The notes below the pieces were generated by a model that had not been told where the DNA came from, did not search any database, and was given only the letters and a program-made list of their open reading frames with translations. Below, piece after piece: positions 1-64,000 of a stretch of 64,000 nt of DNA. This DNA comes from Geodermatophilus sp. TF02-6 (GTDB taxonomy: Bacteria; Actinomycetota; Actinomycetes; Mycobacteriales; Geodermatophilaceae). The position numbers and the translations under genes are program-made. Where the stretch lies: positions 1 to 64,000 of the forward strand of contig NZ_QOHF01000008.1 in assembly GCF_003319115.1 (NCBI RefSeq), read 5' to 3'. The number at the start of each line of letters is the position of its first letter. Position 1 is the first letter of the stretch.

Positions 1-2
1 AC

Positions 3-68
3 CTCGCCAGCGCCCAACGCCGGGCCGGCTGGCGCGCCGGCAGCGCCCACGCCAGCATCACCGCGGCA
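3..68 (+). other. possible 3' end of a gene running in from upstream
   Basis: One plus-strand frame is open from the window edge and stops with TGA at 66-68, giving about 21 residues rich in Ala and Arg that end in ASITAA. That could be the C-terminus of a gene that begins outside the window, but too little is present to name a family, and an open stretch this short is expected by chance at this GC level. Confidence 0.2.
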
Positions 69-454
69 TGATCATCGTTGGTCTGGGCAGGTCAAGCCGC
101 TCATTCCGGACTTTGCCTCGACCCTGCTGGGCGGCGGGGTTGAGAAGAGCCTGGCCGCGGAGGCGGCCGACCGATTGCCGGCCTTCCGCGGCCAACTGTA
201 TGGATGCTTGGGCCGGCGGGGCGATGAGCTGCTTGTCTCCATCTACAACAGCGGAGCCTGAGCGACCCACACGCCGGCAGCCGGCCCCGACCCACAAGCC
301 AAACCTCAATCGGGAACATCGCCGGACGGGGTACGTATCCCCCGGACGCCGTCCCGTAGGACCCGCCCGGTGACCGGTCCCGCGCAGGTGCCTCAACCGG
401 GACACGCTGCGGCTGATGCCGACCTGCAGACTGGGGCGAGATCTTCGGGTCTTG
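69..454. other. gap without a convincing gene
   Basis: Short open frames exist on both strands, but their translations are Arg/Pro-rich with no recognisable domain, as expected from GC-rich non-coding DNA. I see no tRNA, hairpin or promoter that I would defend here. Confidence 0.5.
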
Positions 455-620
455 TCACACCGGCCGACTCGCGACCGGCGTCAGGAGCGCACGGCAACGG
501 GCGCTGAACGGGAGGCCGATGGTCTCCTCGTCCGCCCCTGCCCGTCGGGCACGCGTAGCGAACTCGGCGGCTGCCTGGTGCGCGTCGGCGGGCGATGACG
601 TCGAAGTCGAAGGCGCCCAT
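455..620 (-). pseudogene. small helical ORF, third gene of the XRE/nucleotidyltransferase operon, frameshifted
   Basis: An ATG at 620-618 overlaps the stop of the nucleotidyltransferase gene (ATGA), the normal sign of translational coupling. The first residues read MGAFDFDVIA; this frame then degenerates into Arg/Pro-rich sequence. Removing one C near 590 restores a sensible frame (ADAHQAAAEFATRARRAG, then EETIGLPF) that ends in TGA at 455-457, giving about 54 residues. The restored protein would be a short, mostly helical, charged peptide of unknown function. Either a real one-base insertion has broken it or there is a sequencing error. Its position suggests an accessory of the upstream pair. 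Confidence 0.4.
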
Positions 621-1228
621 CAGTCGTGCTCGACACCCGGTTCGCCGTCAATGTCCTGGCGGCGCTGCACTTGGGCGCGGGCTGCGGCGATGCGCTCGGC
701 GGCGGTCGGCTTGCTCTTCGGCGTGGCGGCGGCCTTCTGGGCCGGCGCCGGAAAGCTGCCCGGAGCCGGGTTGCCGGCGAGCCGGTAGAGCTCGGGAAGA
801 GCTTGGAGGTCCTTGAGGCGCGCGGCGGTCTCCTTGGACTTGATGACGTCATCGAGTGCAGCGATCCGCACCTGCAACCGGCCGACGGTGTGCATCGTCG
901 ACCGGTCGATCAGGTCGTCGTAGCCGTTTTCGAAGGCCGCCGGCCGGATGGCCAGATCCAGGTCACCGTGGTCGGTCTGCAGATTGAGCATCCGGACACC
1001 AGCCAGCGACTCGCCGGAGACGTCGAAGCGGAAGCCGTCCGGGTTGGCGACCGAGCGGATGCGCGCGCCCAACTCGCGCAGCGCGGACGCCAGCCGGTCG
1101 AGGTTGTCTCGGGTGGTGCGCGGCGTGACGTCGACGTCGCTGGTGGGTCGGGCCGCCCCGTGCAGCCGGGCGGCGTAGCCGCCGACGACGACGAACTCCA
1201 CGTCGTGCCGCTCGAGCACGGCCAGCAC
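620..1228 (-). CDS. MNT-fold nucleotidyltransferase (AbiEii/DUF6036-like), putative toxin component
   Basis: About 202 residues from the chosen GTG. The N-terminal part has the minimal nucleotidyltransferase signature: a GG motif (VVVGGYAARLHGAARP) followed by the metal-binding acidic pair in SDVDV. Enzymes of this fold transfer nucleotides to RNA or protein, and several act as toxins (AbiEii, MenT). The C-terminal third is Lys/Ala/Arg-rich and looks disordered. The gene lies 44 nt downstream of an XRE-type regulator on the same strand, and a coupled small ORF follows it. The start is uncertain: homology-like sequence (FDAEP) reaches slightly upstream of this GTG but no ATG/GTG is available there, so GTG at 1219 is also possible. 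The toxin role is inference from family and pairing. Confidence 0.72.
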   Translation of the reverse strand: MLAVLERHDVEFVVVGGYAARLHGAARPTSDVDVTPRTTRDNLDRLASALRELGARIRSVANPDGFRFDVSGESLAGVRMLNLQTDHGDLDLAIRPAAFENGYDDLIDRSTMHTVGRLQVRIAALDDVIKSKETAARLKDLQALPELYRLAGNPAPGSFPAPAQKAAATPKSKPTAAERIAAARAQVQRRQDIDGEPGVEHD

Positions 1229-1272
1229 CGGCTCGGCGTCGAAGGACTGCCCGGGGGCCCCGGTCGGCCAGG

Positions 1273-1626
1273 CTAGGCGGGCCGGGCATGGGTGAACGCC
1301 TCCACCGTGGCGTCGTGCTGGGCGTCGATGCGAGCGCGCTGCTCGGGACTGGCGGCGGCGTGGCGGGCGTCGAGGACGTCGTCGTGGTCGTCGTAGGGCT
1401 CCAGCCGGGTGCGCAGCTCCAGGTCGACGGCGGCGAGCAGCCGGTCCAGCATCGGGAAGCTGGGCTGCCGCTGACCGTTCTCGATCTTCGAGATCGTGGA
1501 CGCGGGCACGCCGGCCCGGCGGGCCAGCTCGGCCTGGCTCACGCCGGTCTTGATCCGGGCGAGCTTGAGGACGTTCCCGGCGAACGCCTGCGCATCCCGA
1601 GTCCGCTTCGGTCCCCTGACTGCCAC
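1273..1626 (-). CDS. XRE-family helix-turn-helix regulator
   Basis: 117 residues from GTG 1626-1624. Residues about 17-70 form a Cro/C1-type HTH: LKLARIKTGVSQAELARRAG, then VPASTISKIENGQ, the canonical recognition helix. The tail DLELRTRLEPYDDHDD and following residues is typical of small actinobacterial XRE proteins that travel with nucleotidyltransferases. The chosen GTG has no Shine-Dalgarno site, but a TAAGGT -10 box lies 10 nt upstream, so the message is probably (near-)leaderless. A perfect inverted repeat covers that -10 box, suggesting that the protein represses its own operon. It is probably the antitoxin/regulator of the nucleotidyltransferase downstream. Confidence 0.85.
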   Translation of the reverse strand: MAVRGPKRTRDAQAFAGNVLKLARIKTGVSQAELARRAGVPASTISKIENGQRQPSFPMLDRLLAAVDLELRTRLEPYDDHDDVLDARHAAASPEQRARIDAQHDATVEAFTHARPA

Positions 1627-1636
1627 GACCCAACGA

Positions 1637-1650
1637 TACCTTATCAGGTA
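1637..1650 (-). promoter_or_regulatory. operator palindrome over the -10 box of the XRE gene
   Basis: TACCTTATCAGGTA is a 5-bp-arm perfect inverted repeat (TACCT/AGGTA, 4-bp spacer). On the minus strand it contains TAAGGT, a good actinobacterial -10 box, 10 nt before the GTG start at 1626. A repressor bound here would block RNA polymerase directly. The XRE protein encoded immediately downstream is the natural candidate. Confidence 0.6.
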
Positions 1651-1889
1651 CGAAGGGCCGTGTCGGTCTTGGCGAGGCGACCCCGCACGACTCCTGAACG
1701 AGCGCACGCCGCAGGGCCGGCACCCGAGGTCTCACAGGGTGGTCCGAGGTCCGCCTCCACGTGGTGAGCGGGCTGACCTGCCTCCCCACGCACACTCCCT
1801 CGGCGTTCCCCCATGACCACCGCACAACTGAGCACGACCACAACCTCGTTGTCCGGATCCGGCCACACCGAGCTCCGGGTAGACGTCGG

Positions 1890-2246
1890 TCAGCACAGCG
1901 GGATCACCGTGGCGCCGAGAATGCGTGCGCGGGCGTCGGTGGCGTGACCGTCGCAGAAGTCGATCCGGTCGCCGTCGGCGTCGATGACGCGGTGGGTGAC
2001 CGGTTCGGCACACGGCTCACCGAGTCGGTCGTGAAACCAGCGGCGGAGGCAATCAGAGGCGGTGCACCAGCAGCGCCCCGCGGTGGACCGCAGCGTCGCG
2101 CCGTGCTCGGGGCAGACGCCCCACGGCACGGGGCAAGCGTCGGTCCGCCGGGCGGCCAGTCGGGTGAGCTCGTCGGCGGTGTCCAGCAGCTCCTCGGCGG
2201 CGCTGTGCAGAGGGCCACAGCCGTGGCAGCGATGAAGCGGTCCCAC
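1890..2246 (-). CDS. small zinc-ribbon-like protein of unknown function
   Basis: 118 residues from GTG 2246. Cysteine and histidine pairs are spaced like a metal-binding fold: CPEHG (about residue 45), CWC followed by C six residues later, then CAEPVTH and CDGHATDARARI near the C-terminus. This style (CPEHG, CWCT, EPVTH, CxGHA) belongs to a conserved but uncharacterised actinobacterial family, judging from memory rather than a search. The first 12 residues overlap the frame of the broken PIN toxin upstream and are probably not native; the conserved-looking part starts near SAAEELLDTADEL. A deletion may have removed the original start. Confidence 0.6.
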   Translation of the reverse strand: MGPLHRCHGCGPLHSAAEELLDTADELTRLAARRTDACPVPWGVCPEHGATLRSTAGRCWCTASDCLRRWFHDRLGEPCAEPVTHRVIDADGDRIDFCDGHATDARARILGATVIPLC

Positions 2247-2550
2247 GGATCGCCGAGCGCGTCCCGGGGATCTGCCGGAACGCCGCCGCGATGTCCAGGG
2301 TGACCGGCTCGGCCTCGAGCGGGGAATCCGGATCGCGAAGCAGCCCGAGGACCTGATCCAGCTGGTCGTCGGTGAACGTCCCCCGCGTGCGGATCACGTA
2401 CCAGAGGTCGACGACCGAGGCGACGGAGACGGCGATGCCGTCGGTCGATTCCGCCTCCTCCAGCGCGGCGAGCGCAGCCGAGGAGAGTCGGCGGTCCGGG
2501 TCGTCGAGCAGGTACCAGACCAGCGCGTGAGTATCCGCGACGACCCTCAC
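2207..2550 (-). pseudogene. VapC-like PIN-domain toxin, frameshifted and C-terminally truncated
   Basis: The GTG at 2550-2548 overlaps the antitoxin stop (GTGA). Residues 1-60 are a good PIN domain start: VVADTHALVWYLLDDP with the first catalytic Asp, then VSVASVVDLWYVI with the second acidic region. After AAFRQIP the frame breaks; one base missing from a C-run near 2285 would restore RDALGDPWDRFIAATAVAL, which carries the third acidic site (GDPWDRFI). Homology then stops abruptly and the sequence runs into the zinc-ribbon gene, so the usual last 25-30 residues are absent. Two independent lesions argue for an inactive toxin. PIN proteins of this type are RNases neutralised by a VapB. Confidence 0.75.
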
Positions 2551-2843
2551 CGGGTCGCTGGGCCCCAAGCGCCGCCCTCACGGTAGCGATCGGCCGAGTC
2601 CCGGGCCGCGGCGTCGCTGGCGGCCTCGAAGTCTTCTGTACTCGGCGCAGGCCCCGAGCCGACCAGGGCTCCCCGCACAGAGCGACGGCGCTCGGCGGCC
2701 CGGGCCGGTCCGACGGGCACGACGCTCAGCTGGGTGCCGGGCTCGACGCCCAAGCGAGCGAGTTGCGCGGCGTCGACGACGCCGGAGCCGTCAGCGCCGA
2801 CCACCAGGTCCAGGACCTCGGGCTGCCGCTCGGCGGAAGACAT
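2547..2843 (-). CDS. VapB-like antitoxin
   Basis: 98 residues from ATG 2843. The N-terminal part (VLDLVVGADGSGVVDAAQL, then GVEPGTQLSVVP) resembles an AbrB/MazE-type swapped-hairpin DNA-binding domain. The C-terminal helix, containing EDFEAASDAAARDSADRYR, is the sort of toxin-wrapping tail seen in VapB proteins. Its stop overlaps the vapC start. With vapC broken, this is probably an orphan antitoxin that may still bind its own promoter. Upstream, 2844-3096 holds no gene that I can see. Confidence 0.7.
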   Translation of the reverse strand: MSSAERQPEVLDLVVGADGSGVVDAAQLARLGVEPGTQLSVVPVGPARAAERRRSVRGALVGSGPAPSTEDFEAASDAAARDSADRYREGGAWGPATR

Positions 2844-3096
2844 GATCGAAGAGCAGCCCGGCAGACGCGCGCGCTCGGGGACGACGAGCGAGTCCGGCGA
2901 GTCTGCGCCCGCCTGGGCCGCCGACCCGGCTGGACGTGACGTCCGCCGGGGTCGGCTCCCACACCACCGGAGGAACGGTCGGGGTCTCGCCCACGTCGGC
3001 ACTCCTCCTGCGGCGGCGGTGCGGTCGTCGGGATGGTGCACCCCCGTCGCCCTCGTCGGGGCACCGCGCGTCCCCGTCGACCCCGCCGGGACGCGC

Positions 3097-4317
3097 TCAC
3101 AGCACCAGCTGGTGCTCCTCGCCGGTGAGCCACTCGAGGACGACGATGCTGGCGTCGTCCTGGAGCTGGTCGGCCTGGTGGGTGACCACGCGGCGCATGA
3201 GACGCCGGACCGTCTCCGGAGCCGGGTCGCCGGCCGCGGTGGCGGCGGAGACGAAGTCGGCCAGGCGCTGCTCGCCGAAGAACTCGCCCTGCGGTGAGCG
3301 GGCCTCGGTGATGCCGTCGGTGTAGAGCAGCAGCCGGTCGCCCGGCTCCAGGCGGGTCTCGCAGCAGGCCGGCTTGCCCTCCTGCAGGCCCAGCGGGCGG
3401 CTGGGCGGGCAGGACGGCGGTCGCACGAGTGCCGAGCCGCGCAGGATGAGCGGCACGGGATGTCCCGCGTTGATCCACCGCAGCCGGCCGGTGTCGATGT
3501 CGAGCCGGGCGATCACGGCGGTGGCGAACCGGCTGCCGGGGAACTGGTCGGCGATGGCGTCGTTGACCGCGCGGGCGATCTCCGGCAGGTCGAGCACGTT
3601 GCGCCGGGCGTGGCGGTAGGCGCCCACCGCGACGCTGGCCAGCACCGCGGCCGGGAGCCCGTGGCCGACGGAGTCGAGCACCATCAGGTCGGCCGCGCTG
3701 CCGTTGACCGCGTAGTCGAAGGTGTCCCCACCGATGTCGTAGGCCGGTTCCAGGCCGCCGGTGATGACCACCCGCTCCGTGCCGAAGGTCAGCGGCGGCA
3801 ACAGGTCCCACTGGATCTCCGCGGCCAGCGAGAGGGTCTTGCGCCGGCGCAGGCGGGCGAAGACGTCGCTGTAGGCGCTCTCGACCACGACCAGCTCGGC
3901 GGTGAGCGACACCAGCGCCTGCAGGTCCCGCTCGAGCTCTGCTCCCGGCGGGCCGGGGAGGACGGCCTCGACCACCCCGAGCCGCTCCACCCCGTCGAGC
4001 AGTGGGAGCCACAGCCGGTGACCGCGCGGGCCCCCGGTGCTGGGCACCACCTCCACCCGCCGGAAGGCACGGCCGGCCATGGTGCCCTCGATCGGCAGCT
4101 CCTGGCGGGCCGGGACCCCCTCCCCGGTCAACGGCAGCAGCGTGGCCTGCTCGTAGTCGGCCAGGTAGACGACCAGCTCCGAGGCGCCCATCTGTCGGGC
4201 GAAGTCGGCGACGACGGCGGCGAGGCGATCAGCGGTGAGCAGGTGCGAGGCGTGCAGCAACGAGTGCAGCGGCGTGTCCACGGACGAGGGCTCCTGCAGG
4301 TCACGGACGACGGACAC
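3097..4317 (-). CDS. GAF-like sensor with SpoIIE/PP2C serine phosphatase domain
   Basis: 406 residues. The first 160 residues look like a GAF-type sensory module (LVVYLADYEQATLLPLTGEG and onward). The linker RRKTLSLAAEIQWDLLPPL is the typical helix before a RsbU/SpoIIE phosphatase. The phosphatase follows from about 180 to 400, with metal-binding acidic residues in GGDTFDYAV, DSVGHGLPAA, LLLYTDGITEAR and DDASIVVLEW. Such enzymes dephosphorylate STAS-domain anti-anti-sigma factors in partner-switching stress control. No RsbW kinase is next to it; a STAS protein lies far away in this window (54.1 kb), so any link is speculative. It is transcribed alone. Confidence 0.88.
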   Translation of the reverse strand: MSVVRDLQEPSSVDTPLHSLLHASHLLTADRLAAVVADFARQMGASELVVYLADYEQATLLPLTGEGVPARQELPIEGTMAGRAFRRVEVVPSTGGPRGHRLWLPLLDGVERLGVVEAVLPGPPGAELERDLQALVSLTAELVVVESAYSDVFARLRRRKTLSLAAEIQWDLLPPLTFGTERVVITGGLEPAYDIGGDTFDYAVNGSAADLMVLDSVGHGLPAAVLASVAVGAYRHARRNVLDLPEIARAVNDAIADQFPGSRFATAVIARLDIDTGRLRWINAGHPVPLILRGSALVRPPSCPPSRPLGLQEGKPACCETRLEPGDRLLLYTDGITEARSPQGEFFGEQRLADFVSAATAAGDPAPETVRRLMRRVVTHQADQLQDDASIVVLEWLTGEEHQLVL

Positions 4318-4401
4318 GGCAGGTTAGACCGCCGTCCCCCGGGCCGGGCACCTCGGCGCTGCGAGCTGCGACCTCCGTCGTGCCGGTCGGGATCCGCGAC
4401 C

Positions 4402-4896
4402 TCAGGACCGACCGTGTCGGGCGCGGGCCTCGGCGAGCACGCGGACCGCCACCTCCCGCCCGTCCTGCCCCTCGTCGGTCGTCGTGGTGCCGTCGTCGAG
4501 CTGCTTGTAGACGGCGAAGAAGTGGCCGATCTCCCGGGCGACGTGGCCGGGGAGTTCGGCGAGGTCGGTGACGTCCTCGTAGGCGGGTTCGCCGAGCGGG
4601 ACGCAGAGCAGCTTGGCCTCGCGCCCGGTGGACGTCCCGATCCAGGCCACCCCGATCACTCGGGAGGCGACCCAGACGCCCGGGAAGGTCGGCTCGTCGA
4701 GCAGGACCAGCGCGTCGAGGGGCTCGCCGTCCTCCCCTTGCGTCTCCGGCACGAACCCGTAATCGGCGGGGAAGGCGACGGCACCGAGGATGCGCCGGTC
4801 GAGCCGCACGACGCCGCGCTCGTCGTCGAACTCGTACTTGTTGCGGCTGCCCCGCGGCGTCTCGACGACCACGTCCAACCGGTCGGACTCGCTCAC
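4402..4896 (-). CDS. ppa: inorganic pyrophosphatase (family I)
   Basis: 164 residues, the usual length for a bacterial soluble PPase. The substrate/metal site DGEPLDALVLLDEP carries the D-x-E/D-P-x-D-A signature, and ADYGFVPET and VYKQLDDG are other conserved blocks. It hydrolyses pyrophosphate to two phosphates, pulling biosynthetic reactions forward, in the cytoplasm. It is flanked on the same strand by the channel protein upstream and the PP2C protein downstream, with gaps of about 80 nt, so it could be its own unit. The ATG at 4896 fits the family N-terminus (LDVVVETPRGSRNKYEFD). Confidence 0.95.
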   Translation of the reverse strand: MSESDRLDVVVETPRGSRNKYEFDDERGVVRLDRRILGAVAFPADYGFVPETQGEDGEPLDALVLLDEPTFPGVWVASRVIGVAWIGTSTGREAKLLCVPLGEPAYEDVTDLAELPGHVAREIGHFFAVYKQLDDGTTTTDEGQDGREVAVRVLAEARARHGRS

Positions 4897-4981
4897 ACCG
4901 CGCCCCTACCCACTCCCGGACGCCGGGACCCCGTGCCCGGCCGCACCGCGGTGAGACGGTGGTCGTCGAGCGGCGTGTTCC

Positions 4982-6826
4982 TCAGGACGGCGTCGGCGCG
5001 GTCGGCCGCGGCGCCGGCTCCCCGGACGACACGGGGGCGCGGGTGAGCTTGCGCCAGATCCAGCTCGACGGGATCCGCCGGCCGGTGAGCACGTACTCGC
5101 GGACGGCGTCCACCACCAGCGTCGTCCCCAGCGCGCGGCGAGCCGCGGACCAGCCGGCGAGCAGCAGCTCGTCGTCGGGGCGGAGGACGACGTCGCCGTC
5201 CGGCGCGAGCAGGGCCTCGCCGCCCCGCAGGATCAGCAGCACGATCGCGTGCAGGTGTTCGTCGCGGTCCTCGGGGTTGCGCAGCAGGTCGCCGAGGCGG
5301 GTCGTGCCCGGCGCCAGCCAGCCGGTGAGCGCCGGCGCCTCGGTGGCGGTCAGCCGGACCTTCCACAGCGCCTGCAGCTGCGGGCCGCACAGCCCGGTGA
5401 GCCGGTCCACCAGCGCGGCGGCCCACGCGTCGCCGCGAGCGGGCATCTCGCGCAGGAACCGCCACAGCAGCGGCGTCGACAGCTGCGCGTACACCTCGTG
5501 CGCGATCACCTCGGTCGGCACCAGCAGCGCGTCGGCCTCCATCGCCGCGAACAGCGGCGCGTTGGCCGGCCGGTTCTGCCGGGCGGCGACGAACAGCGAC
5601 GGGTTGGCCCGGCGCGCCGCAGCCACCAGCGACAGGTTCGCGGTGTCGTTGTCGGTGCCGGCGACGAAGCCGGTCGCGTCCTCGAGGCCGGCCTCGGCGA
5701 GGGCGCCGGGGTGGGAGCCGTCCAGGACCAGCAGGCCGTCGGCCTCGGCGTCCTGCGGAGCGGTGTCGACGACGGTGACCCGGATCCCCTCGGCGCGCAG
5801 GTCGCGGGTCAGCTCGCGGCCCAGCCGGCCGTAGCCGCAGACCACCCAGCGGCCGCTGTGGGGCGGCGTGCCGCGGGGCGGGAGGTCGGCCCCCGGCCCG
5901 GCCTCCAGCCAGGTCAGCAGCTGGTAGGAGGCCGGCGCCCGCAGGGCCAGGCGCAGGTGGTCGCCGAAGCGGTCGAAGGGGTCGACCACGTCCGGCGACC
6001 CGAAGGCCCGCATCCGCTCGGCCATGGCGCGCGAGGTGGCGCGGGCGATGACCGGCAGGTCGGGGCGCAGCAGCGCGGCGGCCATGACGACGCCGAGGTT
6101 GGCCTCCTCGTCGTCGGTGAGCGCCACCACCGCCTCGCAGCACGGGTGGTCCAGGCCGGCGACGGCCAGGTGACCGGGGTCGCGGGCGTCGGCGGCCAGC
6201 CCGGGGACGTCGGCGTGGTAGGAGCCGAGCTCCAGGGCGTCGATCCGCTCGCCGTCGAGGTCGAGGACGACGAACCGGCGGCCCAGCGCATCCAGCGCCT
6301 GCCCGAGCAGCTCCCCCGCCCGCCCGTGCCCGGCCACGAGCACGAACGGCTCCCGCAGCCGGGCGACCTTGCGGGAGAAGTGCTGCAGCGCCAGCGCGGA
6401 GCGGAACGCCCGGTCCTGCAGCAGGGCCAGCAGCGACCCGATGGCGTAGGCCCAGCCGATCACGGTCAGGTAGATCGAGATCGTCACCCACATCCGCTGG
6501 TTGTAGGTGAACGGGTACGGGATCTCGCCGAAGCCGATCGTCGAGGCCGTGTAGCTCATGACGTAGAACGCGTCGAAGAAGCCCATCCGCCAGGGCCGGC
6601 CCTCGGTGTCCTGGCCGGGGATCAGGGTCAGCCCCAGCACGGTGACGGCGAAGATGACGATCAGCACGATCAGCGGGGTCCGCATCCGCCGCAGCACCAG
6701 GAAGATCGTCGCCGAGGCCTGGGCCGCCGACGCGGCGGCGGCGCGCAGCGTGGCCCGGCGCACCCGCCGCTCGTCGTCCTCCCGCCCCAGGAGGCTGCGC
6801 CACATGGTGAGCAGGGGGATGGTCAC
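4982..6826 (-). CDS. two-pore-style K+ channel with tandem TrkA-N (RCK) domains
   Basis: 614 residues from GTG 6826, chosen because GGAGG lies 6 nt upstream and the upstream stop sits just before it. Two membrane segments (about 40-60 and 115-135) flank a pore loop with the filter-like TIGFGEIPYPFT. Two NAD-binding TrkA-N modules follow (FVLVAGHGRAGELL and WVVCGYGRLGRELT), the second followed by a TrkA-C-like end. This is the layout of RCK-gated K+ channels such as MthK-like proteins, in the plasma membrane. The gene follows the DUF6394 gene with a 13-nt gap, so the two are probably co-transcribed and may work together. The filter GFGE rather than GYGD is unusual, but similar sequences occur in NAD-binding channel relatives. 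Confidence 0.85.
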   Translation of the reverse strand: MTIPLLTMWRSLLGREDDERRVRRATLRAAAASAAQASATIFLVLRRMRTPLIVLIVIFAVTVLGLTLIPGQDTEGRPWRMGFFDAFYVMSYTASTIGFGEIPYPFTYNQRMWVTISIYLTVIGWAYAIGSLLALLQDRAFRSALALQHFSRKVARLREPFVLVAGHGRAGELLGQALDALGRRFVVLDLDGERIDALELGSYHADVPGLAADARDPGHLAVAGLDHPCCEAVVALTDDEEANLGVVMAAALLRPDLPVIARATSRAMAERMRAFGSPDVVDPFDRFGDHLRLALRAPASYQLLTWLEAGPGADLPPRGTPPHSGRWVVCGYGRLGRELTRDLRAEGIRVTVVDTAPQDAEADGLLVLDGSHPGALAEAGLEDATGFVAGTDNDTANLSLVAAARRANPSLFVAARQNRPANAPLFAAMEADALLVPTEVIAHEVYAQLSTPLLWRFLREMPARGDAWAAALVDRLTGLCGPQLQALWKVRLTATEAPALTGWLAPGTTRLGDLLRNPEDRDEHLHAIVLLILRGGEALLAPDGDVVLRPDDELLLAGWSAARRALGTTLVVDAVREYVLTGRRIPSSWIWRKLTRAPVSSGEPAPRPTAPTPS

Positions 6827-6839
6827 GACCTGCCTCCGA

Positions 6840-7226
6840 TCACCCGCGGTGGAACGAGACCGTCTCCACGACGAGCAGGACGACGGAGACGAGGTTGGCC
6901 AGCAGCGCACCACCGGACAGCGACACGACGCTCGCCGTCCACGCCGGGGTCATCCCCGCGGAGGAGACGTACTCGGCGTAGCCGTACAACAGCGAGGCGC
7001 CGATGAGCTGGAGGTCGGCGACCAGGCTCGTGGACAGGTGCACCGCCCCGAGCTGGGTGCGGTCGCCGAACTTCAGCACGGTCGCGATGAAGCTGACGAC
7101 GACGGCGGCGAACAGCTCGTAGTGGTTGTGCAGGGCCGGATCGCTGATGTCGCCGATGAAGAAGCCGAAGTTCAGGGTGGCGGCGAGCAGGACGAAGAAG
7201 CCGAAGACGACCTTCTCCAGGTTCAC
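6840..7226 (-). CDS. DUF6394 family membrane protein
   Basis: 128 residues from GTG 7226 with GGGAGGG just upstream. The N-terminus VNLEKVVFGFFVLLAATLNF matches what I remember of the DUF6394 family. There are four hydrophobic segments (about 5-24, 38-52, 66-84, 98-124), so it is a small integral membrane protein. It stands directly before the K+ channel/TrkA-N gene, and in related genomes DUF6394 proteins are found beside such channels (recollection). A role as channel subunit or partner is a reasonable inference; no catalytic motif is visible. Confidence 0.8.
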   Translation of the reverse strand: MNLEKVVFGFFVLLAATLNFGFFIGDISDPALHNHYELFAAVVVSFIATVLKFGDRTQLGAVHLSTSLVADLQLIGASLLYGYAEYVSSAGMTPAWTASVVSLSGGALLANLVSVVLLVVETVSFHRG

Positions 7227-7642
7227 CCGGCCCTCCCGACGTCGGCTCCGCGCGCTCCCGGATCCCGGAGCGGGACCAGAGCATCCCCTCGGGCGCCGCC
7301 CCGCGCTACCGGCCACGCTGCCGCCGGCCCGGCGACGGTGCGGCGGGGCCGGCCGCGGTGACCCCGCGACCGGCCCCGCCGATCCCCCTCGGCCGGTCGC
7401 ACCGTCCCCCTCGGTGCTCCCGGTCGCCCGCCCCGGCGACGCCGTCCCCCACGGCGTCGCCGGTTCGGACCGGCCGGCGGCTCCGTCCCCCCGTGCGATG
7501 GAGACGCCGGCTGTCCGTGGTGCAGGTCGCCGGCGGTGTGCCGGCGACGGGGACGACTCTGCCGGCCGATCCACAGCCGGCCCGCCAGGGAGCCGCAAGG
7601 AACCCGCAAGAAACCGGTTGAGGGCCTCCCTACCGTCGAGCC
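7227..7642. other. 416-bp divergent intergenic region
   Basis: This lies between the minus-strand DUF6394 gene and the plus-strand hypothetical gene. It is very GC-rich with C-runs and no convincing ORF. It must contain the two divergent promoters, but I could not pick a -35/-10 pair with confidence. Confidence 0.4.
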
Positions 7643-8005
7643 ATGACCCGCACCGGGCGGCTGGAGCCGGTCCACCGCGAGGAGGACGGCGAACTCGTGG
7701 GCTACGTCAGCGCGCAACGGCGCGACGACGCCGACGTGTGGGTCGCCCGTGCGCTCTTCGGCTCCGTGCTGCGGGTCTTCCCCGGCCGGGAGGAGGCGGC
7801 GGAGTTCCTGCGCCGCCTCGGCCTGCCGCTGCTGGCCGAGCGCTGGTGGTACCGACCGTCGGAGGGGACGGCGGAGCGGCCCACCTCGCTCGTCGAGGCG
7901 CGGCTGGGCGCGGTCACCGTCCGGTTCGGCCACGACCCGCGCGACACCGCTGTCCTCAGCGGGGCCGAGTTGGACCGGCTGCGCCTGCACGAGGGCACGG
8001 CCTGA
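7643..8005 (+). CDS. hypothetical protein, 120 aa
   Basis: The ORF starts at ATG 7643 and encodes an acidic/basic mixed soluble protein with no signal peptide or membrane segment. Visible features are GELVGYVSAQRRDD near the N-terminus, a Trp-Trp pair in AERWWYRPSEG, and VTVRFGHDPRD near the C-terminus. I do not recognise a named domain, though the shape resembles small conserved actinobacterial proteins. It is the first plus-strand gene before the ABC exporter genes and may have its own promoter in the preceding 400 bp. Confidence 0.6.
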   Translation: MTRTGRLEPVHREEDGELVGYVSAQRRDDADVWVARALFGSVLRVFPGREEAAEFLRRLGLPLLAERWWYRPSEGTAERPTSLVEARLGAVTVRFGHDPRDTAVLSGAELDRLRLHEGTA

Positions 8006-8084
8006 GCTCCTCGGGGTCCGTTCAGGGTCGGTTCCGGGCGCTCCCGGATGTCCCCGGCGGCCGCCGGCCGAGAGCCTCGGCGTC

Positions 8085-8123
8085 ATGACCTCCTCGACCT
8101 CGCCGGCCCGGGTGATCGCGTGA
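8085..8123 (+). CDS. 12-codon leader ORF coupled to the ABC ATPase gene
   Basis: ATG 8085 opens MTSSTSPARVIA and stops with TGA at 8121-8123; the stop overlaps the GTG start of the ATPase at 8120-8122 (GTGA). The ATPase has no clear ribosome site of its own, so ribosomes finishing this mini-ORF could supply its translation. Whether the mini-ORF senses anything cannot be told from sequence. Confidence 0.4.
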   Translation: MTSSTSPARVIA

Positions 8124-9025
8124 TCACCGCGGACCGGCTCACCAAGACCTACGGCGACCGGACCGCCGTCGACGGCATCAGCTTCACCGTGCAGCCGGGC
8201 CGGGTGACCGGCTTCCTCGGACCCAACGGCGCGGGCAAGTCCACGACGATGCGGATGGTCCTGGGCCTGGACCGGCCCACCTCCGGCAGCGTCACCGTGG
8301 GCGGCCGCCGCTACGCCGACTCCCCCGCGCCGCTGCGGGAGGTCGGCGCGCTGCTGGAGGCCCGCTCGGTGCACCCGGGCCGCTCCGCGCGCGACCACCT
8401 GCGCTGGCTGGCGGCCAGCAACGCCATCCCGGCCGGCCGGGTCGACGAGGTGCTCGAGCTGGTCGGCCTCACCGCGGTCGCCGGCCAGCGGGCGGGCCGG
8501 TTCTCCCTGGGCATGGGCCAGCGGCTGGGCATCGCCGCGGCCCTGCTGGGCGACCCGCCGGTCGTCGTCCTCGACGAGCCGGTCAACGGCCTGGACCCCG
8601 AGGGCATCCGCTGGGTGCGCACCCTCGCCCGGCAGCTGGCCGCCGAGGGCCGCACCGTGTTCGTCTCCAGCCACCTGATGAGCGAGATGGCGCTGACCGC
8701 CGACCACCTGGTGGTGATCGGCCGCGGCCGGGTGCTGGCCGACTGCTCGACCGCCGAGTTCACCGCCGCGCACGCCGCCTCCCACGTGCGGGTGCGCAGC
8801 CCGCAGCCCGACCAGGTGGCCACCCTGTTGCGCCGGGCGGGGCTGGACGTCGCCGTGCACGACGGCGAGCTGCGCGTGCAGGGCCGCGACGCCGCCGCCG
8901 TCGGCGAGCTGGTCGGCCGCTCCGGCCTGCTGCTGCACGAGCTGACCCTGGTGCGCTCCTCGCTCGAGGACGCCTTCATGACCCTGACCGCCGACAGCGT
9001 CGAGTACGCGGGAGCCTCCCGATGA
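8120..9025 (+). CDS. ABC transporter ATP-binding protein (ABC-2/DrrA type)
   Basis: 301 residues from GTG 8120. Walker A is GPNGAGKSTT (about 38-47), the signature region is FSLGMGQRLG (LSGGQ degenerate), Walker B is PVVVLDEPVNGLDPEG, and the H-loop is VSSHL. The C-terminal extension (about 210-301) is the usual regulatory tail of DrrA/CcmA-like ATPases. It powers the permease encoded next, whose ATG overlaps this stop (ATGA). Such two-gene exporters move drugs, lipids or peptides outward; the substrate is unknown. The start was chosen because it fits the family N-terminus (ADRLTKTYGDRTAVDGISF). Confidence 0.92.
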   Translation: MITADRLTKTYGDRTAVDGISFTVQPGRVTGFLGPNGAGKSTTMRMVLGLDRPTSGSVTVGGRRYADSPAPLREVGALLEARSVHPGRSARDHLRWLAASNAIPAGRVDEVLELVGLTAVAGQRAGRFSLGMGQRLGIAAALLGDPPVVVLDEPVNGLDPEGIRWVRTLARQLAAEGRTVFVSSHLMSEMALTADHLVVIGRGRVLADCSTAEFTAAHAASHVRVRSPQPDQVATLLRRAGLDVAVHDGELRVQGRDAAAVGELVGRSGLLLHELTLVRSSLEDAFMTLTADSVEYAGASR

Positions 9026-9819
9026 CCGCCGTCGCCACCCCCGCCCGGACCCGGCCCGGCTTCGGCGCCACCCTGCGGGCCGAGTGGATCAAGTTCTGGA
9101 CGGTCCGTTCGACCCCGTGGTCGCTCGGGGCGATGCTCGTCCTCGGTGCGGGCCTGACCACCCTGGTGTGCGCCCTCTCCGCCGACGCCCTCGCCCGCGA
9201 GGACCTGGGCGAGCCGGTCGGCGCCTTCGTCACCTGGGGGATCGTGTTCGCCCAGGTCACCGCCGTCGTCCTCGGGGCGCTCGTGGTCACCGGCGAGTAC
9301 GGCACCGGGATGGTCCGGGCGACGCTGACCGCCACCCCGCGGCGCGGTGCGGTGCTCGCCGCCAAGGCCGTGGTCCTCGCCTCGACGCTGTTCGTCGCCG
9401 GCACGCTGACCGCGCTGGCCGGCTGGCTCGGCGGCAACTGGTTCCTCGACCGGGCCGGCGTCGGCCTGGCCCTGACCGACGACGGCGTGCTGCGGGCCCT
9501 GTTCGGCAGCGGCCTGTACATGGCCGGGCTGGGCCTGTTCGCCGCCGCCGTCGGGCTGCTGGTCCGGCACACCGCCGCGGCGCTGTCGATCGTGCTCGGG
9601 CTGGTGTTCGTCGTCGGCAACCTGGTGATGGTGCTGCCCGGCGCGTGGGGCGAGTGGACGACGAAGCTGATGCCGGGCAACGCCGGGTCCCGCATCGCGA
9701 CGCCGGAGTCGTTCAACCCGCTGCTGCTCGGCCCCTGGGTCGGCTTCGCCGTCTTCGCCGCCGAGGTCGCCGCCGTTCTCGCGGTCGCGGCGGTGACCTT
9801 CACCCGCCGCGACGCGTGA
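9022..9819 (+). CDS. ABC-2 type permease
   Basis: 265 residues with six hydrophobic segments, the normal topology of an ABC-2 permease. The N-terminus (LRAEWIKFWTVRSTPWSLG) is the classic cytoplasmic start of these exporters. It overlaps the ATPase gene by 4 bp, so the two are translationally coupled and form one half-transporter pair. It sits in the plasma membrane. Directly after the stop comes a degenerate 20-22-bp tandem repeat and then a long hairpin that probably ends transcription. Confidence 0.9.
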   Translation: MTAVATPARTRPGFGATLRAEWIKFWTVRSTPWSLGAMLVLGAGLTTLVCALSADALAREDLGEPVGAFVTWGIVFAQVTAVVLGALVVTGEYGTGMVRATLTATPRRGAVLAAKAVVLASTLFVAGTLTALAGWLGGNWFLDRAGVGLALTDDGVLRALFGSGLYMAGLGLFAAAVGLLVRHTAAALSIVLGLVFVVGNLVMVLPGAWGEWTTKLMPGNAGSRIATPESFNPLLLGPWVGFAVFAAEVAAVLAVAAVTFTRRDA

Positions 9820-9916
9820 CCCACCTGCCCGACGCGTGACCCCCCGCCTACCTGAGTTGACCCCGCCTGCCTGACACGTGACCCCACCCGCCTGAGTCGA
9901 CCCCACCTGCCTGAGT
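9816..9916 (+). repeat. degenerate minisatellite, about five 19-22-bp units
   Basis: Units begin GCGTGACCCACC, GCGTGACCCCCC, GTTGACCCCGCC, ACGTGACCCCACC and GTCGACCCCACC, each ending in a CCTGA- or CCCGA-like sequence. They follow the ABC permease stop directly and end at the left arm of the 9917-9984 hairpin. The units differ by a few substitutions, so this is an old or diverging array, not a recent duplication. Non-coding on both strands as far as I can tell. Confidence 0.7.
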
Positions 9917-9984
9917 TGATCATGGGGTTGTTGCCGGCGACACGGCGGAACGCGCCGACATCGCCAGCAACAACCCCATGATCA
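9917..9984 (+). terminator. 24-bp inverted repeat, probable terminator after the ABC genes
   Basis: The left arm 9917-9940 (TGATCATGGGGTTGTTG and onward) pairs with the right arm 9961-9984 with one mismatch around a 20-nt loop. No T-run follows, as is usual in GC-rich actinobacteria. It lies between the permease and the next plus-strand gene. The outer TGATCAT sequence is shared with the hairpin at 21.88-21.95 kb. Confidence 0.65.
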
Positions 9985-10081
9985 CGGCGGGAGGCCGGCG
10001 GGAGGCCGGCGGGAGGGGCCGGGGACGGCCGGGGACGGCCCGTGGTCGCGGTGTCGTCCGGGAGGACGACAATGTGATCGC

Positions 10082-10429
10082 GTGACCGACACCGATCCGC
10101 TGGCCGCCGGGCGGCGCACCGCCGACGAGCTCGTCCGCCTGCTCACCGACGGCGACCCCGCCGGCGCCGACCGGCTGCTGGCCGGCATCCCCGAGATCCG
10201 CGACCTGGTCTTCGTCGGCGCCGGCCTGACCGCCGTCGCCCGCGCCGAGGGCCGGCGGCTGCCGCCCGCGCAGCGCGCCCAGGCCAGCACCCAGCAGCTG
10301 CACCTGGGCGCCCTCCGCGACGCGCACCGCGACGACCCCGAGGGCCTGCGCGGGTGGCTGCGGCAGGCCGCCGAGGAGATCGTGCTCATCCGCTCCCAGC
10401 AGGCGATCGCCGACCGCTTCGCCGGTTGA
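10082..10429 (+). CDS. hypothetical protein, 115 aa
   Basis: GTG 10082 start. The product is a soluble, mostly helical protein: repeated Ala/Leu/Arg helices such as RTADELVRLLTDG, then LPPAQRAQASTQQLHLGALRDAH. It has no signal peptide, membrane segment or known motif. The 3' end overlaps the convergent MFS gene by 44 bp, so the last codons of one or both are constrained. I do not recognise the family. Confidence 0.55.
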   Translation: MTDTDPLAAGRRTADELVRLLTDGDPAGADRLLAGIPEIRDLVFVGAGLTAVARAEGRRLPPAQRAQASTQQLHLGALRDAHRDDPEGLRGWLRQAAEEIVLIRSQQAIADRFAG

Positions 10430-11585
10430 CGGCCGGCCGGGTGGCCGCCCGCGCCAGCGGCAGCGTGAGCAGCAGCGCGCCGGCGAGCAGGACGTAGGTC
10501 CACGGCAGGCCCACCCCGCCCGCGACCGGGCCCGGCGCCAGCGCACCGACCGCGGTACCGGTGTCGAACGCGGCGTTCCACAGGGCGCTGGCCGCGGTCG
10601 CCCCGCCCCCGCCGGCGCGGGCGAGGGCGGTCAGCAGGGTGAGGTTCTGCACCGCGCCGAAGCCGACCCCGAACACCGCCGCCCCGACCAGCACCCAGCC
10701 GCCGCCGACCCGCAGCCCGCCGGCGACGCCGGCCAGCCCGACCGCGCCGACGACGAGGGTCACCGGCAGCAGCAGCCGGGTGCCCATCCGGTCGGCGACC
10801 AGCCCGGCCCGCCAGCGGCTGAGCGCGCCGGTCACCCCGAACACGAGCAGTGCCGCCGTCGCCAGAGCGCCGTCGGGCCGCTCGATGGGCAGGAAGGTCA
10901 CCAGACCGCCGCCGGCGAGGGTGACCACCAGCAGCACCGCCGAGGGGGCGAGCGCGGCCCGCACGGCGGCGCGGGACGACGTCCCCGCCCCGGTCTCCCA
11001 CCGGGTGACCCGGGCCAGCCCGGGGACCAACGGCAGGGCGAGCACCGGCGCGGCGGCCAGCCAGGCCAGCCAGCCGGCGTGCCCGCCGAGCACGAGCGCG
11101 GCCCCGGCCGGGACGGCGACCAGGTTGGGGACGGCGATCGCCAGCCCGTAGAGCCCGATCGACTCCCCGCGGCGCTCCGGCGGGGCGACCTGCGCGGCGA
11201 GCACGACCCCGAGCACGGTCAGCACCGCGAACCCCGCGCCGCGCACCGCCGAGACCGCCGAGAGCCAGGCCAACCCGTCGTCGACGGCGTACAGCGGGGC
11301 GGGCGCCCCGAGGGCGAGCAGGCCGCCGGCGAGCACCGGGCCCAGCCCGAACCGCGCGGTGAGCGCCGGCACGACCGCCTGCACGAGGACGGTGACGAGG
11401 AGGAACACCGCGGTGACCACCCCGGCGGTGTCGACCGCCGCACCGCCCGCGGCCGCGTGGGCCGGCAGCGACGCCAGCGTCAGGCAGTAGCTGGTGAACC
11501 CCAGCGTCGTCGCGCCCACCAGCGCCCGCATCGCCGGCAGCCGCCACAGCGACGTCCGGGCCCGCTCCGTCCCCTCGACCACCAC
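10386..11585 (-). CDS. MFS transporter (drug/sugar efflux-like)
   Basis: About 399 residues from GTG 11585 (GTG 11582 is equally possible); AGGGGAG lies just upstream. Twelve hydrophobic segments and MFS loop motifs are present (ERRGESIGLYGLAIAVPNL in the first half, RAGLVADRMGTRLLLP between TM8 and TM9). It is a plasma-membrane proton-coupled exporter or importer of unknown substrate. Upstream of this start the same frame is open for 70 codons, but that part is low-complexity and lacks a ribosome site. The C-terminus overlaps the convergent 115-aa gene. Confidence 0.85.
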   Translation of the reverse strand: MVVEGTERARTSLWRLPAMRALVGATTLGFTSYCLTLASLPAHAAAGGAAVDTAGVVTAVFLLVTVLVQAVVPALTARFGLGPVLAGGLLALGAPAPLYAVDDGLAWLSAVSAVRGAGFAVLTVLGVVLAAQVAPPERRGESIGLYGLAIAVPNLVAVPAGAALVLGGHAGWLAWLAAAPVLALPLVPGLARVTRWETGAGTSSRAAVRAALAPSAVLLVVTLAGGGLVTFLPIERPDGALATAALLVFGVTGALSRWRAGLVADRMGTRLLLPVTLVVGAVGLAGVAGGLRVGGGWVLVGAAVFGVGFGAVQNLTLLTALARAGGGGATAASALWNAAFDTGTAVGALAPGPVAGGVGLPWTYVLLAGALLLTLPLARAATRPAVNRRSGRRSPAGSG

Positions 11586-11790
11586 CGCTCCCCTCGACCA
11601 CAGACCGCCTCCGCGCCCGGCCGCCCAGCATGACGGCCCGCCGGTCGGCGCGCTGCCGGGGGGGACGGCGACGCGACCGGGTGACAGCGCCGCGAGCGCG
11701 GGTGACACTCGGGCGTCGGGGTCGGGACGCCGTCCCCGGGTCGCCTGCTGCACCGTGCCGACGGGGGCAGCCACGTGGGGAGGTGGTGCC

Positions 11791-13701
11791 GTGCTCGACA
11801 AGCGCCTGCCCGCGGTCGGCGGCTCCCGGGCCCTGCGGACCCCCGTCCGGGAGGTGGCGAGCGTGCCGCCCCGCCCGCTCGTCGGCCCCCGCCGGTCCGG
11901 CGCGACCCCGCCCCGTCACCGTGCCGGCCGCACGCCGCTGGCCCCGCGGGTGCGCGCCGGTCTCCTCTGGCCCCTGCTGGCGCTGCTCGTCGTCGGTCTG
12001 GTCGGTGCCCGGGTCGCGCTGGGTCCGGCGCGACCGGGCGAGGGGACGCTGACCGCCTACGCCGTCCTGCTCCTCACGCCGGGCGTCGGGCTGCCGGTCC
12101 CTGCGCTGTCCCCGGACGGGGTCGGCGCCCTGCACGCGGCCGTCTACGACACGGTGACCCGCGCGCTGGACCGCTACGCGACGCTGGTCGCCGCCGACCG
12201 CGAGCTGGCGCTGGTCGCCGTCCTGCTCGGCTGCCTCCTGCTGTGGCGGACCGCCCGGCGGCTGGGCCTGGGCAACCCGGCCGGCGCCGCGGCCGTGCTG
12301 CTGCTCGGAGCGGGCCTGCTGGGGCGCTCCGCCCTGCCGGCCGCGCCGGCCGTCGGCGGCCCGGCGCTGCTGGCCCTGCCGTGGCTGCTGCTTGCCGCGT
12401 ACCTGCTGGCGCCCGGGCGGCCCGTCCCCGCGGCGCTGGTCACGGCGCTGCTCGCCACCGCGCTCGCGGTGCTGCTGGCTCCCGACGTCCTGGTCCTCGT
12501 GGTCTCCGTGGCGGCCGCGGCGGCCGCCGGGAGCGCGGGGCTGCGTCGGGTCCCCGGCCGCGTCCGGGTGGTCCTGGGGACGGCGCTGGCCGGCCTCCTC
12601 GTCTGGGGTGCGCTCTCCCTCGACCGGTGGGCACCCCAGGCCGCCGCCGCGACCGCGCTCGGGAGGGGCACCACCGCGGTCCTCGCCGGGACCGGCACGC
12701 TGCTCGGCCTCGTCGGGCTGGTCGGGCTCGGCGGATGGCGGCTGCGCCGGCTGCGGGCACCCGCGGTCGGGCTGATGGCGACCGCCACCTGCGCGGCCCT
12801 GACCGGACGGCCGTCGATGCTGCTGGTCTGCCTCCCGCCGGCCGCGCTGCTCGCGGCCGGCCTCGGGGAGCAGCTGCTCGGCGGTACGGGCGCCGGCCGC
12901 CGGCGGTCGGCGAGCCGGTTCGTCCTGTGGACGGCGGCCGGGCTGGCGCTGCTCGCCGTGGCCGCCACCGCCCTCACCGGCCTGCTGCGGACCCCGTCAC
13001 CCGACCTCGGCACGCGGGACGACGCCGCGCTGCTGACCTGGGTCGACACCCAGCTCTCCCCCGACGCGCGGGTCGTCGTCCCGCCCCGGCTGTGGGCCGA
13101 GCTGGTGCACGCGGGCGCCGACACCGACCAGGTGCGGCTGCCGGGCACGGCCGGCGCCGGTGGGCCACTGGCACCCGTGCTCACCGTCGTCGAGGGCACC
13201 CCGCCCGACGGCAGCACGCCGGTGGCCCGCTTCGGTGCCTCCGACGGGCGCTCGCCGCTCGTCCTCGCCGACGGCTCCGCCGGCCGGCCCACCACCGAGG
13301 AGCTCACCCGCCGCCGGTCGCTGGCCGCGGCGCTCTCGGCCAACCCGATGACCGTCGCGGGCAGCCAGCCGGCCGGCGTGCTCGCCTCCGCCCAGGTCGA
13401 CCCCCGGCTGCTCGCGGTGCTGGCCGGCATCGGATCGCGGTTCGAGGTCCGCCTCGACGCGCTGCCCGCGGTCGCCGGGGAGGAGGGCAGCGGGACGCTC
13501 GTCCGCTCCGCCGTCCTGCGCGGCCCCTCCGGCGCGCCCCTGCTGACCGGAGCGCCGGACACCGAGCGGCTGCTGGCGTGGCTGCGCGCCCAGTGGCCAC
13601 CGCTCGCGCCGGACACCGTCGAGCTCGTCGACGGCGGCGTCCGGATCGGGTACCACTACGTCTCGGCGCCCGACGCGCTGGTCACCGAGGCGACGTCGTG
13701 A
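11791..13701 (+). CDS. large polytopic membrane protein with extracytoplasmic C-terminal domain
   Basis: 636 residues from GTG 11791, supported by GGGGAGGTGG about 8 nt upstream. A Pro/Arg-rich cytoplasmic tail of about 50 residues comes first, then some nine hydrophobic segments (to about residue 400). After a last segment near 395-415 comes a soluble, outside-facing domain (about 420-636). Its start, LLTWVDTQLSPDARVVVP then RLWAELVHAGADTDQVRL, closely resembles the tail of the M50 protease encoded at 15.2-17.9 kb. The general shape is that of actinobacterial envelope proteins related to glycosyltransferase-39-like scaffolds, but no catalytic motif is evident. It leads a likely operon with the DUF4397 and sortase genes. 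Confidence 0.75.
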   Translation: MLDKRLPAVGGSRALRTPVREVASVPPRPLVGPRRSGATPPRHRAGRTPLAPRVRAGLLWPLLALLVVGLVGARVALGPARPGEGTLTAYAVLLLTPGVGLPVPALSPDGVGALHAAVYDTVTRALDRYATLVAADRELALVAVLLGCLLLWRTARRLGLGNPAGAAAVLLLGAGLLGRSALPAAPAVGGPALLALPWLLLAAYLLAPGRPVPAALVTALLATALAVLLAPDVLVLVVSVAAAAAAGSAGLRRVPGRVRVVLGTALAGLLVWGALSLDRWAPQAAAATALGRGTTAVLAGTGTLLGLVGLVGLGGWRLRRLRAPAVGLMATATCAALTGRPSMLLVCLPPAALLAAGLGEQLLGGTGAGRRRSASRFVLWTAAGLALLAVAATALTGLLRTPSPDLGTRDDAALLTWVDTQLSPDARVVVPPRLWAELVHAGADTDQVRLPGTAGAGGPLAPVLTVVEGTPPDGSTPVARFGASDGRSPLVLADGSAGRPTTEELTRRRSLAAALSANPMTVAGSQPAGVLASAQVDPRLLAVLAGIGSRFEVRLDALPAVAGEEGSGTLVRSAVLRGPSGAPLLTGAPDTERLLAWLRAQWPPLAPDTVELVDGGVRIGYHYVSAPDALVTEATS

Positions 13702-13757
13702 CCCGTTCCTCCGGGCGCCCGGCGCCCGTCCACCCGCACCCCGAGGAGGCTCCGCCC

Positions 13758-14603
13758 GTGAAAAGGCTCCCGCTCGCCGTCGCCCTGCTCTGCGCCGCCC
13801 TGTGCGCACTCGCCCCGGCTGCGGGCGCAGCGCCCGGGGACCACGGCGTGCTGCGCCTCGCGCACCTGTCCCCCGACACCCCGGCCGGTGACGTCTACGT
13901 CGACTCGGTGTCCGACCCGAGCATGCACCTGACCTTCCCGGGTGTCGCCTACGGCATGGTGTCCGACTACCAGGACGTGCCGCCCGGCACGTACACGATC
14001 AGCATGCGGTCGCAGGGGGCCGCGCCGGACTCCCCGCCGATCCTGTCGGCCACGGTCGACGTCGCCCCCGGCACCGCCCGCACCGTCGCCGGCCTGGGCT
14101 ACTTCGCCGACCTCGGGCTGAAGGTCCTCGACGACGACCTCACCCTGCCGCCGGCGGGACAGGCCCGGGTGCGCGTGATCAACGCCTCCGCCCACGCACC
14201 GGAGCTCGACGCGAGCCTGGCCGACGGCACCCCGGTCACCTCGGGCCTGCCCTTCGCCACCGCCAGCGACTACGTCGACGTGCCCGGCGGGCCGACCACG
14301 CTCACGGTCACCCCGGCCGGCGGCACCCCGATGCAGCTGCCGGTCGACCTCGCCGCGGGGTCGGTGTACACCGCCCTCGTCCTCGACGACGGGAGCGGGC
14401 TGACGGTGCAGACCACGCTGGACGCCGCCAGCATGGGCGCGGTCCCCGTCGGCGGCGTCGAGACCGGCGCTGGCGGCACCGCCGGCGGGTCGGGCCGGAC
14501 GACGTGGCTCGCGGCCGCGCTCGGGGCAGCGGCCGTGGCGGTCCTGGGGCTGCGCGCCGTCCCGGGGCGGCGGCGGACGCCCCGTCACACCGCCCGGTCC
14601 TGA
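13758..14603 (+). CDS. secreted DUF4397 domain protein with C-terminal membrane anchor
   Basis: 281 residues from GTG 13758, with GAGGAGG 8 nt upstream. A signal peptide (KRLPLAVALLCAALCALAPA, cut after AGA-A) is followed by the DUF4397 region: VLRLAHLSPDTPAGDVYVDS, then PPGTYTISMRS and ARVRVINASAHAPELD, an Ig-like beta fold with two repeats. A Gly/Thr linker, one transmembrane helix (about 250-268) and an Arg-rich tail close the protein. No LPxTG is visible. It is followed 14 nt later by a class F sortase gene, a common pairing in actinobacteria, so the protein is probably part of a surface structure even if not the sortase substrate. Confidence 0.88.
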   Translation: MKRLPLAVALLCAALCALAPAAGAAPGDHGVLRLAHLSPDTPAGDVYVDSVSDPSMHLTFPGVAYGMVSDYQDVPPGTYTISMRSQGAAPDSPPILSATVDVAPGTARTVAGLGYFADLGLKVLDDDLTLPPAGQARVRVINASAHAPELDASLADGTPVTSGLPFATASDYVDVPGGPTTLTVTPAGGTPMQLPVDLAAGSVYTALVLDDGSGLTVQTTLDAASMGAVPVGGVETGAGGTAGGSGRTTWLAAALGAAAVAVLGLRAVPGRRRTPRHTARS

Positions 14604-14617
14604 GCCGCTGCCGCGGC

Positions 14618-15217
14618 ATGGCCCGGCACCGCACGCGCCGGTACCCGGTCCGGACGGCGCTGGGCGTGCTGCTGGCCGGAGCCGCCGTGGTCACGGCCAC
14701 GGTGCTCCTCTCCGGGCGGCCGGGCGGCCCGGGGGACGACCCGGTCGTCCTGCCGGCGGCCCGGACCGCTCCGGTGGTCGCGCCGGTGCAGCTGTCCATC
14801 CCGTCGATCGGGGTGACCACCGCCCTCACCCGGCTCGGGGTGGACGCCACCGGCGCCCTGGTGCCGCCCGAGGACTTCTCCGTCGCCGGGTGGTTCGCCG
14901 CGGGGCCGGCACCGGGCGAGGTCGGCCCCGCGGTGCTGGCCGGGCACGTCGACTCCCGCCGCGGCCCTGCGGTGTTCTACCGGCTCGCCGACGTGCCCGT
15001 CGGCGGCCGGGTGCTGGTGGCCCGGGAGGACGGCACGACGGCGCGCTTCACCGTCACCCGGGTGGCGGAGTACCCGAAGGACGCCTTCCCGACGGCGGAG
15101 GTCTACGGCCCCACCCCGGACCCCCAGCTGCGGCTGATCACCTGCGGCGGGGACTTCGACCGCGCACGCCGCAGCTACACCGACAACGTCGTGGTCTACG
15201 CGCACCTGACCGGCTGA
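14618..15217 (+). CDS. class F sortase
   Basis: 199 residues from ATG 14618. An N-terminal signal anchor (VRTALGVLLAGAAVVTATVLL) leads to a sortase barrel: IPSIGVTTALTRLGVD, VLAGHVDSRRGPAVFYRL with the catalytic His, and LRLITCGGDFDRARRSY with the catalytic Cys in TCGG and a nearby Arg. The compact barrel and TCGGxFD motif fit class E/F sortases of actinobacteria. It acts outside the membrane, joining surface proteins or processing them. It is the last gene of the 11.8-15.2 kb cluster and faces the M50 gene tail to tail across 13 bp. Confidence 0.9.
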   Translation: MARHRTRRYPVRTALGVLLAGAAVVTATVLLSGRPGGPGDDPVVLPAARTAPVVAPVQLSIPSIGVTTALTRLGVDATGALVPPEDFSVAGWFAAGPAPGEVGPAVLAGHVDSRRGPAVFYRLADVPVGGRVLVAREDGTTARFTVTRVAEYPKDAFPTAEVYGPTPDPQLRLITCGGDFDRARRSYTDNVVVYAHLTG

Positions 15218-15230
15218 GGCCGGCGCTCGC

Positions 15231-17900
15231 CTACTCCGGCCCGAGCACCGTCAGGGCGGCGGGCCCGCTGCCGAAGACCACCCGGGCCCCGGGTCCCGGC
15301 GCCGGGACGCCGGCGGTGACCGTCCATCCCCTCCCGACCGGTTGCGCCTCCCCCTCGCCGAGGCGCAACCGGTCGGTGGGAACGCCGTCGCGGACCAGGT
15401 CGGCCCACACGGTCACCGGAACGGTCAGGGTCCGGGCCGGCGAGGCCGGGTCGGTGACCCAGGCCGCCAGCTCCCGGTGGGCGGGGTCGGGTGCCCGGGC
15501 CGGCAGGAACAGCGCCCCGACGACCACGAGGACGAGCACCGGCACCGCGAGGGCGGCCCGCACCAGCGGGTGTGGCCGGGAGCCCACCGGCTCCCTCGTG
15601 ACCGCGTGGGTCACCAGCGCACCGAGGACGACCGCCGTGACCACCACCAACGGGAGGACGGAGTCGGCCCCCGGGGTGGGCAGCACGGTGAGGGCCACGA
15701 GCGAGCTCCCGGCGGCGGCCGCCTCCGTCAGCCCCCGTACGGCCAGGGCGCCGACGACGAGCAGGCCGGCGACCAGCGCGACCACCTCCCGCTCGGGACC
15801 GGAGAGCGCCCGGGTGGGGACGTCGAGCAGGGCGGGAGCGGTGAGCGCGGCCAGCTGGGTGGCGCCGAACGCGGCCACGACCAGAGCCGTCCACAGCAGG
15901 AAGGGGTGCGGACGCCGTCCCTCGACCGCCACGACGAGCACGGTCCCGAGCGCCAGCGGGACCGCCGCCAGCGGAGCCGTCCACACCCCGACGAGCAGCG
16001 CGCCCACCCCCGCTCCGACCAGGCAGCAGCGCCGCGCGCGCGACGGCCCTCGTCGATGGCGGCCACGGGAGGTGCCCCCGGCCAGCACGAGGAGGGTGGC
16101 GCCTCCCGCCGCCCAGGCCGCTGCGACTCCGGCCGGGCTCGTCCGCGCCAGCGCGAGCACCGCAGGACCCATCGCGGTCGCCGCCGCGAGCGGCAGGGCC
16201 ACCGCGGACAGCCGCCAGCGGACGACGCGCGCGACCAGCAGGAAGCAGGCCACCAGCACGACGCACGACACCACGGCCAGCTCCCGGCCGCCGAGCAGCA
16301 CGCTCTCGTGCCGGTCGAACGCCCCGGTCGCGCGCGCGTAGCCGACCAACTGGTCCCGCACGGCGCGCTCCCCGGGGGCCACGGGCGGTGCGGCGTCCCG
16401 CCCTCCGTGCAGCACCGCGAAGGCGCTGGCGGTGATCCGGGCCTCGGCGGTCGAGGGCGGCGCCGACGCCGCCACCGCCCCGACCCGCCACACCAGCGCG
16501 CCGGCGAGCCCGCCGACGATCCCCAGGGCCGCGACCCGGCGGACGGTCGTCCACGCGGCCGGGGCGGCCCACTGCCAACCCCAGCGGACTGCCGCCAGCT
16601 GCCGCAGCTGCCCACCGATCAGGCCGGCCATGAGGACGGCGCCCACCCAGGGCAGCACGAGCAGGAAGAGCTGGAACACACCGACCGCACTCGTCACCAC
16701 GTCGCCGGTGCGCAGCGCGGTGTCGAGCGTGCCCAGGTAGCCGAGGAAGGCCCGCCACACCACCGGGAGGACGTGCGGCAGGAGGACGAGGAAGGCGATG
16801 AAGTAGACCAGCAGCGTCGGGACGACCAACGCCACCCAGCCGACGATCACCCGGCGTGCCCAGGGCCGCAGCTCGCGCACCTTCGGGTGGGTCGGGCGCC
16901 CGGGCAGCACGGTGCTCAACGCCGGCCAGACGTAGCCGAACAGTTCTGGCACGCCCACCAGGTCGGCGAGGATGTAGTAGCCGTCCAACCGGATGGCGGG
17001 GATGAACTGCCGCAGGGTCTCACCGAGCATGCCGAACAGCGCGATCAGCAGCCACGGTTGACCCGTGTACAAGTACAGCAGCCCGAGCCCGATCATGAAG
17101 ACGGCGTTGAAGTACACGCCCCCCAGGTCGGTGCGCAGCCGCCCGATCCGGCTCAGCCGGTAGGAGTCGGTGACCGTGCTGTAGAAGGCCGGCCAGACGA
17201 TGTACAGGCCGACGCCCATGTCGCCTGGGCGGGCGCCACCGTAGCGGCAGGCGGTGACGTGCCCGCACTCGTGGAAGGTCCCCGCGGCGATCGTGAGGAC
17301 GTAGATGAGCAGCAGCAGCTCGGGGGCGTGCACGAGCTGCTCCACGCCGGCCAGGGCCTGGCCCAACAGGTCGCCTCGAGCCGCGATCGCGACGAGAACG
17401 GCCACGAAGCCGGCCAGTGCCGTGACCCACACCGGCCGGAGGAAGAACGGACGGAAGACGCCGGCGACGCGCCAGGAGACCACGGCCGGTAGGACGCCGA
17501 CCCGGTAGCGCAGCGCCAGCAACGGGTCGGACCGGACCGAGGGTTCGGCTTCCTCGGGGTCGTCGGCGTCCGCGTCGCCGGCCGCGATGATCCCGACCGG
17601 GCGGAGCCGCTCCTCGACGAGGAAGGACACGTCATCGCCGGTCAGCTCTCGGCCCAGCTCAGCACTCAGGTCAGCGGCGATCTGGCCGGTAGCACGACCG
17701 TCCAGGGAGCCAGCCACCCGGTACAGCAGGCGGGAGAGCTGCATGACCTGGTCGTCGGCGCGGCGGACGAGGTACTTGGGCTCGTGGAGCCCGGAGTCCT
17801 GGTACTCACCGATCAGCTCGGTTCCCGCGGCCAGCAGGTATCTGCGGTGGTCATCCCCGAGCGAGGGCGCCAGGACGTCGCCGTCGACCGCGGTGACCAT
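15231..17900 (-). CDS. PqqD-like domain fused to M50-type intramembrane zinc metalloprotease
   Basis: 889 residues from ATG 17900 with GAGGAGG upstream. Residues about 20-105 look like a PqqD/RiPP-recognition winged helix (YLVRRADDQVMQLSRLLYRV, then ELTGDDVSFLVEERLRPVG). A membrane protease core follows: HECGH at 210-214 supplies the two zinc histidines and the glutamate, and Asp306 in RLDGYYILADL is the likely third ligand. Some six more membrane segments come after, then a long hydrophobic region (540-780) and an extracytoplasmic tail with LAAWVTDPASPARTLTVPV. The family is the putative peptide zinc metalloprotease/YydH-like group, often next to secreted peptides. Upstream on the same strand lies a 71-aa peptide gene, its probable substrate (inference). 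Confidence 0.85.
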   Translation of the reverse strand: MVTAVDGDVLAPSLGDDHRRYLLAAGTELIGEYQDSGLHEPKYLVRRADDQVMQLSRLLYRVAGSLDGRATGQIAADLSAELGRELTGDDVSFLVEERLRPVGIIAAGDADADDPEEAEPSVRSDPLLALRYRVGVLPAVVSWRVAGVFRPFFLRPVWVTALAGFVAVLVAIAARGDLLGQALAGVEQLVHAPELLLLIYVLTIAAGTFHECGHVTACRYGGARPGDMGVGLYIVWPAFYSTVTDSYRLSRIGRLRTDLGGVYFNAVFMIGLGLLYLYTGQPWLLIALFGMLGETLRQFIPAIRLDGYYILADLVGVPELFGYVWPALSTVLPGRPTHPKVRELRPWARRVIVGWVALVVPTLLVYFIAFLVLLPHVLPVVWRAFLGYLGTLDTALRTGDVVTSAVGVFQLFLLVLPWVGAVLMAGLIGGQLRQLAAVRWGWQWAAPAAWTTVRRVAALGIVGGLAGALVWRVGAVAASAPPSTAEARITASAFAVLHGGRDAAPPVAPGERAVRDQLVGYARATGAFDRHESVLLGGRELAVVSCVVLVACFLLVARVVRWRLSAVALPLAAATAMGPAVLALARTSPAGVAAAWAAGGATLLVLAGGTSRGRHRRGPSRARRCCLVGAGVGALLVGVWTAPLAAVPLALGTVLVVAVEGRRPHPFLLWTALVVAAFGATQLAALTAPALLDVPTRALSGPEREVVALVAGLLVVGALAVRGLTEAAAAGSSLVALTVLPTPGADSVLPLVVVTAVVLGALVTHAVTREPVGSRPHPLVRAALAVPVLVLVVVGALFLPARAPDPAHRELAAWVTDPASPARTLTVPVTVWADLVRDGVPTDRLRLGEGEAQPVGRGWTVTAGVPAPGPGARVVFGSGPAALTVLGPE

Positions 17901-17943
17901 CGGGGGAGATCCTCCTCGTGCGCTCGACGGCCTGGCGACGTGC

Positions 17944-17975
17944 GGGAGGGGCGGCCGGACCCGGCCGCCCCTCCC
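17944..17975 (-). terminator. 15-bp perfect GC hairpin between peptide gene and protease gene
   Basis: GGGAGGGGCGGCCGG (17944-17958) pairs perfectly with 17961-17975 across a minimal loop. It lies in the 126-nt gap after the peptide stop and before the protease ribosome site, so it is well placed as a partial terminator or mRNA stabiliser, giving more peptide than protease. Confidence 0.65.
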
Positions 17976-18026
17976 CGGACATCACGGCTGCTGAGGGGTC
18001 AGGTCAGCAACCCATCAACCCGTCGG

Positions 18027-18242
18027 TCAGGAGCCGGCAACGGCAACGGCGGTGGCGTCACCGGTGTTCACCTGGGTGACGTCGCTGTTGTTCCCGGTGT
18101 TGGCGAACTGGACGATGGCGGCGATCGCGGTGGCCGTGTTCCGCCGCCGGCCACCACCACCGCCGCCGTTACCGCCGCCGCCATTCATCGTCGTCATGGT
18201 GGTCCGAGCCGGCAGCAGCTCGACCGTCTCGTTCTCGAACAT
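18027..18242 (-). CDS. 71-aa precursor-like peptide with Gly hinge and NTGD tail
   Basis: ATG 18242 is preceded by AGGAGG at 4 nt spacing, one of the best ribosome sites in the window. The N-terminus MFENETVELLPARTTM looks like a recognition leader (acidic, then LPxR). Residues 20-34 form a flexible hinge: a run of Gly, one Asn, six Gly, three Arg. The tail (about 36-71) is small-residue rich with AIVQFANTGNNSDVTQVNTG and DATAVAVAGS, alternating hydrophobic and Asn/Thr/Asp residues as in beta-solenoid or amyloid-like repeats. There is no classical signal peptide and no Cys. It is followed by the PqqD-like/M50 protease and faces a LAL regulator. A secreted or processed peptide is my inference; I cannot name a family. 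Confidence 0.75.
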   Translation of the reverse strand: MFENETVELLPARTTMTTMNGGGGNGGGGGGRRRNTATAIAAIVQFANTGNNSDVTQVNTGDATAVAVAGS

Positions 18243-18375
18243 GTTTCCTCCTGTAGACACTCGGGGACGCGCGAGGAAATCCAGGGAGACGCCCGAAAAG
18301 CGGCACGGTGCATTTCCGTGTCCCATTTCTCGAATGCCGGCTCCCCGCCGATCACATGTCGATGTCGGCCATCTC

Positions 18376-18404
18376 ATCCTGAACGTGGCGCCGATCACTG
18401 ACAA
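18376..18404 (-). promoter_or_regulatory. candidate promoter of the peptide gene
   Basis: On the minus strand TTGTCA (18404-18399), a 17-nt spacer and CAGGAT (18381-18376) resemble a housekeeping promoter, leaving a leader of roughly 125 nt. Further upstream (18405-18597) lie TTAACCC twice, ACCACGTA twice, and AACGAGTTCGT, a near palindrome; these are candidate sites for the divergent regulator. No gene is seen in 18405-18597. Confidence 0.35.
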
Positions 18405-18597
18405 TGCCGAATCCCACGTAGCGCCAATTGCACGACACGTCAGTTAACCCGCGCTTAACCCGGACGGGGAGGGTCGGACCACGTAGCTGCGGCGCCGCAC
18501 CACGTACCACGCACGGTGAAGTAACGAGTTCGTCACGTGATAACCGGTCGTACCCGTTGGACTTGTCCCGACCCCGTGGGGGCTCGATGCTGTCGGT

Positions 18598-21321
18598 GTG
18601 CACGGCGCATCCGCGGCAGGGCCGCCGCAGGAGTCCGGGCGTCCTCCGAGGCGAGGACCGCGGACCCCGGGCCCCACTCCCCCGACAGACGAGCCGGCCG
18701 CGCGAGGCACCGTCCCGGGCTGCGGCGCCTGGCCGTTCATCGACCGCGAAGGTGAGCTCGAGGCGGTGCTGGCGACCGTCGGGGGCACGGAGGCCGCGTC
18801 GGTGGTCGTGTCGGGTCAGCCCGGAGCCGGCAGGACCCGACTGGCCCAGGAGGTGAAGCGCGAGCTGACCGCCCGGGGCCGGCGCGTGGAGTGGATCACC
18901 TGCACCCGCGCGATCTCCGCGATCCCGCTCGGCACCTTCGCCCACCTCGTACCGACCGTCGGTGCCGGCGCGGACCTCGCCGCCGCCTGGCAGGCCCTGG
19001 TGTCGACCCTGGGCGCCGACCGGGAGGACGGCCCCGCGGTCGTGGTCGTCGACGACGCCCACCTGCTCAACGACCTGTGCGCCGCGCTCGCGCACAAGCT
19101 CGTCTCCACCCGGACGGCCGGCGTCGTGCTGACCGTGTCCGACGCCGTCCCCGCGCCGGATCCGGTCGACGCGCTGTGGAAGGACGGCCTCGCCGCCCGG
19201 ATCGACCTGGCCGCGCTGACCCGCCAGCACGTCGAGCGGATGCTCGAGGCGGCGCTCGGTGACCTGGTGGACAGCCGGACCTGCGAGAGCCTGTGGCGCA
19301 CCAGCCGGGGCAGCGCCGTCCTGCTGCGTGAGCTCGTGGCCGACGCCCGCACGACCGGCCACCTCGACCAGGCCGGCGGGCTCTGGCGCTGGGACGGCGT
19401 GGTGGCCCTGACGCAGCGGTTGCGGTCGGTGGTGCGGGCGCAGCTGGGCGGGCTCTCCCCGGCCGAGCGGGAGGCGATGGAACTGCTGGCCGTCGGCGTG
19501 CCGCTCGAGCTCGCCGACCTCGTCACGCTCACCTCGGCGGAGGTCGTCGCGTCCCTCGAGCGACGCGGGCTGGTCCTCGTGGAGCAGGTGTCCCCGCGTC
19601 CCGTCGCGATCGTGGCCCACCCGCTGCACGCGCAGGTGCTGCGAGCCGAGCTGCCCCGGGCCGCGGCCGACGCGTTCCGCCGCCGGCTGGCGAGCGCCTC
19701 CTCGGTGCAGCGGTGGCTGCGCGAGGACCCGGTGCGGGTGAGCGCCCTGCTGCTCGACGCCGACGGTCCTCGGCCAGGGCACGGCGTGTTGACCCGTGCC
19801 GCGGCGCAGGCCAACGGGCGCTTCGACCACGACCTGGCCGAACGGCTGGCCCGCTCGGCGCTGGCACGTGGGCCGGACGTCGCCGCGTGCACCGCCCTGG
19901 CCGAGTCGCTGCGCTGGCAGGGACGGCATCCCGAGGCCGAGCAGGTGGCCGGGCAGGCCGCGGCGCTGCCCGTCCCCGGTCCGGCGCGGGAGGCCCTGGC
20001 GGTCACCCGGGTGCTCAACCTCTGCTACGGCCTGGGCCGGGTGGACGACGCCCTGGCGCTGACCGCGGAGGACCCCGGCGACGTCGTCCGGGCGGTGGGG
20101 GTCGTGCTGGGCCTGTCGGCCGGTGCCCCCCTGCGCTCCGCAGACCTGGAGCTGGAGCGGCTCGCCGGGGGCTCCGACGACCCGCGGGTCCTCGTGTGGG
20201 CCGGCGTCGCCCGCACCACCGGGCTCGCCCTGCTCGGCTCCGTCCCCGAGGCCCTGGTCAGTGCCACCGCGGGGTGGACGGCGCTGGCCGCGAGCGACAC
20301 CGCGACCGAGTCCTCCGCCGCGTGCGCCGCGCTGGCCTTCGGCGAGCTCATGGCGCTCGAGCTCTCCGGTCGGCTCAAGCAGCACGAAGCCAAGATGGAC
20401 GAGTTGCACGAGCTGGCGATGGCCCGGGCCCCGTCGGCGCTGGACGGGGTCGCCGCGCTCGGCCTCGGCTGCGGACTGCTGGCGGCCGGTCGGCCGGTGG
20501 AGGCCGTCGGCTGGCTGACCGAGGCGGCGGCCACGCTCGTGCACAGCGACCCGGTCGGATTGCTGCGGCTGTGCCGGGCGCGGCAGGCACAGGCACACGC
20601 CCTGCTCGGCGACCCGACCCGGGCCCAGTCGGCGCTGACAGCTGCCCGCGCGCCCTCCCCGGTGCGGGTCTTCGACCCCGAGGTCCTGCTCGCCGCGTCC
20701 TGGCTGGCCGCCGCCGAACACCGCGCGGACGACGCCGGCAACAAGGCCGTCGCCGCGGCCTCCCTCGCCGCCCGACTCGGGCAGCGACCGGTGGAGGCCA
20801 GGGCCCTGCACACGGCCGCCCGCCTCGGCCGGACGGGGAAGATCATCGACCGGCTGCACGAGCTCAGCGACGAGCTGGGCGACCGGCTGCTGCGCGCCTT
20901 CGCCGCCCAGGCCGAAGCGGCCGCCTCCGGCTCCGGGGAGGGGCTCGACGAGGTGGCCAGCGAGTTCGCCGAGCTGGGCGCGCAGGGTCTGGCCGCCGAC
21001 GCCTCCGCCCAGGCCGCCGAGGCCCACCGGGACGCCGGCCACCGCCGGCAGGCCTCGGCCTCGGCGGCGTGCGCGAACTCGCTCGCCCGCTCCGGCGGCG
21101 GGATCCGCACCCCCGCGCTGGACGGGATCGTGTCCTACGAGCTCACCGAGCGCGAACGCGAGGTCGCCACGCTGGCCGCCCAGGGAGTGAAGAACCAGGA
21201 GATCGCCCGGCGGCTGGTCCTGTCGGTGCGCACGGTCGAGACCCACCTCGGGCGGGTCTACGACAAGCTCGGCATCTCCGGCCGCGGCGCGCTGCGGGAC
21301 GCGCTGATCACCCAGCAGTAG
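18598..21321 (+). CDS. LAL-type LuxR family ATP-binding transcriptional regulator
   Basis: 907 residues from GTG 18598 (start uncertain; the first 45 residues are low-complexity). A STAND/AAA ATPase module begins with [14 protein letters not shown], then a Walker A GQPGAGRT in which the usual Lys is Arg, and Walker [13 protein letters not shown] long helical TPR-like middle (about 330-830) follows. The C-terminal HTH reads [20 protein letters not shown], then [20 protein letters not shown] proteins activate gene clusters after binding an inducer; this one is divergent from the peptide/M50 genes, so it is the obvious candidate to control them. The Walker Arg may weaken ATP hydrolysis. Confidence 0.88.
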
Positions 21322-21351
21322 CCGGACGTCCCGCAGGCGGGGCGAGCAGGC

Positions 21352-21888
21352 GTGGCGCTGCTCACCGTCGGCCACGGGGCGGACGACCGCACCCGCCTCG
21401 GCGCCCGGCTGACCGCGGCCGGGGTGGGCCTCGTCGTCGACGTCCGCCGCTTCCCGGGCAGCCGCGCCAACCCCGACGTCCGGCGGGAGGCGCTCGAGGC
21501 GTGGCTGCCCGCCGCCGGGATCGGCTACCGGTGGGACGCCCGCCTCGGCGGTCGCCGCCGGCTGCCCGCCGGCGAGCCGGTGGCCGACAGCTGGTGGACC
21601 GTCGCCCAGTTCGCCGCCTATGCCGCCCACACCCGGACGCCGGAGTTCGCGGCGGCCCTCGACGAGCTGCTGGCCGAGACGGCGACGGCGACCGTGGCGG
21701 TGATGTGCAGCGAGTACGTGTGGTGGCGCTGTCACCGGCGGCTGGTCGCCGACGTCGCCGTCCTCGGCCGGGGCGTGCCGGTGACCCACCTGATGCCCGA
21801 CGGCCGGCTCACCCCGCACACCCCCTCGCCCGGCGCCGTGCTCGGCGACGACGGCCTCGTCCACTGGCCGGCCCAGCAGCAGCCGTGA
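21352..21888 (+). CDS. DUF488 family protein
   Basis: 178 residues from GTG 21352. DUF488 features are clear: LLTVGHGADD at the start, VVDVRRFPGSRANPDV, the YRWDARLGGRRR block, and near the end CSEYVWWRCHRRLVADV, which carries the conserved Cys and CHR motif. The domain's function is not established; it is a small cytoplasmic protein. It begins 30 nt after the LAL regulator stop, so it may be read through from it, and it ends inside a long inverted repeat facing pruA. Confidence 0.85.
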   Translation: MALLTVGHGADDRTRLGARLTAAGVGLVVDVRRFPGSRANPDVRREALEAWLPAAGIGYRWDARLGGRRRLPAGEPVADSWWTVAQFAAYAAHTRTPEFAAALDELLAETATATVAVMCSEYVWWRCHRRLVADVAVLGRGVPVTHLMPDGRLTPHTPSPGAVLGDDGLVHWPAQQQP

Positions 21889-21951
21889 TCATCGCCACCT
21901 GGCGGGTCGACGCGCCGCACCGGGCAGCCGGACGCCGATGATCACGGCTGC
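21879..21951. terminator. 16-bp perfect inverted repeat between DUF488 and pruA (bidirectional terminator)
   Basis: GCAGCCGTGATCATCG (21879-21894) pairs perfectly with 21936-21951 across 41 nt. The left arm includes the DUF488 stop codon. The genes on either side converge, so the hairpin can end both transcripts. Confidence 0.7.
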
Positions 21952-21962
21952 GGGAGGACGGC

Positions 21963-21988
21963 GGGGGCAGGGGGCAGGGGGCAGGGGG
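21963..21988 (+). repeat. four G5 runs, potential G-quadruplex
   Basis: Four runs of exactly five G separated by CA lie just beyond the pruA stop codon. On the pruA transcript this reads as C-runs; the G-rich strand is the opposite one. It could fold as a quadruplex in DNA, or simply be a slippage-prone tandem GGGGGCA. Confidence 0.6.
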
Positions 21989-21992
21989 TCCT

Positions 21993-23618
21993 CTACCCCA
22001 TGTGCGGGTAGGGGGGGTCGGTGGGCGGCACGAACGTCTCCTTGATCGCGCGGGTCGACGTCCAGCGCAGCAGGTTCTGCGCCGCGCCGGCCTTGTCGTT
22101 GGTGCCCGAGGCCCGCCCGCCACCGAAGGGCTGCTGGCCGACGACGGCGCCGGTCGGCTTGTCGTTGACGTAGAAGTTGCCCGCAGCGAAGCGCAGGAAG
22201 CGCTCGGCGTGCGCGATGGCCGCCCGGTCCTGGGCGATCACCGAGCCGGTCAGCGCGTAGGACGCCGCCGACTCCATCTGGGTGAGCACCGCGTCGTAGT
22301 CGGCGTCGTCGTACACGTGCACCGCCAGCACCGGCCCGAAGTACTCGGTGGTGAAGACCTCGTGCCCGGGGTCGGTGCCCTCGATGACCGTCGGGCGCAC
22401 GAAGAACCCCTCCGAGTCGTCGGCCTGCCCCCCGGCGACGATGGACAGGGCGGGGTCGTCGTCCACCCGGTCCAGCACGCCGGTCAGCTTGGCGAAGGCG
22501 CGCCGGTCGATCACCGCGCCCATGAAGTTCGAGAAGTCGGTGACGTCGCCCATCGGCAGGGCCTCGGTCTGGTCGACCAGGTCGTCGCGCAGCCGGGTCC
22601 AGACCGACCGCGGCACGTAGGCGCGTGAGGCCGCCGAGCACTTCTGGCCCTGGTACTCGAAGGCGCCGCGGATCAGCGCGGTGCGCAGCACGTCGACGTC
22701 GGCCGAGAGGTGGGCGACGACGAAGTCCTTGCCGCCGGTCTCCCCGACGATGCGCGGGTAGCCGGCGTAGGAGGCGATGTTCTCCCCCACCCGCCGCCAC
22801 AGCTGCTGGAAGACCGCCGTCGACCCGGTGAAGTGGATGCCGGCGAGGTCGCGGTCGGCCAGCACGACGTCGGAGACCGCGACGCCGTCCCCGGTCACCA
22901 TGGTGATCACCCCGGGCGGCAGGCCGGCCGCCTCGAGCAGCCGCATGAGGAAGTGCGCGGCGAACTGCTGGGTGGGTGCGGGCTTCCACACGACGGTGTT
23001 GCCCAGGAGCGCCGGCGCGGTGGGCAGGTTGCCGGCGATCGCGGTGAAGTTGAACGGGGTGACCGCGTAGACGAACCCCTCGAGCGGGCGGTGGTCGACC
23101 CGGTTCCACACCCCCGGCGAGGAGACCGGCTGCTCGGCCAGGATCTCGCGGGCGAAGTGCACGTTGTACCGCCAGAAGTCGACCAGCTCGCAGGCGGCGT
23201 CGATCTCGGCCTGGTAGGAGGTCTTGCTCTGGCCGAGCATGGTCGCGGCGTTGAGCGTCTGCCGCTGCGGCCCGGCCAACAGCTCGGCGGCCTTGAGGAA
23301 CACCGCGGCCCGGTCGTCGAAGGACAGCTCCCGCCAGGCCGGCGCGGCCTCCTTCGCGCAGGCCACCGCCTCCTCGGCGTCGGCGTGCGTGGCGTGCGCG
23401 GCGGTGCCCAGGACGGCGGCGTGCCGGTGCGGCTGGACGACGTCGAAGCGCTCGCCGGCGCCCATCCGCTGTTCGTCGCCGAGGGTCATCGTCAGCTCGA
23501 GCGGCTCGGCGGCCAGCTCGGCCAGCCGCTGCTGCAGGGCCGCCCGCTCCGGGGAGCCGGGGGCGTAGGTGAGCACCGGCTCGTTGAGCGGGGGCGGGAC
23601 ACGGGTGATGCCGTCCAT
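21993..23618 (-). CDS. pruA: 1-pyrroline-5-carboxylate dehydrogenase
   Basis: 541 residues, the length of a stand-alone actinobacterial P5C dehydrogenase. The aldehyde dehydrogenase fold shows the catalytic Cys in YQGQKCSAASRAYVP, the active-site Glu in VGETGGKDFVVAH, and the family signature QQPFGGGRASGTNDKAG near the end. It oxidises glutamate semialdehyde (from P5C) to glutamate with NAD+, the second step of proline breakdown. The gene begins 13 nt after the proline dehydrogenase stop on the same strand, so the pair is one operon. Confidence 0.96.
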   Translation of the reverse strand: MDGITRVPPPLNEPVLTYAPGSPERAALQQRLAELAAEPLELTMTLGDEQRMGAGERFDVVQPHRHAAVLGTAAHATHADAEEAVACAKEAAPAWRELSFDDRAAVFLKAAELLAGPQRQTLNAATMLGQSKTSYQAEIDAACELVDFWRYNVHFAREILAEQPVSSPGVWNRVDHRPLEGFVYAVTPFNFTAIAGNLPTAPALLGNTVVWKPAPTQQFAAHFLMRLLEAAGLPPGVITMVTGDGVAVSDVVLADRDLAGIHFTGSTAVFQQLWRRVGENIASYAGYPRIVGETGGKDFVVAHLSADVDVLRTALIRGAFEYQGQKCSAASRAYVPRSVWTRLRDDLVDQTEALPMGDVTDFSNFMGAVIDRRAFAKLTGVLDRVDDDPALSIVAGGQADDSEGFFVRPTVIEGTDPGHEVFTTEYFGPVLAVHVYDDADYDAVLTQMESAASYALTGSVIAQDRAAIAHAERFLRFAAGNFYVNDKPTGAVVGQQPFGGGRASGTNDKAGAAQNLLRWTSTRAIKETFVPPTDPPYPHMG

Positions 23619-23631
23619 CGGGGGCTCCGGT

Positions 23632-24567
23632 TCAGGAGGTGGTGACGAGGGAGCGCAGGAAGAAGCGGAGGTTGGCCGGCCGCTCGGCCAGGCGGCGCAT
23701 GAAGTAGCCGTACCAGTCGACGCCGTAGGGGACGTACGCGCGCACGGTGCAGCCGGCCGCGGCCAGCCGGCGCTGCTCGCCGGTGCGGATGCCGTAGAGC
23801 ATCTGCACCTCCCACGAGTCCGGGGACCGGCCGTACTCGGCGGCCAGTCGTTGGGCCAGCCCGACCAGGTGCGGGTCGTGCGACCCGACCATCGGGTACC
23901 CGGGTCCGCGCATCAGGACGCCGAGGCAGCGGGCGTAGGCGGCGTCGACGTCCCGGCGTCCCTGGTGGGCCACCGAGGGCGGCTCGTCGTAGGCGCCCTT
24001 GACCAGCCGCACCCGCGAGCCGGGGACGGCGAGCGCCCGGGCGTCGTCCTCGGTGCGGTGCAGCGCCGCCTGCAGCACCGCACCGGTGCCCGGGTGGTCG
24101 CGACGCAGCTCGGCCAGCACGGCGAGGGTCGCATCGACGGTGTGCGACTCCTCCATGTCGAGGGTCACCGTCGTCCCGATCGCCGCAGCCGCCTCGGCCA
24201 CCGGGCGCACCAGCTCCAGGGCCAGGTCGGAGCCGCCGTCGGGCAGCGCCTGCCCGAAGGCGGACAGCTTCACCGACACCTCGGCCGCGCGACCCAGCCC
24301 CAGCGGTGCCAGGCCGTCGAGCAGGGCCAGGTAAGCATCGCGGGAACGCTGTGCCTCGCTCCGGTCGGTGACGCCCTCGCCGAGGTGGTCGAGGGTCACC
24401 GCGATCCCCTCACCGGTGAGCCGGCGGACGACGGCGAGCACCTCGTCCAGGGACTCACCGGCGACGAACCGGTCGACCACCCGCCGGGTGACCGGGGTGC
24501 CGGTCACCAGCCGGCGCAGCTCCGGACGCCGCGAGGCGCCGAGCAGCAGGGCCTTCTGAGAGAGCAC
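23632..24567 (-). CDS. putB: proline dehydrogenase
   Basis: 311 residues from GTG 24567, chosen because GGAGGTGG lies 6-7 nt upstream and because the family N-terminus (VLSQKALLLGASRRPELRRL) begins here; the open frame upstream is unrelated. FAD-barrel motifs include VTLDHLGEGV, VSVKLSAFG, VRLVKGAYDEP, and near the end VQMLYGIRTGEQRRL. It oxidises proline to P5C, passing electrons to the respiratory chain, at the membrane face. It is the first gene of the putB-pruA operon. Confidence 0.95.
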   Translation of the reverse strand: MLSQKALLLGASRRPELRRLVTGTPVTRRVVDRFVAGESLDEVLAVVRRLTGEGIAVTLDHLGEGVTDRSEAQRSRDAYLALLDGLAPLGLGRAAEVSVKLSAFGQALPDGGSDLALELVRPVAEAAAAIGTTVTLDMEESHTVDATLAVLAELRRDHPGTGAVLQAALHRTEDDARALAVPGSRVRLVKGAYDEPPSVAHQGRRDVDAAYARCLGVLMRGPGYPMVGSHDPHLVGLAQRLAAEYGRSPDSWEVQMLYGIRTGEQRRLAAAGCTVRAYVPYGVDWYGYFMRRLAERPANLRFFLRSLVTTS

Positions 24568-24765
24568 GGGCCACCTCCACCTCCGGGCACCTCCGCGGAC
24601 GTACCCGACCTGTTCCGACGCTAGGCACCCGCGGTCGCCGTCACCAGGGACAGGCGTACGGGATCCGAGGCGCCCGGTCCACACACTCGTCCGGTGCGCG
24701 ACGACCTGCAGGAGCCGGTCGACCAGGTCGCCGCGCCAGGCCCGGCTGCCGTGACGGGCTGCCCC

Positions 24766-25245
24766 TCATCGTCGGGCTGCCCGGATCCTCCCCGCGGCGG
24801 CGCGGAGCACCCCGGGCACCAGTCGGCGGTGGACGGCGGACAACGGAGGCCACACGCCGCGGCCCACGCGCCGGGCGTAGTGCAGGCAGGTCGTCCACGA
24901 CACCCGCCCGTCGGCCGTCTGCACGAGCATGTTCGCGCTCAGGAACCAGGAGGCAGCCTCCAGCCGGATCCAGTCCTCGCCACGTCCGCCGATCCGCCAT
25001 CCGGCCACGGTGGCCGGCGAGCGCCCTCGGCTGAGGCGCAGACCCAGCAGACCGCGCCAGATCAGCAGCTCCGCGATGCTGGGGACGTCGCCGAACACGG
25101 CCCGGGCCCACTGCTCCGGTGTCGCGTCGACGTCCGTGGCCAGGGTGAACCGGTCGGCGTAGTCGATGCCGGGCAACGAGCTGAGCGCGCGGACGGACTC
25201 GGGGATCTCGTGCGTCCAGCCGGCACTGCTGATGTCGATGCTCAT
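24766..25245 (-). CDS. DUF2867-like protein
   Basis: 159 residues from ATG 25245. The layout WTHEIPESVRALSSLPGIDY, then DATPEQWARAVFG, GEDWIRLEAASWFLSANML and LHYARRVGRGVWPPLSAVHR fits the DUF2867/SRPBCC-like group of small conserved proteins; the family call is from memory of its shape. No enzymatic motif is evident. It is divergent from a TetR regulator, and the shared 84-bp gap has duplicated palindromes, so it is most likely the gene that the TetR protein controls. The 200 bp before putB (24568-24765) contain no other gene. Confidence 0.65.
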   Translation of the reverse strand: MSIDISSAGWTHEIPESVRALSSLPGIDYADRFTLATDVDATPEQWARAVFGDVPSIAELLIWRGLLGLRLSRGRSPATVAGWRIGGRGEDWIRLEAASWFLSANMLVQTADGRVSWTTCLHYARRVGRGVWPPLSAVHRRLVPGVLRAAAGRIRAARR

Positions 25246-25260
25246 CGCACCGTCTCCCTC

Positions 25261-25314
25261 CTCGTATACGCTGGCGTACGCATCTAGGCTATCGCTCGTA
25301 TACGGCGGCGTACA
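25261..25314. promoter_or_regulatory. two copies of a TetR-type operator
   Basis: CTCGTATACGCTGGCGTACG (25261-25280) and CTCGTATACGGCGGCGTACA (25295-25314) are direct repeats with 34-bp spacing. Each contains an imperfect inverted repeat GTATACG/GCGTAC. They fill the gap between the DUF2867-like gene and the TetR gene and overlap the region where both promoters must lie. Confidence 0.7.
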
Positions 25315-25329
25315 GGAGGTGGGCGCATC

Positions 25330-25938
25330 GTGGGTGTGACGCGCACGCCGCGGGAGAGGTGGATCGAGCAGGGCCTGCAGGCGCTGGCCGCCGGCGGTCC
25401 GGATGCCGTCCGCGTCGAGGCGCTGGCCAAGGAGCTCGGCGTCACCAAAGGTGGGTTCTACGGGTCGTTCGCCGACCGGGACGCACTCCTGCAGGCGATG
25501 CTGGACACCTGGGAGCGGGAGAGCACCGACGAGGTCATCGACCGCGTCGAGCGCGAGGGCGGCGATCCGAAGACCAGGATCCAGCGTGCGGGCGTGCTCA
25601 CCTTCTCGGGCGACCGCCTCCTGCCGATCGACCTCGCGGTCCGGGACTGGGCCCGGCGCGACGAGGCGGTCGCCGAGCGCCTGCGCCGGGTGGACAACCG
25701 GCGCATGGCGCTGCTCCGCGACATGATCGGCACCTTCTGCCCCGACGCCGACGAGGTCGAGGCCCGCAGCCTGATCGCCTTCTGCGTGGCGATCGGCGAG
25801 CACTTCCTCGCCGCCGACCACGCAGACCGCACCCGGGCCGAGGTCCTCGTCCGCGCTGCCGACCTGCTGCTCGACCGCCCGACGAGGACTACGGCCCCGT
25901 CGTCCGAGGACCGGCCGGGGCATCGACCCGGTCGGTGA
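25330..25938 (+). CDS. TetR family transcriptional regulator
   Basis: 202 residues from GTG 25330 (GTG 25336 is also possible); ACAGGAGGTGGG lies upstream. N-terminal HTH: WIEQGLQALAAGGPDAVRVE, then ALAKELGVTKGGFYGSFADR with the recognition helix. The ligand-binding part contains LAVRDWARRDEAVAERLRRV, a pattern common in small-ligand TetR repressors. It is divergent from the DUF2867-like gene, and a pair of GTATACG palindromes lies between, presumably its operators, so it probably represses both genes until a ligand binds. Confidence 0.88.
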   Translation: MGVTRTPRERWIEQGLQALAAGGPDAVRVEALAKELGVTKGGFYGSFADRDALLQAMLDTWERESTDEVIDRVEREGGDPKTRIQRAGVLTFSGDRLLPIDLAVRDWARRDEAVAERLRRVDNRRMALLRDMIGTFCPDADEVEARSLIAFCVAIGEHFLAADHADRTRAEVLVRAADLLLDRPTRTTAPSSEDRPGHRPGR

Positions 25939-26009
25939 CCCGCGGAGCGCGCCGTGGTCTGGCAGGTGACCTACGCTCGGAGGAGCTGAGAGCTGCGGGA
26001 GGAGAGGCG

Positions 26010-26639
26010 TTGCCTCGAGACACGGGGGGCGGCGCAGACGTCCTCGCGGTGCTGCGGTCGGCCACGGCTGCCGAGCACGAGACGGTGGAGCAGACGCTCG
26101 GGCTGATGGACCCGCACCTGCACCGCGACCGTCTGGTCGACGTGCTCACCCGGCTGCACGCGTTCTGGACCGCCGCGGAGGCCGGTTTGGACGCCTGGGC
26201 TGCCCGCGAACCGGCCGACGCCGCCCGCCTCGCCTGGGACCGCCGCCGGCGCGCCGACCTGTTCGCCGCCGACCTGCGCGCCCTGGGCGCCGACACCGCC
26301 GACACCGCCGACCCGGGAGGCGCCCGGCCGGACCTGGCCGCCGTCGAGGACACCGACCAGGCCCTGGGGCGCCTCTACGTGCTGGAGGGGTCCACGCTCG
26401 GCGGCACGTTCATCTCCCGGCACCTGGCCACGCTGCCCACTCCCGGCCCGGACGTGCGGTTGACCGCCTTCTCCCCGTACGGCCGCGACACCGGGGCGAT
26501 GTGGCACACCTTCCGTCAGGCCACCCGCGCCCACGTGAGCGCGGGCGGCGACGCCGGCCGCGTCGTCGGCGCCGCCCGCGACACCTTCACCGCGCTGGCC
26601 GCGTGGTGCGCGCCCGTGGCGGCCGGGACGCCGGCGTGA
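26010..26639 (+). CDS. biliverdin-producing heme oxygenase
   Basis: 209 residues from TTG 26010, chosen because GGGAGGAG lies 4 nt upstream; no ATG/GTG fits. RSATAAEHETVEQTLGLMDP carries the proximal His of the heme oxygenase fold. YVLEGSTLGGTFISRHLA (about 115-133) is the distal-helix Gly-rich signature of BphO-type enzymes. It opens heme to biliverdin, CO and iron. The phytochrome gene begins 73 nt downstream on the same strand and needs biliverdin, so the two form a functional pair. Confidence 0.9.
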   Translation: MPRDTGGGADVLAVLRSATAAEHETVEQTLGLMDPHLHRDRLVDVLTRLHAFWTAAEAGLDAWAAREPADAARLAWDRRRRADLFAADLRALGADTADTADPGGARPDLAAVEDTDQALGRLYVLEGSTLGGTFISRHLATLPTPGPDVRLTAFSPYGRDTGAMWHTFRQATRAHVSAGGDAGRVVGAARDTFTALAAWCAPVAAGTPA

Positions 26640-26712
26640 CCGAGAGCGCGAGGTCACGGGGGAGCACGGCCCCGGTCGGCACGGGGGCGACGAGCGCCGG
26701 CGAGGAGGCCTG

Positions 26713-29043
26713 GTGACCGATCCCGAGCGCGACCTGGAGCTGCTGCCGCCGGGGACGCCGGTCGACCTGTCCAACTGCGAGCGCGAACCGATCCACGTGC
26801 CGGGCAGCATCCAGCCGCGCGGGGTGCTGCTCGCTGTGAGCGAACCCGACCTCGTCGTCTCGACGGTGTCGGAGAACCTCGCCGACCTGGTCGGCGTCGA
26901 CCCCGCGGCCGCGCTGGGCCGACGGCTGCCCGACGTCCTCGGCGTCGCCGCGGCCGAGGCGGTGGCCCGCTCGGCGAGCGCCTTCGGCGACCTGCGCGAG
27001 CGCAACCCGGTCGAGGTCACCCTCGACGTCGGGAGCGGCCCGCTGCCGGTCGACGCGCTGCTGCACCGCGCCGTCCTCGGCCCGGGCGAGGACGGCGCCC
27101 CGCCGGCGTCCCTGCTGGTGGTCGAGCTCGAGCCGGCCCGCGGCCCCCGGCCCTTCTCGTTCCCGAACACCTACCAGGCGGTGCGCGGCACGGTCGGCGA
27201 GCTCAACCGGGCCTCCTCGCTGCAGGAGCTCTACGACACCACCGCGCAGGCGGTGCGCCAGCTGACCGGCTTCGACCGCGTGATGGTCTACCGCTACGAC
27301 GCCGACTACAACGGCGAGGTCGTCGCCGAGGCGAAGGCCTCCGGGCTCAACTCCTTCCTCGGCCTGCACTACCCGGCCAGCGACATCCCGGCGCAGGCGC
27401 GGGCGCTGTACGAGAAGAACTGGATCCGGCTGATCGCCGACGTCGACTACCGGCCGGCCCGGCTGGTCCCGGTCCTGCTCCCGGCGACCGGGCAGCCGCT
27501 GGACCTCACCTACTCCACCCTGCGCAGCGTCTCCCCGATCCACGTCGAGTACCTGCAGAACATGGGTGTGCGCGCCTCGATGTCGATCTCGCTGCTGCGC
27601 GACGAGAAGCTGTGGGGGCTCATCGCCTGCCACCACTACTCGGGGCCGCACGCTCCGCCCTACGCCACCCGGGCGGCCGCGGAGTTCCTCGGCTCGACGC
27701 TGTCGCTGCGGCTGGTCGACCGCGCCGAGGAGGAGGAGGTGCACCGGGCGCTGCGGGTGCGCTCCACCCTCGCCTGGCTCACCGCGGCGACCCTCGACGA
27801 GGACCGCCCCCTGACCGACACCCTGCTCGGCTCGCCCAGCCTGCTCGACCTGCTGCCGGCCGACGGCGTCGTGGTCTGCCTGCAGGGGCACGTCGGCAGC
27901 AGGGGGGTGGCGCTGCCCGAGGGCGCGGCCGAGGCGATCGCCGCGTGGGCGGCCGCGCGGGGCGAGGACGTCGTGGCCACCGACTCGCTGCGCCTGCACG
28001 CCCCCGACCTGCAGGCGTCGGTCGGCCCCGCCCGCGGGGTGCTGGTCGTGCCGCTGCCCGAGGGGCAGTTCGTGCTCTGGCACCGGGCCGAGGCGGTGCG
28101 CACGGTCGACTGGGGCGGCGACCCGCACAACGAGGCGATCGCCGCGCGCGAGGGCGCCGGGGTCCGGCTGAGCCCGCGCAAGAGCTTCGAGCGCTGGCGG
28201 GAGACGGTCCGGGACCGGTCCGAGCCGTGGACGGCGCAGGAGCTGGCCGAGGTCGGCGAGCTGCGCACCCACCTGCTGGAGGCGCTGTACGCGCGCTCGC
28301 GCCGGATCGTCCGCGCCGCGGAGACCCTGCAGCGCAGCCACCTCACCGATCCCCCCGAGTCGGCCTGCCTCGACGTCGCCGTCCGCTACGTCCCGGCCAC
28401 CCGCGAGGCCCAGGTGGGCGGCGACTGGTACGACGTGTTCGAGCAGCCGGACGGCTCGACGGTGGTGGTCATCGGCGACGTCGTCGGCCACGACACCGCG
28501 GCCGCCGCGGACATGGCGCAGCTGCGCGGGCTGCTGCGCGGCATCGCCTACGACAGCGCCGCCGGGCCGGCCGCCGTCCTGACCCGGCTGGACGGCGCCA
28601 TCGCCGGCCTCGGGCTCGGCGCCATGGCCACCGTCCTCGTCGGCCGGCTGACCCGCGACCCCGCGACCGGGACCACCCGGCTGCGCTGGTCCAGCGCCGG
28701 GCACCCGCCGCCGCTGGTCGCCGGCCCCGGACCGGCGCAGCCGTCCGCCGTGCAGGTGCTCACCCCGCCGCGGGCCGAGCTGCTGCTCGGTGTGGACCCG
28801 GCGGTCGCGCGCAGCGAGTCCGAGGTGGTGCTCGACCCGGGCTCGACGCTGCTGCTCTACACCGACGGCCTGGTGGAGCGCCGCGACCGGGTCGTCGACG
28901 ACGGCGTGGACCGGCTGGCCGCCGAGCTCGCCGCCCTCCGGGAGCGGCCGATCGGCGAGCTCTGCGACGAGCTGCTGGTCCGGCTGCTCCCGGAGGGCGC
29001 GGAGGACGACGTGGCGCTGGTCGCCGTCCGGCTGCGCTCCTAG
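26713..29043 (+). CDS. bacteriophytochrome with PP2C/SpoIIE phosphatase output
   Basis: 776 residues from GTG 26713. PAS domain with Cys22 (LSNCEREPIHVPGSIQPRG), the thioether site for biliverdin. GAF domain with the DIP motif at 224-226 (YPASDIPAQAR) and the conserved His near 277. PHY domain with the tongue motif SPRKSF at 487-492. In place of a histidine kinase comes a SpoIIE phosphatase (about 555-776) with VGGDWYDVF, VIGDVVGHDT, LLLYTDGLVERRD and EDDVALVAV. Red/far-red light should therefore set dephosphorylation of a STAS-type partner. Heme oxygenase lies just upstream. Confidence 0.95.
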   Translation: MTDPERDLELLPPGTPVDLSNCEREPIHVPGSIQPRGVLLAVSEPDLVVSTVSENLADLVGVDPAAALGRRLPDVLGVAAAEAVARSASAFGDLRERNPVEVTLDVGSGPLPVDALLHRAVLGPGEDGAPPASLLVVELEPARGPRPFSFPNTYQAVRGTVGELNRASSLQELYDTTAQAVRQLTGFDRVMVYRYDADYNGEVVAEAKASGLNSFLGLHYPASDIPAQARALYEKNWIRLIADVDYRPARLVPVLLPATGQPLDLTYSTLRSVSPIHVEYLQNMGVRASMSISLLRDEKLWGLIACHHYSGPHAPPYATRAAAEFLGSTLSLRLVDRAEEEEVHRALRVRSTLAWLTAATLDEDRPLTDTLLGSPSLLDLLPADGVVVCLQGHVGSRGVALPEGAAEAIAAWAAARGEDVVATDSLRLHAPDLQASVGPARGVLVVPLPEGQFVLWHRAEAVRTVDWGGDPHNEAIAAREGAGVRLSPRKSFERWRETVRDRSEPWTAQELAEVGELRTHLLEALYARSRRIVRAAETLQRSHLTDPPESACLDVAVRYVPATREAQVGGDWYDVFEQPDGSTVVVIGDVVGHDTAAAADMAQLRGLLRGIAYDSAAGPAAVLTRLDGAIAGLGLGAMATVLVGRLTRDPATGTTRLRWSSAGHPPPLVAGPGPAQPSAVQVLTPPRAELLLGVDPAVARSESEVVLDPGSTLLLYTDGLVERRDRVVDDGVDRLAAELAALRERPIGELCDELLVRLLPEGAEDDVALVAVRLRS

Positions 29044-29312
29044 CGCCCGTCGTCCGGGGCGCTGAACCGGGCGGACAGCCCGTCGCCCTGGTCGCCGCCC
29101 TCCCCGGGCAGCGGCGCCTCGTCCTCGGCGGCGCGCACCACCGCCTCGTCGGCGTCACCCTCCTCGTCGTCGACGGCGGGCGCGTCGCGCTCCAGCTCCT
29201 CGAGCAGGCGCAGCTCGTCGGGGCTCAGGTCGCCGGCGCCGAGGTGCTCGCCGGGCTCCCCGGCGTCGGAGCCGCTGGCCATGCCGGAGTCGGGGACATC
29301 GGGGTCGCTCAT
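29040..29312 (-). CDS. small highly acidic protein, unknown function
   Basis: 90 residues from ATG 29312. Nearly a third of residues are Asp/Glu, with a predicted helix LSPDELRLLEELERDAPAVD in the middle and disordered ends. No domain is recognised. The stop overlaps the phytochrome stop on the other strand. It lies 28 nt downstream of the SDR gene start region on the same strand as that gene, so it could be co-transcribed with it. Composition is consistent with a real actinobacterial protein, but this could be a spurious ORF. Confidence 0.45.
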   Translation of the reverse strand: MSDPDVPDSGMASGSDAGEPGEHLGAGDLSPDELRLLEELERDAPAVDDEEGDADEAVVRAAEDEAPLPGEGGDQGDGLSARFSAPDDGR

Positions 29313-29340
29313 CGCAGGCTCCTGTTCACCGGGAGGAGGC

Positions 29341-30120
29341 TCACCGGGGGAAGTTGGGTTCGAGCCGCGGGACGATCTGCACCTCGGGCACGAAGGCCGA
29401 CGGGTGCAGCGTCACCAGGTAGCGCACCATCTCCGCGACCGCCGACGGCGGCATCATCAGGTGGGCCGGGATGCCCCACTGCTCCATCATCGGGGTGTCC
29501 ATCGCCGCCGGGACGACGGCCTGCACGCGGCACGGGAACGGCCGCTCGGTGCCGTCGCCAGCGGAGACCGCCTTTTCCCTGAGTTCCCGCTGGATGCACC
29601 GGGTCGCGTTCAGGAAGCCGGCCTTGGAGCCGTTGTAGGCGATCGCGCCGCTGCCCGCGGTGATCGCCGAAAGCGACACGACGTGCACCACGTCGGCGGT
29701 GCGGCCCTCGGGCAGGTGCTGCACCCGCTTGACGAACTCGCTGGTCAGGAAGGTCGGCCCCTCGCAGTTGACCGCCTGCACCCGCTGGTAGTCGGCCAGG
29801 TCGATGTCGGTGACGTAGCCGGGCCGGTCGATGCCGGCGACGTTGACCAGGACGTCGAAGGCGTCGCCGTGGGCGTCGAACAGCTGCGCCACCACCTGGC
29901 GGCGGCTGGCGTCGTCGGTGACGTCGAGGGGGACGACGTCGGCCGACCCGCCGGCGTCGGCGACCAGCTCCCGGGTCTGCTTCGAGCCGGCCTCGTCGAT
30001 GTCGGCGATCGCCACGTGCGCGCCGGCCCCGGCCAGTGCCAGGCAGGTGGCCCGGCCCAGTCCGCTCGCCCCGCCCGTGACCAGGGCGACCCGCCCCTGC
30101 AACGTCCCGCTGTCGGCCAT
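29341..30120 (-). CDS. short-chain dehydrogenase/reductase
   Basis: 259 residues. Rossmann motif TGGASGLGRATCLALAGAG, Asp at the end of the second strand (AIADIDEAGS) indicating NAD(H) preference, NVAGIDRPG for the NAG region, and catalytic Ser in VVSLSAI with YNGSKAGF for the YxxxK pair. It oxidises or reduces an unknown alcohol/ketone in the cytoplasm. The upstream gap to the deacetylase gene (30121-30205) has no gene. The substrate cannot be inferred from neighbours. Confidence 0.92.
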   Translation of the reverse strand: MADSGTLQGRVALVTGGASGLGRATCLALAGAGAHVAIADIDEAGSKQTRELVADAGGSADVVPLDVTDDASRRQVVAQLFDAHGDAFDVLVNVAGIDRPGYVTDIDLADYQRVQAVNCEGPTFLTSEFVKRVQHLPEGRTADVVHVVSLSAITAGSGAIAYNGSKAGFLNATRCIQRELREKAVSAGDGTERPFPCRVQAVVPAAMDTPMMEQWGIPAHLMMPPSAVAEMVRYLVTLHPSAFVPEVQIVPRLEPNFPR

Positions 30121-30205
30121 CCGCTCCTCCGTCCGTCGACCGGTGTCGGGGGTCAGCCTGACCGATGACGGCGCCCGCCGCAGGTCGAGTCGATCACCGG
30201 GCCGG

Positions 30206-31015
30206 TCAGGCGGTGCGCGCGCTGCCGGGGACCCGCTGGACCCGGGACAGGCCCACGGGCCACACGTCGGCCAGCGTGACCGTCCGCAGTCCGCGCTCGG
30301 AGATCAGCGCCAGCAGCTGGTCGTAGACCGTGGTCACCGCCGGCTGGTTGGCGTGGCCGACGACGATCGACTGCGCGGCGAACCACCGCTGGGCCGCGGC
30401 CACCAGCTCCTCGCCGGAGACGGGACGGGAGTCGCCGAACGTGCCGTTCCACAGCACGATCGTCGGGTGCCCGGCGTCGGCGGCGATGCGGTCGGTGCGC
30501 TCGTCGTGCGACCCGAACGGCGGCCGGAAGAACGGGGTGCGGACGCCGAAGGTCTGCGCCAGCCAGTCCCGGTTGCGGCCGATCTCCTCGGCGACCTGGT
30601 CGTCGCCGAGCGTGGTGACGTCGGGGTGGGACCAGGTGTGGTTGCCCATCGCCACCTGCCCGGAGTCGATCAGCGGCTGCAGCAGCTCGCCGTTCTCCTC
30701 CCAGGACCGGTAGGACCCGTTCGGGAAGAAGGTGAGCCGCACACCCGCGTCCTGGGCGAACCGGCAGAAGGCGGCGACCACCTCGGAGTCGGTCCCGTCA
30801 TCGATGGTCAGCGCCAGTGAGGTGCCGTCGCCGGGCAACGCGTCGACCACACCGGTGGGCGGCGCGGGCGCCAGGACGGCGGGCGCCGCCGGCTCGGCGG
30901 CCGCGGCGGGGGTGAGGGGTGCCTGCTCCGGGTCGACGAGGCCCGCGGTGCCACGGCCCACGGCCGCTCCCGCCAGGCCCGCCGCGAGGAAGAGCAGGAA
31001 CCGTCGGCGCTCCAT
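30206..31015 (-). CDS. secreted polysaccharide deacetylase (CE4)
   Basis: 269 residues from ATG 31015, where a Tat-like or Sec signal (MERRRFLLFLAAGLAGAAVG) begins; the longer frame upstream is unlike any signal. NodB homology motifs: LALTIDDGTDSEVVAAF (motif 1, DD), MGNHTWSHPDVTTLG (motif 2, H-x3-H), FFRPPFGSHDERTDRI (motif 3), and late SIVVGHANQ (motif 5, His). CE4 enzymes remove N-acetyl groups from peptidoglycan or other glycans outside the cell. Its promoter lies in the 130-bp divergent region shared with the EAL remnant. Confidence 0.9.
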   Translation of the reverse strand: MERRRFLLFLAAGLAGAAVGRGTAGLVDPEQAPLTPAAAAEPAAPAVLAPAPPTGVVDALPGDGTSLALTIDDGTDSEVVAAFCRFAQDAGVRLTFFPNGSYRSWEENGELLQPLIDSGQVAMGNHTWSHPDVTTLGDDQVAEEIGRNRDWLAQTFGVRTPFFRPPFGSHDERTDRIAADAGHPTIVLWNGTFGDSRPVSGEELVAAAQRWFAAQSIVVGHANQPAVTTVYDQLLALISERGLRTVTLADVWPVGLSRVQRVPGSARTA

Positions 31016-31145
31016 GCGGCGCAAGCTAGGTGGCGGGTCCGCCGGGCCCGGGGAGCGACACCGGCACCCCGAGCGGCTGCGACGCTGCGCAACTTTCTCG
31101 TAACGGAAAGTCACTCACACGGGTGGTGCGTCCCGCTCCCCCACC

Positions 31146-31982
31146 GTGGTGACGTGGCTCCCGGGGGCGTCCACCAGCAGGCCCCACCTGCCGACCTCCG
31201 GTCCGGACGGCCGCCGGCCCGCCGGCGGCCCCTGGTCCCGGCTGGGCCCGGCCCAGCGGACCTGGGTGCTGATGGTGGCCGTGGCCGTGGCCGCGACGGC
31301 GCTGTTCGTCGCCGTCGTCGCCTCGCTGCCCCGGCCGGCCGACGCGTTCGCGCTGCCGTGGGCGGTGTGGGCGCTGGCCTTCGCGGTCAGCGAGGTGCTG
31401 GTCGTGCACGTGCACGTGCACGACCAGCGTGACTCGCACACCTTCTCGCTCAGCGACCTGGTGCTCGCCGCCGGCATGTGCCTGGCGCCGCCGACCACCG
31501 ACCTGGCTCCGGACCGGCTGGTCCTGGAGATCACCGAGACGGTCCTCATGCACGACCGGGAGGCCGCCGCGGCGACGCTGTGGGAGCTCAAGACCCTCGG
31601 GGTGCGGATCGCGGTCGACGACTTCGGCACCGGCTACTCCTCGCTGGCCTACCTGCGCCGGTTCCCGATCGACATGCTCAAGGTGGCCCGCGAGTTCATC
31701 TGCGGCCTCGGCCAGGACGCCCACGACGACGTCATCACCCGGGCGATCGTCGACCTGGCCGACACCCTGGGGCTGCTCACCGTGGCCGAGAGCATCGAGA
31801 CGCGGGAGCAGCACGAGTTCGTGACCGCCCTGCAGTGCGACCTGGCGCAGGGCCACCTGTTCGCCCGCCCGGTCTCCGCCGAGGTCGCCCACGCGATCAT
31901 CACCGGCATCGAGGGCAGCGCCTCCCCGGCGGCTGCGGTCCCCACTCCGGCCCCGTCAGCCGGGCTGGTCGCGGCTAGCTGA
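31146..31982 (+). pseudogene. membrane sensor fused by deletion to the C-terminal half of an EAL domain
   Basis: The ORF is intact (278 residues) but the domain order is wrong. Residues 1-118 are the start of a polytopic sensor: two membrane segments and HTFSLSDLVLAAGMCLAPP, which normally begins a third. Then, with no GGDEF and no first half of EAL, the frame enters LVLEITETVLMHDREAAAAT, DDFGTGYSSLAYLRRFPIDM and AESIETREQHEFV. The EAL motif itself and the early metal ligands are absent, so phosphodiesterase activity is very unlikely. The simplest reading is an in-frame internal deletion of a GGDEF-EAL protein near position 31490-31510. Confidence 0.8.
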
Positions 31983-32019
31983 GCGGTCGCAGCCGCACCA
32001 GGCGGTCGCCGGCCCCGGT

Positions 32020-32565
32020 TCAGGCGGCCGGGACCAGACCCGCGGCCTCGATCAGCCGGGCCTGCTCGCGGCACCAGGGCGACCAGGTGTCGCCGTCCTC
32101 GGACTCCTGGCGGCGCCGGAACGCCGCCCAGTCGAGCAGCCGCCAGTCGCCGACCTCGGCCGGGTCGGGGGACGGCGTGCCGGCGAAGCGGCCCAGGTAG
32201 ACCGGGCAGACCTCGTTCTCCACGACGCCGCGGAACTCGGCGCGGTAGCGGTAACCGGGCAGCGCCTCGCGCAGGTCCCCGACCCGCAGGCCCAGCTCGA
32301 ACTCGGCGCGGCGGGCGATGGCGGTGGCGTCGTCCTCACCCGGGCCGGGGTGTCCGCAGACGGTGTTGGTCCACATGCCCGGGAAGGTCTGTTTGCCCGC
32401 GGCGCGGCGGGTGACCAGCAGCCGACCGGCGTCGTCGAACAGGTAGGCGGAGAAGGCCCGGTGCAGCGGCGTCTCGCCGTGGTGCACCAGCGGCTTGGGC
32501 AGCGTGCCGATCGCCGTCCCGTCGTCGTCGACCAGGACGATGAGCTCCTCCGAGGTGGCCGTCAC
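32020..32565 (-). CDS. idi: isopentenyl-diphosphate delta-isomerase (type I)
   Basis: 181 residues from GTG 32565. Nudix fold with the type I IDI signature: the active-site Cys in MWTNTVCGHPGPGE, the Nudix-like helix AIARRAEFELGL, the acidic site in FRGVVENEVCPVYLG, and a final Trp-rich TWSPWCREQARL. It interconverts IPP and DMAPP, feeding carotenoid, menaquinone and hopanoid synthesis. No terpenoid genes adjoin it in this window; it lies alone between the EAL remnant and the paa operon. Confidence 0.95.
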   Translation of the reverse strand: MTATSEELIVLVDDDGTAIGTLPKPLVHHGETPLHRAFSAYLFDDAGRLLVTRRAAGKQTFPGMWTNTVCGHPGPGEDDATAIARRAEFELGLRVGDLREALPGYRYRAEFRGVVENEVCPVYLGRFAGTPSPDPAEVGDWRLLDWAAFRRRQESEDGDTWSPWCREQARLIEAAGLVPAA

Positions 32566-32654
32566 TCCCCCATGGTCCCGGATCGGCCCGCGCCCCGCCC
32601 GAGAACCCCGGCCACGATCAGGTCAGCTGATCCCACGGCGTCCGGGCTCACGGT

Positions 32655-32714
32655 CGGCGGTGAGCCAGGACGCGCGGCGGTGAGCCAGGACGCGCGGCGG
32701 TGAGCCAGGACGGC
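32655..32714 (+). repeat. three tandem 20-bp repeats
   Basis: CGGCGGTGAGCCAGGACGCG occurs twice perfectly and a third time with a changed end, in exact 20-bp steps. They lie in the 280-bp gap between idi and paaE, which has no gene. Confidence 0.8.
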
Positions 32715-32747
32715 GGTCCACCGTGGTCGCCACCCCGACCGTGTGGT

Positions 32748-32799
32748 CGCCGCCCTCGCGGTGTGCGGCGAGGGTGGCGACCACACCGCGAGGGCGGCG
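32748..32799 (-). terminator. 17-bp perfect hairpin after the paa operon
   Basis: CGCCGCCCTCGCGGTGT (32748-32764) pairs with 32783-32799 across 18 nt. It lies 47 nt past the paaE stop on the minus strand, the right place for the operon terminator. A competing pairing exists between 32741-32751 and the GGCGACCACAC next to the right arm. Confidence 0.7.
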
Positions 32800-32845
32800 G
32801 CGCGGGGACGGCGCGAGGGCGGGGCCGGCCGGTGGGCCGACCGCG

Positions 32846-33913
32846 TCACTGGTCGAAGTCGACGGTCACCGCGTCGGAGACGGGCAGCGACTGGCAGGTG
32901 AGCACGTACCCGGCCGCGACCTCGGCGGCCTCGAGCGCGTAGTTGCGCCGCATCCGCACCTCGCCGTCGGTGACCCGCGCCCGGCAGGTGCCGCAGACGC
33001 CCCCCTTGCAGGCGAAGGGCAGGTCGCCGCGCACCTGCTGCGCGGCGTCGAGGACCGGGACGTCCCGCGGCAGCGCCATGGTCGTGGCGCGCCCGTCGAG
33101 CACGACGGTCACCTGGCTGCTCGGCCCCTCGACGGTCGCGTCGTCCCCCCGGACCGGCTGCGGCGGGACGTCGTCGACGTAGAACAGCTCCTGGTGCACC
33201 CGCTCGGCCGGGACGCCGAGCTCGGCCAGCACGGCGCGGGCGTCGGTGACCATCCCGTGCGGGCCGCACAGCCACCAGTGGTCGACCTGTCCGGCGTCGA
33301 CGAACGCGTCGACGAGCGTGCGCAGCCGGGCGGCGTCGAGGCGGCCGCTGGTCAGCTCGGCGTCGCGGGACTCGCGGGAGAGCACGTGCACCAGCTGCAG
33401 CCGGGGACCGTGGCGGTCCTTCAGGTCGGCGAGCTCGTCGGCGAACATCACCGTGTCGGTGCGCCGGTTGCCGTAGAAGACGGTCACCGTCGACTCGCCG
33501 TCCCGCAGCACGGTGGCGGCCAGCGACAGCGCCGGCGTGATCCCGGAGCCGGCGACGACGAAGACGTGGTCGCCGGGCACCGACAGGTCGGCGGTGAAGG
33601 TGCCCGACGGCGGCAGCACCTCGATCGCGTCGCCCGGGCGCACCTGGTGCACCAGCCAGGAGGAGAAGAAGCCGCCGGGCACCTCCCGGACGCCGACCCG
33701 CGGCGGTGCTCCCACCGGCGCGCAGATCGAGTACGAGCGGCGCTCGTCGCGGTCGCCGTCCACCCGGCGCAGGGTGAGCGCCTGCCCGGGCCGGAACGCG
33801 TAGTCCTCGGCCAGCTCCTCGGGGACGGCGAAGGTGACCGCGACCGCGTCGTCGGTGAGCGGCTCGACCCGCGCGACGCGCAGCGGGTGGAACCGGGGCC
33901 GCTGTCGGGCCAC
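32846..33913 (-). CDS. paaE: phenylacetyl-CoA epoxidase reductase subunit
   Basis: 355 residues from GTG 33913, which abuts the paaD stop. The FAD/NAD(P) ferredoxin-reductase half comes first (FRPGQALTLRRVDG, then RRSYSICAP for FAD and VVAGSGITPALSLA for NADPH). A C-terminal plant-type [2Fe-2S] domain has CKGGVCGTCRARVTDG and a last Cys in YVLTCQ. It passes electrons from NADPH to the PaaAC di-iron oxygenase that epoxidises phenylacetyl-CoA. It is the last gene of paaABCDE. Confidence 0.95.
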   Translation of the reverse strand: MARQRPRFHPLRVARVEPLTDDAVAVTFAVPEELAEDYAFRPGQALTLRRVDGDRDERRSYSICAPVGAPPRVGVREVPGGFFSSWLVHQVRPGDAIEVLPPSGTFTADLSVPGDHVFVVAGSGITPALSLAATVLRDGESTVTVFYGNRRTDTVMFADELADLKDRHGPRLQLVHVLSRESRDAELTSGRLDAARLRTLVDAFVDAGQVDHWWLCGPHGMVTDARAVLAELGVPAERVHQELFYVDDVPPQPVRGDDATVEGPSSQVTVVLDGRATTMALPRDVPVLDAAQQVRGDLPFACKGGVCGTCRARVTDGEVRMRRNYALEAAEVAAGYVLTCQSLPVSDAVTVDFDQ

Positions 33914-34426
33914 TCAGATCTCCTTCACGTGCTCGAACGGCTCCCGGCACGACCGGCACCGGCGCAGCGCCTTGCACGCCGTCGCGCTGAACTCGCTGAG
34001 CTCCTCGGTGTCGGCGGACCCGCACAGCGGGCAGGACGCCGTCCGCCGGGTCGGCCCGAGCTGCAGCGGCACCGGGCCGTCGGTGCGCACCGGCGCCGGC
34101 CCGGGCGGGGCGATGCCGGCCTCGGCGAGCTTGCGTCGGCCGTCGGCGGTGATCCAGTCGGTGCTCCACGCCGGGGCCAGCACGGTGCGCACGTCGACGT
34201 CGGGGTAGCCCGCCTCGTGCAGCGCGTGTACCAGGTCGGCGCGCATGGTCCCCATCGCCGGGCAGCCGGTGTAGGTGGGCGTGATCTCGACGACGACGAT
34301 GCCCTCCTCGACCCGGACGTCGCGCAGCACACCGAGGTCGGCGAGGGTGAGCATCGGCAGTTCGGGGTCGGTCACGGTGTCCGCGACGGTCCGCGGGTCG
34401 GCTGTGGTGGGCATCGCGCTCACCAT
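33914..34426 (-). CDS. paaD: phenylacetate degradation protein PaaD (DUF59/FeS assembly)
   Basis: 170 residues from ATG 34426; GTG 34423 would give the neat GTGA overlap with paaC and is equally likely. N-terminal MIP18/DUF59 domain (VTDPELPMLTLADLGVLRDV, then TYTGCPAMGTMRADL with its Cys). C-terminal zinc-ribbon: CPLCGSADTEEL and CRSCREPFEHV. PaaD is thought to help assemble or insert the Fe-S/di-iron cofactors of the PaaABCE complex. It is embedded in the operon. Confidence 0.93.
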   Translation of the reverse strand: MVSAMPTTADPRTVADTVTDPELPMLTLADLGVLRDVRVEEGIVVVEITPTYTGCPAMGTMRADLVHALHEAGYPDVDVRTVLAPAWSTDWITADGRRKLAEAGIAPPGPAPVRTDGPVPLQLGPTRRTASCPLCGSADTEELSEFSATACKALRRCRSCREPFEHVKEI

Positions 34427-35328
34427 GTCGCCGCCGGGTGCTCTCGCGCCAGGCCCTGCAGCTCGGTGAGCAGCGCAGCGAGCTCGGGGCCGTGCTCCCC
34501 CAGCCGGCCCCGGAGCGGGGCGTCGTCCGGCCAGGGGGGGGCGGTGAGCGTGGCGCGGGCCAGCACCTCGAGCAGCACCGTCCGCACCTCGTCACGCAGC
34601 GTGGCGGGATCGACCGCGACGCCGGCCGCCGCCAGCCGGGTCTCCGCCTCGGTCGCCGTGAACAGGTCGGCCAGCAGCGGCCAGACCGCGTCGACGCCGT
34701 CCTGCGCGCGGCGGTGCGACTCGGCGGTCCCGTCGCCGAGGCGCAGCAGCCAGCGGGCGGCGTGGTCGCGGTGGTAGGCCAGCTCGTTGACGCCCTTGGC
34801 GGCGATCGCGGCCAGCACCGGGTCGCGGGAGGCGCGCAGGCGGGCGAACAGCGCCAACCGGACGGCCGCGGCCACGAACAGCCGGGCGATCGTCCGCGCG
34901 AAGTCGCCGTTCGGCGCCTCGACCAGGGCGGTGTTGCGGAACTCGTCGGGGTCGCGGAAGTAGGCCAGCGCGTCCTCGTCGGGGATGCTCTCGGTGGCCC
35001 GCTCCCGGGACCGGCCGAGCACGCCCACCGACCCGGCGCGGGCCAGCAGCAGCCGGGCCTGGCCGAGCAGGTCCAGCGCCACGTTGGCGACCGCCACCTC
35101 CTCCTCCAGCTCCGGGGCGGCGGTGATCCACTGGGTGAGCCGCTGGGCCAGCACGAGCGCGTCGTCGCCGAGCATCAGGCAGTAGGTGCCGAGGTCGGTG
35201 GGGTCGACGCCGTCGGGGACGGTGGTGTCGACGCCGGCCAGCGGGTCGTCGAACCCGGTGCCGAACGCCCAGTGCCGCTCGTCGCCGGGCGCGTGCTCGA
35301 GCGCCTCGTAGACGGTCTCCTCGTGCAT
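34420..35328 (-). CDS. paaC: phenylacetyl-CoA epoxidase structural subunit
   Basis: 302 residues from ATG 35328, where the family N-terminus (ETVYEALEHAPGDERHWAFG) is close and GAAGAGG lies upstream. Ferritin-like all-alpha fold: LMLGDDALVLAQRLTQWITA, EEEVAVANVALDLLGQARLL and KGVNELAYHRDHAARWLLRLG. PaaC resembles PaaA but lacks a working di-iron centre and forms the AC heterodimer core. A 114-bp gap containing a repeat separates it from paaB, unusual for this operon. Confidence 0.94.
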   Translation of the reverse strand: MHEETVYEALEHAPGDERHWAFGTGFDDPLAGVDTTVPDGVDPTDLGTYCLMLGDDALVLAQRLTQWITAAPELEEEVAVANVALDLLGQARLLLARAGSVGVLGRSRERATESIPDEDALAYFRDPDEFRNTALVEAPNGDFARTIARLFVAAAVRLALFARLRASRDPVLAAIAAKGVNELAYHRDHAARWLLRLGDGTAESHRRAQDGVDAVWPLLADLFTATEAETRLAAAGVAVDPATLRDEVRTVLLEVLARATLTAPPWPDDAPLRGRLGEHGPELAALLTELQGLAREHPAATW

Positions 35329-35380
35329 GGGTGCCTCTTCGATCGGGGGGACGTTGCGGCCTCCTGGCGTCGGCCCCCTC

Positions 35381-35440
35381 CAGGGCACGGCCCTCTCCGG
35401 GCGTGCCCTGAGCCTGCGAAGGGCTCGGGGAGGGGGTCCT
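35381..35440. repeat. REP-like palindromic repeat inside the paa operon
   Basis: CAGGGCACG (35381-35389) pairs with 35402-35410, followed by TGAGCCTGCGAAGGGCTCGG, itself with GAGCC/GGCTC arms. This resembles the CCTTCG-CAGGCTCA palindromes scattered through many actinobacterial genomes (recollection). It fills the gap between paaB and paaC and may tune downstream expression. Confidence 0.55.
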
Positions 35441-35442
35441 TC

Positions 35443-35811
35443 TCACATGTGGGGGACGTCCTCGGGGATCTCGTAGAACGTCGGGTGCCGGTAGACCTTG
35501 TCGCCGCTCGGGGCGAACAGCGGGTCCTTTTCATCGGGGCTGGAGGCGGTGATGTCGGCGGCCTTGACCACCCAGATGCTCACGCCCTCGTTGCGGCGGG
35601 TGTAGAGGTCGCGGGCGGCGTCGACGGCCATCTCGTCGTCCGCGGCGTGCAACGAGCCGACGTGCACGTGGTTGAGGCCGCGCTTGCCGCGGACGAAGAC
35701 CTCGTACAGCGGCCAGTCGCGGCGGACCCGTGCCGGCCGGGGCTCGGTCGGTACCTCCGGTCCCGTCGGGACGGCGCCGTGCCCGCCCTCGGCGGTGACG
35801 TCGGTGCTCAT
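35443..35811 (-). CDS. paaB: phenylacetyl-CoA epoxidase subunit PaaB
   Basis: 122 residues from ATG 35811, which overlaps the paaA stop (ATGA). The PaaB core [20 protein letters not shown], then [20 protein letters not shown] and [16 protein letters not shown], is present; the first 30 residues are a variable extension. PaaB bridges the PaaAC heterodimers in the epoxidase complex. The end ([26 protein letters not shown] taken in parts) is typical. Confidence 0.95.
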
Positions 35812-36764
35812 GCGCCGTGCTTCTCCGCGTACGCGGTCGCGGCCGCGGTGACCCACGCGTTCTCGTCGCGGGCGGCCCGCCGCCGGGCGATCCGCACGGC
35901 GTTCATCGGCCCGTCGCCGGCGAGCACCCGCTTGAACTCCTCCCAGTCGATCGCGCCGGACCGCCAGTGCCCGGTCGCGGCATCGAACTCCAGGTCCGGG
36001 TCGGGGAGGGTGACGCCGAGGAACTGCGCCTGCGGCACGGTCATGTCGACGAACCGCTGGCGCAGCTCGTCGTTGCTGTGCCGCTTGATGCCCCACGCCA
36101 TCGACTGCGCCGAGTTGGGGCTGTCGGCGTCCGGTGGGCCGAACATCATCAGCGACGGCCACCACCAGCGGTCGACGGCGTCCTGCACCATCGCCCGCTG
36201 CTCGTCGCTGCCGCCCATCATCGTCATCAGCAGCTCGTAGCCCTGCCGTTGGTGGAACGACTCCTCCTTGCAGATGCGGATCATCGCCCGCGCGTAGGGG
36301 CCGTAGGAGGAGCGGCACAGCGGCACCTGGTTGCAGATCGCCGCGCCGTCGACCAGCCAGCCGATGACCCCGACGTCGGCGTAGGTGAGCGTCGGGTAGT
36401 TGAAGATCGAGCTGTACTTCTGCATGCGCTCGATCAGCTTGTCGGTGAGGTCGGCCCGGTCGGCGCCGAGCGTCTCGGCCGCGGAGTAGAGGTACATGCC
36501 GTGGCCGGCCTCGTCCTGCACCTTGGCCAGCAGGATCGCCTTGCGCCGCAGGCTGGGGGCGGCCAGCAGCCAGTCGCCCTCGGGCTGCATCCCGATGATC
36601 TCCGAGTGCGCGTGCTGGGCGATCTGCCGGATCAGCGTCCTGCGGTAGCCCTCGGGCATCCAGTCGCGCGGCTCGATGCGGTGCTCGGCGGCGATCGTGG
36701 CGTCGAAGTGCTCCTGCAGCGCCGCCTCGTCGGCGGCGGGGCGCTCCAGCGTGGGCGCGGTCAT
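35808..36764 (-). CDS. paaA: phenylacetyl-CoA epoxidase catalytic subunit
   Basis: 318 residues from ATG 36764, preceded by GGGAG; an ATG at 36782 would add six residues but lacks a ribosome site. Di-iron four-helix bundle: Glu in [15 protein letters not shown], ExxH in [20 protein letters not shown], and [13 protein letters not shown] for the second Glu/His pair. It inserts one oxygen atom across the aromatic ring of phenylacetyl-CoA. It is the first gene of the paaABCDE operon, whose promoter holds a palindrome shared with the divergent paaK. Confidence 0.96.
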
Positions 36765-36785
36765 CGCGTCTCCCTCAACCATTTA

Positions 36786-36801
36786 CTGACCGTGCGGTCA
36801 G
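36786..36801. promoter_or_regulatory. paa operator in the divergent paaA/paaK promoter
   Basis: CTGACCGTGCGGTCAG is a 7-bp-arm perfect palindrome with a 2-bp centre. It lies 22 bp before paaA and about 84 bp before paaK. A TetR repressor gene follows paaK, so this is the likely PaaR site, controlling both directions at once. A TAGTGT -10-like box for paaK follows at once. Confidence 0.7.
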
Positions 36802-36884
36802 GAATAGTGTGGCCCAGGACACCGCGGGTCCACAAGCGCCGGGCCGTTCCGCACCCGGCCCCGAGCTCCGAGGGACGGCCGACG

Positions 36885-38237
36885 ATGACGACGACCTCCG
36901 ACAGCCCGACGACGCAGCGGCGGCTCGGCCGCGCTCCCGATCCCGCGGTGCTCGACCCCGCAGAGCGGATGGACGTCGACGAGCTGCGGGCGCTGCAGCT
37001 GGAGCGGATGCGGTGGACGCTGCGGCACGCCTACGACAACGTGCCGCACTACCGGCGGGCCTTCGACGCGGCCGGGGTGCACCCCGACGACTGCCGCGAG
37101 CTGGCCGACCTCGCGCGGTTCCCCACCACCAGCAAGGCCGACCTGCGCGACAACTACCCGTTCGGGATGTTCGCCGTCCCCCGGGAGCAGGTCCGCCGGG
37201 TGCACGCCTCCTCGGGCACCACCGGCCGGCCGGTCGTCGTCGGCTACACCGAGCGCGACCTGGACACCTGGGCCACGGTCATGGCGCGGTCCATCCGCGC
37301 GGCCGGCGGACGCCCCGGCGACGTGCTGCACAACGCCTACGGCTACGGGCTGTTCACCGGCGGGCTGGGTGCGCACTACGGCGCGGAGCGGCTGGGCTGC
37401 ACCGTCGTCCCGGTGTCCGGTGGCATGACCCCACGCCAGGTGCAGCTGATCACCGACTTCGCACCCCGGGTGATCATGGTGACCCCGACGTACATGCTCG
37501 CCCTCGTCGACGAGTTCGAGGCGCAGGGCCTGGACCCGCGCGCCTGCTCGCTGGAGGTGGGGATCTTCGGCGCCGAGCCGTGGACCGAGCAGATGCGCCG
37601 CGAGATGGAGGAGCGCCTCGACATGGACGCGGTCGACATCTACGGGTTGTCGGAGGTCATGGGCCCCGGCGTCGCCCAGGAGTGCGTCGAGACCAAGGAC
37701 GGCCTGCACGTCTGGGAGGACCACTTCTACCCCGAGGTCATCGACCCGCTGACCGGCGAGGTGCTGCCCGAGGGCGAGGTCGGCGAGCTGGTGTTCACCT
37801 CGCTGACCAAGGAGGCGATGCCGGTGGTCCGGTACCGCACCCGCGACCTCACCCGGCTGCTGCCGGGCACCGCCCGACCGGGCATGCGACGGATGGAGAA
37901 GGTCACCGGACGCACCGACGACATGATCATCCTGCGCGGGGTGAACCTCTTCCCGACCCAGATCGAGGAGGTCGTGCTGCGCACGCCGGGGCTGGCCCCG
38001 CACTTCACCCTCGTGCTGTCCACCCGGGGGCGGATGGACCACCTCACCGTCCACGTCGAGGCGCGACCCGACTGCCCGCCGTCCCGCCGCGAGGAGGCGG
38101 CCCGCGAGGTGGCGACCACGGTCAAGCAGACGGTGGGCGTGGCCGTCGACGTCGCCGTCGTCGACCCCGAGACGCTGCCCCGGTCGGTGGGCAAGCTCAA
38201 GCGGCTCGTCGACCAGCGGAAGCGGACGGAGGCGTGA
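36885..38237 (+). CDS. paaK: phenylacetate-CoA ligase
   Basis: 450 residues from ATG 36885; the much longer open frame upstream is the antisense of paaA. Adenylate-forming motifs: VHASSGTTGRPVVVGYTERD (P-loop-like A3), YGLSEVMGPGVAQEC (A5), VRYRTRDLTRLLPG (A7-like) and RTDDMIILRGVNLFPTQIEE (A8). It activates phenylacetate to phenylacetyl-CoA with ATP, the entry step that feeds the PaaABCDE epoxidase encoded divergently. Its stop overlaps the start of the TetR gene paaR. Confidence 0.96.
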   Translation: MTTTSDSPTTQRRLGRAPDPAVLDPAERMDVDELRALQLERMRWTLRHAYDNVPHYRRAFDAAGVHPDDCRELADLARFPTTSKADLRDNYPFGMFAVPREQVRRVHASSGTTGRPVVVGYTERDLDTWATVMARSIRAAGGRPGDVLHNAYGYGLFTGGLGAHYGAERLGCTVVPVSGGMTPRQVQLITDFAPRVIMVTPTYMLALVDEFEAQGLDPRACSLEVGIFGAEPWTEQMRREMEERLDMDAVDIYGLSEVMGPGVAQECVETKDGLHVWEDHFYPEVIDPLTGEVLPEGEVGELVFTSLTKEAMPVVRYRTRDLTRLLPGTARPGMRRMEKVTGRTDDMIILRGVNLFPTQIEEVVLRTPGLAPHFTLVLSTRGRMDHLTVHVEARPDCPPSRREEAAREVATTVKQTVGVAVDVAVVDPETLPRSVGKLKRLVDQRKRTEA

Positions 38238-38836
38238 CGGCGGCTCCCGCCGTCCGCCGCGGCCGGCCCGGGCACTCGCTGGAGTCGCTGCTGCCGGTCG
38301 CCGTCGAGCTGTTCAACGAGCGCGGCTTCGAGGCGACCAGCATGGACGAGCTCGCCGGTCGGCTCGGGGTCACCAAGTCGGCGATCTACCACCACGTCCG
38401 CAGCAAGGAGGAGCTGCTGCGGCTGGCCGTCGACCGGGCGCTGGACGCGCTGTTCGCCGTCACCCGCGAGCCCGGCGCGACGCGCGGCCGGGCGATCGAC
38501 CGGCTCGAGCACGTCGTCCGCGGGTCGGTGCGGGTGCTGGCCGCGGAGCTGCCGTCGGTCACCCTGCTGTTGCGGGTGCGCGGCAACTCCGCCGTCGAGC
38601 AGGCGGCGCTGCAGCGGCGGCGCGAGTTCGACCGGCTGGTCACCGACCTGGTCCGGGCGGCCGGGGAGGAGGGCGGCATGCGCCCGGACGTCGCCCCCGC
38701 CGTCGCCGGCCGGCTGCTGTTCGGCACGGTCAACTCGCTGACCGAGTGGTACCGCCCGGACGGCGGGCTGTCGGCGCAGGCGCTCGCCGACGCGGTCGTC
38801 GCGGTCACCTTCTCCGGACTGCGCACGGGCAGCTGA
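38234..38836 (+). CDS. paaR: TetR family repressor of phenylacetate catabolism
   Basis: 200 residues from GTG 38234, overlapping the paaK stop (GTGA). HTH: VAVELFNERGFEATSMDELA, then GRLGVTKSAIYHHVRSKEEL. The C-terminal domain contains VTLLLRVRGNSAVEQAALQR and ends in a FGTVNSLTEWYRPDGGLS block seen in PaaR/acyl-CoA-responsive TetR proteins. In this family phenylacetyl-CoA is the inducer. The 16-bp palindrome at 36786-36801 is its likely operator. Confidence 0.88.
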   Translation: MTAAPAVRRGRPGHSLESLLPVAVELFNERGFEATSMDELAGRLGVTKSAIYHHVRSKEELLRLAVDRALDALFAVTREPGATRGRAIDRLEHVVRGSVRVLAAELPSVTLLLRVRGNSAVEQAALQRRREFDRLVTDLVRAAGEEGGMRPDVAPAVAGRLLFGTVNSLTEWYRPDGGLSAQALADAVVAVTFSGLRTGS

Positions 38837-38876
38837 CCGACTGGCGCGCGCACCCTCCGGCGGGCACCGTCGCGGG

Positions 38877-39710
38877 GTGGACAGCTTCCGACGCGACGAC
38901 CTGGTCTTCGACGTCCGGGACGGCGGCCCGCCCGACGGCGAGCCCGTCGTCCTGCTGCACGGCTTCCCGCAGGACGCCACCGCCTGGGACGCCGTCGCGG
39001 CCGACCTGCACGCCGCGGGCCTGCGCACCCTCGCGCCCGACCAGCGCGGCTACTCCCCCGGCGCCCGCCCGCGCGGCCGGTCGGCCTACCGGCTGCGGGA
39101 GCTGACCGCCGACGTCCTGGCCCTGCTCGACCAGGCGGAGCTCGGCAGCGCGCACGTCGTCGGGCACGACTGGGGCGGCATCGTGGCCTGGGCGCTGGGC
39201 GCCTGGCACCCGGAGCGGCTGCGCACCCTCACCGCGCTGTCGGTGCCTCACCCGGCGGCGATGGCCCGGGCGGTGCTGACCAGCGACCAGGGGCTGCGGT
39301 CGTACTACACGGCGCTGTTCCAGCTGCCGGTCCTGCCCGAGCGGTTGCTGCTGGCCGGTGACGGCGAGCCGTTGCGTCGCGTGCTCCTGCGCAGCGACCT
39401 CCCGCGGGCGGTGTGCGAGCACTACGTGCGGCGGATGCGCGAGCCGGGTGCCCTCGCCGCGGCGCTGGCCTGGTACCGGGCGCTGCCGCTGGACGCTCGC
39501 GACCCGGTCGGCACGGTGCGGGTGCCGACCCTGCACCTGTGGAGCACCCGGGACGCCTTCCTCGGCCGCACCGCGACCGAGGGGACCCGCCGGTTCGTCG
39601 ACGCCCCCTACCGGCTGGAGGTGCTCGAGGGCGTGACCCACTGGATCCCCGAGCTGGCCCCCGAACGCACCGCCGAGCTGGTCACCGCGCACGTCCGCGC
39701 CCGCGGCTGA
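38877..39710 (+). CDS. alpha/beta hydrolase, epoxide hydrolase-like
   Basis: 277 residues from GTG 38877. Oxyanion motif VVLLHGFPQDATAWD, nucleophile Asp in VVGHDWGGIVAWALG (Sm-x-Nu-x-Sm with Asp as in epoxide hydrolases and haloalkane dehalogenases), an acid in LWSTRDAFLG, and the catalytic His in LEGVTHWIPELAPE. A cap domain lies between about 130 and 210. It would hydrolyse an epoxide or related ester in the cytoplasm; closeness to the epoxide-forming paa genes is suggestive but not proof. A long hairpin follows its stop. Confidence 0.9.
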   Translation: MDSFRRDDLVFDVRDGGPPDGEPVVLLHGFPQDATAWDAVAADLHAAGLRTLAPDQRGYSPGARPRGRSAYRLRELTADVLALLDQAELGSAHVVGHDWGGIVAWALGAWHPERLRTLTALSVPHPAAMARAVLTSDQGLRSYYTALFQLPVLPERLLLAGDGEPLRRVLLRSDLPRAVCEHYVRRMREPGALAAALAWYRALPLDARDPVGTVRVPTLHLWSTRDAFLGRTATEGTRRFVDAPYRLEVLEGVTHWIPELAPERTAELVTAHVRARG

Positions 39711-39766
39711 GCGGAGTGCCACGGGCGCACTCCCGGGGCATCGTCTGCGGCCGTGGCACTCCGCTC
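39709..39766. terminator. 16-bp perfect inverted repeat between hydrolase and clpP
   Basis: GAGCGGAGTGCCACGG (39709-39724) pairs perfectly with 39751-39766 across 26 nt. It starts inside the hydrolase stop codon and ends 6 bp before the clpP stop, so it can terminate both convergent transcripts. Confidence 0.75.
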
Positions 39767-39772
39767 GGACCG

Positions 39773-40396
39773 TCAGCCCGCGCGGGCCGGGGCGCCGCCG
39801 TGCGGCAGCGCGGTCGCGTCGGCGACGACGTGGTCGACGAAGCCGTACTCGAGCGCTTCCCGCGGGGTGAACCAGCGGTCGCGGTCGGAGTCCCGTTCGA
39901 TCTGGTCGCGGTCCTGACCCGAGTGCCGGGCCTGCAGCTCGTTGAGCTCGCGCTTGAGCCGGCGGAACAGGTCGGCCTGGATGGCGATGTCGGACTGCGT
40001 GCCGCCGACGCCGGCCGAGGGCTGGTGCATCATGATCCGCGCGTGCGGCAGGGCGTAGCGCTTGCCCCGGGTGCCCGCGGCGAGCAGGAACTGGGCCATC
40101 GAGGCGGCCATCCCCAGGGCGTAGGTGGCGACGTCGCAGTCGATGAACTGCATCGTGTCGTAGACGGCCATGCCGGCGCTCACCGAGCCACCGGGCGAGT
40201 TGATGTAGAGGTGGACGTCGCGTTTCGGGTCCTCGGCGGAGAGCAGCAGCATCCGCGCGGCGAGCTGGTTGGCGACGTCGTCGTCCACGGGGCTGCCCAG
40301 GAAGACGATCCGTTCCTGCAGGAGGCGCGCGTACACCGAGTCGTCCAGGCTCGCCGGCGCGGTGGCCGCCCGCATCGACTCCGACGACAGTTCCAT
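39773..40396 (-). CDS. clpP: ATP-dependent Clp protease proteolytic subunit
   Basis: 207 residues from ATG 40396 with TGGAGGTCCC upstream. Catalytic triad visible: Ser99 in LGMAASMAQFLL, His124 in ARIMMHQPSAG, Asp169 in QIERDSDRDRW. Actinobacteria usually carry a clpP1-clpP2 pair with clpX; this one stands alone, so it is probably an extra paralogue or one member of a split pair. It associates with ClpC/ClpX to degrade proteins. Its promoter region contains paired GGAATG/CATTCC palindromes. Confidence 0.93.
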   Translation of the reverse strand: MELSSESMRAATAPASLDDSVYARLLQERIVFLGSPVDDDVANQLAARMLLLSAEDPKRDVHLYINSPGGSVSAGMAVYDTMQFIDCDVATYALGMAASMAQFLLAAGTRGKRYALPHARIMMHQPSAGVGGTQSDIAIQADLFRRLKRELNELQARHSGQDRDQIERDSDRDRWFTPREALEYGFVDHVVADATALPHGGAPARAG

Positions 40397-40461
40397 GGGA
40401 CCTCCAGGATCGGCGGGACGTGTCCTCCCAGCCAATCAGCGAGGAACCCGAAGAGCGCGCC

Positions 40462-40528
40462 GGAATGGCGCATTCCGCCATACGCGTAACAATTGTGCCC
40501 TCAGCGGAATGGCGTTGACATCCATTCC
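40462..40528. promoter_or_regulatory. two GGAATG/CATTCC inverted repeats in the clpP/MFS divergent region
   Basis: GGAATG-GCG-CATTCC (40462-40476) and GGAATGG-N9-CCATTCC (40506-40528) share the same half-site; the longer CGGAATGGCG appears in both. They sit 66-130 bp upstream of clpP, within the 319-bp gap to the MFS gene, which otherwise holds no gene. This is good evidence for a dimeric regulator with two sites. Confidence 0.65.
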
Positions 40529-40715
40529 GGTGGGGACCCCTGGCCTGCGCGCGGAGCACGGCGCGGTGACCGGTGCCCTGCACCCGGGGGACCCGGACGG
40601 GCCGGCGACCGCGGTGGCGGCCGCCCCCGGCGTGGAGCCGCTCGTCGAGGATGTGACGACCACGGCCGTCGCCCGACGGCCCGGGACCGGCACCGACCCG
40701 GCTGGGAGGCGCGCG

Positions 40716-42065
40716 ATGAGCTCCGATGCGACGACGACCTCGCCGACCCGGGCGCAGCGGCTGGACCGGCTGCCGTTCACCCGCGAGCACGGCCGGCTGG
40801 TGATCGGTTCCGGGCTCGGCTGGGCCCTCGACGCGATGGACGTCGGCCTCATCTCCTTCGTCATGGCCGCGCTCGCCGTGCAGTGGTCGCTCACCCCGAC
40901 CGAGCTGTCGTGGATCGGGTCGATCGGCTTCGTCGGCATGGCGCTGGGCGCCACGCTCGGCGGGCTGCTGGCCGACCGGATCGGCCGCCGGCAGGTCTTC
41001 GCGCTCACTCTGCTGCTCTTCGGCGTGGCGACCGGGGCGGCCGCGCTGGCCTGGTCGGTGGCCGCGCTGCTGGCGTTCCGCCTGCTCATCGGGCTGGGCC
41101 TGGGCGCCGAGCTGCCGGTCGCCTCCACGCTGGTCAGCGAGTACGCGCCGGCCCGGGTGCGCGGCCGCGTGGTCGTGGCGCTCGAGGCGTTCTGGGCGGT
41201 CGGCTGGCTGCTGGCGGCGCTGATCGGCTACCTCGTCGTCCCCCGCGGCAACGACGGCTGGCGGTGGGCGCTGGCCCTGGGTGCGGTCCCGGCGGTGTAC
41301 GCGGTGGTCGTGCGGCGGGGCCTGCCCGAGTCGGTGCGCTTCCTGGAGCTGCGCGGCCGCACCGACGAGGCGGAGGCGGCGGTGCGCCGCTTCGAGTCCG
41401 CGGCCGGGGTAGCGCCGGTGCCGTCGGCTCCGCCGCCGCCGACCGCCCCGTCGGGGCCGGGCGCGCTGTGGGCTCCGGGTTCCCGGCGGCGGACGGCGGC
41501 GCTGTGGGCGGTCTGGTTCGGCATCAACTTCGCCTACTACGGCGCCTTCATCTGGCTGCCCACGCTGCTGTTGGCCTCCGGTTTCTCGCTGGTCCGCTCC
41601 TTCGGCTACACCCTGCTGATCACGCTGGCGCAGCTGCCCGGGTACGCGGCCGCGGCGGTGCTCGTCGAGCGCTGGGGCCGACGGCCGACGCTGGTGGTCT
41701 TCCTGCTGGGGTCGGCGGTCGGCGCCGGGCTGTTCGCGCTCGCCGACGGCGACACCGCCGTCCTGGTCACCGGCATGGTGCTGTCCTTTACCAACCTGGG
41801 CGCGTGGGGCGCGGTGTACGCGGTGACACCGGAGGTCTACCCCACCGCGCTGCGGGCCACCGGCGCCGGTGCCGCGGCCGGCTTCGGGCGGCTGGCCTCG
41901 ATCGCGGCACCGCTGTGCGTGCCGCCGCTGCTCGACGCCGGCGGCAACGGCCTGGTGTTCGGCACGTTCGCCGCCGCCTTCGCGGTCGCCGCCCTGGCCT
42001 CCTCGGCGCTGCCGGAGCACCGCGGCCAGGCCCTGGAGGCGACCGAGAGCGCCCGGACCCCGTGA
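40716..42065 (+). CDS. MFS transporter of the sugar/aromatic acid:H+ symporter type
   Basis: 449 residues from ATG 40716 with TGGGAGG upstream; the open frame before it is not membrane-like. Twelve hydrophobic segments. Motifs LGWALDAMDVGLISFVMAAL (TM1 with the Asp of the AAHS/SP group), GGLLADRIGRRQVF (loop 2-3), LIGLGLGAELPVASTLVSEY (TM4) and TPEVYPTALRATGAGAA (TM11 region). It probably imports a small organic acid or sugar. A Pro/Ala-rich insertion (about 228-250) marks the central loop. Confidence 0.88.
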   Translation: MSSDATTTSPTRAQRLDRLPFTREHGRLVIGSGLGWALDAMDVGLISFVMAALAVQWSLTPTELSWIGSIGFVGMALGATLGGLLADRIGRRQVFALTLLLFGVATGAAALAWSVAALLAFRLLIGLGLGAELPVASTLVSEYAPARVRGRVVVALEAFWAVGWLLAALIGYLVVPRGNDGWRWALALGAVPAVYAVVVRRGLPESVRFLELRGRTDEAEAAVRRFESAAGVAPVPSAPPPPTAPSGPGALWAPGSRRRTAALWAVWFGINFAYYGAFIWLPTLLLASGFSLVRSFGYTLLITLAQLPGYAAAAVLVERWGRRPTLVVFLLGSAVGAGLFALADGDTAVLVTGMVLSFTNLGAWGAVYAVTPEVYPTALRATGAGAAAGFGRLASIAAPLCVPPLLDAGGNGLVFGTFAAAFAVAALASSALPEHRGQALEATESARTP

Positions 42066-42169
42066 TCGTCGGCCGCTGGTCGCCGCCGTCGGCGTGTCGT
42101 CGCGGGGTCAGCGGCAGGGCCCGGGTCGGCGTCCGGGTACACCGGGCGTCGCGCGGGTAGCGGCGGGAC

Positions 42170-43288
42170 ATGGCTGAACTGTCCCGCGACCACCTGCAGG
42201 GCCTGAAGGTCGCCGTCACCGGCGCCAGCGGCAACGTCGGGACGGCGCTGCTGCGCCGGCTCACCGCACCGACCAGCGGTACCGCCGAGGTGCGCGGGCT
42301 GGTGCGGCGGGAGCCGCCCCGCCAGGCGCCGTACACCGGCGTCCGCTGGCACCTGGGCGACCTGGGCGACACCCGCAGCGAGGAGGTGCTGACCGGCTTC
42401 CTGGACGGCGCGGACGCCGTCGTCCACCTGGCGTGGGCGCTGCAACCGGGCCGGCAGCCCGAGCGGCTGCACCGGGTGAACGTCGACGGCACCCGGCGGC
42501 TGGCCCGCGCCGCGGCGGCCGCGGGCGTGCGCCACTTCGTGCACATGTCCTCCCTCGGCGCCTACGCCGCCGGCGGCGGGGACCGGCAGGTCGCCGAGGA
42601 CTGGCCGACCACCGGCATCCCCAGCTCGCAGTACAGCCGGGACAAGTCGCAGGCCGAGCAGGTGGTGCGCGAGGTGTTCGGCGCCCACCGGGGGACGACG
42701 CTGACCGTCGTCCGCCCCACGCTGGTGCTGCAGCCGGAGGCCAGCAGCGAGATCGGCCGCTACTTCCTCGGGCCGCTGCTGTTCGGCGCCGCCCGCCTGC
42801 TGCCGGGGTCGGTCGCGAAGCTGCTGCCCCTCCCCCTGCCCTCGGTGCACGTGCAGTTCGTCCACGCCGACGACATCGCCGACGCGCTGGAGCGGATGCT
42901 CGACCGCCGCGCCCCCGGCCCGTTCAACCTGGCCGCCGCACCGGTCCTGGACGCCGATGCCATAGCCCGGACGCTCGGCACCGTGCGGGTGCCGGTGCCG
43001 GCCATCGCCCTGCGGACGGCGCTGTCTGCGGCCTTCCACGCCCGCCTGGTGCCGACCGAGCCCGGCTGGCTGGACCTCGGGCTGCAGGCACCGGCGCTGG
43101 ACACCGCCCGCGCCCGCCGGCTGCTGGACTGGGCGCCGTTCCACGCCGGCGACGACGTGCTGCGGCAGTTCGTCGCCGCGCTGGGCCGCGGCGAGGGCGC
43201 GCCCGGACCGCTGCTGCAGCCGGCCGGCGGCCCCGAGCGCGACCCCGCCGGCGACCCGGCCAACACCCCGGGTCCGCGGGCGGACTAG
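42170..43288 (+). CDS. NAD-dependent epimerase/dehydratase (extended SDR)
   Basis: 372 residues from ATG 42170. Rossmann motif VAVTGASGNVGTALLRRL, acidic sites in WHLGDLGDTRSEEV, FVHMSSLGAYAA for the Ser region, and YSRDKSQAEQVV for the YxxxK pair. The C-terminal part (FNLAAAPVLDADAIARTL and onward) resembles atypical SDRs acting on nucleotide sugars or lipids. The last 35 residues are a disordered Pro/Gly tail. It follows the MFS gene by about 100 bp, possibly unlinked. Confidence 0.85.
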   Translation: MAELSRDHLQGLKVAVTGASGNVGTALLRRLTAPTSGTAEVRGLVRREPPRQAPYTGVRWHLGDLGDTRSEEVLTGFLDGADAVVHLAWALQPGRQPERLHRVNVDGTRRLARAAAAAGVRHFVHMSSLGAYAAGGGDRQVAEDWPTTGIPSSQYSRDKSQAEQVVREVFGAHRGTTLTVVRPTLVLQPEASSEIGRYFLGPLLFGAARLLPGSVAKLLPLPLPSVHVQFVHADDIADALERMLDRRAPGPFNLAAAPVLDADAIARTLGTVRVPVPAIALRTALSAAFHARLVPTEPGWLDLGLQAPALDTARARRLLDWAPFHAGDDVLRQFVAALGRGEGAPGPLLQPAGGPERDPAGDPANTPGPRAD

Positions 43289-43330
43289 CCCGCTGCTCCT
43301 GGAAGCCGGTGGCGTCCAGAGGAGGGGCGG

Positions 43331-44346
43331 TCAGGACTTGGCGATGGACCACGGTCCATCAGCTTGGACCTCGAGGACCACGGTTCCCGGAGGCAGCAGC
43401 GTCTCCCCGGTGTAGGAGCCGATCTCGTTGACGAGCAGGTCACGGGAATCGCCGTAGGCCCACACGGCGAAGTTCGACTCCCCCTGGTGGGTCAGCGTCA
43501 CAGATGTCAGCCCCTGGGCGACACCCGTGACCAGGACGACCGCCGAGCCGTCCGTGGAGTAGGGAGCAGCGCCATCCCAGGACGGCGCGGACGTCAACGG
43601 GGCGGAGGTGACACTCCATCGCCCGTCCGCCTCGATCTTGAGAGCGGCAGCTTCCTCGCCCTCGAGGAAGTTGAGTGGGTGCACCCCCGTGTAGGACCCG
43701 ATCTCGTTCACGAGGAGGTCGATGTCCTGTCCTCGGGCGTCCACGGACCACACCGCGAAGTTGGACCCACCGGAGTGGGTGATCGTGAGGATGCGGGGAC
43801 CGGTGGCCGTGAGGGTCACCACGGAGGCCCCGGCGCCGGGGTACTCCTGGGGAGCCGCCGGCACCGGCGTCGGCGAGGGTGAGGGCGTCGGCGAGGGTGA
43901 GCGCGTCGGCGTCACCGACGGTGACGATCGCCCGGCGCTCGGGCCGACGTCGGCTTCGTTATGCGAACTGCCGGTAGCGGTAGCAGCAGGCGCGGCCGTG
44001 GAGGTCTCGTCGTTGCTCCCCCCAGCGATCCCCGCGACGACGAGCAGGGCCAGGACGGCGCCCACTGCGACGACCCACCACTGCTTGTACAGGGCTTCTG
44101 CGGCTGGCCGGGAACGTCTGCGAGGGCGGGACTGCCGAAGGAGGCCGGTGCATCGGTGACCCACAGCGGCCACCCTTGCGGGGCCGGACCCCATGACGGA
44201 TCGGGTTGCCATCCCGGAGGAGGAGTCCATCCCGGAGGCGGTGGCGGCCAGTTGGGCGGCGGGTTGAAACGTGCCGCCGCACCCTGGGGGCCGGGTTGCG
44301 GCTGGCCAGGCGGAGGCCCGTACGAAGGCTGAGCTGGCGGTTCCAT
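43331..44346 (-). CDS. envelope protein with PPxW N-terminus, one membrane helix and duplicated C-terminal domain; frameshifted
   Basis: The best start is ATG 44346: MEPPAQPSYGPPPGQPQPGP, then PPPGW repeats and PQGWPLWVTD, a typical actinobacterial cytoplasmic tail. That frame fails after VTDAPASFGS, while the continuation RPAAEALYKQWWVVAVGAVL (membrane helix) lies in another frame; a one-base change around 44100-44145 joins them. Outside the membrane come a Thr/Ser/Pro stalk and two copies of a 70-75-residue beta domain, each with SNFAVW and DLLVNEIGSYTG. Function unknown; a lectin- or stress-type surface domain is a guess. With the frameshift, either the gene is broken or the sequence has an error. 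Confidence 0.65.
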
Positions 44347-44508
44347 CGGCGATGCCTGGCAAACGAGAGTCGGCGGTCGGCCACAGGTCCGTGGCCGTCC
44401 CGTGTATCGGCACCCACCGCTCACGTCTCCACGCCTGTCGCCCGGGATCTTCTTCGCGCGTCCGCGCCGGTCGAGACCGAAGTCGGGAGATGCGAAGCCG
44501 CCTCGACA

Positions 44509-44569
44509 CGCGTTCCCGCGGGAACGCGGTCAAGGCGACAGGCTTGACTACGTTCCCGCGGAGACGCGG
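44509..44569. promoter_or_regulatory. 20-bp perfect palindrome plus a second half-related copy upstream of radC
   Basis: CGCGTTCCCGCGGGAACGCG (44509-44528) is fully self-complementary. A related ACGTTCCCGCGGAGACGCG follows at 44550-44568. They lie in the 417-bp gap (44347-44763) between the envelope gene and radC, where no gene is seen. A dimeric repressor site is the simplest reading. Confidence 0.5.
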
Positions 44570-44763
44570 CCGACCAGCTGAGGGCGCCCTCGGGACCCGC
44601 ACACCGAGGACAGCCGATGACCGGCGCCCGCAGATCGCGGAGTCGGCCGCAGATCACCGTCTGGTCGAGCCCGGCAACCCGCCGCCCTCTGCCGCCACTC
44701 CTCCGTCCACAGGCAGCCGATCGTCCGACGCTGGTCGGCCAGCAGGGTCCGTAGCCTCCAGCG

Positions 44764-45429
44764 GTGCCCGACGACCGACGACGGATCACCGACCTCCCCG
44801 CGGACCAACGGCCCAGGGAACGGTTGCGGCGGCTGGGGCCGGACGCCCTGACCGACGCGGAGATCGTCGCGGTGCTCATCGGATCGGGCCGCCCAGACGG
44901 GAACGCCGTCGAGCTGGCCCACCGGTTGATCTCCGCCGTCGGCGGGATGGCCGCTCTCGCCACGGCCACCGCCGAGGACGTCGAACGGGTCCCCGGCATC
45001 GGCCCGGCGACGGCGGCCCGGATCCTGGCGGCCACCGAGCTGCGCCGCCGGACCGTCCTGGCCGAGCCGGCTCCCGCGGTCAGCGGATCGGCCGGGGTCG
45101 CAGCAGCGGTCGTGCCGCACCTGCAGGACCGCCACCGCGAGCGCCTCCTCATCGCCGTGCTCGACCGACGCCTCCGGGTGATCGACGTGGCCACCGTCGC
45201 CGAGGGGATGACGGCGCACGCGGCCGTTCCCATCGATGACGTGCTGCGCGCCGTGCTGGTCCGCGGCGGCCGCGCCTTCGCGCTGGCGCACAACCACCCG
45301 GGCGGTTCCCTGGAGCCCAGCCCGGCTGACCGGCAGGCCACCAAGCAGGTCCGAGCCGCCGCCGCGGCATGCGGGCTGCGCTTCCTCGACCACCTGATCG
45401 TCGCCGGCGACCGCTGGCGAGCGATCTGA
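44764..45429 (+). CDS. radC: RadC family JAB-domain protein
   Basis: 221 residues from GTG 44764. N-terminal helix-hairpin-helix pair (LTDAEIVAVLIGSGRPDG, then VPGIGPATAARILAATEL). C-terminal JAMM/MPN+ zinc motif: ALAHNHPGGSLEPSPADRQA with the H-x-H-P-x(7)-S-x(2)-D pattern. The name is historical; the role is not settled, but RadC-type JAB proteins are common in genome islands and beside defence genes. Here it converges on the type I restriction operon across 7 bp, which fits that habit. Confidence 0.9.
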   Translation: MPDDRRRITDLPADQRPRERLRRLGPDALTDAEIVAVLIGSGRPDGNAVELAHRLISAVGGMAALATATAEDVERVPGIGPATAARILAATELRRRTVLAEPAPAVSGSAGVAAAVVPHLQDRHRERLLIAVLDRRLRVIDVATVAEGMTAHAAVPIDDVLRAVLVRGGRAFALAHNHPGGSLEPSPADRQATKQVRAAAAACGLRFLDHLIVAGDRWRAI

Positions 45430-45436
45430 CCGCCGA

Positions 45437-46591
45437 TCAGACGAGCTTCGAGAACACCTCGTTGCGAGCCGCCTGGGGAAGCGCATCCGCGACCTGCCGC
45501 TGCCGAGCGATCAATGCGTCGAGGTCGTCCCAACGGTCCAGCCGAGCCGCAACGTCCCGCTGAACTTCTATTGCAGGCAACGGGACCGTGATCCGCTTGA
45601 AGGATTCGATCGCAAGCGTCTTATTTCGGCCAGCAGATCCTGGTGACGCCTTCAGCAACTTTGCGACGCCATGCTCAGAGGTGAGATAACGGAAGAGGTA
45701 CCGAATGTCCACTTCATCCGATACTGGCACCCACGTCATGAAGCGATGCGAGCCAATCCGCCCGTCCTCTGCCTTGCTTGCAACAGCAATCGCACCCTCC
45801 CATGCGAAGACGTTGCTAACAACAAGATCCCCCTCTCGAACGAAGAAGACGCGCTTGTCACCGAGTTCAGCTCCGGACACGGGCGGCTTGCGGAAGAGAC
45901 CCTTGCCGAAGGCGCGGACGCCAATCTCTCGATATTCTGCTTCTGGGTTCACCTGAACCGACCGCCGCTCCAGGCACAGCAATGTCCCTAACTCGACGGG
46001 CCACCCCCCTGAGGCTCCCGAATCGACCACGCCTTGCCGCAGCACGTCAGTGCGACGCCGACGTTGCCCGCCGCTCATGGAGAGGCATGCGGGCAGCGAC
46101 GCCATGCGATCGAGCCGAGCCGCGATGGCCCGTTGCTGGCCTATAGGCGGCAGGGGTATGACCAGGTTCTCAAAGGCTTTGATTCCGAGGGTTCGATTCC
46201 GGGTCACCGTGCCGGGAGAAGCCTTTCGGATGAGCGCCATCCCGTGATCACTCAGAAAGAATTGCAGCAAGTAGCCGGTGGAGACTTCCCCCTCCCGCTT
46301 CGGCATGTACGGGAGAAACCTCTGCGAGGCGATGAACTCCCTTGCGTGATGCTCATCCGATACGGCGATCGCCGCTTCCCATGCCTGTATGTTGCTGAGC
46401 AGGAGGGCGTGGGCTGGAAAGCGGTAGTAGGTGACCTTGCTCAACTCGACGCCGGAGAGGGGCTCGTTCTCGATGACCCCCTTCCCCCACGAGTAGATGC
46501 CGATCTGGCGATACATCTCCGTCAGATTGGGCGTGAGTTTCGTCCGCTCCAATCGCAGGACATCACCCACCCTGACGCGTCGGACAGTCAT
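45437..46591 (-). CDS. hsdS: type I restriction-modification specificity subunit
   Basis: 384 residues from ATG 46591, overlapping the hsdM stop (ATGA). Two target-recognition halves are clearly homologous to each other: the first has YRQIGIYSWGKGVIENEP and SNIQAWEAAIAV, the second has YREIGVRAFGKGLFRKPP and SNVFAWEGAIAV. Each is followed by a helix such as IPLPPIGQQRAIAARLDR. The halves read the two parts of a bipartite DNA target. Base composition here is visibly less GC-rich than the flanks, as often seen in hsdS genes exchanged between strains. It is the last gene of the operon. Confidence 0.93.
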   Translation of the reverse strand: MTVRRVRVGDVLRLERTKLTPNLTEMYRQIGIYSWGKGVIENEPLSGVELSKVTYYRFPAHALLLSNIQAWEAAIAVSDEHHAREFIASQRFLPYMPKREGEVSTGYLLQFFLSDHGMALIRKASPGTVTRNRTLGIKAFENLVIPLPPIGQQRAIAARLDRMASLPACLSMSGGQRRRRTDVLRQGVVDSGASGGWPVELGTLLCLERRSVQVNPEAEYREIGVRAFGKGLFRKPPVSGAELGDKRVFFVREGDLVVSNVFAWEGAIAVASKAEDGRIGSHRFMTWVPVSDEVDIRYLFRYLTSEHGVAKLLKASPGSAGRNKTLAIESFKRITVPLPAIEVQRDVAARLDRWDDLDALIARQRQVADALPQAARNEVFSKLV

Positions 46592-48072
46592 TCTGCATCC
46601 GCCGTCTCGGCGCGAAGCGCATCCAACAGCGCAAGGATACGCTTCTCCGTGTCGATCAGTTCTTCGATCAACTCTGCCGGCGGCCGGTGCGCCAGGTCGT
46701 CCGGACGGTGCGGGTTGTGCAGATCGAAGTTGTAGCTCTTGACGTCCTCGACCGGGACCTTCCACGCCTGCGCCGTCTCGACCCGGTCCCCTCGCTCAGC
46801 GCCACCCCACCAGGCCTCGCAGTCGGCGAACTCCTCGTAGCGCAGCGGCTTGGTCTTGGTGTAGTTCTTCCGCCCCTCGGGCAGCGGGTGCTCGTAGAAC
46901 CAGATCTCCTTGGTCGGCCCACCGCGCTCGAAGAACAGGATGTTCGTCGGGATCAGCGTGTAGGGCGAGAACGTGCCGTTGGGCAGCCGCACGATCGTGT
47001 GCAGGTTGAACTCGCGCAGCAGCTTCTCCTTGATCCGCGCCCCGATCCCCTCGTCGAAGAGCACCCCGTTGGGCACGACCACGGCCGCCCGCCCGTGCGG
47101 CGAGCGGGAGATCCGCTCCATCACCGACACCAGGAAGAGCCACGACGTCTCCGCCGTCCGGTAGTCGGACGGAAAGTAGTCCTTGACCCCGGCCTCCTCC
47201 TCGCCGCCGAAGGGCGGGTTGGTGAGAACGACGTCCACCCCGTCGCGGCGCTGGTCGGCGGCGGAGAAGGTGAGCGCGTTGCCGCGGGTGATGCGGGGCG
47301 CATCGACCTCGTGCAGCAGCAGGTTCATCTGTCCCAGCAGATACGGCATGGGCTTCTTCTCGAACCCGCGCAGCGTGCCGCGGAGCAGCTCCCGCTGCCG
47401 GGCCGGGGTCTCCGACGCATCGGCCGCTGCGACCAGGTGATCCCAGGCCTCCACCAGGAAGCCGCCGGTGCCGGCGGCCGGGTCCATCACCACCTCGCCC
47501 GGTCGCGGGTCGACCCGCCCGACCATGAACCGGATGACCGGCCGCGGTGTGTAGAACTCGCCGGCGTCCCCGGCGGCGTCCCGCATCTCGCGCAGCATCG
47601 ACTCGTAGAGGTGCGCCATCGTGTGCACGTCGTCGGACGACCGGAAGCTGACCTTGTTCACCTCGTCGACCAGGTCGGCGAGGAGGTAACCCGAGAGCAT
47701 CCGGTTGCGGGTGTCCCGGAAGATCGCGCCCAGCGTCTCGCGGGTGTCCCCGGCACCGCCCCCACCGGACAGCCCCGCGAGGTGCGGCAGCAGGTTCTCG
47801 TTGACGAACGTCAGCAGGGCGTCGCCGCTGCGCCGGGTCGTGGAGTCCGCCGCCCAGTCACGCCAGCGGTACGGCGAGCTCAGCGCCGGTCGGTAGTCGG
47901 GGTCGGTCACCTCCCGTGACTCCTCCAGGTCGTCGAGCGCCTTGAGGAAGAGCAACCAGGCGATCTGCGGGATGCGGTCGGCATCGCCGTTGAGGCCGGC
48001 GTCCTTGCGCATGACGTCCCGGGCCCGCTTGATGACGGCGGACAGGTTGGCGACGGGCTTCGCTGCGGGCAT
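46588..48072 (-). CDS. hsdM: type I restriction-modification DNA methyltransferase subunit
   Basis: 494 residues from ATG 48072 with AGAAGG upstream. N-terminal helical HsdM_N domain (IKRARDVMRKDAGLNGDADR), SAM-binding motif I in VVMDPAAGTGGFLVEAW, catalytic motif IV NPPF in VVLTNPPFGGEE: an N6-adenine methyltransferase. FYTPRPVIRFMVGRVDPR is the usual preceding block. With HsdS it methylates the host site; with HsdR it restricts. It starts 34 nt after the AbiEii stop. Confidence 0.96.
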   Translation of the reverse strand: MPAAKPVANLSAVIKRARDVMRKDAGLNGDADRIPQIAWLLFLKALDDLEESREVTDPDYRPALSSPYRWRDWAADSTTRRSGDALLTFVNENLLPHLAGLSGGGGAGDTRETLGAIFRDTRNRMLSGYLLADLVDEVNKVSFRSSDDVHTMAHLYESMLREMRDAAGDAGEFYTPRPVIRFMVGRVDPRPGEVVMDPAAGTGGFLVEAWDHLVAAADASETPARQRELLRGTLRGFEKKPMPYLLGQMNLLLHEVDAPRITRGNALTFSAADQRRDGVDVVLTNPPFGGEEEAGVKDYFPSDYRTAETSWLFLVSVMERISRSPHGRAAVVVPNGVLFDEGIGARIKEKLLREFNLHTIVRLPNGTFSPYTLIPTNILFFERGGPTKEIWFYEHPLPEGRKNYTKTKPLRYEEFADCEAWWGGAERGDRVETAQAWKVPVEDVKSYNFDLHNPHRPDDLAHRPPAELIEELIDTEKRILALLDALRAETADAE

Positions 48073-48106
48073 TCGCTGCCTTCTGTGGGAGGAGAGGTGG
48101 GTCGGA

Positions 48107-48955
48107 TCAGGCGAGCGCACGCCGGTACACGTCGGAAGCGACGGCCATCGCCTCCTCGACGGTCCCGGCGGCGAGGCCGAGGTCGTCCGCGAGGAAGGCG
48201 TAGTCGTGCCGCCACGCGGCCGGCGGGTCGGGTAGCTCCGGCGGCGGGTCGTGCCCGTCCCGGCTGGCGAAGACGGGGCGGAGCCGGTCGCCGAGGTGCG
48301 CGGCCGGCAGCAGTCCGGCCTCGGCCAGCAGCACGAGGTCGACCAGGTCCTTCACCCGCGTGCTGGGCCGGTCTCCGGCGTAGGTGCGGCAGACAGCGTG
48401 GTACTTCTCCGCTGCGTGCTGCGCCACGTCGACCGCCCGGACCACCGCCGGCCGGAAGTCCAAGCCGGAGACCGGAGAGACCAGTTCCACCGTCTCGATG
48501 CCTCCGCTCGTCTCGTCGACCCGGCCCACGACGTCGATCCGCACGCGGTCGAAGGTCCGCCCCGCCAGCCGCACGTCGACACTCAACCGCCACCCACCGA
48601 CACCGGCGTCGTCCGGACGGAGCGACCCCGTGCCGGTGACCGCGAAGCGGAGGAAGTCGCCGTCCGGGTCATGCTCGAGAGCAACCTCGAGCGCGTGCCG
48701 CAGCTCGTCCAGGTCGCCGGCATAAACACTGACCAGGTCGAGGTCACGCGTGGTGCGAGCGCGAGCGGCCAGCCGCGCCTCGAGCAGGAACCCACCCTTG
48801 AGGACCCACCGATCGTCAACGGCCAGGCGCCGCAGGACCCGTTGGAAGACCAGCCGCCGTCGGAGCCGGCTGGCGTCCGCACCCTGCGCGCGTGCCTGGT
48901 TGATCAGGCGAGCCTCAAGCGCGGCGCGCATCGCCGCGGCGCTGGTCGGGGTCAC
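48107..48955 (-). CDS. AbiEii-type nucleotidyltransferase toxin
   Basis: 282 residues from GTG 48955, overlapping the antitoxin stop (GTGA). AbiEii/AbiGii features: VLKGGFLLEARLAARARTTR, then the acidic pair in DLDLVS, and downstream KYHAVCRTYAGDRPSTRVKD where Lys and Asp of motifs III-IV lie. These toxins are GTP-binding nucleotidyltransferases; the AbiE system aborts phage infection. It is encoded between hsdR and hsdM in the same direction, so the toxin gene is part of the restriction operon. Confidence 0.9.
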   Translation of the reverse strand: MTPTSAAAMRAALEARLINQARAQGADASRLRRRLVFQRVLRRLAVDDRWVLKGGFLLEARLAARARTTRDLDLVSVYAGDLDELRHALEVALEHDPDGDFLRFAVTGTGSLRPDDAGVGGWRLSVDVRLAGRTFDRVRIDVVGRVDETSGGIETVELVSPVSGLDFRPAVVRAVDVAQHAAEKYHAVCRTYAGDRPSTRVKDLVDLVLLAEAGLLPAAHLGDRLRPVFASRDGHDPPPELPDPPAAWRHDYAFLADDLGLAAGTVEEAMAVASDVYRRALA

Positions 48956-49545
48956 CGCGTCTCCGCGGGAACGGCGGCCAGCGCTCGTTCCAACCGCAGC
49001 GCGGCCGTTGCACCGAAGTCGTCCATCCGACGACACAGAACACTCCGCCCCACCCGTCCCGACGAGAGCGCATCCCGGACGGCCCCCGAGAGCTGCTCCT
49101 GGGGCACCGATGTCGTCGCCAGGTCCAGCAGGGTGCGCGTCGGCGTGGTGACCCGGTAGGAACCACGGTCCTCGACGTCGCCGTCGTCGAGCGCGGCCAC
49201 GTGCAGTACCACGCCCGGCGCCCACGGGCGAGCCTCCGGCACGGTCAGGTGGACCTCCCCGAGGTCGAAGTCCCCGAGGTCGTGCACGTCAGCGGCGGAC
49301 TGGAACGAGATCACCCCGGTTCCGGACCAGACGGTCCAGCGGGCATAGGCGTCGTCGGCCGACGAGGGCCACTCGGCCAGGCGGAACAGGGCCCGATCGA
49401 TCCGCACCCAGTTGCCGCGGTCGACGTGGTACTTCTGCGCCTGGTAGCTGTACCCGACCTCGACGGCCTGGGCCGCGGAGAAGTAGCCGGCCTGCCGGAA
49501 CGCCAGCTCGTGCAGCCGGCGGCGCAGGTCGAGGCGGTCGGACAC
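48952..49545 (-). CDS. AbiEi-type antitoxin and autorepressor
   Basis: 197 residues from GTG 49545. N-terminal winged helix: RQAGYFSAAQAVEVGYSYQA, then HVDRGNWVRIDRALFRLAEW. The C-terminal domain has DLGEVHLTVPEARPWAPG and RVTTPTRTLLDLATTSVPQE, typical of AbiEi. In type IV systems the antitoxin does not bind the toxin but represses the operon through inverted repeats. Such repeats lie next to its -10 box (49552-49588). Its position inside an R-M operon suggests joint defence. Confidence 0.9.
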   Translation of the reverse strand: MSDRLDLRRRLHELAFRQAGYFSAAQAVEVGYSYQAQKYHVDRGNWVRIDRALFRLAEWPSSADDAYARWTVWSGTGVISFQSAADVHDLGDFDLGEVHLTVPEARPWAPGVVLHVAALDDGDVEDRGSYRVTTPTRTLLDLATTSVPQEQLSGAVRDALSSGRVGRSVLCRRMDDFGATAALRLERALAAVPAETR

Positions 49546-49551
49546 CGGAGC

Positions 49552-49588
49552 AACCTAGCAAGCGAAACTCAATGAGAACTTTAGTTTC
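49552..49588 (-). promoter_or_regulatory. autonomous abiE promoter with inverted repeats
   Basis: On the minus strand TAGGTT (49557-49552) is a -10 box 6 nt before the GTG start at 49545, giving a leaderless message. Just upstream, GAAACT (49564-49569) and AGTTTC (49583-49588) form inverted arms, with a nested GAGAA/TTCTC pair. This 75-bp gap is strikingly AT-rich for the window. Confidence 0.6.
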
Positions 49589-49620
49589 TCGCGTGCGTCG
49601 GCCGTTGAACTACAGATTCC

Positions 49621-52101
49621 TCAGGCGCTGTACAGCCAGGCCTGCAGCGTCTCGCGGGCGCGGTGCCACTGCCGCGCACCGCCGAAGTGACCGGCAATCT
49701 CCGCGGGCGAGCCCACCGCCGACAGCGGCGGCACCTGCACGACCGACGGGGCGGCGATCTCGTCGACACCGGCCTCCGCGTACCGGTCCAGCAGCAGGCC
49801 GAGGATCTCGCGGGCCCGCTCCGGCAGGGCATCGAGCTCCTCCCGGTGCTGCGAGCGCGCCCGCCGAGCACGCTCGGCACAGGTCAGCACCGGCAGCCCC
49901 CAGGCCAGGTGCAGCAGTCGGTCGATGGTGTCGACCCGGCCATCGCCTGCCCGCTCCAGCTCGTCGGTCAGGCGTACGGGGTCGATGCGGTTGGCACCCA
50001 GGAAGGAGACGACGTCGGCGCGCGACCGGGGATCGGACCAGGCCCGGAGCAGGGTCTCGGGCTCATCGAACGTTTCCAGGACGCGCTGACGCGCCCAGTC
50101 GACGTAGCGGACCAACCTGGGCCCACCCGTCGTGACGTCGTGGACCCAGAAACCCTCGCTGGTGAGGGTGACCGAGATTCCGCGCAGCTCGAACGTGTCC
50201 CGGGGCGGGCCGCCACCGTTGCCGTCGCCACGGCCGGTCTCGGACGATCCACCAGCGGCGTACTCCGGCTCGGGCTCGGCCACGCCTATCACCGGGGCCG
50301 GCCCCTGACCGTCGTCCCCACTGCGCTCCTCGCCGCCATCGGGCTCGGGCCGCACTTCGCCGCTGGGGCTCACGCACTCGGTGGACGGCGACCGCAGCGG
50401 CGGCCCGTCGAAGGACGGATCCCGGAACAGCTCGGTCGCGCCGACGAAGTCGACGATCTCGAACTCCGTCTTGCCCTTGTCCGGGTACAAGCGCGTGCCG
50501 CGCCCGATGATCTGCTTGAACTCCGGCATCGACCCCACCGGCCGGGCCAGGATCACGTAGCGCAGGTCCTCGATGTCCACCCCGGTCGACAGCAGGCTGG
50601 AGGTCACCGCGATCTGGGGGACGTCCCGCTCCGGGTCGGTGAACTGCTCGAGCAGCCGGTCCTTCTCCCGCTCGACCGACATGATGCGCACCGCCCACTC
50701 GGGGTCCTCGCGGGTGCGGTCGGGTCGCAGGTTCCGCAGCGCCTCGGTCATCGTCAGCGCGTGCTCCTTGTCGACGCAGAAGACGACGGCGCGGTCGCGG
50801 GAGTCGCCGAGGACCTCCACGATCCGCCGCGCCATGGCCGAGGTTCGGTCGGGCAGCCGCAGCCGCCGCTCGTAGTCCCGGGTGCCATAGGTGCCGCCGG
50901 GGATCTCCCGGCCATGGATGTCTCGGAGCCCCTCCGGGACGTCGAACCCCTCGGCGTCGACGTCGAACACCACCCGCCTGATGGTGTACGGCGCCAGGAA
51001 CCCGTCCTCGATCCCCTCGCGCAGGCTGTACGTGTAGACCGGGTTGCCGAAGTACTCATAGGTGTGCGCGCCGTTGCGGTCGACCGGGGTCGCGGTCAGA
51101 CCGAGCTGGACGGCGGAGTCGAAGTGCTCGAGGATGCCGCGCCACTCCGAGTCCGCGCGGGCGCTGCCGCGGTGGCACTCGTCGACGATGACCAGGTCGA
51201 AGAAGTCCGGCGGGTAGTTGGTGAGCAGCTCCCTGGACTCCGCGGTGTCCGCCGACACGTCGGAGTCGGGGCTCGCGGTCGTGAGCCCCTGGTAAGTGGC
51301 GAAGTAGACGTCGGGTGAGTGCCGGGTGTTGCGTGAGCTGACCCGCACCACTGCATCGCCGAAGACGCGCTGGAAGTTCTTCCGCATCGGGTCGGTGACC
51401 AGGACGTCGCGGTCGGCCAGGTAGAGGACGCGGTAGTTGCGCTCGTCCCGGGCCGCCTGCACGCGGCGTCGGTGGCTCCAGAGCTTCCACACCAGCTGCA
51501 GGGCGGTGAACGTCTTGCCCGAGCCGGTCGCCATGACCAACAGGACGCGCCGTTCACCACGGACGATGGCGAGCAGGACCTCGTGGATGGCCCGTCGCTG
51601 GTAGTAGCGCAGCTCCTTGACGCTGCCGTCGGCGTTCAGGTGCTGCCGATTGAACGGGGACCGCAGGTATTGCTGCGCCAGCTCACCGAGCTCGCGTGCG
51701 GACACCAGCAGGTCCCACGCCTCCTCCGGCGTAGGCACGTCGTCGACCTCGTGCTGCACACCGGTCGCGGCGTCGTAGAGCACCCACCCACGACCGTTGG
51801 TGGACAGCGCCAGCGGCGCGCCCAGCCTGCGGGCGTAGCGCACGGCCTGCTGGATGCCGTCGCCGGGCAGCGCCCAGAGGCGCTTGGCCTCGACGACCAT
51901 GAGCGGCAGCCCCGGTTCGAGCTCCAGGACGTAGTCGGCTCGCCGCTTGCGCTGCCCCTCCGGCGGCCGGCGTCCACCAGGCAGCTCGGCCTGCACCGGG
52001 TACTGCTCGTGGATCTGCTCGTCGACCCACCCCGCCCGTGCCAGGGCCGGCCGCACGTGATCCCGACAGGTGTCGGCTTCGTCGGGCCCCCCTGCTGTCA
52101 C
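49621..52101 (-). CDS. hsdR: type I restriction endonuclease/translocase subunit
   Basis: 826 residues from GTG 52101. N-terminal nuclease: ADYVLELEPGLPLMVVEAKR (D...ExK). SF2 helicase: Walker A in VMATGSGKTFTALQLVW, DEAD-like box in VIVDECHRG, LGLTATPVDRNG, and late VGSMPEFKQIIGRGTRLYP (motif VI). The C-terminal part (about 640-826) binds the methylase core and begins after a Gly/Glu-rich linker. The complex translocates DNA and cuts far from unmodified sites. It is first in the operon; a TAACAT -10 box lies 6 nt upstream of the start. Confidence 0.95.
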   Translation of the reverse strand: MTAGGPDEADTCRDHVRPALARAGWVDEQIHEQYPVQAELPGGRRPPEGQRKRRADYVLELEPGLPLMVVEAKRLWALPGDGIQQAVRYARRLGAPLALSTNGRGWVLYDAATGVQHEVDDVPTPEEAWDLLVSARELGELAQQYLRSPFNRQHLNADGSVKELRYYQRRAIHEVLLAIVRGERRVLLVMATGSGKTFTALQLVWKLWSHRRRVQAARDERNYRVLYLADRDVLVTDPMRKNFQRVFGDAVVRVSSRNTRHSPDVYFATYQGLTTASPDSDVSADTAESRELLTNYPPDFFDLVIVDECHRGSARADSEWRGILEHFDSAVQLGLTATPVDRNGAHTYEYFGNPVYTYSLREGIEDGFLAPYTIRRVVFDVDAEGFDVPEGLRDIHGREIPGGTYGTRDYERRLRLPDRTSAMARRIVEVLGDSRDRAVVFCVDKEHALTMTEALRNLRPDRTREDPEWAVRIMSVEREKDRLLEQFTDPERDVPQIAVTSSLLSTGVDIEDLRYVILARPVGSMPEFKQIIGRGTRLYPDKGKTEFEIVDFVGATELFRDPSFDGPPLRSPSTECVSPSGEVRPEPDGGEERSGDDGQGPAPVIGVAEPEPEYAAGGSSETGRGDGNGGGPPRDTFELRGISVTLTSEGFWVHDVTTGGPRLVRYVDWARQRVLETFDEPETLLRAWSDPRSRADVVSFLGANRIDPVRLTDELERAGDGRVDTIDRLLHLAWGLPVLTCAERARRARSQHREELDALPERAREILGLLLDRYAEAGVDEIAAPSVVQVPPLSAVGSPAEIAGHFGGARQWHRARETLQAWLYSA

Positions 52102-52107
52102 AGCGTG

Positions 52108-52113
52108 ATGTTA
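52108..52113 (-). promoter_or_regulatory. -10 box of the hsdR operon (leaderless)
   Basis: TAACAT on the minus strand is followed by 6 nt and the GTG at 52101, matching the leaderless arrangement seen at abiEi and, with slightly longer spacers, at the XRE gene and the 57-kb TetR gene. The -35 region is weak. Confidence 0.45.
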
Positions 52114-52138
52114 GGCCCTCACAGATCGGGATCACCTT

Positions 52139-52810
52139 TCACTTCGCCGTCCACGCGCCGACCGCCCGGCCGGTCGGCGCGAAGACCTCCTGCGCCTGCT
52201 CGGCGCGCAGGGCGACGAACAGCGCCTCGGCCTCGGCGAGCACGGTGGCCGGGTCGTCCTCGGCGACCAGCCGGGCGGTGGCCGGGGTGCGCCGGCCCGA
52301 CGGCCGGCCCACCTCGGCCGAGAGCAGCAGCGGGACGCCGAGCGGGACCGGCCGGCGGTAGCGCACGGTCAACGTCGCGGTCAGCCCGCCGTGTCCGGCC
52401 GCCCGGACGGCGCGGGCCAGCACGTGGTCGAGCAGGGTGGCGACCACACCACCGTGCACCAGCCCCGGCGGCCCCTCGTGCGGCTTGCCCACCGCCACCC
52501 GGCCGGTGGCCCGCCCGTCGGAGGTGGCGCTCGCCACCAGCGGCGGGGCAACCGGGCTGCCCGGGCCGTACACGGGGCTGTACCAGCGCTCCCCGATCTC
52601 GGGGTCGTCGACCGAGGCCACCTCGTGCAGCCCCCGGCTCTCGGCGCGCAGCCGCGCGGTGAGCTCGCGGGCGGCGGCGGCGACGGCGGAGAGCTCCTCG
52701 GCCGGCACCTCGGTGCGGACGGCGGCGTCGGCGAGGTCGCGCAGCGCCGCGCCGAGCTCACCGACCACCTCCCGGCGGGCGGCCCGCTCCTGCGGCGTCG
52801 GCTCAGCCAC
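52139..52810 (-). CDS. PaaI-like hotdog thioesterase
   Basis: 223 residues from GTG 52810, overlapping the acyl-CoA dehydrogenase stop by 8 bp. The hotdog core lies in the second half: GPPGLVHGGVVATLLDHVLA carries the HGG-x-x-x-x-x-x-D/E active-site pattern, then LTATLTVRYRRPVPLGVPLL. The first 90 residues are helical and unusual for the family. It hydrolyses an acyl-CoA; coupling with the dehydrogenase suggests they act on related substrates. Confidence 0.85.
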   Translation of the reverse strand: MAEPTPQERAARREVVGELGAALRDLADAAVRTEVPAEELSAVAAAARELTARLRAESRGLHEVASVDDPEIGERWYSPVYGPGSPVAPPLVASATSDGRATGRVAVGKPHEGPPGLVHGGVVATLLDHVLARAVRAAGHGGLTATLTVRYRRPVPLGVPLLLSAEVGRPSGRRTPATARLVAEDDPATVLAEAEALFVALRAEQAQEVFAPTGRAVGAWTAK

Positions 52811-53966
52811 GCGGCATGCCCGCGTCGCGCAGCAGCCCGCCGCCGATGATCACCCGCTGCACCTCGCTGGTGCCCTCGTAGAGCCGGTAGAGCCGGGCGT
52901 CGCGGTAGAAGCGCTCCACCGGGGTGGTGCGCAGGTAGCCCAGGCCGCCGTGCACCTGCACCGCGCGGTCGACGGCCCGGCCGACCATCTCGGTGCAGAT
53001 CAGCTTGGCCGACGACGGGCCGATCGAGGTGTCCTCGCCGGAGTCGTAGCGGGCGGCCACGTCGCGGACCATCGCCCGCCCGGCCAGCAGCTCGGCGTGC
53101 ACGTCGGCCAGGTGTGCCTGCACCAGCTGGAAGCGGCCGATCGGCGCCCCGCCCTGCCTGGCGGTGGCGGCGTAGGCGACCGACTCGTCGAGCACCCGCT
53201 GCGCCATGCCGACGCAGAGCGCGGCGATGTGCAGCCGGCCGCGGGAGAGCACGGTCAGCGCCTTCGCGTACCCGCGCCCCTCCTCCCCGATCAGCGCCCC
53301 GGCCGGCACGTGCACGTCGTCGAGGAACACCTCGGCCGTCCACGCCCCGGCCTGGCCCATCTTGCGGTCCTTGGGCCCGACGGTGACCCCGGGCGTGCTC
53401 GCGTCGACGACGAAGCTGGAGATGCCCCGGCCGCCCTTCTCCTCGGGGTTGCTACGGGCGAAGACGACGAACAGGTCGGCGATCGGCGCGTTGGTGGTGT
53501 ACCGCTTCGACCCGTTGACCACCCAGCCGTCGCCGTCCCGGCGGGCGGTGGTGCGCAGGCCGGCGGGGTCGGAGCCGGCCTCGGCCTCGGTGAGCGCGAA
53601 CGAGCCGATCAGCTCACCGGAGGCCAGCCGCGGCAGGTACGCCTTCTTCTGCTCCTCGCTGCCGAACTTCGCCAGCACCTGGCCGGCGATGCCGTTGTTG
53701 GTGCCGAACAGCGACCGGAACGCCGGCGTGGTGTAGCCGAACTCGAAGGCCAGCTCGACGTCCTCGGCCATGGTGACGCCCAGCCCGCCGTACTCCTCGG
53801 GCAGCGCGTAGCCGAACAGGCCCATCTCGGCGATCTGCGCGCGCAGCTCGTCGGGGACGCGGTCCTCGTCCTCGATCCGCTCCTCGAGCGGGACGACGAC
53901 CTCCCGGACGAGCTGCCGGACGGCGTCCTTGACCTGACGGAAGTCCTCGGCGTCCACGCCGGTCAT
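52803..53966 (-). CDS. acyl-CoA dehydrogenase
   Basis: 387 residues from ATG 53966; the frame open beyond it is unrelated. Acyl-CoA dehydrogenase fold: LFGYALPEEYGGLGVTMAED, FAL-TEAEAGSDPAGLRTTA for FAD/substrate binding, KRYTTNAPIADLFVVFAR, and the C-terminal YLRTTPVERFYRDARLYRLY and EGTSEVQRVIIG block with the catalytic Glu of EGTSEVQ-type enzymes. It desaturates an acyl-CoA, passing electrons to ETF. It forms an operon with the thioesterase. Confidence 0.94.
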   Translation of the reverse strand: MTGVDAEDFRQVKDAVRQLVREVVVPLEERIEDEDRVPDELRAQIAEMGLFGYALPEEYGGLGVTMAEDVELAFEFGYTTPAFRSLFGTNNGIAGQVLAKFGSEEQKKAYLPRLASGELIGSFALTEAEAGSDPAGLRTTARRDGDGWVVNGSKRYTTNAPIADLFVVFARSNPEEKGGRGISSFVVDASTPGVTVGPKDRKMGQAGAWTAEVFLDDVHVPAGALIGEEGRGYAKALTVLSRGRLHIAALCVGMAQRVLDESVAYAATARQGGAPIGRFQLVQAHLADVHAELLAGRAMVRDVAARYDSGEDTSIGPSSAKLICTEMVGRAVDRAVQVHGGLGYLRTTPVERFYRDARLYRLYEGTSEVQRVIIGGGLLRDAGMPRG

Positions 53967-54098
53967 GGTGCCGCGGATCACCGTCCTCCGCCTCGGCGGG
54001 TCGCCCGCGACACGCCAGAGCGCTGTGCAGTCGGATGAGCACTCGGCGTTGTGTAAGGCGATCATCGCAACTACGGTCGGCGGCAACCGCCCCAGACC

Positions 54099-54626
54099 GT
54101 GGCGGTGCGCAGCACACCTGCCGGAGTCGCCGTGCCGCACCTGCACATCGCGCTCGTCCCCGCCCCCGACCAGGTCGTCGTCCGGGTCACCGGCGATGCC
54201 GACACCACCACCGTGGCCCGGCTGACCGGGGCGCTCCGGGAGGCCGCCGGTCTGGGCACCGGCCCGGTGGTCGTCGACGTCGCCGGCGCCCGCTTCTGCG
54301 ACTGCTCGGGGCTGCACGCCCTGACCGTCTTCACCGCTGCGCTCGCCCCCGCCGGCCGCCGCTGCCGGGTCGTCGGCGCGCCCGCGGCCACCCGGCACCT
54401 CATCCGCACCGCCGGGCTGGCCGACCGGCTCGAGCTGGACGGCCCGCTCGGCGGCGAGGACCCGGTCCGCACCGCGCCGGCCGTCGCCCTGCCGGCGGCG
54501 CCGGGGACGTCGGCGCCGCCGGCGCGCCGCCCGGTCGCCGTCCACCACGTGCCAGCAGCGCGCCGGGCCGAGGACCGGCCGGCCGGGCGGCGGCTGCGGA
54601 TCGGGGCGGTGCGCCGCTGGCGCTGA
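54099..54626 (+). CDS. STAS-domain anti-anti-sigma-like protein
   Basis: 175 residues from GTG 54099. The STAS domain (about 14-110) has VVVRVTGDADTTTVARLTGA, then VVDVAGARFCDCSGLHALTV with the conserved phosphorylatable Ser in the DCSGL loop. The last 60 residues are a Pro/Ala/Arg-rich tail. Such proteins are dephosphorylated by SpoIIE/RsbU phosphatases and then capture an RsbW-type kinase to free a sigma factor. Two such phosphatases exist in this window, far away. It stands alone here. Confidence 0.85.
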   Translation: MAVRSTPAGVAVPHLHIALVPAPDQVVVRVTGDADTTTVARLTGALREAAGLGTGPVVVDVAGARFCDCSGLHALTVFTAALAPAGRRCRVVGAPAATRHLIRTAGLADRLELDGPLGGEDPVRTAPAVALPAAPGTSAPPARRPVAVHHVPAARRAEDRPAGRRLRIGAVRRWR

Positions 54627-54629
54627 CCC

Positions 54630-55004
54630 GGACCTCCTCCGACAGCCGGAGCCGGGCCGCACCCAGGTTCTCGGTGAGGTGGTCGACCGACCTGGTCCCG
54701 GGGATCAGTAGCCCGGCCCCTGGCGGGTCAACCCGGCCTTGGTCGCGATGACCAGGCCCTCCGGGTACGGGTGCAGCGCCTCGGCGACGATCCGCTCGCT
54801 GACGAACGGGCCGTAGGAGTCGGCGGTGTCGATGGAGTCCACGCCCTGCTCGACGGCGGCCCGGACGACGTGGCGCGCCGCCTCGGGGTCGGCCGGCTCG
54901 CCCCACACGCCGGGGCCGGGCAGCTGCATGGCGCCGTAGCCGAGCCGGTGGACCCGCAGGTCCCCGCCGATGGAGGAGGTGTCGGTGGGCGCAACCGAGG
55001 TCAT
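54630..55004 (-). pseudogene. aldo/keto reductase remnant with internal deletion
   Basis: ATG 55004 has GGAGG at 4 nt. The N-terminal third is good [23 protein letters not shown], then [20 protein letters not shown] with the catalytic Asp and Tyr, and VIATKAGL with Lys. After TRQGPG the frame stops (54705), but the next frame reads [20 protein letters not shown], then LRLSEEV, which is the C-terminal cofactor-binding end of the same family. About half of the usual length is missing between them. A deletion joining 54708-54722 explains it. The product cannot be active. Confidence 0.8.
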
Positions 55005-55123
55005 GCTGCCTCCTGGAGTCGGCGCGTCCCGGGGCCGAGCGCCGCGGGGCGTCACCGGCGCCGGCGCGCGCAACCCGAGTTGCTCTTCCACCATGTGAGC
55101 CTCGAGACAGTCAGGAGGGCCCG

Positions 55124-55705
55124 ATGGGCGAGATCGTGGTGCTCCGGCACGGCCAGACCGAGTGGAGCCTCAGCGGCCAGCACACCAGCGTGACCGATCT
55201 GCCCCTGCTGCCCGAGGGCGAGGAGCAGGCCCGCCGGCTGGCCGAGGTCTTCAAGGACCGCACCTTCGCCGCGGTGTGGGTCAGCCCGCGACTGCGGGCC
55301 CGGCGGACCGCCGAACTGGCCGGACTGGTGCCCACGGCCACCGACGAGGACCTCGTGGAGCTCGACTACGGCGGCTACGAGGGCCGGACGACGGCGGCGA
55401 TCAGCGAGGAGATGGGCCGGCCGTGGTCGATCTGGGTCGACGGCACCATCCCCGGGGAGAGCCCCGGAGAGACGCTGGACGACGTCGGCACGCGGGTGGA
55501 CCGGGTGCTGGACCGGGCCCGGCCGCTCCTAGCCGACGGCGACGTCATGCTCATCGCGCACGGGCACGTGCTGCGGATCCTCACCGCCCGCTGGCTGGGG
55601 CTGGAGCCGGCGGCCGGCCGGCTGTTCGCGCTGCCGGCGGGTTCCTTCGGGCTGCTGGGCCACGAGCACGCCCGCCCCGTCCTCAACGGCTGGGGTCTGC
55701 ACTGA
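55124..55705 (+). CDS. histidine phosphatase family (phosphoglycerate mutase-like)
   Basis: 193 residues from ATG 55124 with AGGAGGGCCCG upstream. RHG motif in [20 protein letters not shown] with the nucleophilic His, Arg in [17 protein letters not shown], acidic site in [13 protein letters not shown], second His in [11 protein letters not shown]. It removes phosphate from a small metabolite; SixA-like or acid phosphatase roles are possible. Alone on the strand, after the AKR remnant promoter region. Confidence 0.9.
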
Positions 55706-55822
55706 GCTCGGGCGGGCGCGGGACGACACGCCCGGTCAGGGCCCTCGGGCCCCGGACGGACACGTCGTCGTGCCCGCGCCGGCCGACAGCGCCGGGCGCA
55801 GGCTGCGCGGATGGACGGGAGG

Positions 55823-56917
55823 TCAGCGCCCGTGGAGCACGGCGGTCCGGGCGGAGCACGGCTCGTCCTCCGGAGGCGGGCTGACCGGCCGGCCGAAGAG
55901 CCAGCCCTGCCCGAGGTCGGCGCCCAGCGCGGTGACCTCCTCGGCGACCCGCTCGCTCTCGACGCCCTCGGCCACCACCAGCGCCCCGAGACCGTGCGAC
56001 AGCTCCACGACCGAGCGCACCATCGTGCGGGCGCCGGCGTCGGGCAGCGCCTGCACCAGGGCCTTGCCGAGCTTGACGACGTCCGGGCGGACGGCGGCCA
56101 GCAGCGCGCGGCTCGACCAGCCGGCCGCCACGTCGTCGAGCGCGACCCGCCACCCCCGCGCCCGGTGGTGCTCGAGCACCGAGAGCAGGTGCCCGCGGTC
56201 GGTCACCGCGGAGACCTCGCCGACCTCGACGACCAGCCGGGCCGGGTCGATGCCGGCGTCGCACCGCGCCTGCTCGGTGCTGGCGAGGTCGACCTCGGGC
56301 CGGTGGACCGAGGCCGGGTCGGAGTTGAGGAACAGGTCGGCGCCGCCGAGCCAGGACGCCGCTCCGGCGATCGCGGACTCGCGGCCGATCCGGTCCAGCC
56401 GGGGCAGCCAGCCGGCGGACTCCGCGACGAAGAAGAGGTCGCCGCCGCCGACCTCGCGCCCGTCGACCAGCCCGCGCAGCAACGCCTCGTACGCGACGAC
56501 CGAGCGGTCGGGCAGCGCGACGATCGGCTGGTAGACCGACCACAGCTCCGCCTCGGCGAGCAGCCCGATGTCGGCGGTCACCCCGCGGCGGGCCAGCTCC
56601 ACCGCCAGCGGAGGCGCGGTCAGCAGCCGGGCGGTCAGCGCGGACCGCTCCTCCGGCGGGTCGGTCGCCACCCGCACGCTCTCGGCCTCCGCCGTCGTCA
56701 GGTCCCGGGCCAGCCGCCGGAACAGCCGCTCGATGCCGCGACCGCCGTCCTCGTCGACCAGGTCCTGCGCGGCGGACACCGGCAGGTCGAGTGCCCGCGC
56801 GGTCCGGGCCACCTCCGCCAGCAGGTGAGCGTCCGGGGTCGCCAGGAGGACGCGGGTGGCGCGGGCGGGGACGTGCCAGTACTCCCGGCGCCGGGCTCGG
56901 CCGTTGGTGCTCGCCAC
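55823..56917 (-). CDS. EAL-domain protein with divergent active site
   Basis: 364 residues from GTG 56917. The first 125 residues are an uncharacterised N-terminal module; then YQPIVALPDRSVVAYEALLR supplies the EAL motif (Glu144). Other motifs deviate: LFLNSDPASV for the Asn site, LVVEVGEVSAV in place of ITE, VALDDVAAGWSSRALL in place of DDFGTG, VVKLGKALVQ with the Lys, and VAEGVES with the late Glu. The metal ligands are partly kept, so it may be a weak c-di-GMP phosphodiesterase or a c-di-GMP sensor. Divergent from a TetR gene. Confidence 0.82.
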   Translation of the reverse strand: MASTNGRARRREYWHVPARATRVLLATPDAHLLAEVARTARALDLPVSAAQDLVDEDGGRGIERLFRRLARDLTTAEAESVRVATDPPEERSALTARLLTAPPLAVELARRGVTADIGLLAEAELWSVYQPIVALPDRSVVAYEALLRGLVDGREVGGGDLFFVAESAGWLPRLDRIGRESAIAGAASWLGGADLFLNSDPASVHRPEVDLASTEQARCDAGIDPARLVVEVGEVSAVTDRGHLLSVLEHHRARGWRVALDDVAAGWSSRALLAAVRPDVVKLGKALVQALPDAGARTMVRSVVELSHGLGALVVAEGVESERVAEEVTALGADLGQGWLFGRPVSPPPEDEPCSARTAVLHGR

Positions 56918-57039
56918 CCCAGCAGGATGACCGAGCCGCGCGCCCGGGCCGGACAGGCGCGCGGTCGGGCGGCGGGTACCGGAACCGGATCGCCAGTGCA
57001 CACGTTGGCGACCTGTCGTCCGCCATGAACTTGAGTCTC

Positions 57040-57045
57040 TAAGGT
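57040..57045 (+). promoter_or_regulatory. -10 box of the TetR gene (leaderless)
   Basis: TAAGGT followed by 7 nt and ATG 57053; no Shine-Dalgarno site is present. The same hexamer precedes the XRE start at 1626, 10 nt away there. Confidence 0.45.
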
Positions 57046-57052
57046 CAGCACC

Positions 57053-57679
57053 ATGTTCGCTGTGCACGCCTCCGAACCGCCGCGCTCCACCCGTGGCGGC
57101 CGCCCGCGCGACCCCAGCCGGGACGAGGTGATCCGCGCGGCCATCCTGCGCCTGCTGGCCGAGGTCGGGTACAGCGCGCTGACCATGGACGCGGTGGCCT
57201 CGGAGGCCGGCGTCGGCAAGGCCACGATCTACCGGCGGTGGCGCACCAAGCAGGACCTGGTGGTCGACACCCTCTCCGACCTGACCCGCGCGATCGCCGT
57301 CCCGCCGGACACCGGCTCGCTCGAGGGCGACGTGCGGGCGCTCATGGACCTGGTCGTGACGACCATCCGCAGCCCGGCGGGCGCGGCGATCCGCGCGCTG
57401 CTGCCCGCCATGCAGCACCAGCCGGCGCTGGTGGAGGCCTTCCGCAACGGCGTCCTGCGGGTGTGGCGCACCGCGTACGCCCGGATGTGGGCCCGCGCCG
57501 AGGCCCGCGGCGAGGTCGGCCCCGGGATGGACCAGTCGGTGACGGCCGAGGCGACCAGCGCGCTGGTCGTGCAGCGGTGGTTGCTCACCGGCGAGCCGAT
57601 CGGAGACGCCTACGTCGACGAGGTGTTCCACACCGTCGTCCTGCCGCTGCTGCGCAACGTCCGCCCGACGCAGGGCTGA
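57053..57679 (+). CDS. TetR family transcriptional regulator
   Basis: 208 residues from ATG 57053. HTH: ILRLLAEVGYSALTMDAVAS, then EAGVGKATIYRRWRTKQDLV. The C-terminal domain (TetR_C_16-like) contains RALMDLVVTTIRSPAGAAIR and VEAFRNGVLRVWRTAYARMW. N-terminal 22 residues are disordered. It is divergent from the EAL gene, sharing about 135 bp of upstream DNA in which I see no clear palindrome, so its target is not evident. Confidence 0.9.
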   Translation: MFAVHASEPPRSTRGGRPRDPSRDEVIRAAILRLLAEVGYSALTMDAVASEAGVGKATIYRRWRTKQDLVVDTLSDLTRAIAVPPDTGSLEGDVRALMDLVVTTIRSPAGAAIRALLPAMQHQPALVEAFRNGVLRVWRTAYARMWARAEARGEVGPGMDQSVTAEATSALVVQRWLLTGEPIGDAYVDEVFHTVVLPLLRNVRPTQG

Positions 57680-57683
57680 CTCA

Positions 57684-57823
57684 CCAGCCGCCGGTCCCTG
57701 GCTCGCCCTTGGCGGGGTGGGCTGCTCGTAGGACCAGGCCACGGCCGGGATGCGCCGTCCGTCGAGGACGGCGTCCCAGGAGGTGGCCGCACCCTTCCAC
57801 TCGCACCACGAGGTGCTCGAGGC
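57684..57823 (-). pseudogene. DUF427 fragment
   Basis: One minus-strand frame reads STSWCEWKGAATSWDAVLDG, then RRIPAVAWSYEQPTP, the middle of a DUF427 domain (conserved SxCEWKG and AWxYxxP). The N-terminal half and the C-terminal GRxAFY end are both missing; flanking sequence is unrelated. It is a remnant of about 45 codons in the gap 57680-57897. Confidence 0.65.
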
Positions 57824-57897
57824 GCGGGGAGGAGGGGGCCCTTCAGCAGACCGACTCCTGACCCGGGCCCACCGGGTCGCGGTGTGGCGGGCGCACG

Positions 57898-58161
57898 TCA
57901 GTCGTTGCGGTGCCGGACCCGCTGCACCACGACGAGGGTCATCAGCAGGCCGACCCCGGAGACCGCGGCCACGCCCGCCGGCGTCTGCAGGAACTGCGCG
58001 ACGGCGACCTGACCCCGCTGCAGCAGCCGCCCGACGGCGGCCTGCCCCTGCGCCTTGAGTCGCTGCGGGTTGCTCCGGTAGACCAGCTGGTCCAGGGTCG
58101 CCGCGAGCGACTCGCGGGCGGCGTCGATCTCCAGCTGGATCTGGCGAGGGTCGCGAGGCAC
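57898..58161 (-). CDS. DUF3618 family protein
   Basis: 87 residues from GTG 58161. DUF3618 signature RDPRQIQLEIDAARESLAAT, then LDQLVYRSNPQRLK. One membrane helix near the C-terminus (AAVSGVGLLMTLVVVQRV) and a basic tail. It is a small membrane-associated protein of unknown role, often found near membrane-stress genes in actinobacteria. Confidence 0.88.
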   Translation of the reverse strand: MPRDPRQIQLEIDAARESLAATLDQLVYRSNPQRLKAQGQAAVGRLLQRGQVAVAQFLQTPAGVAAVSGVGLLMTLVVVQRVRHRND

Positions 58162-58250
58162 GGCGACAGCCTGCCAGACCGTGCGCCGTCCAGCCCGATC
58201 CCTCCGGACGGCGGCACCCGCACGGGCGACTCCCTAGACTCGGACCCCGC

Positions 58251-58331
58251 GCGGGAGTGGTGTAACGGCAGCCACGCCAGACTTAGGATCTGGTGCCTTC
58301 GGGCGTGGGGGTTCGACTCCCCCCTCCCGCA
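58251..58331 (+). tRNA. tRNA-Leu (UAG anticodon)
   Basis: Acceptor GCGGGAG (58251-58257) pairs with CTCCCGC (58324-58330), A73 follows. The D-arm region reads TGGTGTAACGGCA, the anticodon stem CCAGA/TCTGG encloses CTTAGGA with anticodon TAG at 58284-58286. A long variable arm (TGCCTTCGGGCG) marks a class II tRNA, and GGGGGTTCGACTCCCCC is the T-arm. CCA is not encoded (ACC follows). It reads CUA/CUN leucine codons. Confidence 0.95.
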
Positions 58332-58521
58332 CCGCCGTCCGGCTGGTGTCAGGGGAATCACAGGCGGCGTCCTCCCAGGTCAGCGGTCCGGCCATCCTGG
58401 TCGGCCTCGTCGACGAGGGGTGGGGCGCCGTAGGCTCGGGGAGCAGGCCTGTCCCGCACCGCCGCCGGACCGGGCCGTCCCGCACCCGTGCACGTCATCC
58501 GCACCCGACCCGTCGGAGCTC

Positions 58522-59415
58522 ATGACCTCCCCGCGCACCGAGACGACTGCCCGCCCCGACGACGACACCGCCGACAAGCCCCAGCGCAGCCAGCTCAGCG
58601 CCGTCCAGGTGACCGCCGGCGCGCTGGCCGCGGTGTCCTCCGCCGTGGCCATGTCGTTCTTCGGCGTGGCCGGCACCCTGATCGGCGCGGCCCTGGCCAG
58701 CGTGATCAGCACGGTCAGCGCCGCCCTGTACAGCGAGTCCCTGAACCGGACCGGCCAGCGACTGCGCCGGGGTCGCACGCAGCGCCCGGGGGCCTCGGCG
58801 GAGCAGCCGGCCCCGGCTGCGGCGCCGGCCACCCGCGCGCTCCCGGTCCAGCGTCCACCCGCCCCGGGCGCGGCCGCGACGCCGACCACGCGCGTGCTGC
58901 CCGCGCACCTCGACCCGCGCCGTCCCCCGGTGCGCCGCCGGGCATGCTGGGTGCGGGTGGCCGCCTACGCCATCGGCGTCTTCGCCATCGCCATGGCGGT
59001 CGTGACCACGGTGGAGCTGGTGGGGCAGAAGCCGGTGTCCGCGCTCGTCGGCGGCTCCGACACGTCCGGGACGACGACCACGATCGGCGCGCTCACCAAC
59101 GCGTCGTCCTCCCGGGACTCGACGCCGACCTCGCCCGACACGACCACGCCGGCGACCCCCACCGACGCCTCGGCGACGGCCACTCCCTCCGAGGGGTCCG
59201 ACGGCGACGACTCGGTGTCGGAGGCGCCGCAGACCGACAGCGACGACTCCGGTTCGGCGACGGCCACACCCTCGAGGTCGGCCACGCCGACGGCGACCGA
59301 CACGGACTCCTCCCCGTCGTCGACCGCTCCGCGCTCCTCCGCCGCGCCGACCCGGTCGTCGGCGGGCTCGCCGGCCACCTCTGCACCGGCCCAGGGAACC
59401 GACTCGGCCCCCTGA
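58522..59415 (+). CDS. membrane protein with Ser/Thr/Asp-rich extracellular tail
   Basis: 297 residues from ATG 58522. A hydrophobic region near the N-terminus (VQVTAGALAAVSSAVAMSFF, then GVAGTLIGAALASVISTVSA) may span the membrane twice. A Pro/Arg/Ala linker and a third helix (WVRVAAYAIGVFAIAMAVVT) follow. The last 110 residues are Thr/Ser/Pro/Asp-rich and disordered, probably outside. No enzymatic domain is visible. It lies 190 nt after the tRNA; that gap has no other gene. Function unknown. Confidence 0.7.
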   Translation: MTSPRTETTARPDDDTADKPQRSQLSAVQVTAGALAAVSSAVAMSFFGVAGTLIGAALASVISTVSAALYSESLNRTGQRLRRGRTQRPGASAEQPAPAAAPATRALPVQRPPAPGAAATPTTRVLPAHLDPRRPPVRRRACWVRVAAYAIGVFAIAMAVVTTVELVGQKPVSALVGGSDTSGTTTTIGALTNASSSRDSTPTSPDTTTPATPTDASATATPSEGSDGDDSVSEAPQTDSDDSGSATATPSRSATPTATDTDSSPSSTAPRSSAAPTRSSAGSPATSAPAQGTDSAP

Positions 59416-59493
59416 CGGGCAGGACCGCTGCGCGGGCGACGCTCCTCCGATCGGGTCGTCCTGCGCGGCCGGGGCTGCACCGCGGACGGACCC

Positions 59494-59748
59494 GTGCCGA
59501 CGACGTCCGGTGTGACCCTCCTGCGCCCCGTCCGCCACCGCGCTCCCGGCCGGCTCTCCGGCCTGCTCTCCCGCGCCCGCCGCGCCCTGACCACCGAGGA
59601 CCCCGGAGCCTGGGACCCGCACCGGGACGGCGAGCTGCTCGACTGGCTCGGGTTCCGGCCGCCGGCCGCCCCCCGACCGGGACCTCAGGACCGGCCGAGC
59701 AGTTCGCCGACCAGCGGGACCAGCGCCGCGAAGGCCTGGCCGCGGTGA
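59494..59748 (+). CDS. small basic hypothetical protein (doubtful)
   Basis: 84 residues from GTG 59494: MPTTSGVTLLRPVRHRAPGR, then LTTEDPGAWDPHRDGELLDW. Its last 21 codons overlap the 3' end of rdgB on the other strand. The part before the overlap has plausible composition, but no family is recognised and no ribosome site is obvious. It could be spurious. Confidence 0.3.
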   Translation: MPTTSGVTLLRPVRHRAPGRLSGLLSRARRALTTEDPGAWDPHRDGELLDWLGFRPPAAPRPGPQDRPSSSPTSGTSAAKAWPR

Positions 59749-60296
59749 CTGCGCGCGTCCTTCTCCTCGGGCGAGAGCTCGGCCGAGGTCAGCTCCAGCC
59801 CCTCGGGCACGAACACCGGGTCGTAGCCGAAGCCGTTGGCGCCACGTTCCTCGCTGACGACCCGGCCGCGCCAGGAGCGCTCGACGACCCGCTCGCCGCC
59901 GTCCGGGGTCACCACCGCGGCGGCGCACACGAACGCCGCACCGCGCCGCTCGTCCGGGACGTCGGCCAGCTGCCCGAGCAGCAGCGCGGTGTTCGCACGG
60001 TCGTCGCCGTGCCGGCCCGACCAGCGGGCGGACAGCACGCCCGGCATCCCGTTCAGCGCGTCCACGGTCAGGCCGGAGTCGTCGGCGACCGCCGGCAGGC
60101 CGGTGCGCCGCACCGCCTCCCGGGCTTTGAGCAGGGCGTTCTCCGCGAACGTCGCGCCGGTCTCGGGGGCCTCGGGGTACTCGGCGACGTCGCGCAGGCC
60201 GACGACCTCCACCCCGGGGACGGCGCTCCGCAGCAGCCGCTGCAGCTCGGCGAGCTTGCCCGGGTTGCGGGTGGCCAGCAGCAGCCGGGTGCTCAT
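59685..60296 (-). CDS. rdgB: RdgB/HAM1 XTP/dITP pyrophosphatase
   Basis: 203 residues from ATG 60296, overlapping the rph stop (ATGA). Conserved: [49 protein letters not shown] with its metal ligands, [10 protein letters not shown], and [10 protein letters not shown] near the end. It hydrolyses ITP/XTP and their deoxy forms, keeping damaged purines out of DNA and RNA. It forms the usual actinobacterial rph-rdgB operon. Confidence 0.96.
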
Positions 60297-61048
60297 CGAC
60301 GCGCTGCCGGCGTGGACAGGGCCTCCTGCTGCAGCGCGGCGAGCTCGGCGCACCCGGCGACCGCCAGGTCGAGCAGCGCGTCGAGGGTGGCGCGGTCGAA
60401 GACGCCGTTCTCCGCGGTGCCCTGGACCTCGACGAAGCTGCCCTCGCCGGTGCAGACGACGTTCATGTCGGTGCCGGCCGCCACGTCCTCCTCGTAGGCG
60501 AGGTCGAGCCGCGGCTCCCCGTCGACGACGCCGACGCTGACCGCGGTCACCGACTGCACGAGCGCCTTGGGCCTGGCCAGCTTCCGGCGCGCAGCCAGCC
60601 ACGAGACGGCGTCGGCGAGGGCGACGTAGGCGCCGGTGATGGCCGCCGTCCGGGTGCCGCCGTCGGCCTGCAGGACGTCGCAGTCGATCGCGATGCTGTT
60701 CTCCCCCAGCGCCGCCAGGTCGATCGAGGCCCGCAGCGAGCGCCCGACCAGCCGGCTGATCTCGTGGGTGCGCCCGCCGACGCGACCCTTGACCGACTCG
60801 CGGTCGCTGCGGGTGTGGGTGGCCCGCGGCAGCATCGCGTACTCGGCGGTGACCCAGCCCAGCCCGGAGCCCTTCCGCCAGCGCGGCACGCCCTCGGCGA
60901 CGCTCGCCGCGCACAGCACCCGGGTGCGGCCGAACTCCACCAGCACCGAGCCCTCGGCGTGGTCGAGCCAGTTGCGGGTGATCGTCACGGGGCGGAGCTG
61001 GTCGGCCGCCCGGCCGTCGGGGCGGGTCTTCCGGGGTGTCGCCGTCAC
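60293..61048 (-). CDS. rph: ribonuclease PH
   Basis: 251 residues. RNase PH core: [60 protein letters not shown], and [20 protein letters not shown]. It trims tRNA 3' ends by phosphorolysis. The ATG at 61048 fits the family start ([15 protein letters not shown]). The rdgB gene overlaps its stop. Confidence 0.96.
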
Positions 61049-61104
61049 GTACGCCGACAGTAGTGCGCGCGTCGGCGGCCTCCGGGCCGGGCAGGATCAG
61101 CGGT

Positions 61105-61509
61105 GTGCGATCGGAGCTGCGAGCGGTCCGGACCGGAGGCGTGCCCACGGTGGTCGACCTCACCGACGAGTGCGCGGAGTTCGTGCGCGGCGAGGCCGAC
61201 GGGCTGCTGCACGTGTTCGTGCCGCACGCGACCGCGGGGGTGGCGGTCATCGAGACGGGGGCCGGCAGCGACGACGACCTGCTGGCCCAGCTCGACGTCC
61301 TGCTGCCCCGCGACGACCGCTGGCGGCACCGGCACGGCAGCGCCGGGCACGGCCGGGACCACGTGCTGCCGGCGTTCGTCCCCCCGCACGCCAGCGTCCC
61401 GGTGCTCGAGGGCCGCCTGCAGCTGGGCACCTGGCAGCGGATCTGCCTGGTCGACACCAACACCGACAACCCGCAGCGGCACGTCCGGCTGTCCTTCCTC
61501 GCCGGATGA
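61105..61509 (+). CDS. YjbQ/UPF0047 family protein
   Basis: 134 residues from GTG 61105 (GTG 61103 is out of frame). Conserved blocks: GLLHVFVPHATAGVAVIETG, HGRDHVLPAFVPPHASVPVL with His residues, LQLGTWQRICLVDTNTDNPQ. Some family members show weak thiamine-phosphate synthase activity; the true role is uncertain. Divergent from rph across 56 bp. Confidence 0.9.
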   Translation: MRSELRAVRTGGVPTVVDLTDECAEFVRGEADGLLHVFVPHATAGVAVIETGAGSDDDLLAQLDVLLPRDDRWRHRHGSAGHGRDHVLPAFVPPHASVPVLEGRLQLGTWQRICLVDTNTDNPQRHVRLSFLAG

Positions 61510-61558
61510 CCCGCTCCCCGTGACAGACGCGTCGGCGGGGCACGGCAGGATCGCGGGC

Positions 61559-62059
61559 ATGACCGACACCGACAGCGGCACCGACACGGCCCCCGCCCGC
61601 CTGGCCCCCGGTGACCCCGCGCCGGAGTTCACCCTGCCCGACGCCGACGGCACCCCGGTGTCCCTGGCCGACCACCGGGGACGCCGGGTGATCGTCTACT
61701 GCTACCCCGCCGCCCTCACCCCCGGGTGCACCACGCAGGCGGTCGACTTCACCGCGTCCGCCGGTGAGCTGGCCGAGGCGGGGGTGGACATCATCGGCAT
61801 CTCCCCCGACCCGCCGGAGGATCTGCTCCGCTTCCGCGAGCAGGAGGGGCTGGGCATCACCCTGGTCTCCGACGTCGACCAGCGGGTGCTGCGGGCCTAC
61901 GGCGCCTACGGGACCAAGAAGCTCTACGGCAAGGAGGTCGTCGGAGTGATCCGGTCGACCTTCGTGGTCGACGCCGAGGGCCGCATCGAGCGGGCCTCCT
62001 ACAACGTCAAGGCCACCGGGCACGTCGCCAAGCTGCGCCGCGACCTCGGCCTGGCCTGA
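61559..62059 (+). CDS. bcp: thioredoxin-dependent peroxiredoxin (BCP/PrxQ)
   Basis: 166 residues from ATG 61559. Peroxiredoxin site YCYPAALTPGCTTQAVDFTA: the resolving/peroxidatic pattern has one Cys in PGCTTQ and a second at YCYP rather than the common downstream C. The peroxidatic Cys is the PGCT Cys; the usual resolving Cys five residues on is absent (Val-Asp), so it may work as a 1-Cys type. It reduces hydrogen and organic peroxides. Confidence 0.92.
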   Translation: MTDTDSGTDTAPARLAPGDPAPEFTLPDADGTPVSLADHRGRRVIVYCYPAALTPGCTTQAVDFTASAGELAEAGVDIIGISPDPPEDLLRFREQEGLGITLVSDVDQRVLRAYGAYGTKKLYGKEVVGVIRSTFVVDAEGRIERASYNVKATGHVAKLRRDLGLA

Positions 62060-62088
62060 CCGCGGGCCGGCGCGCCCCCGGCCTGCGG

Positions 62089-63345
62089 TCAGTGGTGCTC
62101 GGCGGCCTCCCGCCGGACGGCGGCGCGGGCCTCGGCGAAGTGGACCACCTCGTAGGCCACCAGCCCGACGAGCAGCAGGGTGAGCAGGCCCAGCGCGGCC
62201 AGCGCCGGCAGGTGCCGGGCACCCAGCGGCGCCAACAGCAGGAGCAGCACCACGACCGCCCGCGGCCGGTTGATCGACCCGATGTTGCGTTCGCGGAAGG
62301 CCAGGTGGCCGAGGAGGTAGGCCGCCGCGCCGCCGAACAACGCCCACAACGGCGTGGCCGACAGCGGGTCGGTCAGCGTGTGCGACCCGGTGTCGCCCAC
62401 GTACTGGGCCACCTTCTTCAGGCCGAGGGCCAGGTAGATGATCCCGGCGATCATCGGGAAGTGCAGGTAGGTGTAGGAGTCGCGGGCCAACCGGGGTCGC
62501 TGCGCCGCAGGCTGCTCGCGCAGCACCCGCTCGGCCACCGGCGCGACGACGTCGAAGTACGTCCACCACAGGGCGACGGTCACCGTCAGCCCGAGCAGGG
62601 CGGTCGCGGCGATGGGCACGGTGAGCGGCAGGTCGGTGACCCCGACGCCGACGGCGATGATCGACTCGCCCAGCGCGATGAGCACGATCAGGCCGTGCCG
62701 TTCGGCGAAGTGCCGCGGCGCCGGCAACCGCCAGCCGCCTGCCCCGGCGGCGTAGACCCCGATGTAGTCGACCACCAGCGCCAGCGCCCACAGCCCGGTC
62801 TGCGCCGGGCCGCCCAGCAGCGCGCCGACCACCAGCAGCGCGGCGGCGGTGAACACCGGCACCGCGGTCCGCCGCAACTGCCGGCGCAGGCCGCTGTCCC
62901 CGGCGGCCGCCACCGTGTACACGCCCAGGTGCCCCAGGCGCACCACGGCCAGCGCGACCGCGAGCACCAGCGGCGCGTGCAGCCCCGCCCCGCGGTCGTT
63001 CCACGCCTCGGGGATGGCCAGCGCGACGAAGAACATCGCGGCCATGGCCACGAGCACCCCCGCCCGCACGACCCCCTCGTCGGCGCGCGCCTGGTTGCCG
63101 AGCCAGGCGTAGCTGCACCACGCCCACCACAGCAGGGCGATCATCACCAGGCCGCGCAGCACGCCGCGCCAGCCCAGGTCGTCGGCCATGAAGGCGGTCA
63201 CCTGGGTGATCGCGAACACGAAGACCAGGTCGAACAGCAGCTCGAGGGTGGTGACCGTGTGGCCCTCGTCGGTGGGCACGAACCGTCCCCACCGGTGTCT
63301 GGTACGTGACGGCGCCGCTGCCGCCGACCCGGTCCACCCGGTCAT
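62089..63345 (-). CDS. low temperature requirement protein A (LtrA) family membrane protein
   Basis: 418 residues from ATG 63345; the frame beyond is not family-like. LtrA signature LELLFDLVFVFAITQVTAFM near the N-terminus, then about 11 hydrophobic segments, HGLIVLIALGESIIAVGVGV and WWTYFDVVAPVAERVL in the middle, and SYTYLHFPMIAGIIYLALGL. First linked to cold growth in Listeria; biochemical role not known. It faces the peroxiredoxin gene tail to tail. Confidence 0.92.
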   Translation of the reverse strand: MTGWTGSAAAAPSRTRHRWGRFVPTDEGHTVTTLELLFDLVFVFAITQVTAFMADDLGWRGVLRGLVMIALLWWAWCSYAWLGNQARADEGVVRAGVLVAMAAMFFVALAIPEAWNDRGAGLHAPLVLAVALAVVRLGHLGVYTVAAAGDSGLRRQLRRTAVPVFTAAALLVVGALLGGPAQTGLWALALVVDYIGVYAAGAGGWRLPAPRHFAERHGLIVLIALGESIIAVGVGVTDLPLTVPIAATALLGLTVTVALWWTYFDVVAPVAERVLREQPAAQRPRLARDSYTYLHFPMIAGIIYLALGLKKVAQYVGDTGSHTLTDPLSATPLWALFGGAAAYLLGHLAFRERNIGSINRPRAVVVLLLLLAPLGARHLPALAALGLLTLLLVGLVAYEVVHFAEARAAVRREAAEHH

Positions 63346-63454
63346 GGGTCGCTCCCGCCCGCCGGGCCCGCCCCGGCCGCTCCTGCCCCCGCGCGGGCAC
63401 ATCATGTCCGCTGCGGGAGAGGGCGACGAGAGCGTTCGCTCCGGGCGGACGCAC

Positions 63455-63940
63455 TCAGGGCCGCCACGTGCCCGGACGCGGCTGGCACCAGGGCCCGCAC
63501 GGGTGGCCGGGGTCCCACGGGAAGGTCCCGCCCGGGTGCGGCCAGGTCAGCTGGTAGGCCGGGACGGAGTACTCGGCGGGACGCTGGTAGAAGCGGTTCG
63601 CCGAGAGCAGCACCTCCCCGGGGTTGGGGCACACCTCGACGAACAGCTGCTCCGCCCAGCCCTCCCAGGTGACGAACTCACCGGGCACGAGCGTGCGCCC
63701 GCCGGCCACCATCCGGGCGGCCTCGTCGAGCAGGCCGTGCGCGCTCTCCGGGCCCAGGCCCACCACGACCAGCTCCGGGTGGCCCAGCCCGAACAGGCCG
63801 ACCGTGTACCCGAAGGACGGCTCGTCGGGTTCCTCGCCAGCGCCCACGTACTGCACCGCCCAGCGGCACTTGCGGATGACGGCGGTGAGGTGGGCGTCCT
63901 CCTGGTCGAGCCAGGCGGTGATCCGCGGATCGGTCGTCAT
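63455..63940 (-). CDS. DUF4262 family protein
   Basis: 161 residues from ATG 63940. DUF4262 features: [20 protein letters not shown], then [20 protein letters not shown] and a Trp-rich end ([20 protein letters not shown]). Function is unknown; a cytoplasmic protein. The region 63346-63454 has no gene, and 63941-64000 only the upstream DNA of this gene. Confidence 0.85.
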
Positions 63941-64000
63941 GCCCGGTAGCCTGCGCCGGCGGGGGGACAGCCGGGCGGGACGGCCGCGCCGGGCTGTGGA

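What the first reader, a model, noticed from the sequence alone, without database searches (positions are those of the whole stretch)
15231..21321. Possible peptide system: precursor-like 71-aa peptide, PqqD-like/M50 protease, divergent LAL regulator
The sequence shows a 71-aa ORF with a strong ribosome site, an acidic leader ending LPxR, a Gly hinge with three Arg, and a patterned Asn/Thr/Asp tail (NTGNNSD, NTGDA). Next on the strand is a protein with an N-terminal PqqD-like winged helix (the fold that binds RiPP leaders) joined to an HECGH intramembrane protease. A LAL regulator is divergent. This is the layout expected of a leader-guided, membrane-processed peptide, but no tailoring enzyme is present and the tail has no Cys. 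A secreted structural or signalling peptide cut by the protease fits, and I know of no described system with this exact set.
Basis: partly seen in the sequence, partly recalled or inferred. Interest (0 to 1): 0.8.

Follow-up and report, generated by a model that had tools for sequence, protein, structure and literature searches.

The report
Leader-guided secreted peptides with membrane protease
An actinobacterium carries a small peptide gene beside a membrane protease that probably cuts it free, one of a widespread set of such pairs, and in close relatives a second enzyme that caps the newly exposed end points to where the cut falls.

Summary
The 71-aa peptide has paralogues in its own genome and relatives across Actinomycetota, beside homologues of the same PqqD-like/M50 protease. 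Of 112 such protease loci, 102 have a short ORF within 6.5 kb whose leader carries LPx[RK]xx[M/L/I/V]. ORFs of up to 130 aa within 2.5 kb match in 150 of 279 cases; those beyond 6 kb in 1 of 106.

Eight loci of the window's genus point to the cut site: they also encode a glutaminyl cyclase, fused to the protease or separate. All 27 precursors there have Gln directly after LPxRTT[M/L]; in the 104 loci without cyclase no credible precursor does. All 8 cyclase genes found in the family lie inside these clusters. So cleavage is inferred at TT[M/L]|X, with pyroglutamate formed outside the cell; the window copy (TTM|T) is an unmodified sister. The association rests on two or three evolutionary changes only.

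The protease type is known from daptides, whose tailoring genes were not found beside the window copy. No Pfam or NCBIfam model hit nine precursors tested. Function is unproven; a surface peptide is my best guess.

The parts
18027..18242 (-). precursor peptide gene, 71 aa
   Evidence: homologues
18195..18242 (-). leader MFENETVELLPARTTM (16 codons); cut predicted after Met16
   Evidence: LPx[RK]xx[MLIV] leader beside 102 of 112 protease loci; cut inferred from the Gln/glutaminyl cyclase association in sister loci
18030..18194 (-). predicted mature peptide, 55 aa, Gly/Asn/Thr-rich, Thr at its N terminus, no Cys
18247..18252 (-). ribosome site AGGAGG
   Evidence: read from sequence
17944..17975 (-). 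stem-loop (14 bp perfect stem, 4-nt loop) between peptide and protease genes; attenuator-like
   Evidence: a perfect stem of 10-20 bp in 17 of 17 loci examined; window z -4.3 against dinucleotide shuffles
15231..17900 (-). M50 (site-2) intramembrane protease, 889 aa
   Evidence: (NF041824 daptide_HExxH 101 bits, under its cut-off of 300); no Pfam hit at E<=1
17586..17843 (-). N-terminal PqqD-like (RRE-like) domain, about residues 20-105 of the protease
   Evidence: weak to moderate
17259..17273 (-). HECGH zinc-protease motif (residues 210-214)
   Evidence: H210, E211, H214 invariant in 33 of 33
18598..21321 (+). divergent LAL-type LuxR regulator (start may be 18766)
   Evidence: a homologue lies in 17 of the 18 loci with protease score above 460 bits
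11791..13701 (+). membrane protein whose C-terminal domain resembles the C-terminal part of related M50 proteases (ORF may begin at 11494); possible accessory gene
   Evidence: no Pfam hit
13758..14603 (+). DUF4397 protein with a sorting-signal-like C terminus (by eye); possible accessory gene
   Evidence: its homologue overlaps the end of the protease gene by 4 bases in Pseudonocardia nigra L162
14618..15217 (+). class F sortase; possible accessory gene (ORF may begin at 14504)
   Evidence: (197 bits, cut-off 166); homologue next in the P. nigra gene string

Best explanation
A leader-guided peptide maturation system. The precursor is made in the cytoplasm with a 16-residue leader whose ELLPARTTM part is read by the N-terminal PqqD-like domain of the membrane protease. 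The M50 active site cuts after TTM and the remaining 55 residues leave the cell, by the protease itself or by an unknown route. In sister systems the cut exposes Gln, which a glutaminyl cyclase outside the membrane turns into pyroglutamate; the window copy exposes Thr and skips that step. The stem-loop after the peptide gene probably keeps peptide expression above protease expression, and the LAL regulator controls the unit. The product is most likely a self-associating surface peptide, possibly linked to the neighbouring sortase and DUF4397 genes. Shown here: the gene pairing, the leader conservation, the Gln/cyclase association, the stem-loop. Inferred: leader binding, cut, export, pyroglutamate, surface role. 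The confidence given is for leader-guided cutting by the neighbouring protease; the cut exactly after TTM about 0.7; the surface role about 0.5.
For: Peptide-protease pairing in 102 of 112 loci and its neighbourhood control (ORFs up to 130 aa 150 of 279 within 2.5 kb, 1 of 106 beyond 6 kb; 23 of 5580 shuffled; all ORFs under 350 aa 173 of 532 and 5 of 313). Leader positions not forced by the search: M/L/I/V at +6 in 171 of 175 and Glu at -2 in 136 of 175. Gln after the leader in 27 of 27 precursors of the 8 loci with cyclase. All 8 cyclase genes found in 112 family genomes lie in these clusters. In L031 the cyclase domain (residues 824-1054) follows the last predicted membrane span (790-808); L033 and L037 have the same fusion; in L032, L034, L035, L036, L098 the cyclase is a separate gene with a lipoprotein-like N terminus by eye. 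Among three Geodermatophilus genomes the 16 leader codons show 8 synonymous and 2 non-synonymous differences over nine pairwise comparisons, the cores 80 and 74. Stem-loop in 17 of 17. In P. nigra one gene string holds precursor, protease, DUF4397, sortase and LAL.
Against: No biochemical evidence. The Gln/cyclase association rests on few evolutionary events: three changes on the protease tree, two of them forced by well-supported branches; only 2 independent pairs are testable, p 0.5; Fisher p 4.1e-5 treats loci as independent. One Gln match in a locus without cyclase (L183, 232 aa) was judged not to be a precursor from its sequence alone. 10 of 112 loci have no pattern match; five show a likely uncalled precursor in six frames and L136 a variant one (LPDKEVAS), four show none. 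The PqqD-like assignment is weak. Sortase and DUF4397 homologues were found in only one other locus. The surface role rests on composition alone; nine peptides tested have no Pfam hit to curlin or any other family.
Confidence: 0.78

Rival explanations
1. It is a RiPP antibiotic or bacteriocin pathway of daptide or epipeptide type: the peptide is a membrane-active toxin released by the protease.
For: The protease family is shared with daptides and epipeptides (NF041824 and NF058609 hits); daptides showed activity in hemolysis assays (PMC10036551 abstract) and the epipeptide is antimicrobial (PMC10885120 passages).
Against: Six further genes around the window locus gave only MFS, DUF488, aldehyde dehydrogenase and proline dehydrogenase in Pfam. 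In the other branch loci the neighbours were read by eye only, and no daptide or epimerase set was recognised. Cores are Gly/Asn/Ala/Thr-rich, one to five different copies per locus.
Confidence: 0.2
2. The peptide is a signal: the protease releases it and the LAL regulator, or a receptor, senses it.
For: A LAL regulator lies in 17 of 18 loci of this branch.
Against: LAL regulators as known sense cytoplasmic ligands (recalled). Outside the branch only 6 of 94 loci have a LAL gene above 400 bits (some contigs are short and a distant LAL could be missed). Several different peptides per locus fit a signal poorly.
Confidence: 0.15
3. The leader is cut elsewhere (for example after LPxR) and the Gln is only an inherited residue unconnected to the cyclase.
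For: Few independent evolutionary changes. Two other genomes of the phylum sample, G103 and G191, have both a related protease and a cyclase, but far apart, so the cyclase family also has other uses.
Against: L098 has a different leader (LPERTTM), different cores and a separate cyclase, yet Gln at the same place; in the family no cyclase was found outside these clusters; cyclases act on N-terminal Gln or Glu (established knowledge).
Confidence: 0.12

Closest known systems
Daptides (MpaA / MpaP, RRE fused to site-2 protease; PMC10036551, abstract and passages read)
   Same: Short precursors with a conserved acidic leader (ELExMEAP there) beside an intramembrane site-2 protease with an N-terminal leader-binding domain; the NCBIfam daptide protease model aligns over residues 43-370.
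   Different: Leader motif differs (ExLPxRxxM); no C-terminal Thr in 42 branch precursors; the tailoring genes were not found beside the window copy; model score 101 against a cut-off of 300.
Epipeptides (EpeX / EpeP, YydF / YydH; PMC10885120, passages read)
   Same: M50 protease thought to cut and export the peptide.
   Different: No epimerase gene seen near the window; the family model matches the M50 part only (39 bits, cut-off 225).
Bacteroidetes Q-rule (PMC10653852, abstract read; PMC5837995, start of abstract in the listing)
   Same: Processing exposes an N-terminal Gln that a membrane-associated glutaminyl cyclase converts to pyroglutamate (compare the sister loci, not the window copy).
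   Different: There the cut is by signal peptidase I on most Sec substrates; here, as inferred, by a dedicated M50 protease on a few leader peptides, in Actinomycetota.

Membership tests
Daptide | precursor with C-terminal Thr | tested here: not met
   window peptide ends AGS; 0 of 42 branch precursors end in Thr
Daptide | oxidative decarboxylase, aminotransferase and methyltransferase genes nearby | tested here: not met
   window: none among the genes from about 10.1 to 24.6 kb scanned with Pfam (an aldehyde dehydrogenase pairs with a proline dehydrogenase). Other branch loci read by eye only; L103 has one methyltransferase-like gene beside its protease
Daptide | RRE domain fused to site-2 protease | tested here: inconclusive
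   NF041824 aligns over residues 43-370 but below its cut-off; PqqD-like by hhalign at 71% probability
Epipeptide | radical SAM epimerase gene beside the precursor | tested here: not met
   window neighbours from about 10.1 to 24.6 kb
RiPP (general) | leader recognised by a maturation protein and removed | tested here: inconclusive
   pairing and leader conservation; no binding or cleavage assay
RiPP (general) | post-translational modification other than leader removal | tested here: not met
   no tailoring gene found beside the window copy; 8 sister loci have a cyclase
Q-rule type pyroglutamate formation | Gln at the new N terminus with a glutaminyl cyclase | tested here: not met
   window copy has Thr and no cyclase in its locus; the sequence pattern is met in 8 sister loci
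Intramembrane site-2 protease (M50) | HExxH and downstream Asp motif within membrane spans | tested here: met
   HECGH and LDGYY, with H210, E211, H214, D306 invariant in 33 of 33; hydrophobic spans. Pfam M50 itself matches only 11 of 33, weakly, and not the window protein

The most novel reading that the evidence does not exclude
A phylum-wide class of peptides released to the cell surface by a protease that reads the leader, cuts in the membrane and lets the product out, with no signal peptide; one branch has fused the protease to a glutaminyl cyclase, giving an actinobacterial 'Q-rule' that works without signal peptidase, and the products assemble as a surface coat tied to a sortase.
Probability: 0.4. 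Interest if true: 0.85.

Novelty: new variant of a known kind. Interest (0 to 1): 0.72.

Why it matters
It gives a likely protease, a likely cut site and, in one branch, a likely modification to many short actinobacterial proteins; none of nine tested hit a Pfam or NCBIfam model at E<=1. The cyclase fusion makes the cut site of such a protease directly testable, and also whether the protease exports its product, which the review passage gives only as what is thought for EpeP.

Tried and rejected
Structure prediction of the protease: tool switched off, not tried again; profile comparisons used instead. A common regulatory motif between LAL and peptide: only ribosome-site and GC-rich words and a few shared words came out; the TTAACC pair upstream of the window peptide is in none of the other 10 regions scanned. 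Leader LPART as a sortase signal: rejected, since relatives have LPERAVL, LPDREAM and LPDKEVI at the same place and the motif lies near the N-terminal end. Curlin or another repeat family for the cores: no Pfam hit. Cyclase fusions elsewhere in the phylum: 28 of 396 genomes have a cyclase; the only frame over 700 aa besides L031's (L266) has no HExxH. The hairpin alignment A5 was poor and was not used. Comparing the 735-aa neighbour with the window's own protease gave only a short weak match. The 165 pattern matches in loci without cyclase include some ORFs that are plainly not precursors.

Full report
What is there. The 71-aa ORF at 18027-18242 (-) has a clear ribosome site (AGGAGG, 18247-18252) and reads MFENETVELLPARTTM followed by a Gly-rich stretch, three Arg and an Asn/Thr/Asp tail. 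Downstream on the same strand lies the 889-aa protein 15231-17900 with HECGH and a later LDGYY motif. Upstream and divergent is a LAL regulator (AAA_16 and GerE).

Relatives of the peptide. In its own genome the peptide finds three paralogues on another contig, next to a second LAL gene and a second protease of the same kind. A leader-only search found a further site (C14), which proved to be a third complete system (L098). In the genus 8 of 26 genomes, the window's own included, match at E<=0.001. Reading the loci of this branch shows one to five short genes per cluster with the leader [MV]FE[DN]QxV[ED]LLPARTT[ML] or variants of it.

Relatives of the protease. A profile of about 330 N-terminal residues found a match at E<=1e-10 in 26 of 112 genomes of the family and 37 of 396 sampled over the phylum. 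25 of the 396 have a match of 230 bits or more; the weaker ones may be other M50 proteases. In the order 36 of 249 sampled genomes match at E<=1e-80. A scan of named genomes found 222 relatives and kept 79 loci, from Geodermatophilus, Modestobacter, Blastococcus, Pseudonocardia, Streptomyces, Actinomadura, Solirubrobacter and others, and MAGs labelled Thermoleophilia or Chloroflexi among them.

The leader motif. Of 128 loci, 13 duplicates and 3 without a called protease were dropped. Of the 112 left, 102 have at least one ORF under 350 aa within 6.5 kb with LPx[RK]xx[MLIV] in its first 70 residues; 83 of 112 have one of up to 130 aa within 2.5 kb. Within 2.5 kb, 150 of 279 ORFs of up to 130 aa match; beyond 6 kb, 1 of 106; in shuffled sequences, 23 of 5580. 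For all ORFs under 350 aa the figures are 173 of 532 near and 5 of 313 far. Searching only for LPx[RK] and leaving later positions free, position +6 is M, L, I or V in 171 of 175 and position -2 is Glu in 136 of 175. Forms differ by branch: LPARTTM here, LPARTV[ML]S in Pseudonocardiales MAGs, LPERTVMG in Streptomyces, LPERAVLS in Actinomadura, LPERAAMS or LPDREAMS in Thermoleophilia-type MAGs and Solirubrobacter, LPDKEVIS in a second system of the window's family. Of the ten misses, a six-frame look showed a plausible uncalled precursor in five (L124, L127, L129, L145, L153), L136 has a variant (LPDKEVAS), and L105, L122, L130, L189 show none. No Pfam or NCBIfam model hit any of the nine precursors tested against both libraries at E<=1.

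Where the cut falls. In eight loci, all in the window's genus, a glutaminyl cyclase is present (PF05096, 297 bits in L031): as the C-terminal domain of the protease in L031, L033, L037, and as a separate gene in L032, L034, L035, L036, L098, whose N termini look like lipoprotein signals by eye. All 27 precursors of these eight loci have Gln right after LP[AE]RTT[ML]. In the 104 loci without it (94 with a match) the 165 matches have Ser 118, Gly 22, Thr 10, Lys 6, Leu 3, Asp 2, Ala 2, Val 1 and Gln 1; that one Gln is in a 232-aa protein of L183 that does not look like a precursor. In the family PF05096 is found in 7 of 112 genomes at E<=1e-5, and all 8 genes lie in these clusters. Two other genomes of the phylum sample (G103, G191) have a related protease and a cyclase far apart, so the rule concerns clusters, not genomes. 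Within the branch, 8 loci with and 9 without cyclase give Fisher p 4.1e-5, but this ignores kinship. On a 79-row protease tree the cyclase needs three changes, two forced by well-supported branches; Gln follows it in all 75 rows that could be scored, with only two independent pairs testable, p 0.5. I read this as good mechanistic but statistically limited evidence that the cut is between M/L and the next residue. A cyclase acts on an N-terminal Gln or Glu (established knowledge). Behind the last predicted span in L031 (hydropathy), or as a lipoprotein, it should sit outside the membrane, so the product should end up outside. The window copy has TTM|T and no cyclase: it is an unmodified sister.

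The protease's leader-binding domain. Support for PqqD is weak to moderate: Pfam 1 of 33, best PDB match 3g2b at E 0.02 with unrelated chains at 0.024 and above, hhalign probability 71% and score 28.7 against 16.0 for the best of 30 shuffled controls. The daptide protease model spans residues 43-370.

Other parts. Between peptide and protease lies a perfect hairpin (17944-17975). Perfect stems of 10-20 bp occur there in 17 of 17 loci examined (16 of the 18 branch loci and L162), with z from -2.5 to -5.8 against 60 dinucleotide shuffles each, and a stem of 10 bp or more in 24 of 52 other loci with a suitable gap. I take it as an attenuator that keeps peptide above protease. A LAL gene lies in 17 of the 18 loci above 460 bits, divergent in 12 and downstream on the same strand in 5; the eighteenth (L140) is a 3.2-kb contig. 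In Pseudonocardia nigra (L162) precursor, protease, DUF4397 protein, class F-like sortase and LAL form one gene string, the DUF4397 gene overlapping the protease gene by 4 bases. The window has the same DUF4397-sortase pair next to the protease, convergent with it, and a membrane protein whose C-terminal domain resembles that of related proteases. This hints at a cell-wall function, on two loci only.

Comparison with the known. Daptides (PMC10036551; abstract and passages) are made with an RRE fused to a site-2 protease and a leader motif ELExMEAP, and are cut after ELExxxxx (PMC12338566, a preprint; passages). The machinery here is of that kind, but 0 of 42 branch precursors end in Thr and the tailoring genes were not found beside the window copy, so it is not filed as a daptide. 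The cyclase branch resembles the Bacteroidetes Q-rule (PMC10653852, abstract) with another protease and other substrates. None of ten paper searches turned up this family or an RRE-protease linked to a cyclase; I read listings, two abstracts and passages of three papers, and the library lacks most subscription papers.

Verdict. A new variant of a known kind: well supported as a leader-protease pair, with an inferred cut site and an unproven product function.

Noticed in passing
L032, L034, L035, L036, L098, L099, L100, L101, L103, L104, L106: In these 11 loci the cluster sits at one place, between genes that look like nusB (after efp, aroQ, aroB) and bldD followed by pyrR, pyrB, pyrC (gene names recalled from sequence). 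The window copy and the L031 copy lie elsewhere.
   Followed up: partly
L107-L117, L131-L134, L137, L214: A second, distinct system: an M50 protease of about 725-890 aa preceded by a 210-335-aa protein with leader LP[DNAT]KEV[ILVM]S and an Ala/Asn/Asp repeat tail.
   Followed up: no
L170-L216 (Streptomyces and Actinomadura loci): Many precursors have two recurring Cys in the tail (ACQ ... TCVPA or similar), suggesting a disulfide; often two different precursors per locus. In the window's branch 7 of 42 cores hold a Cys.
   Followed up: no
L031-L037, L098-L101, L103, L106: A small Cys-containing, lipoprotein-like gene (about 80-150 aa, SVTLxGxGS motif) lies near 13 of 17 branch loci by tblastn, absent from the window, L038, L104, L105; no Pfam hit for the L098 copy.
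   Followed up: partly
L031:13370-15706 and L033:8778-11156: An Hsp70-like protein near the cluster; the L031 copy has Hsp70 and beta-propeller domains, the L033 copy is judged by eye. Function unknown.
   Followed up: no
L033:7520-8230 and L037:7260-8282: Long precursors of the same leader family with a long Pro/Val/Ala/Glu-rich repeat.
   Followed up: no
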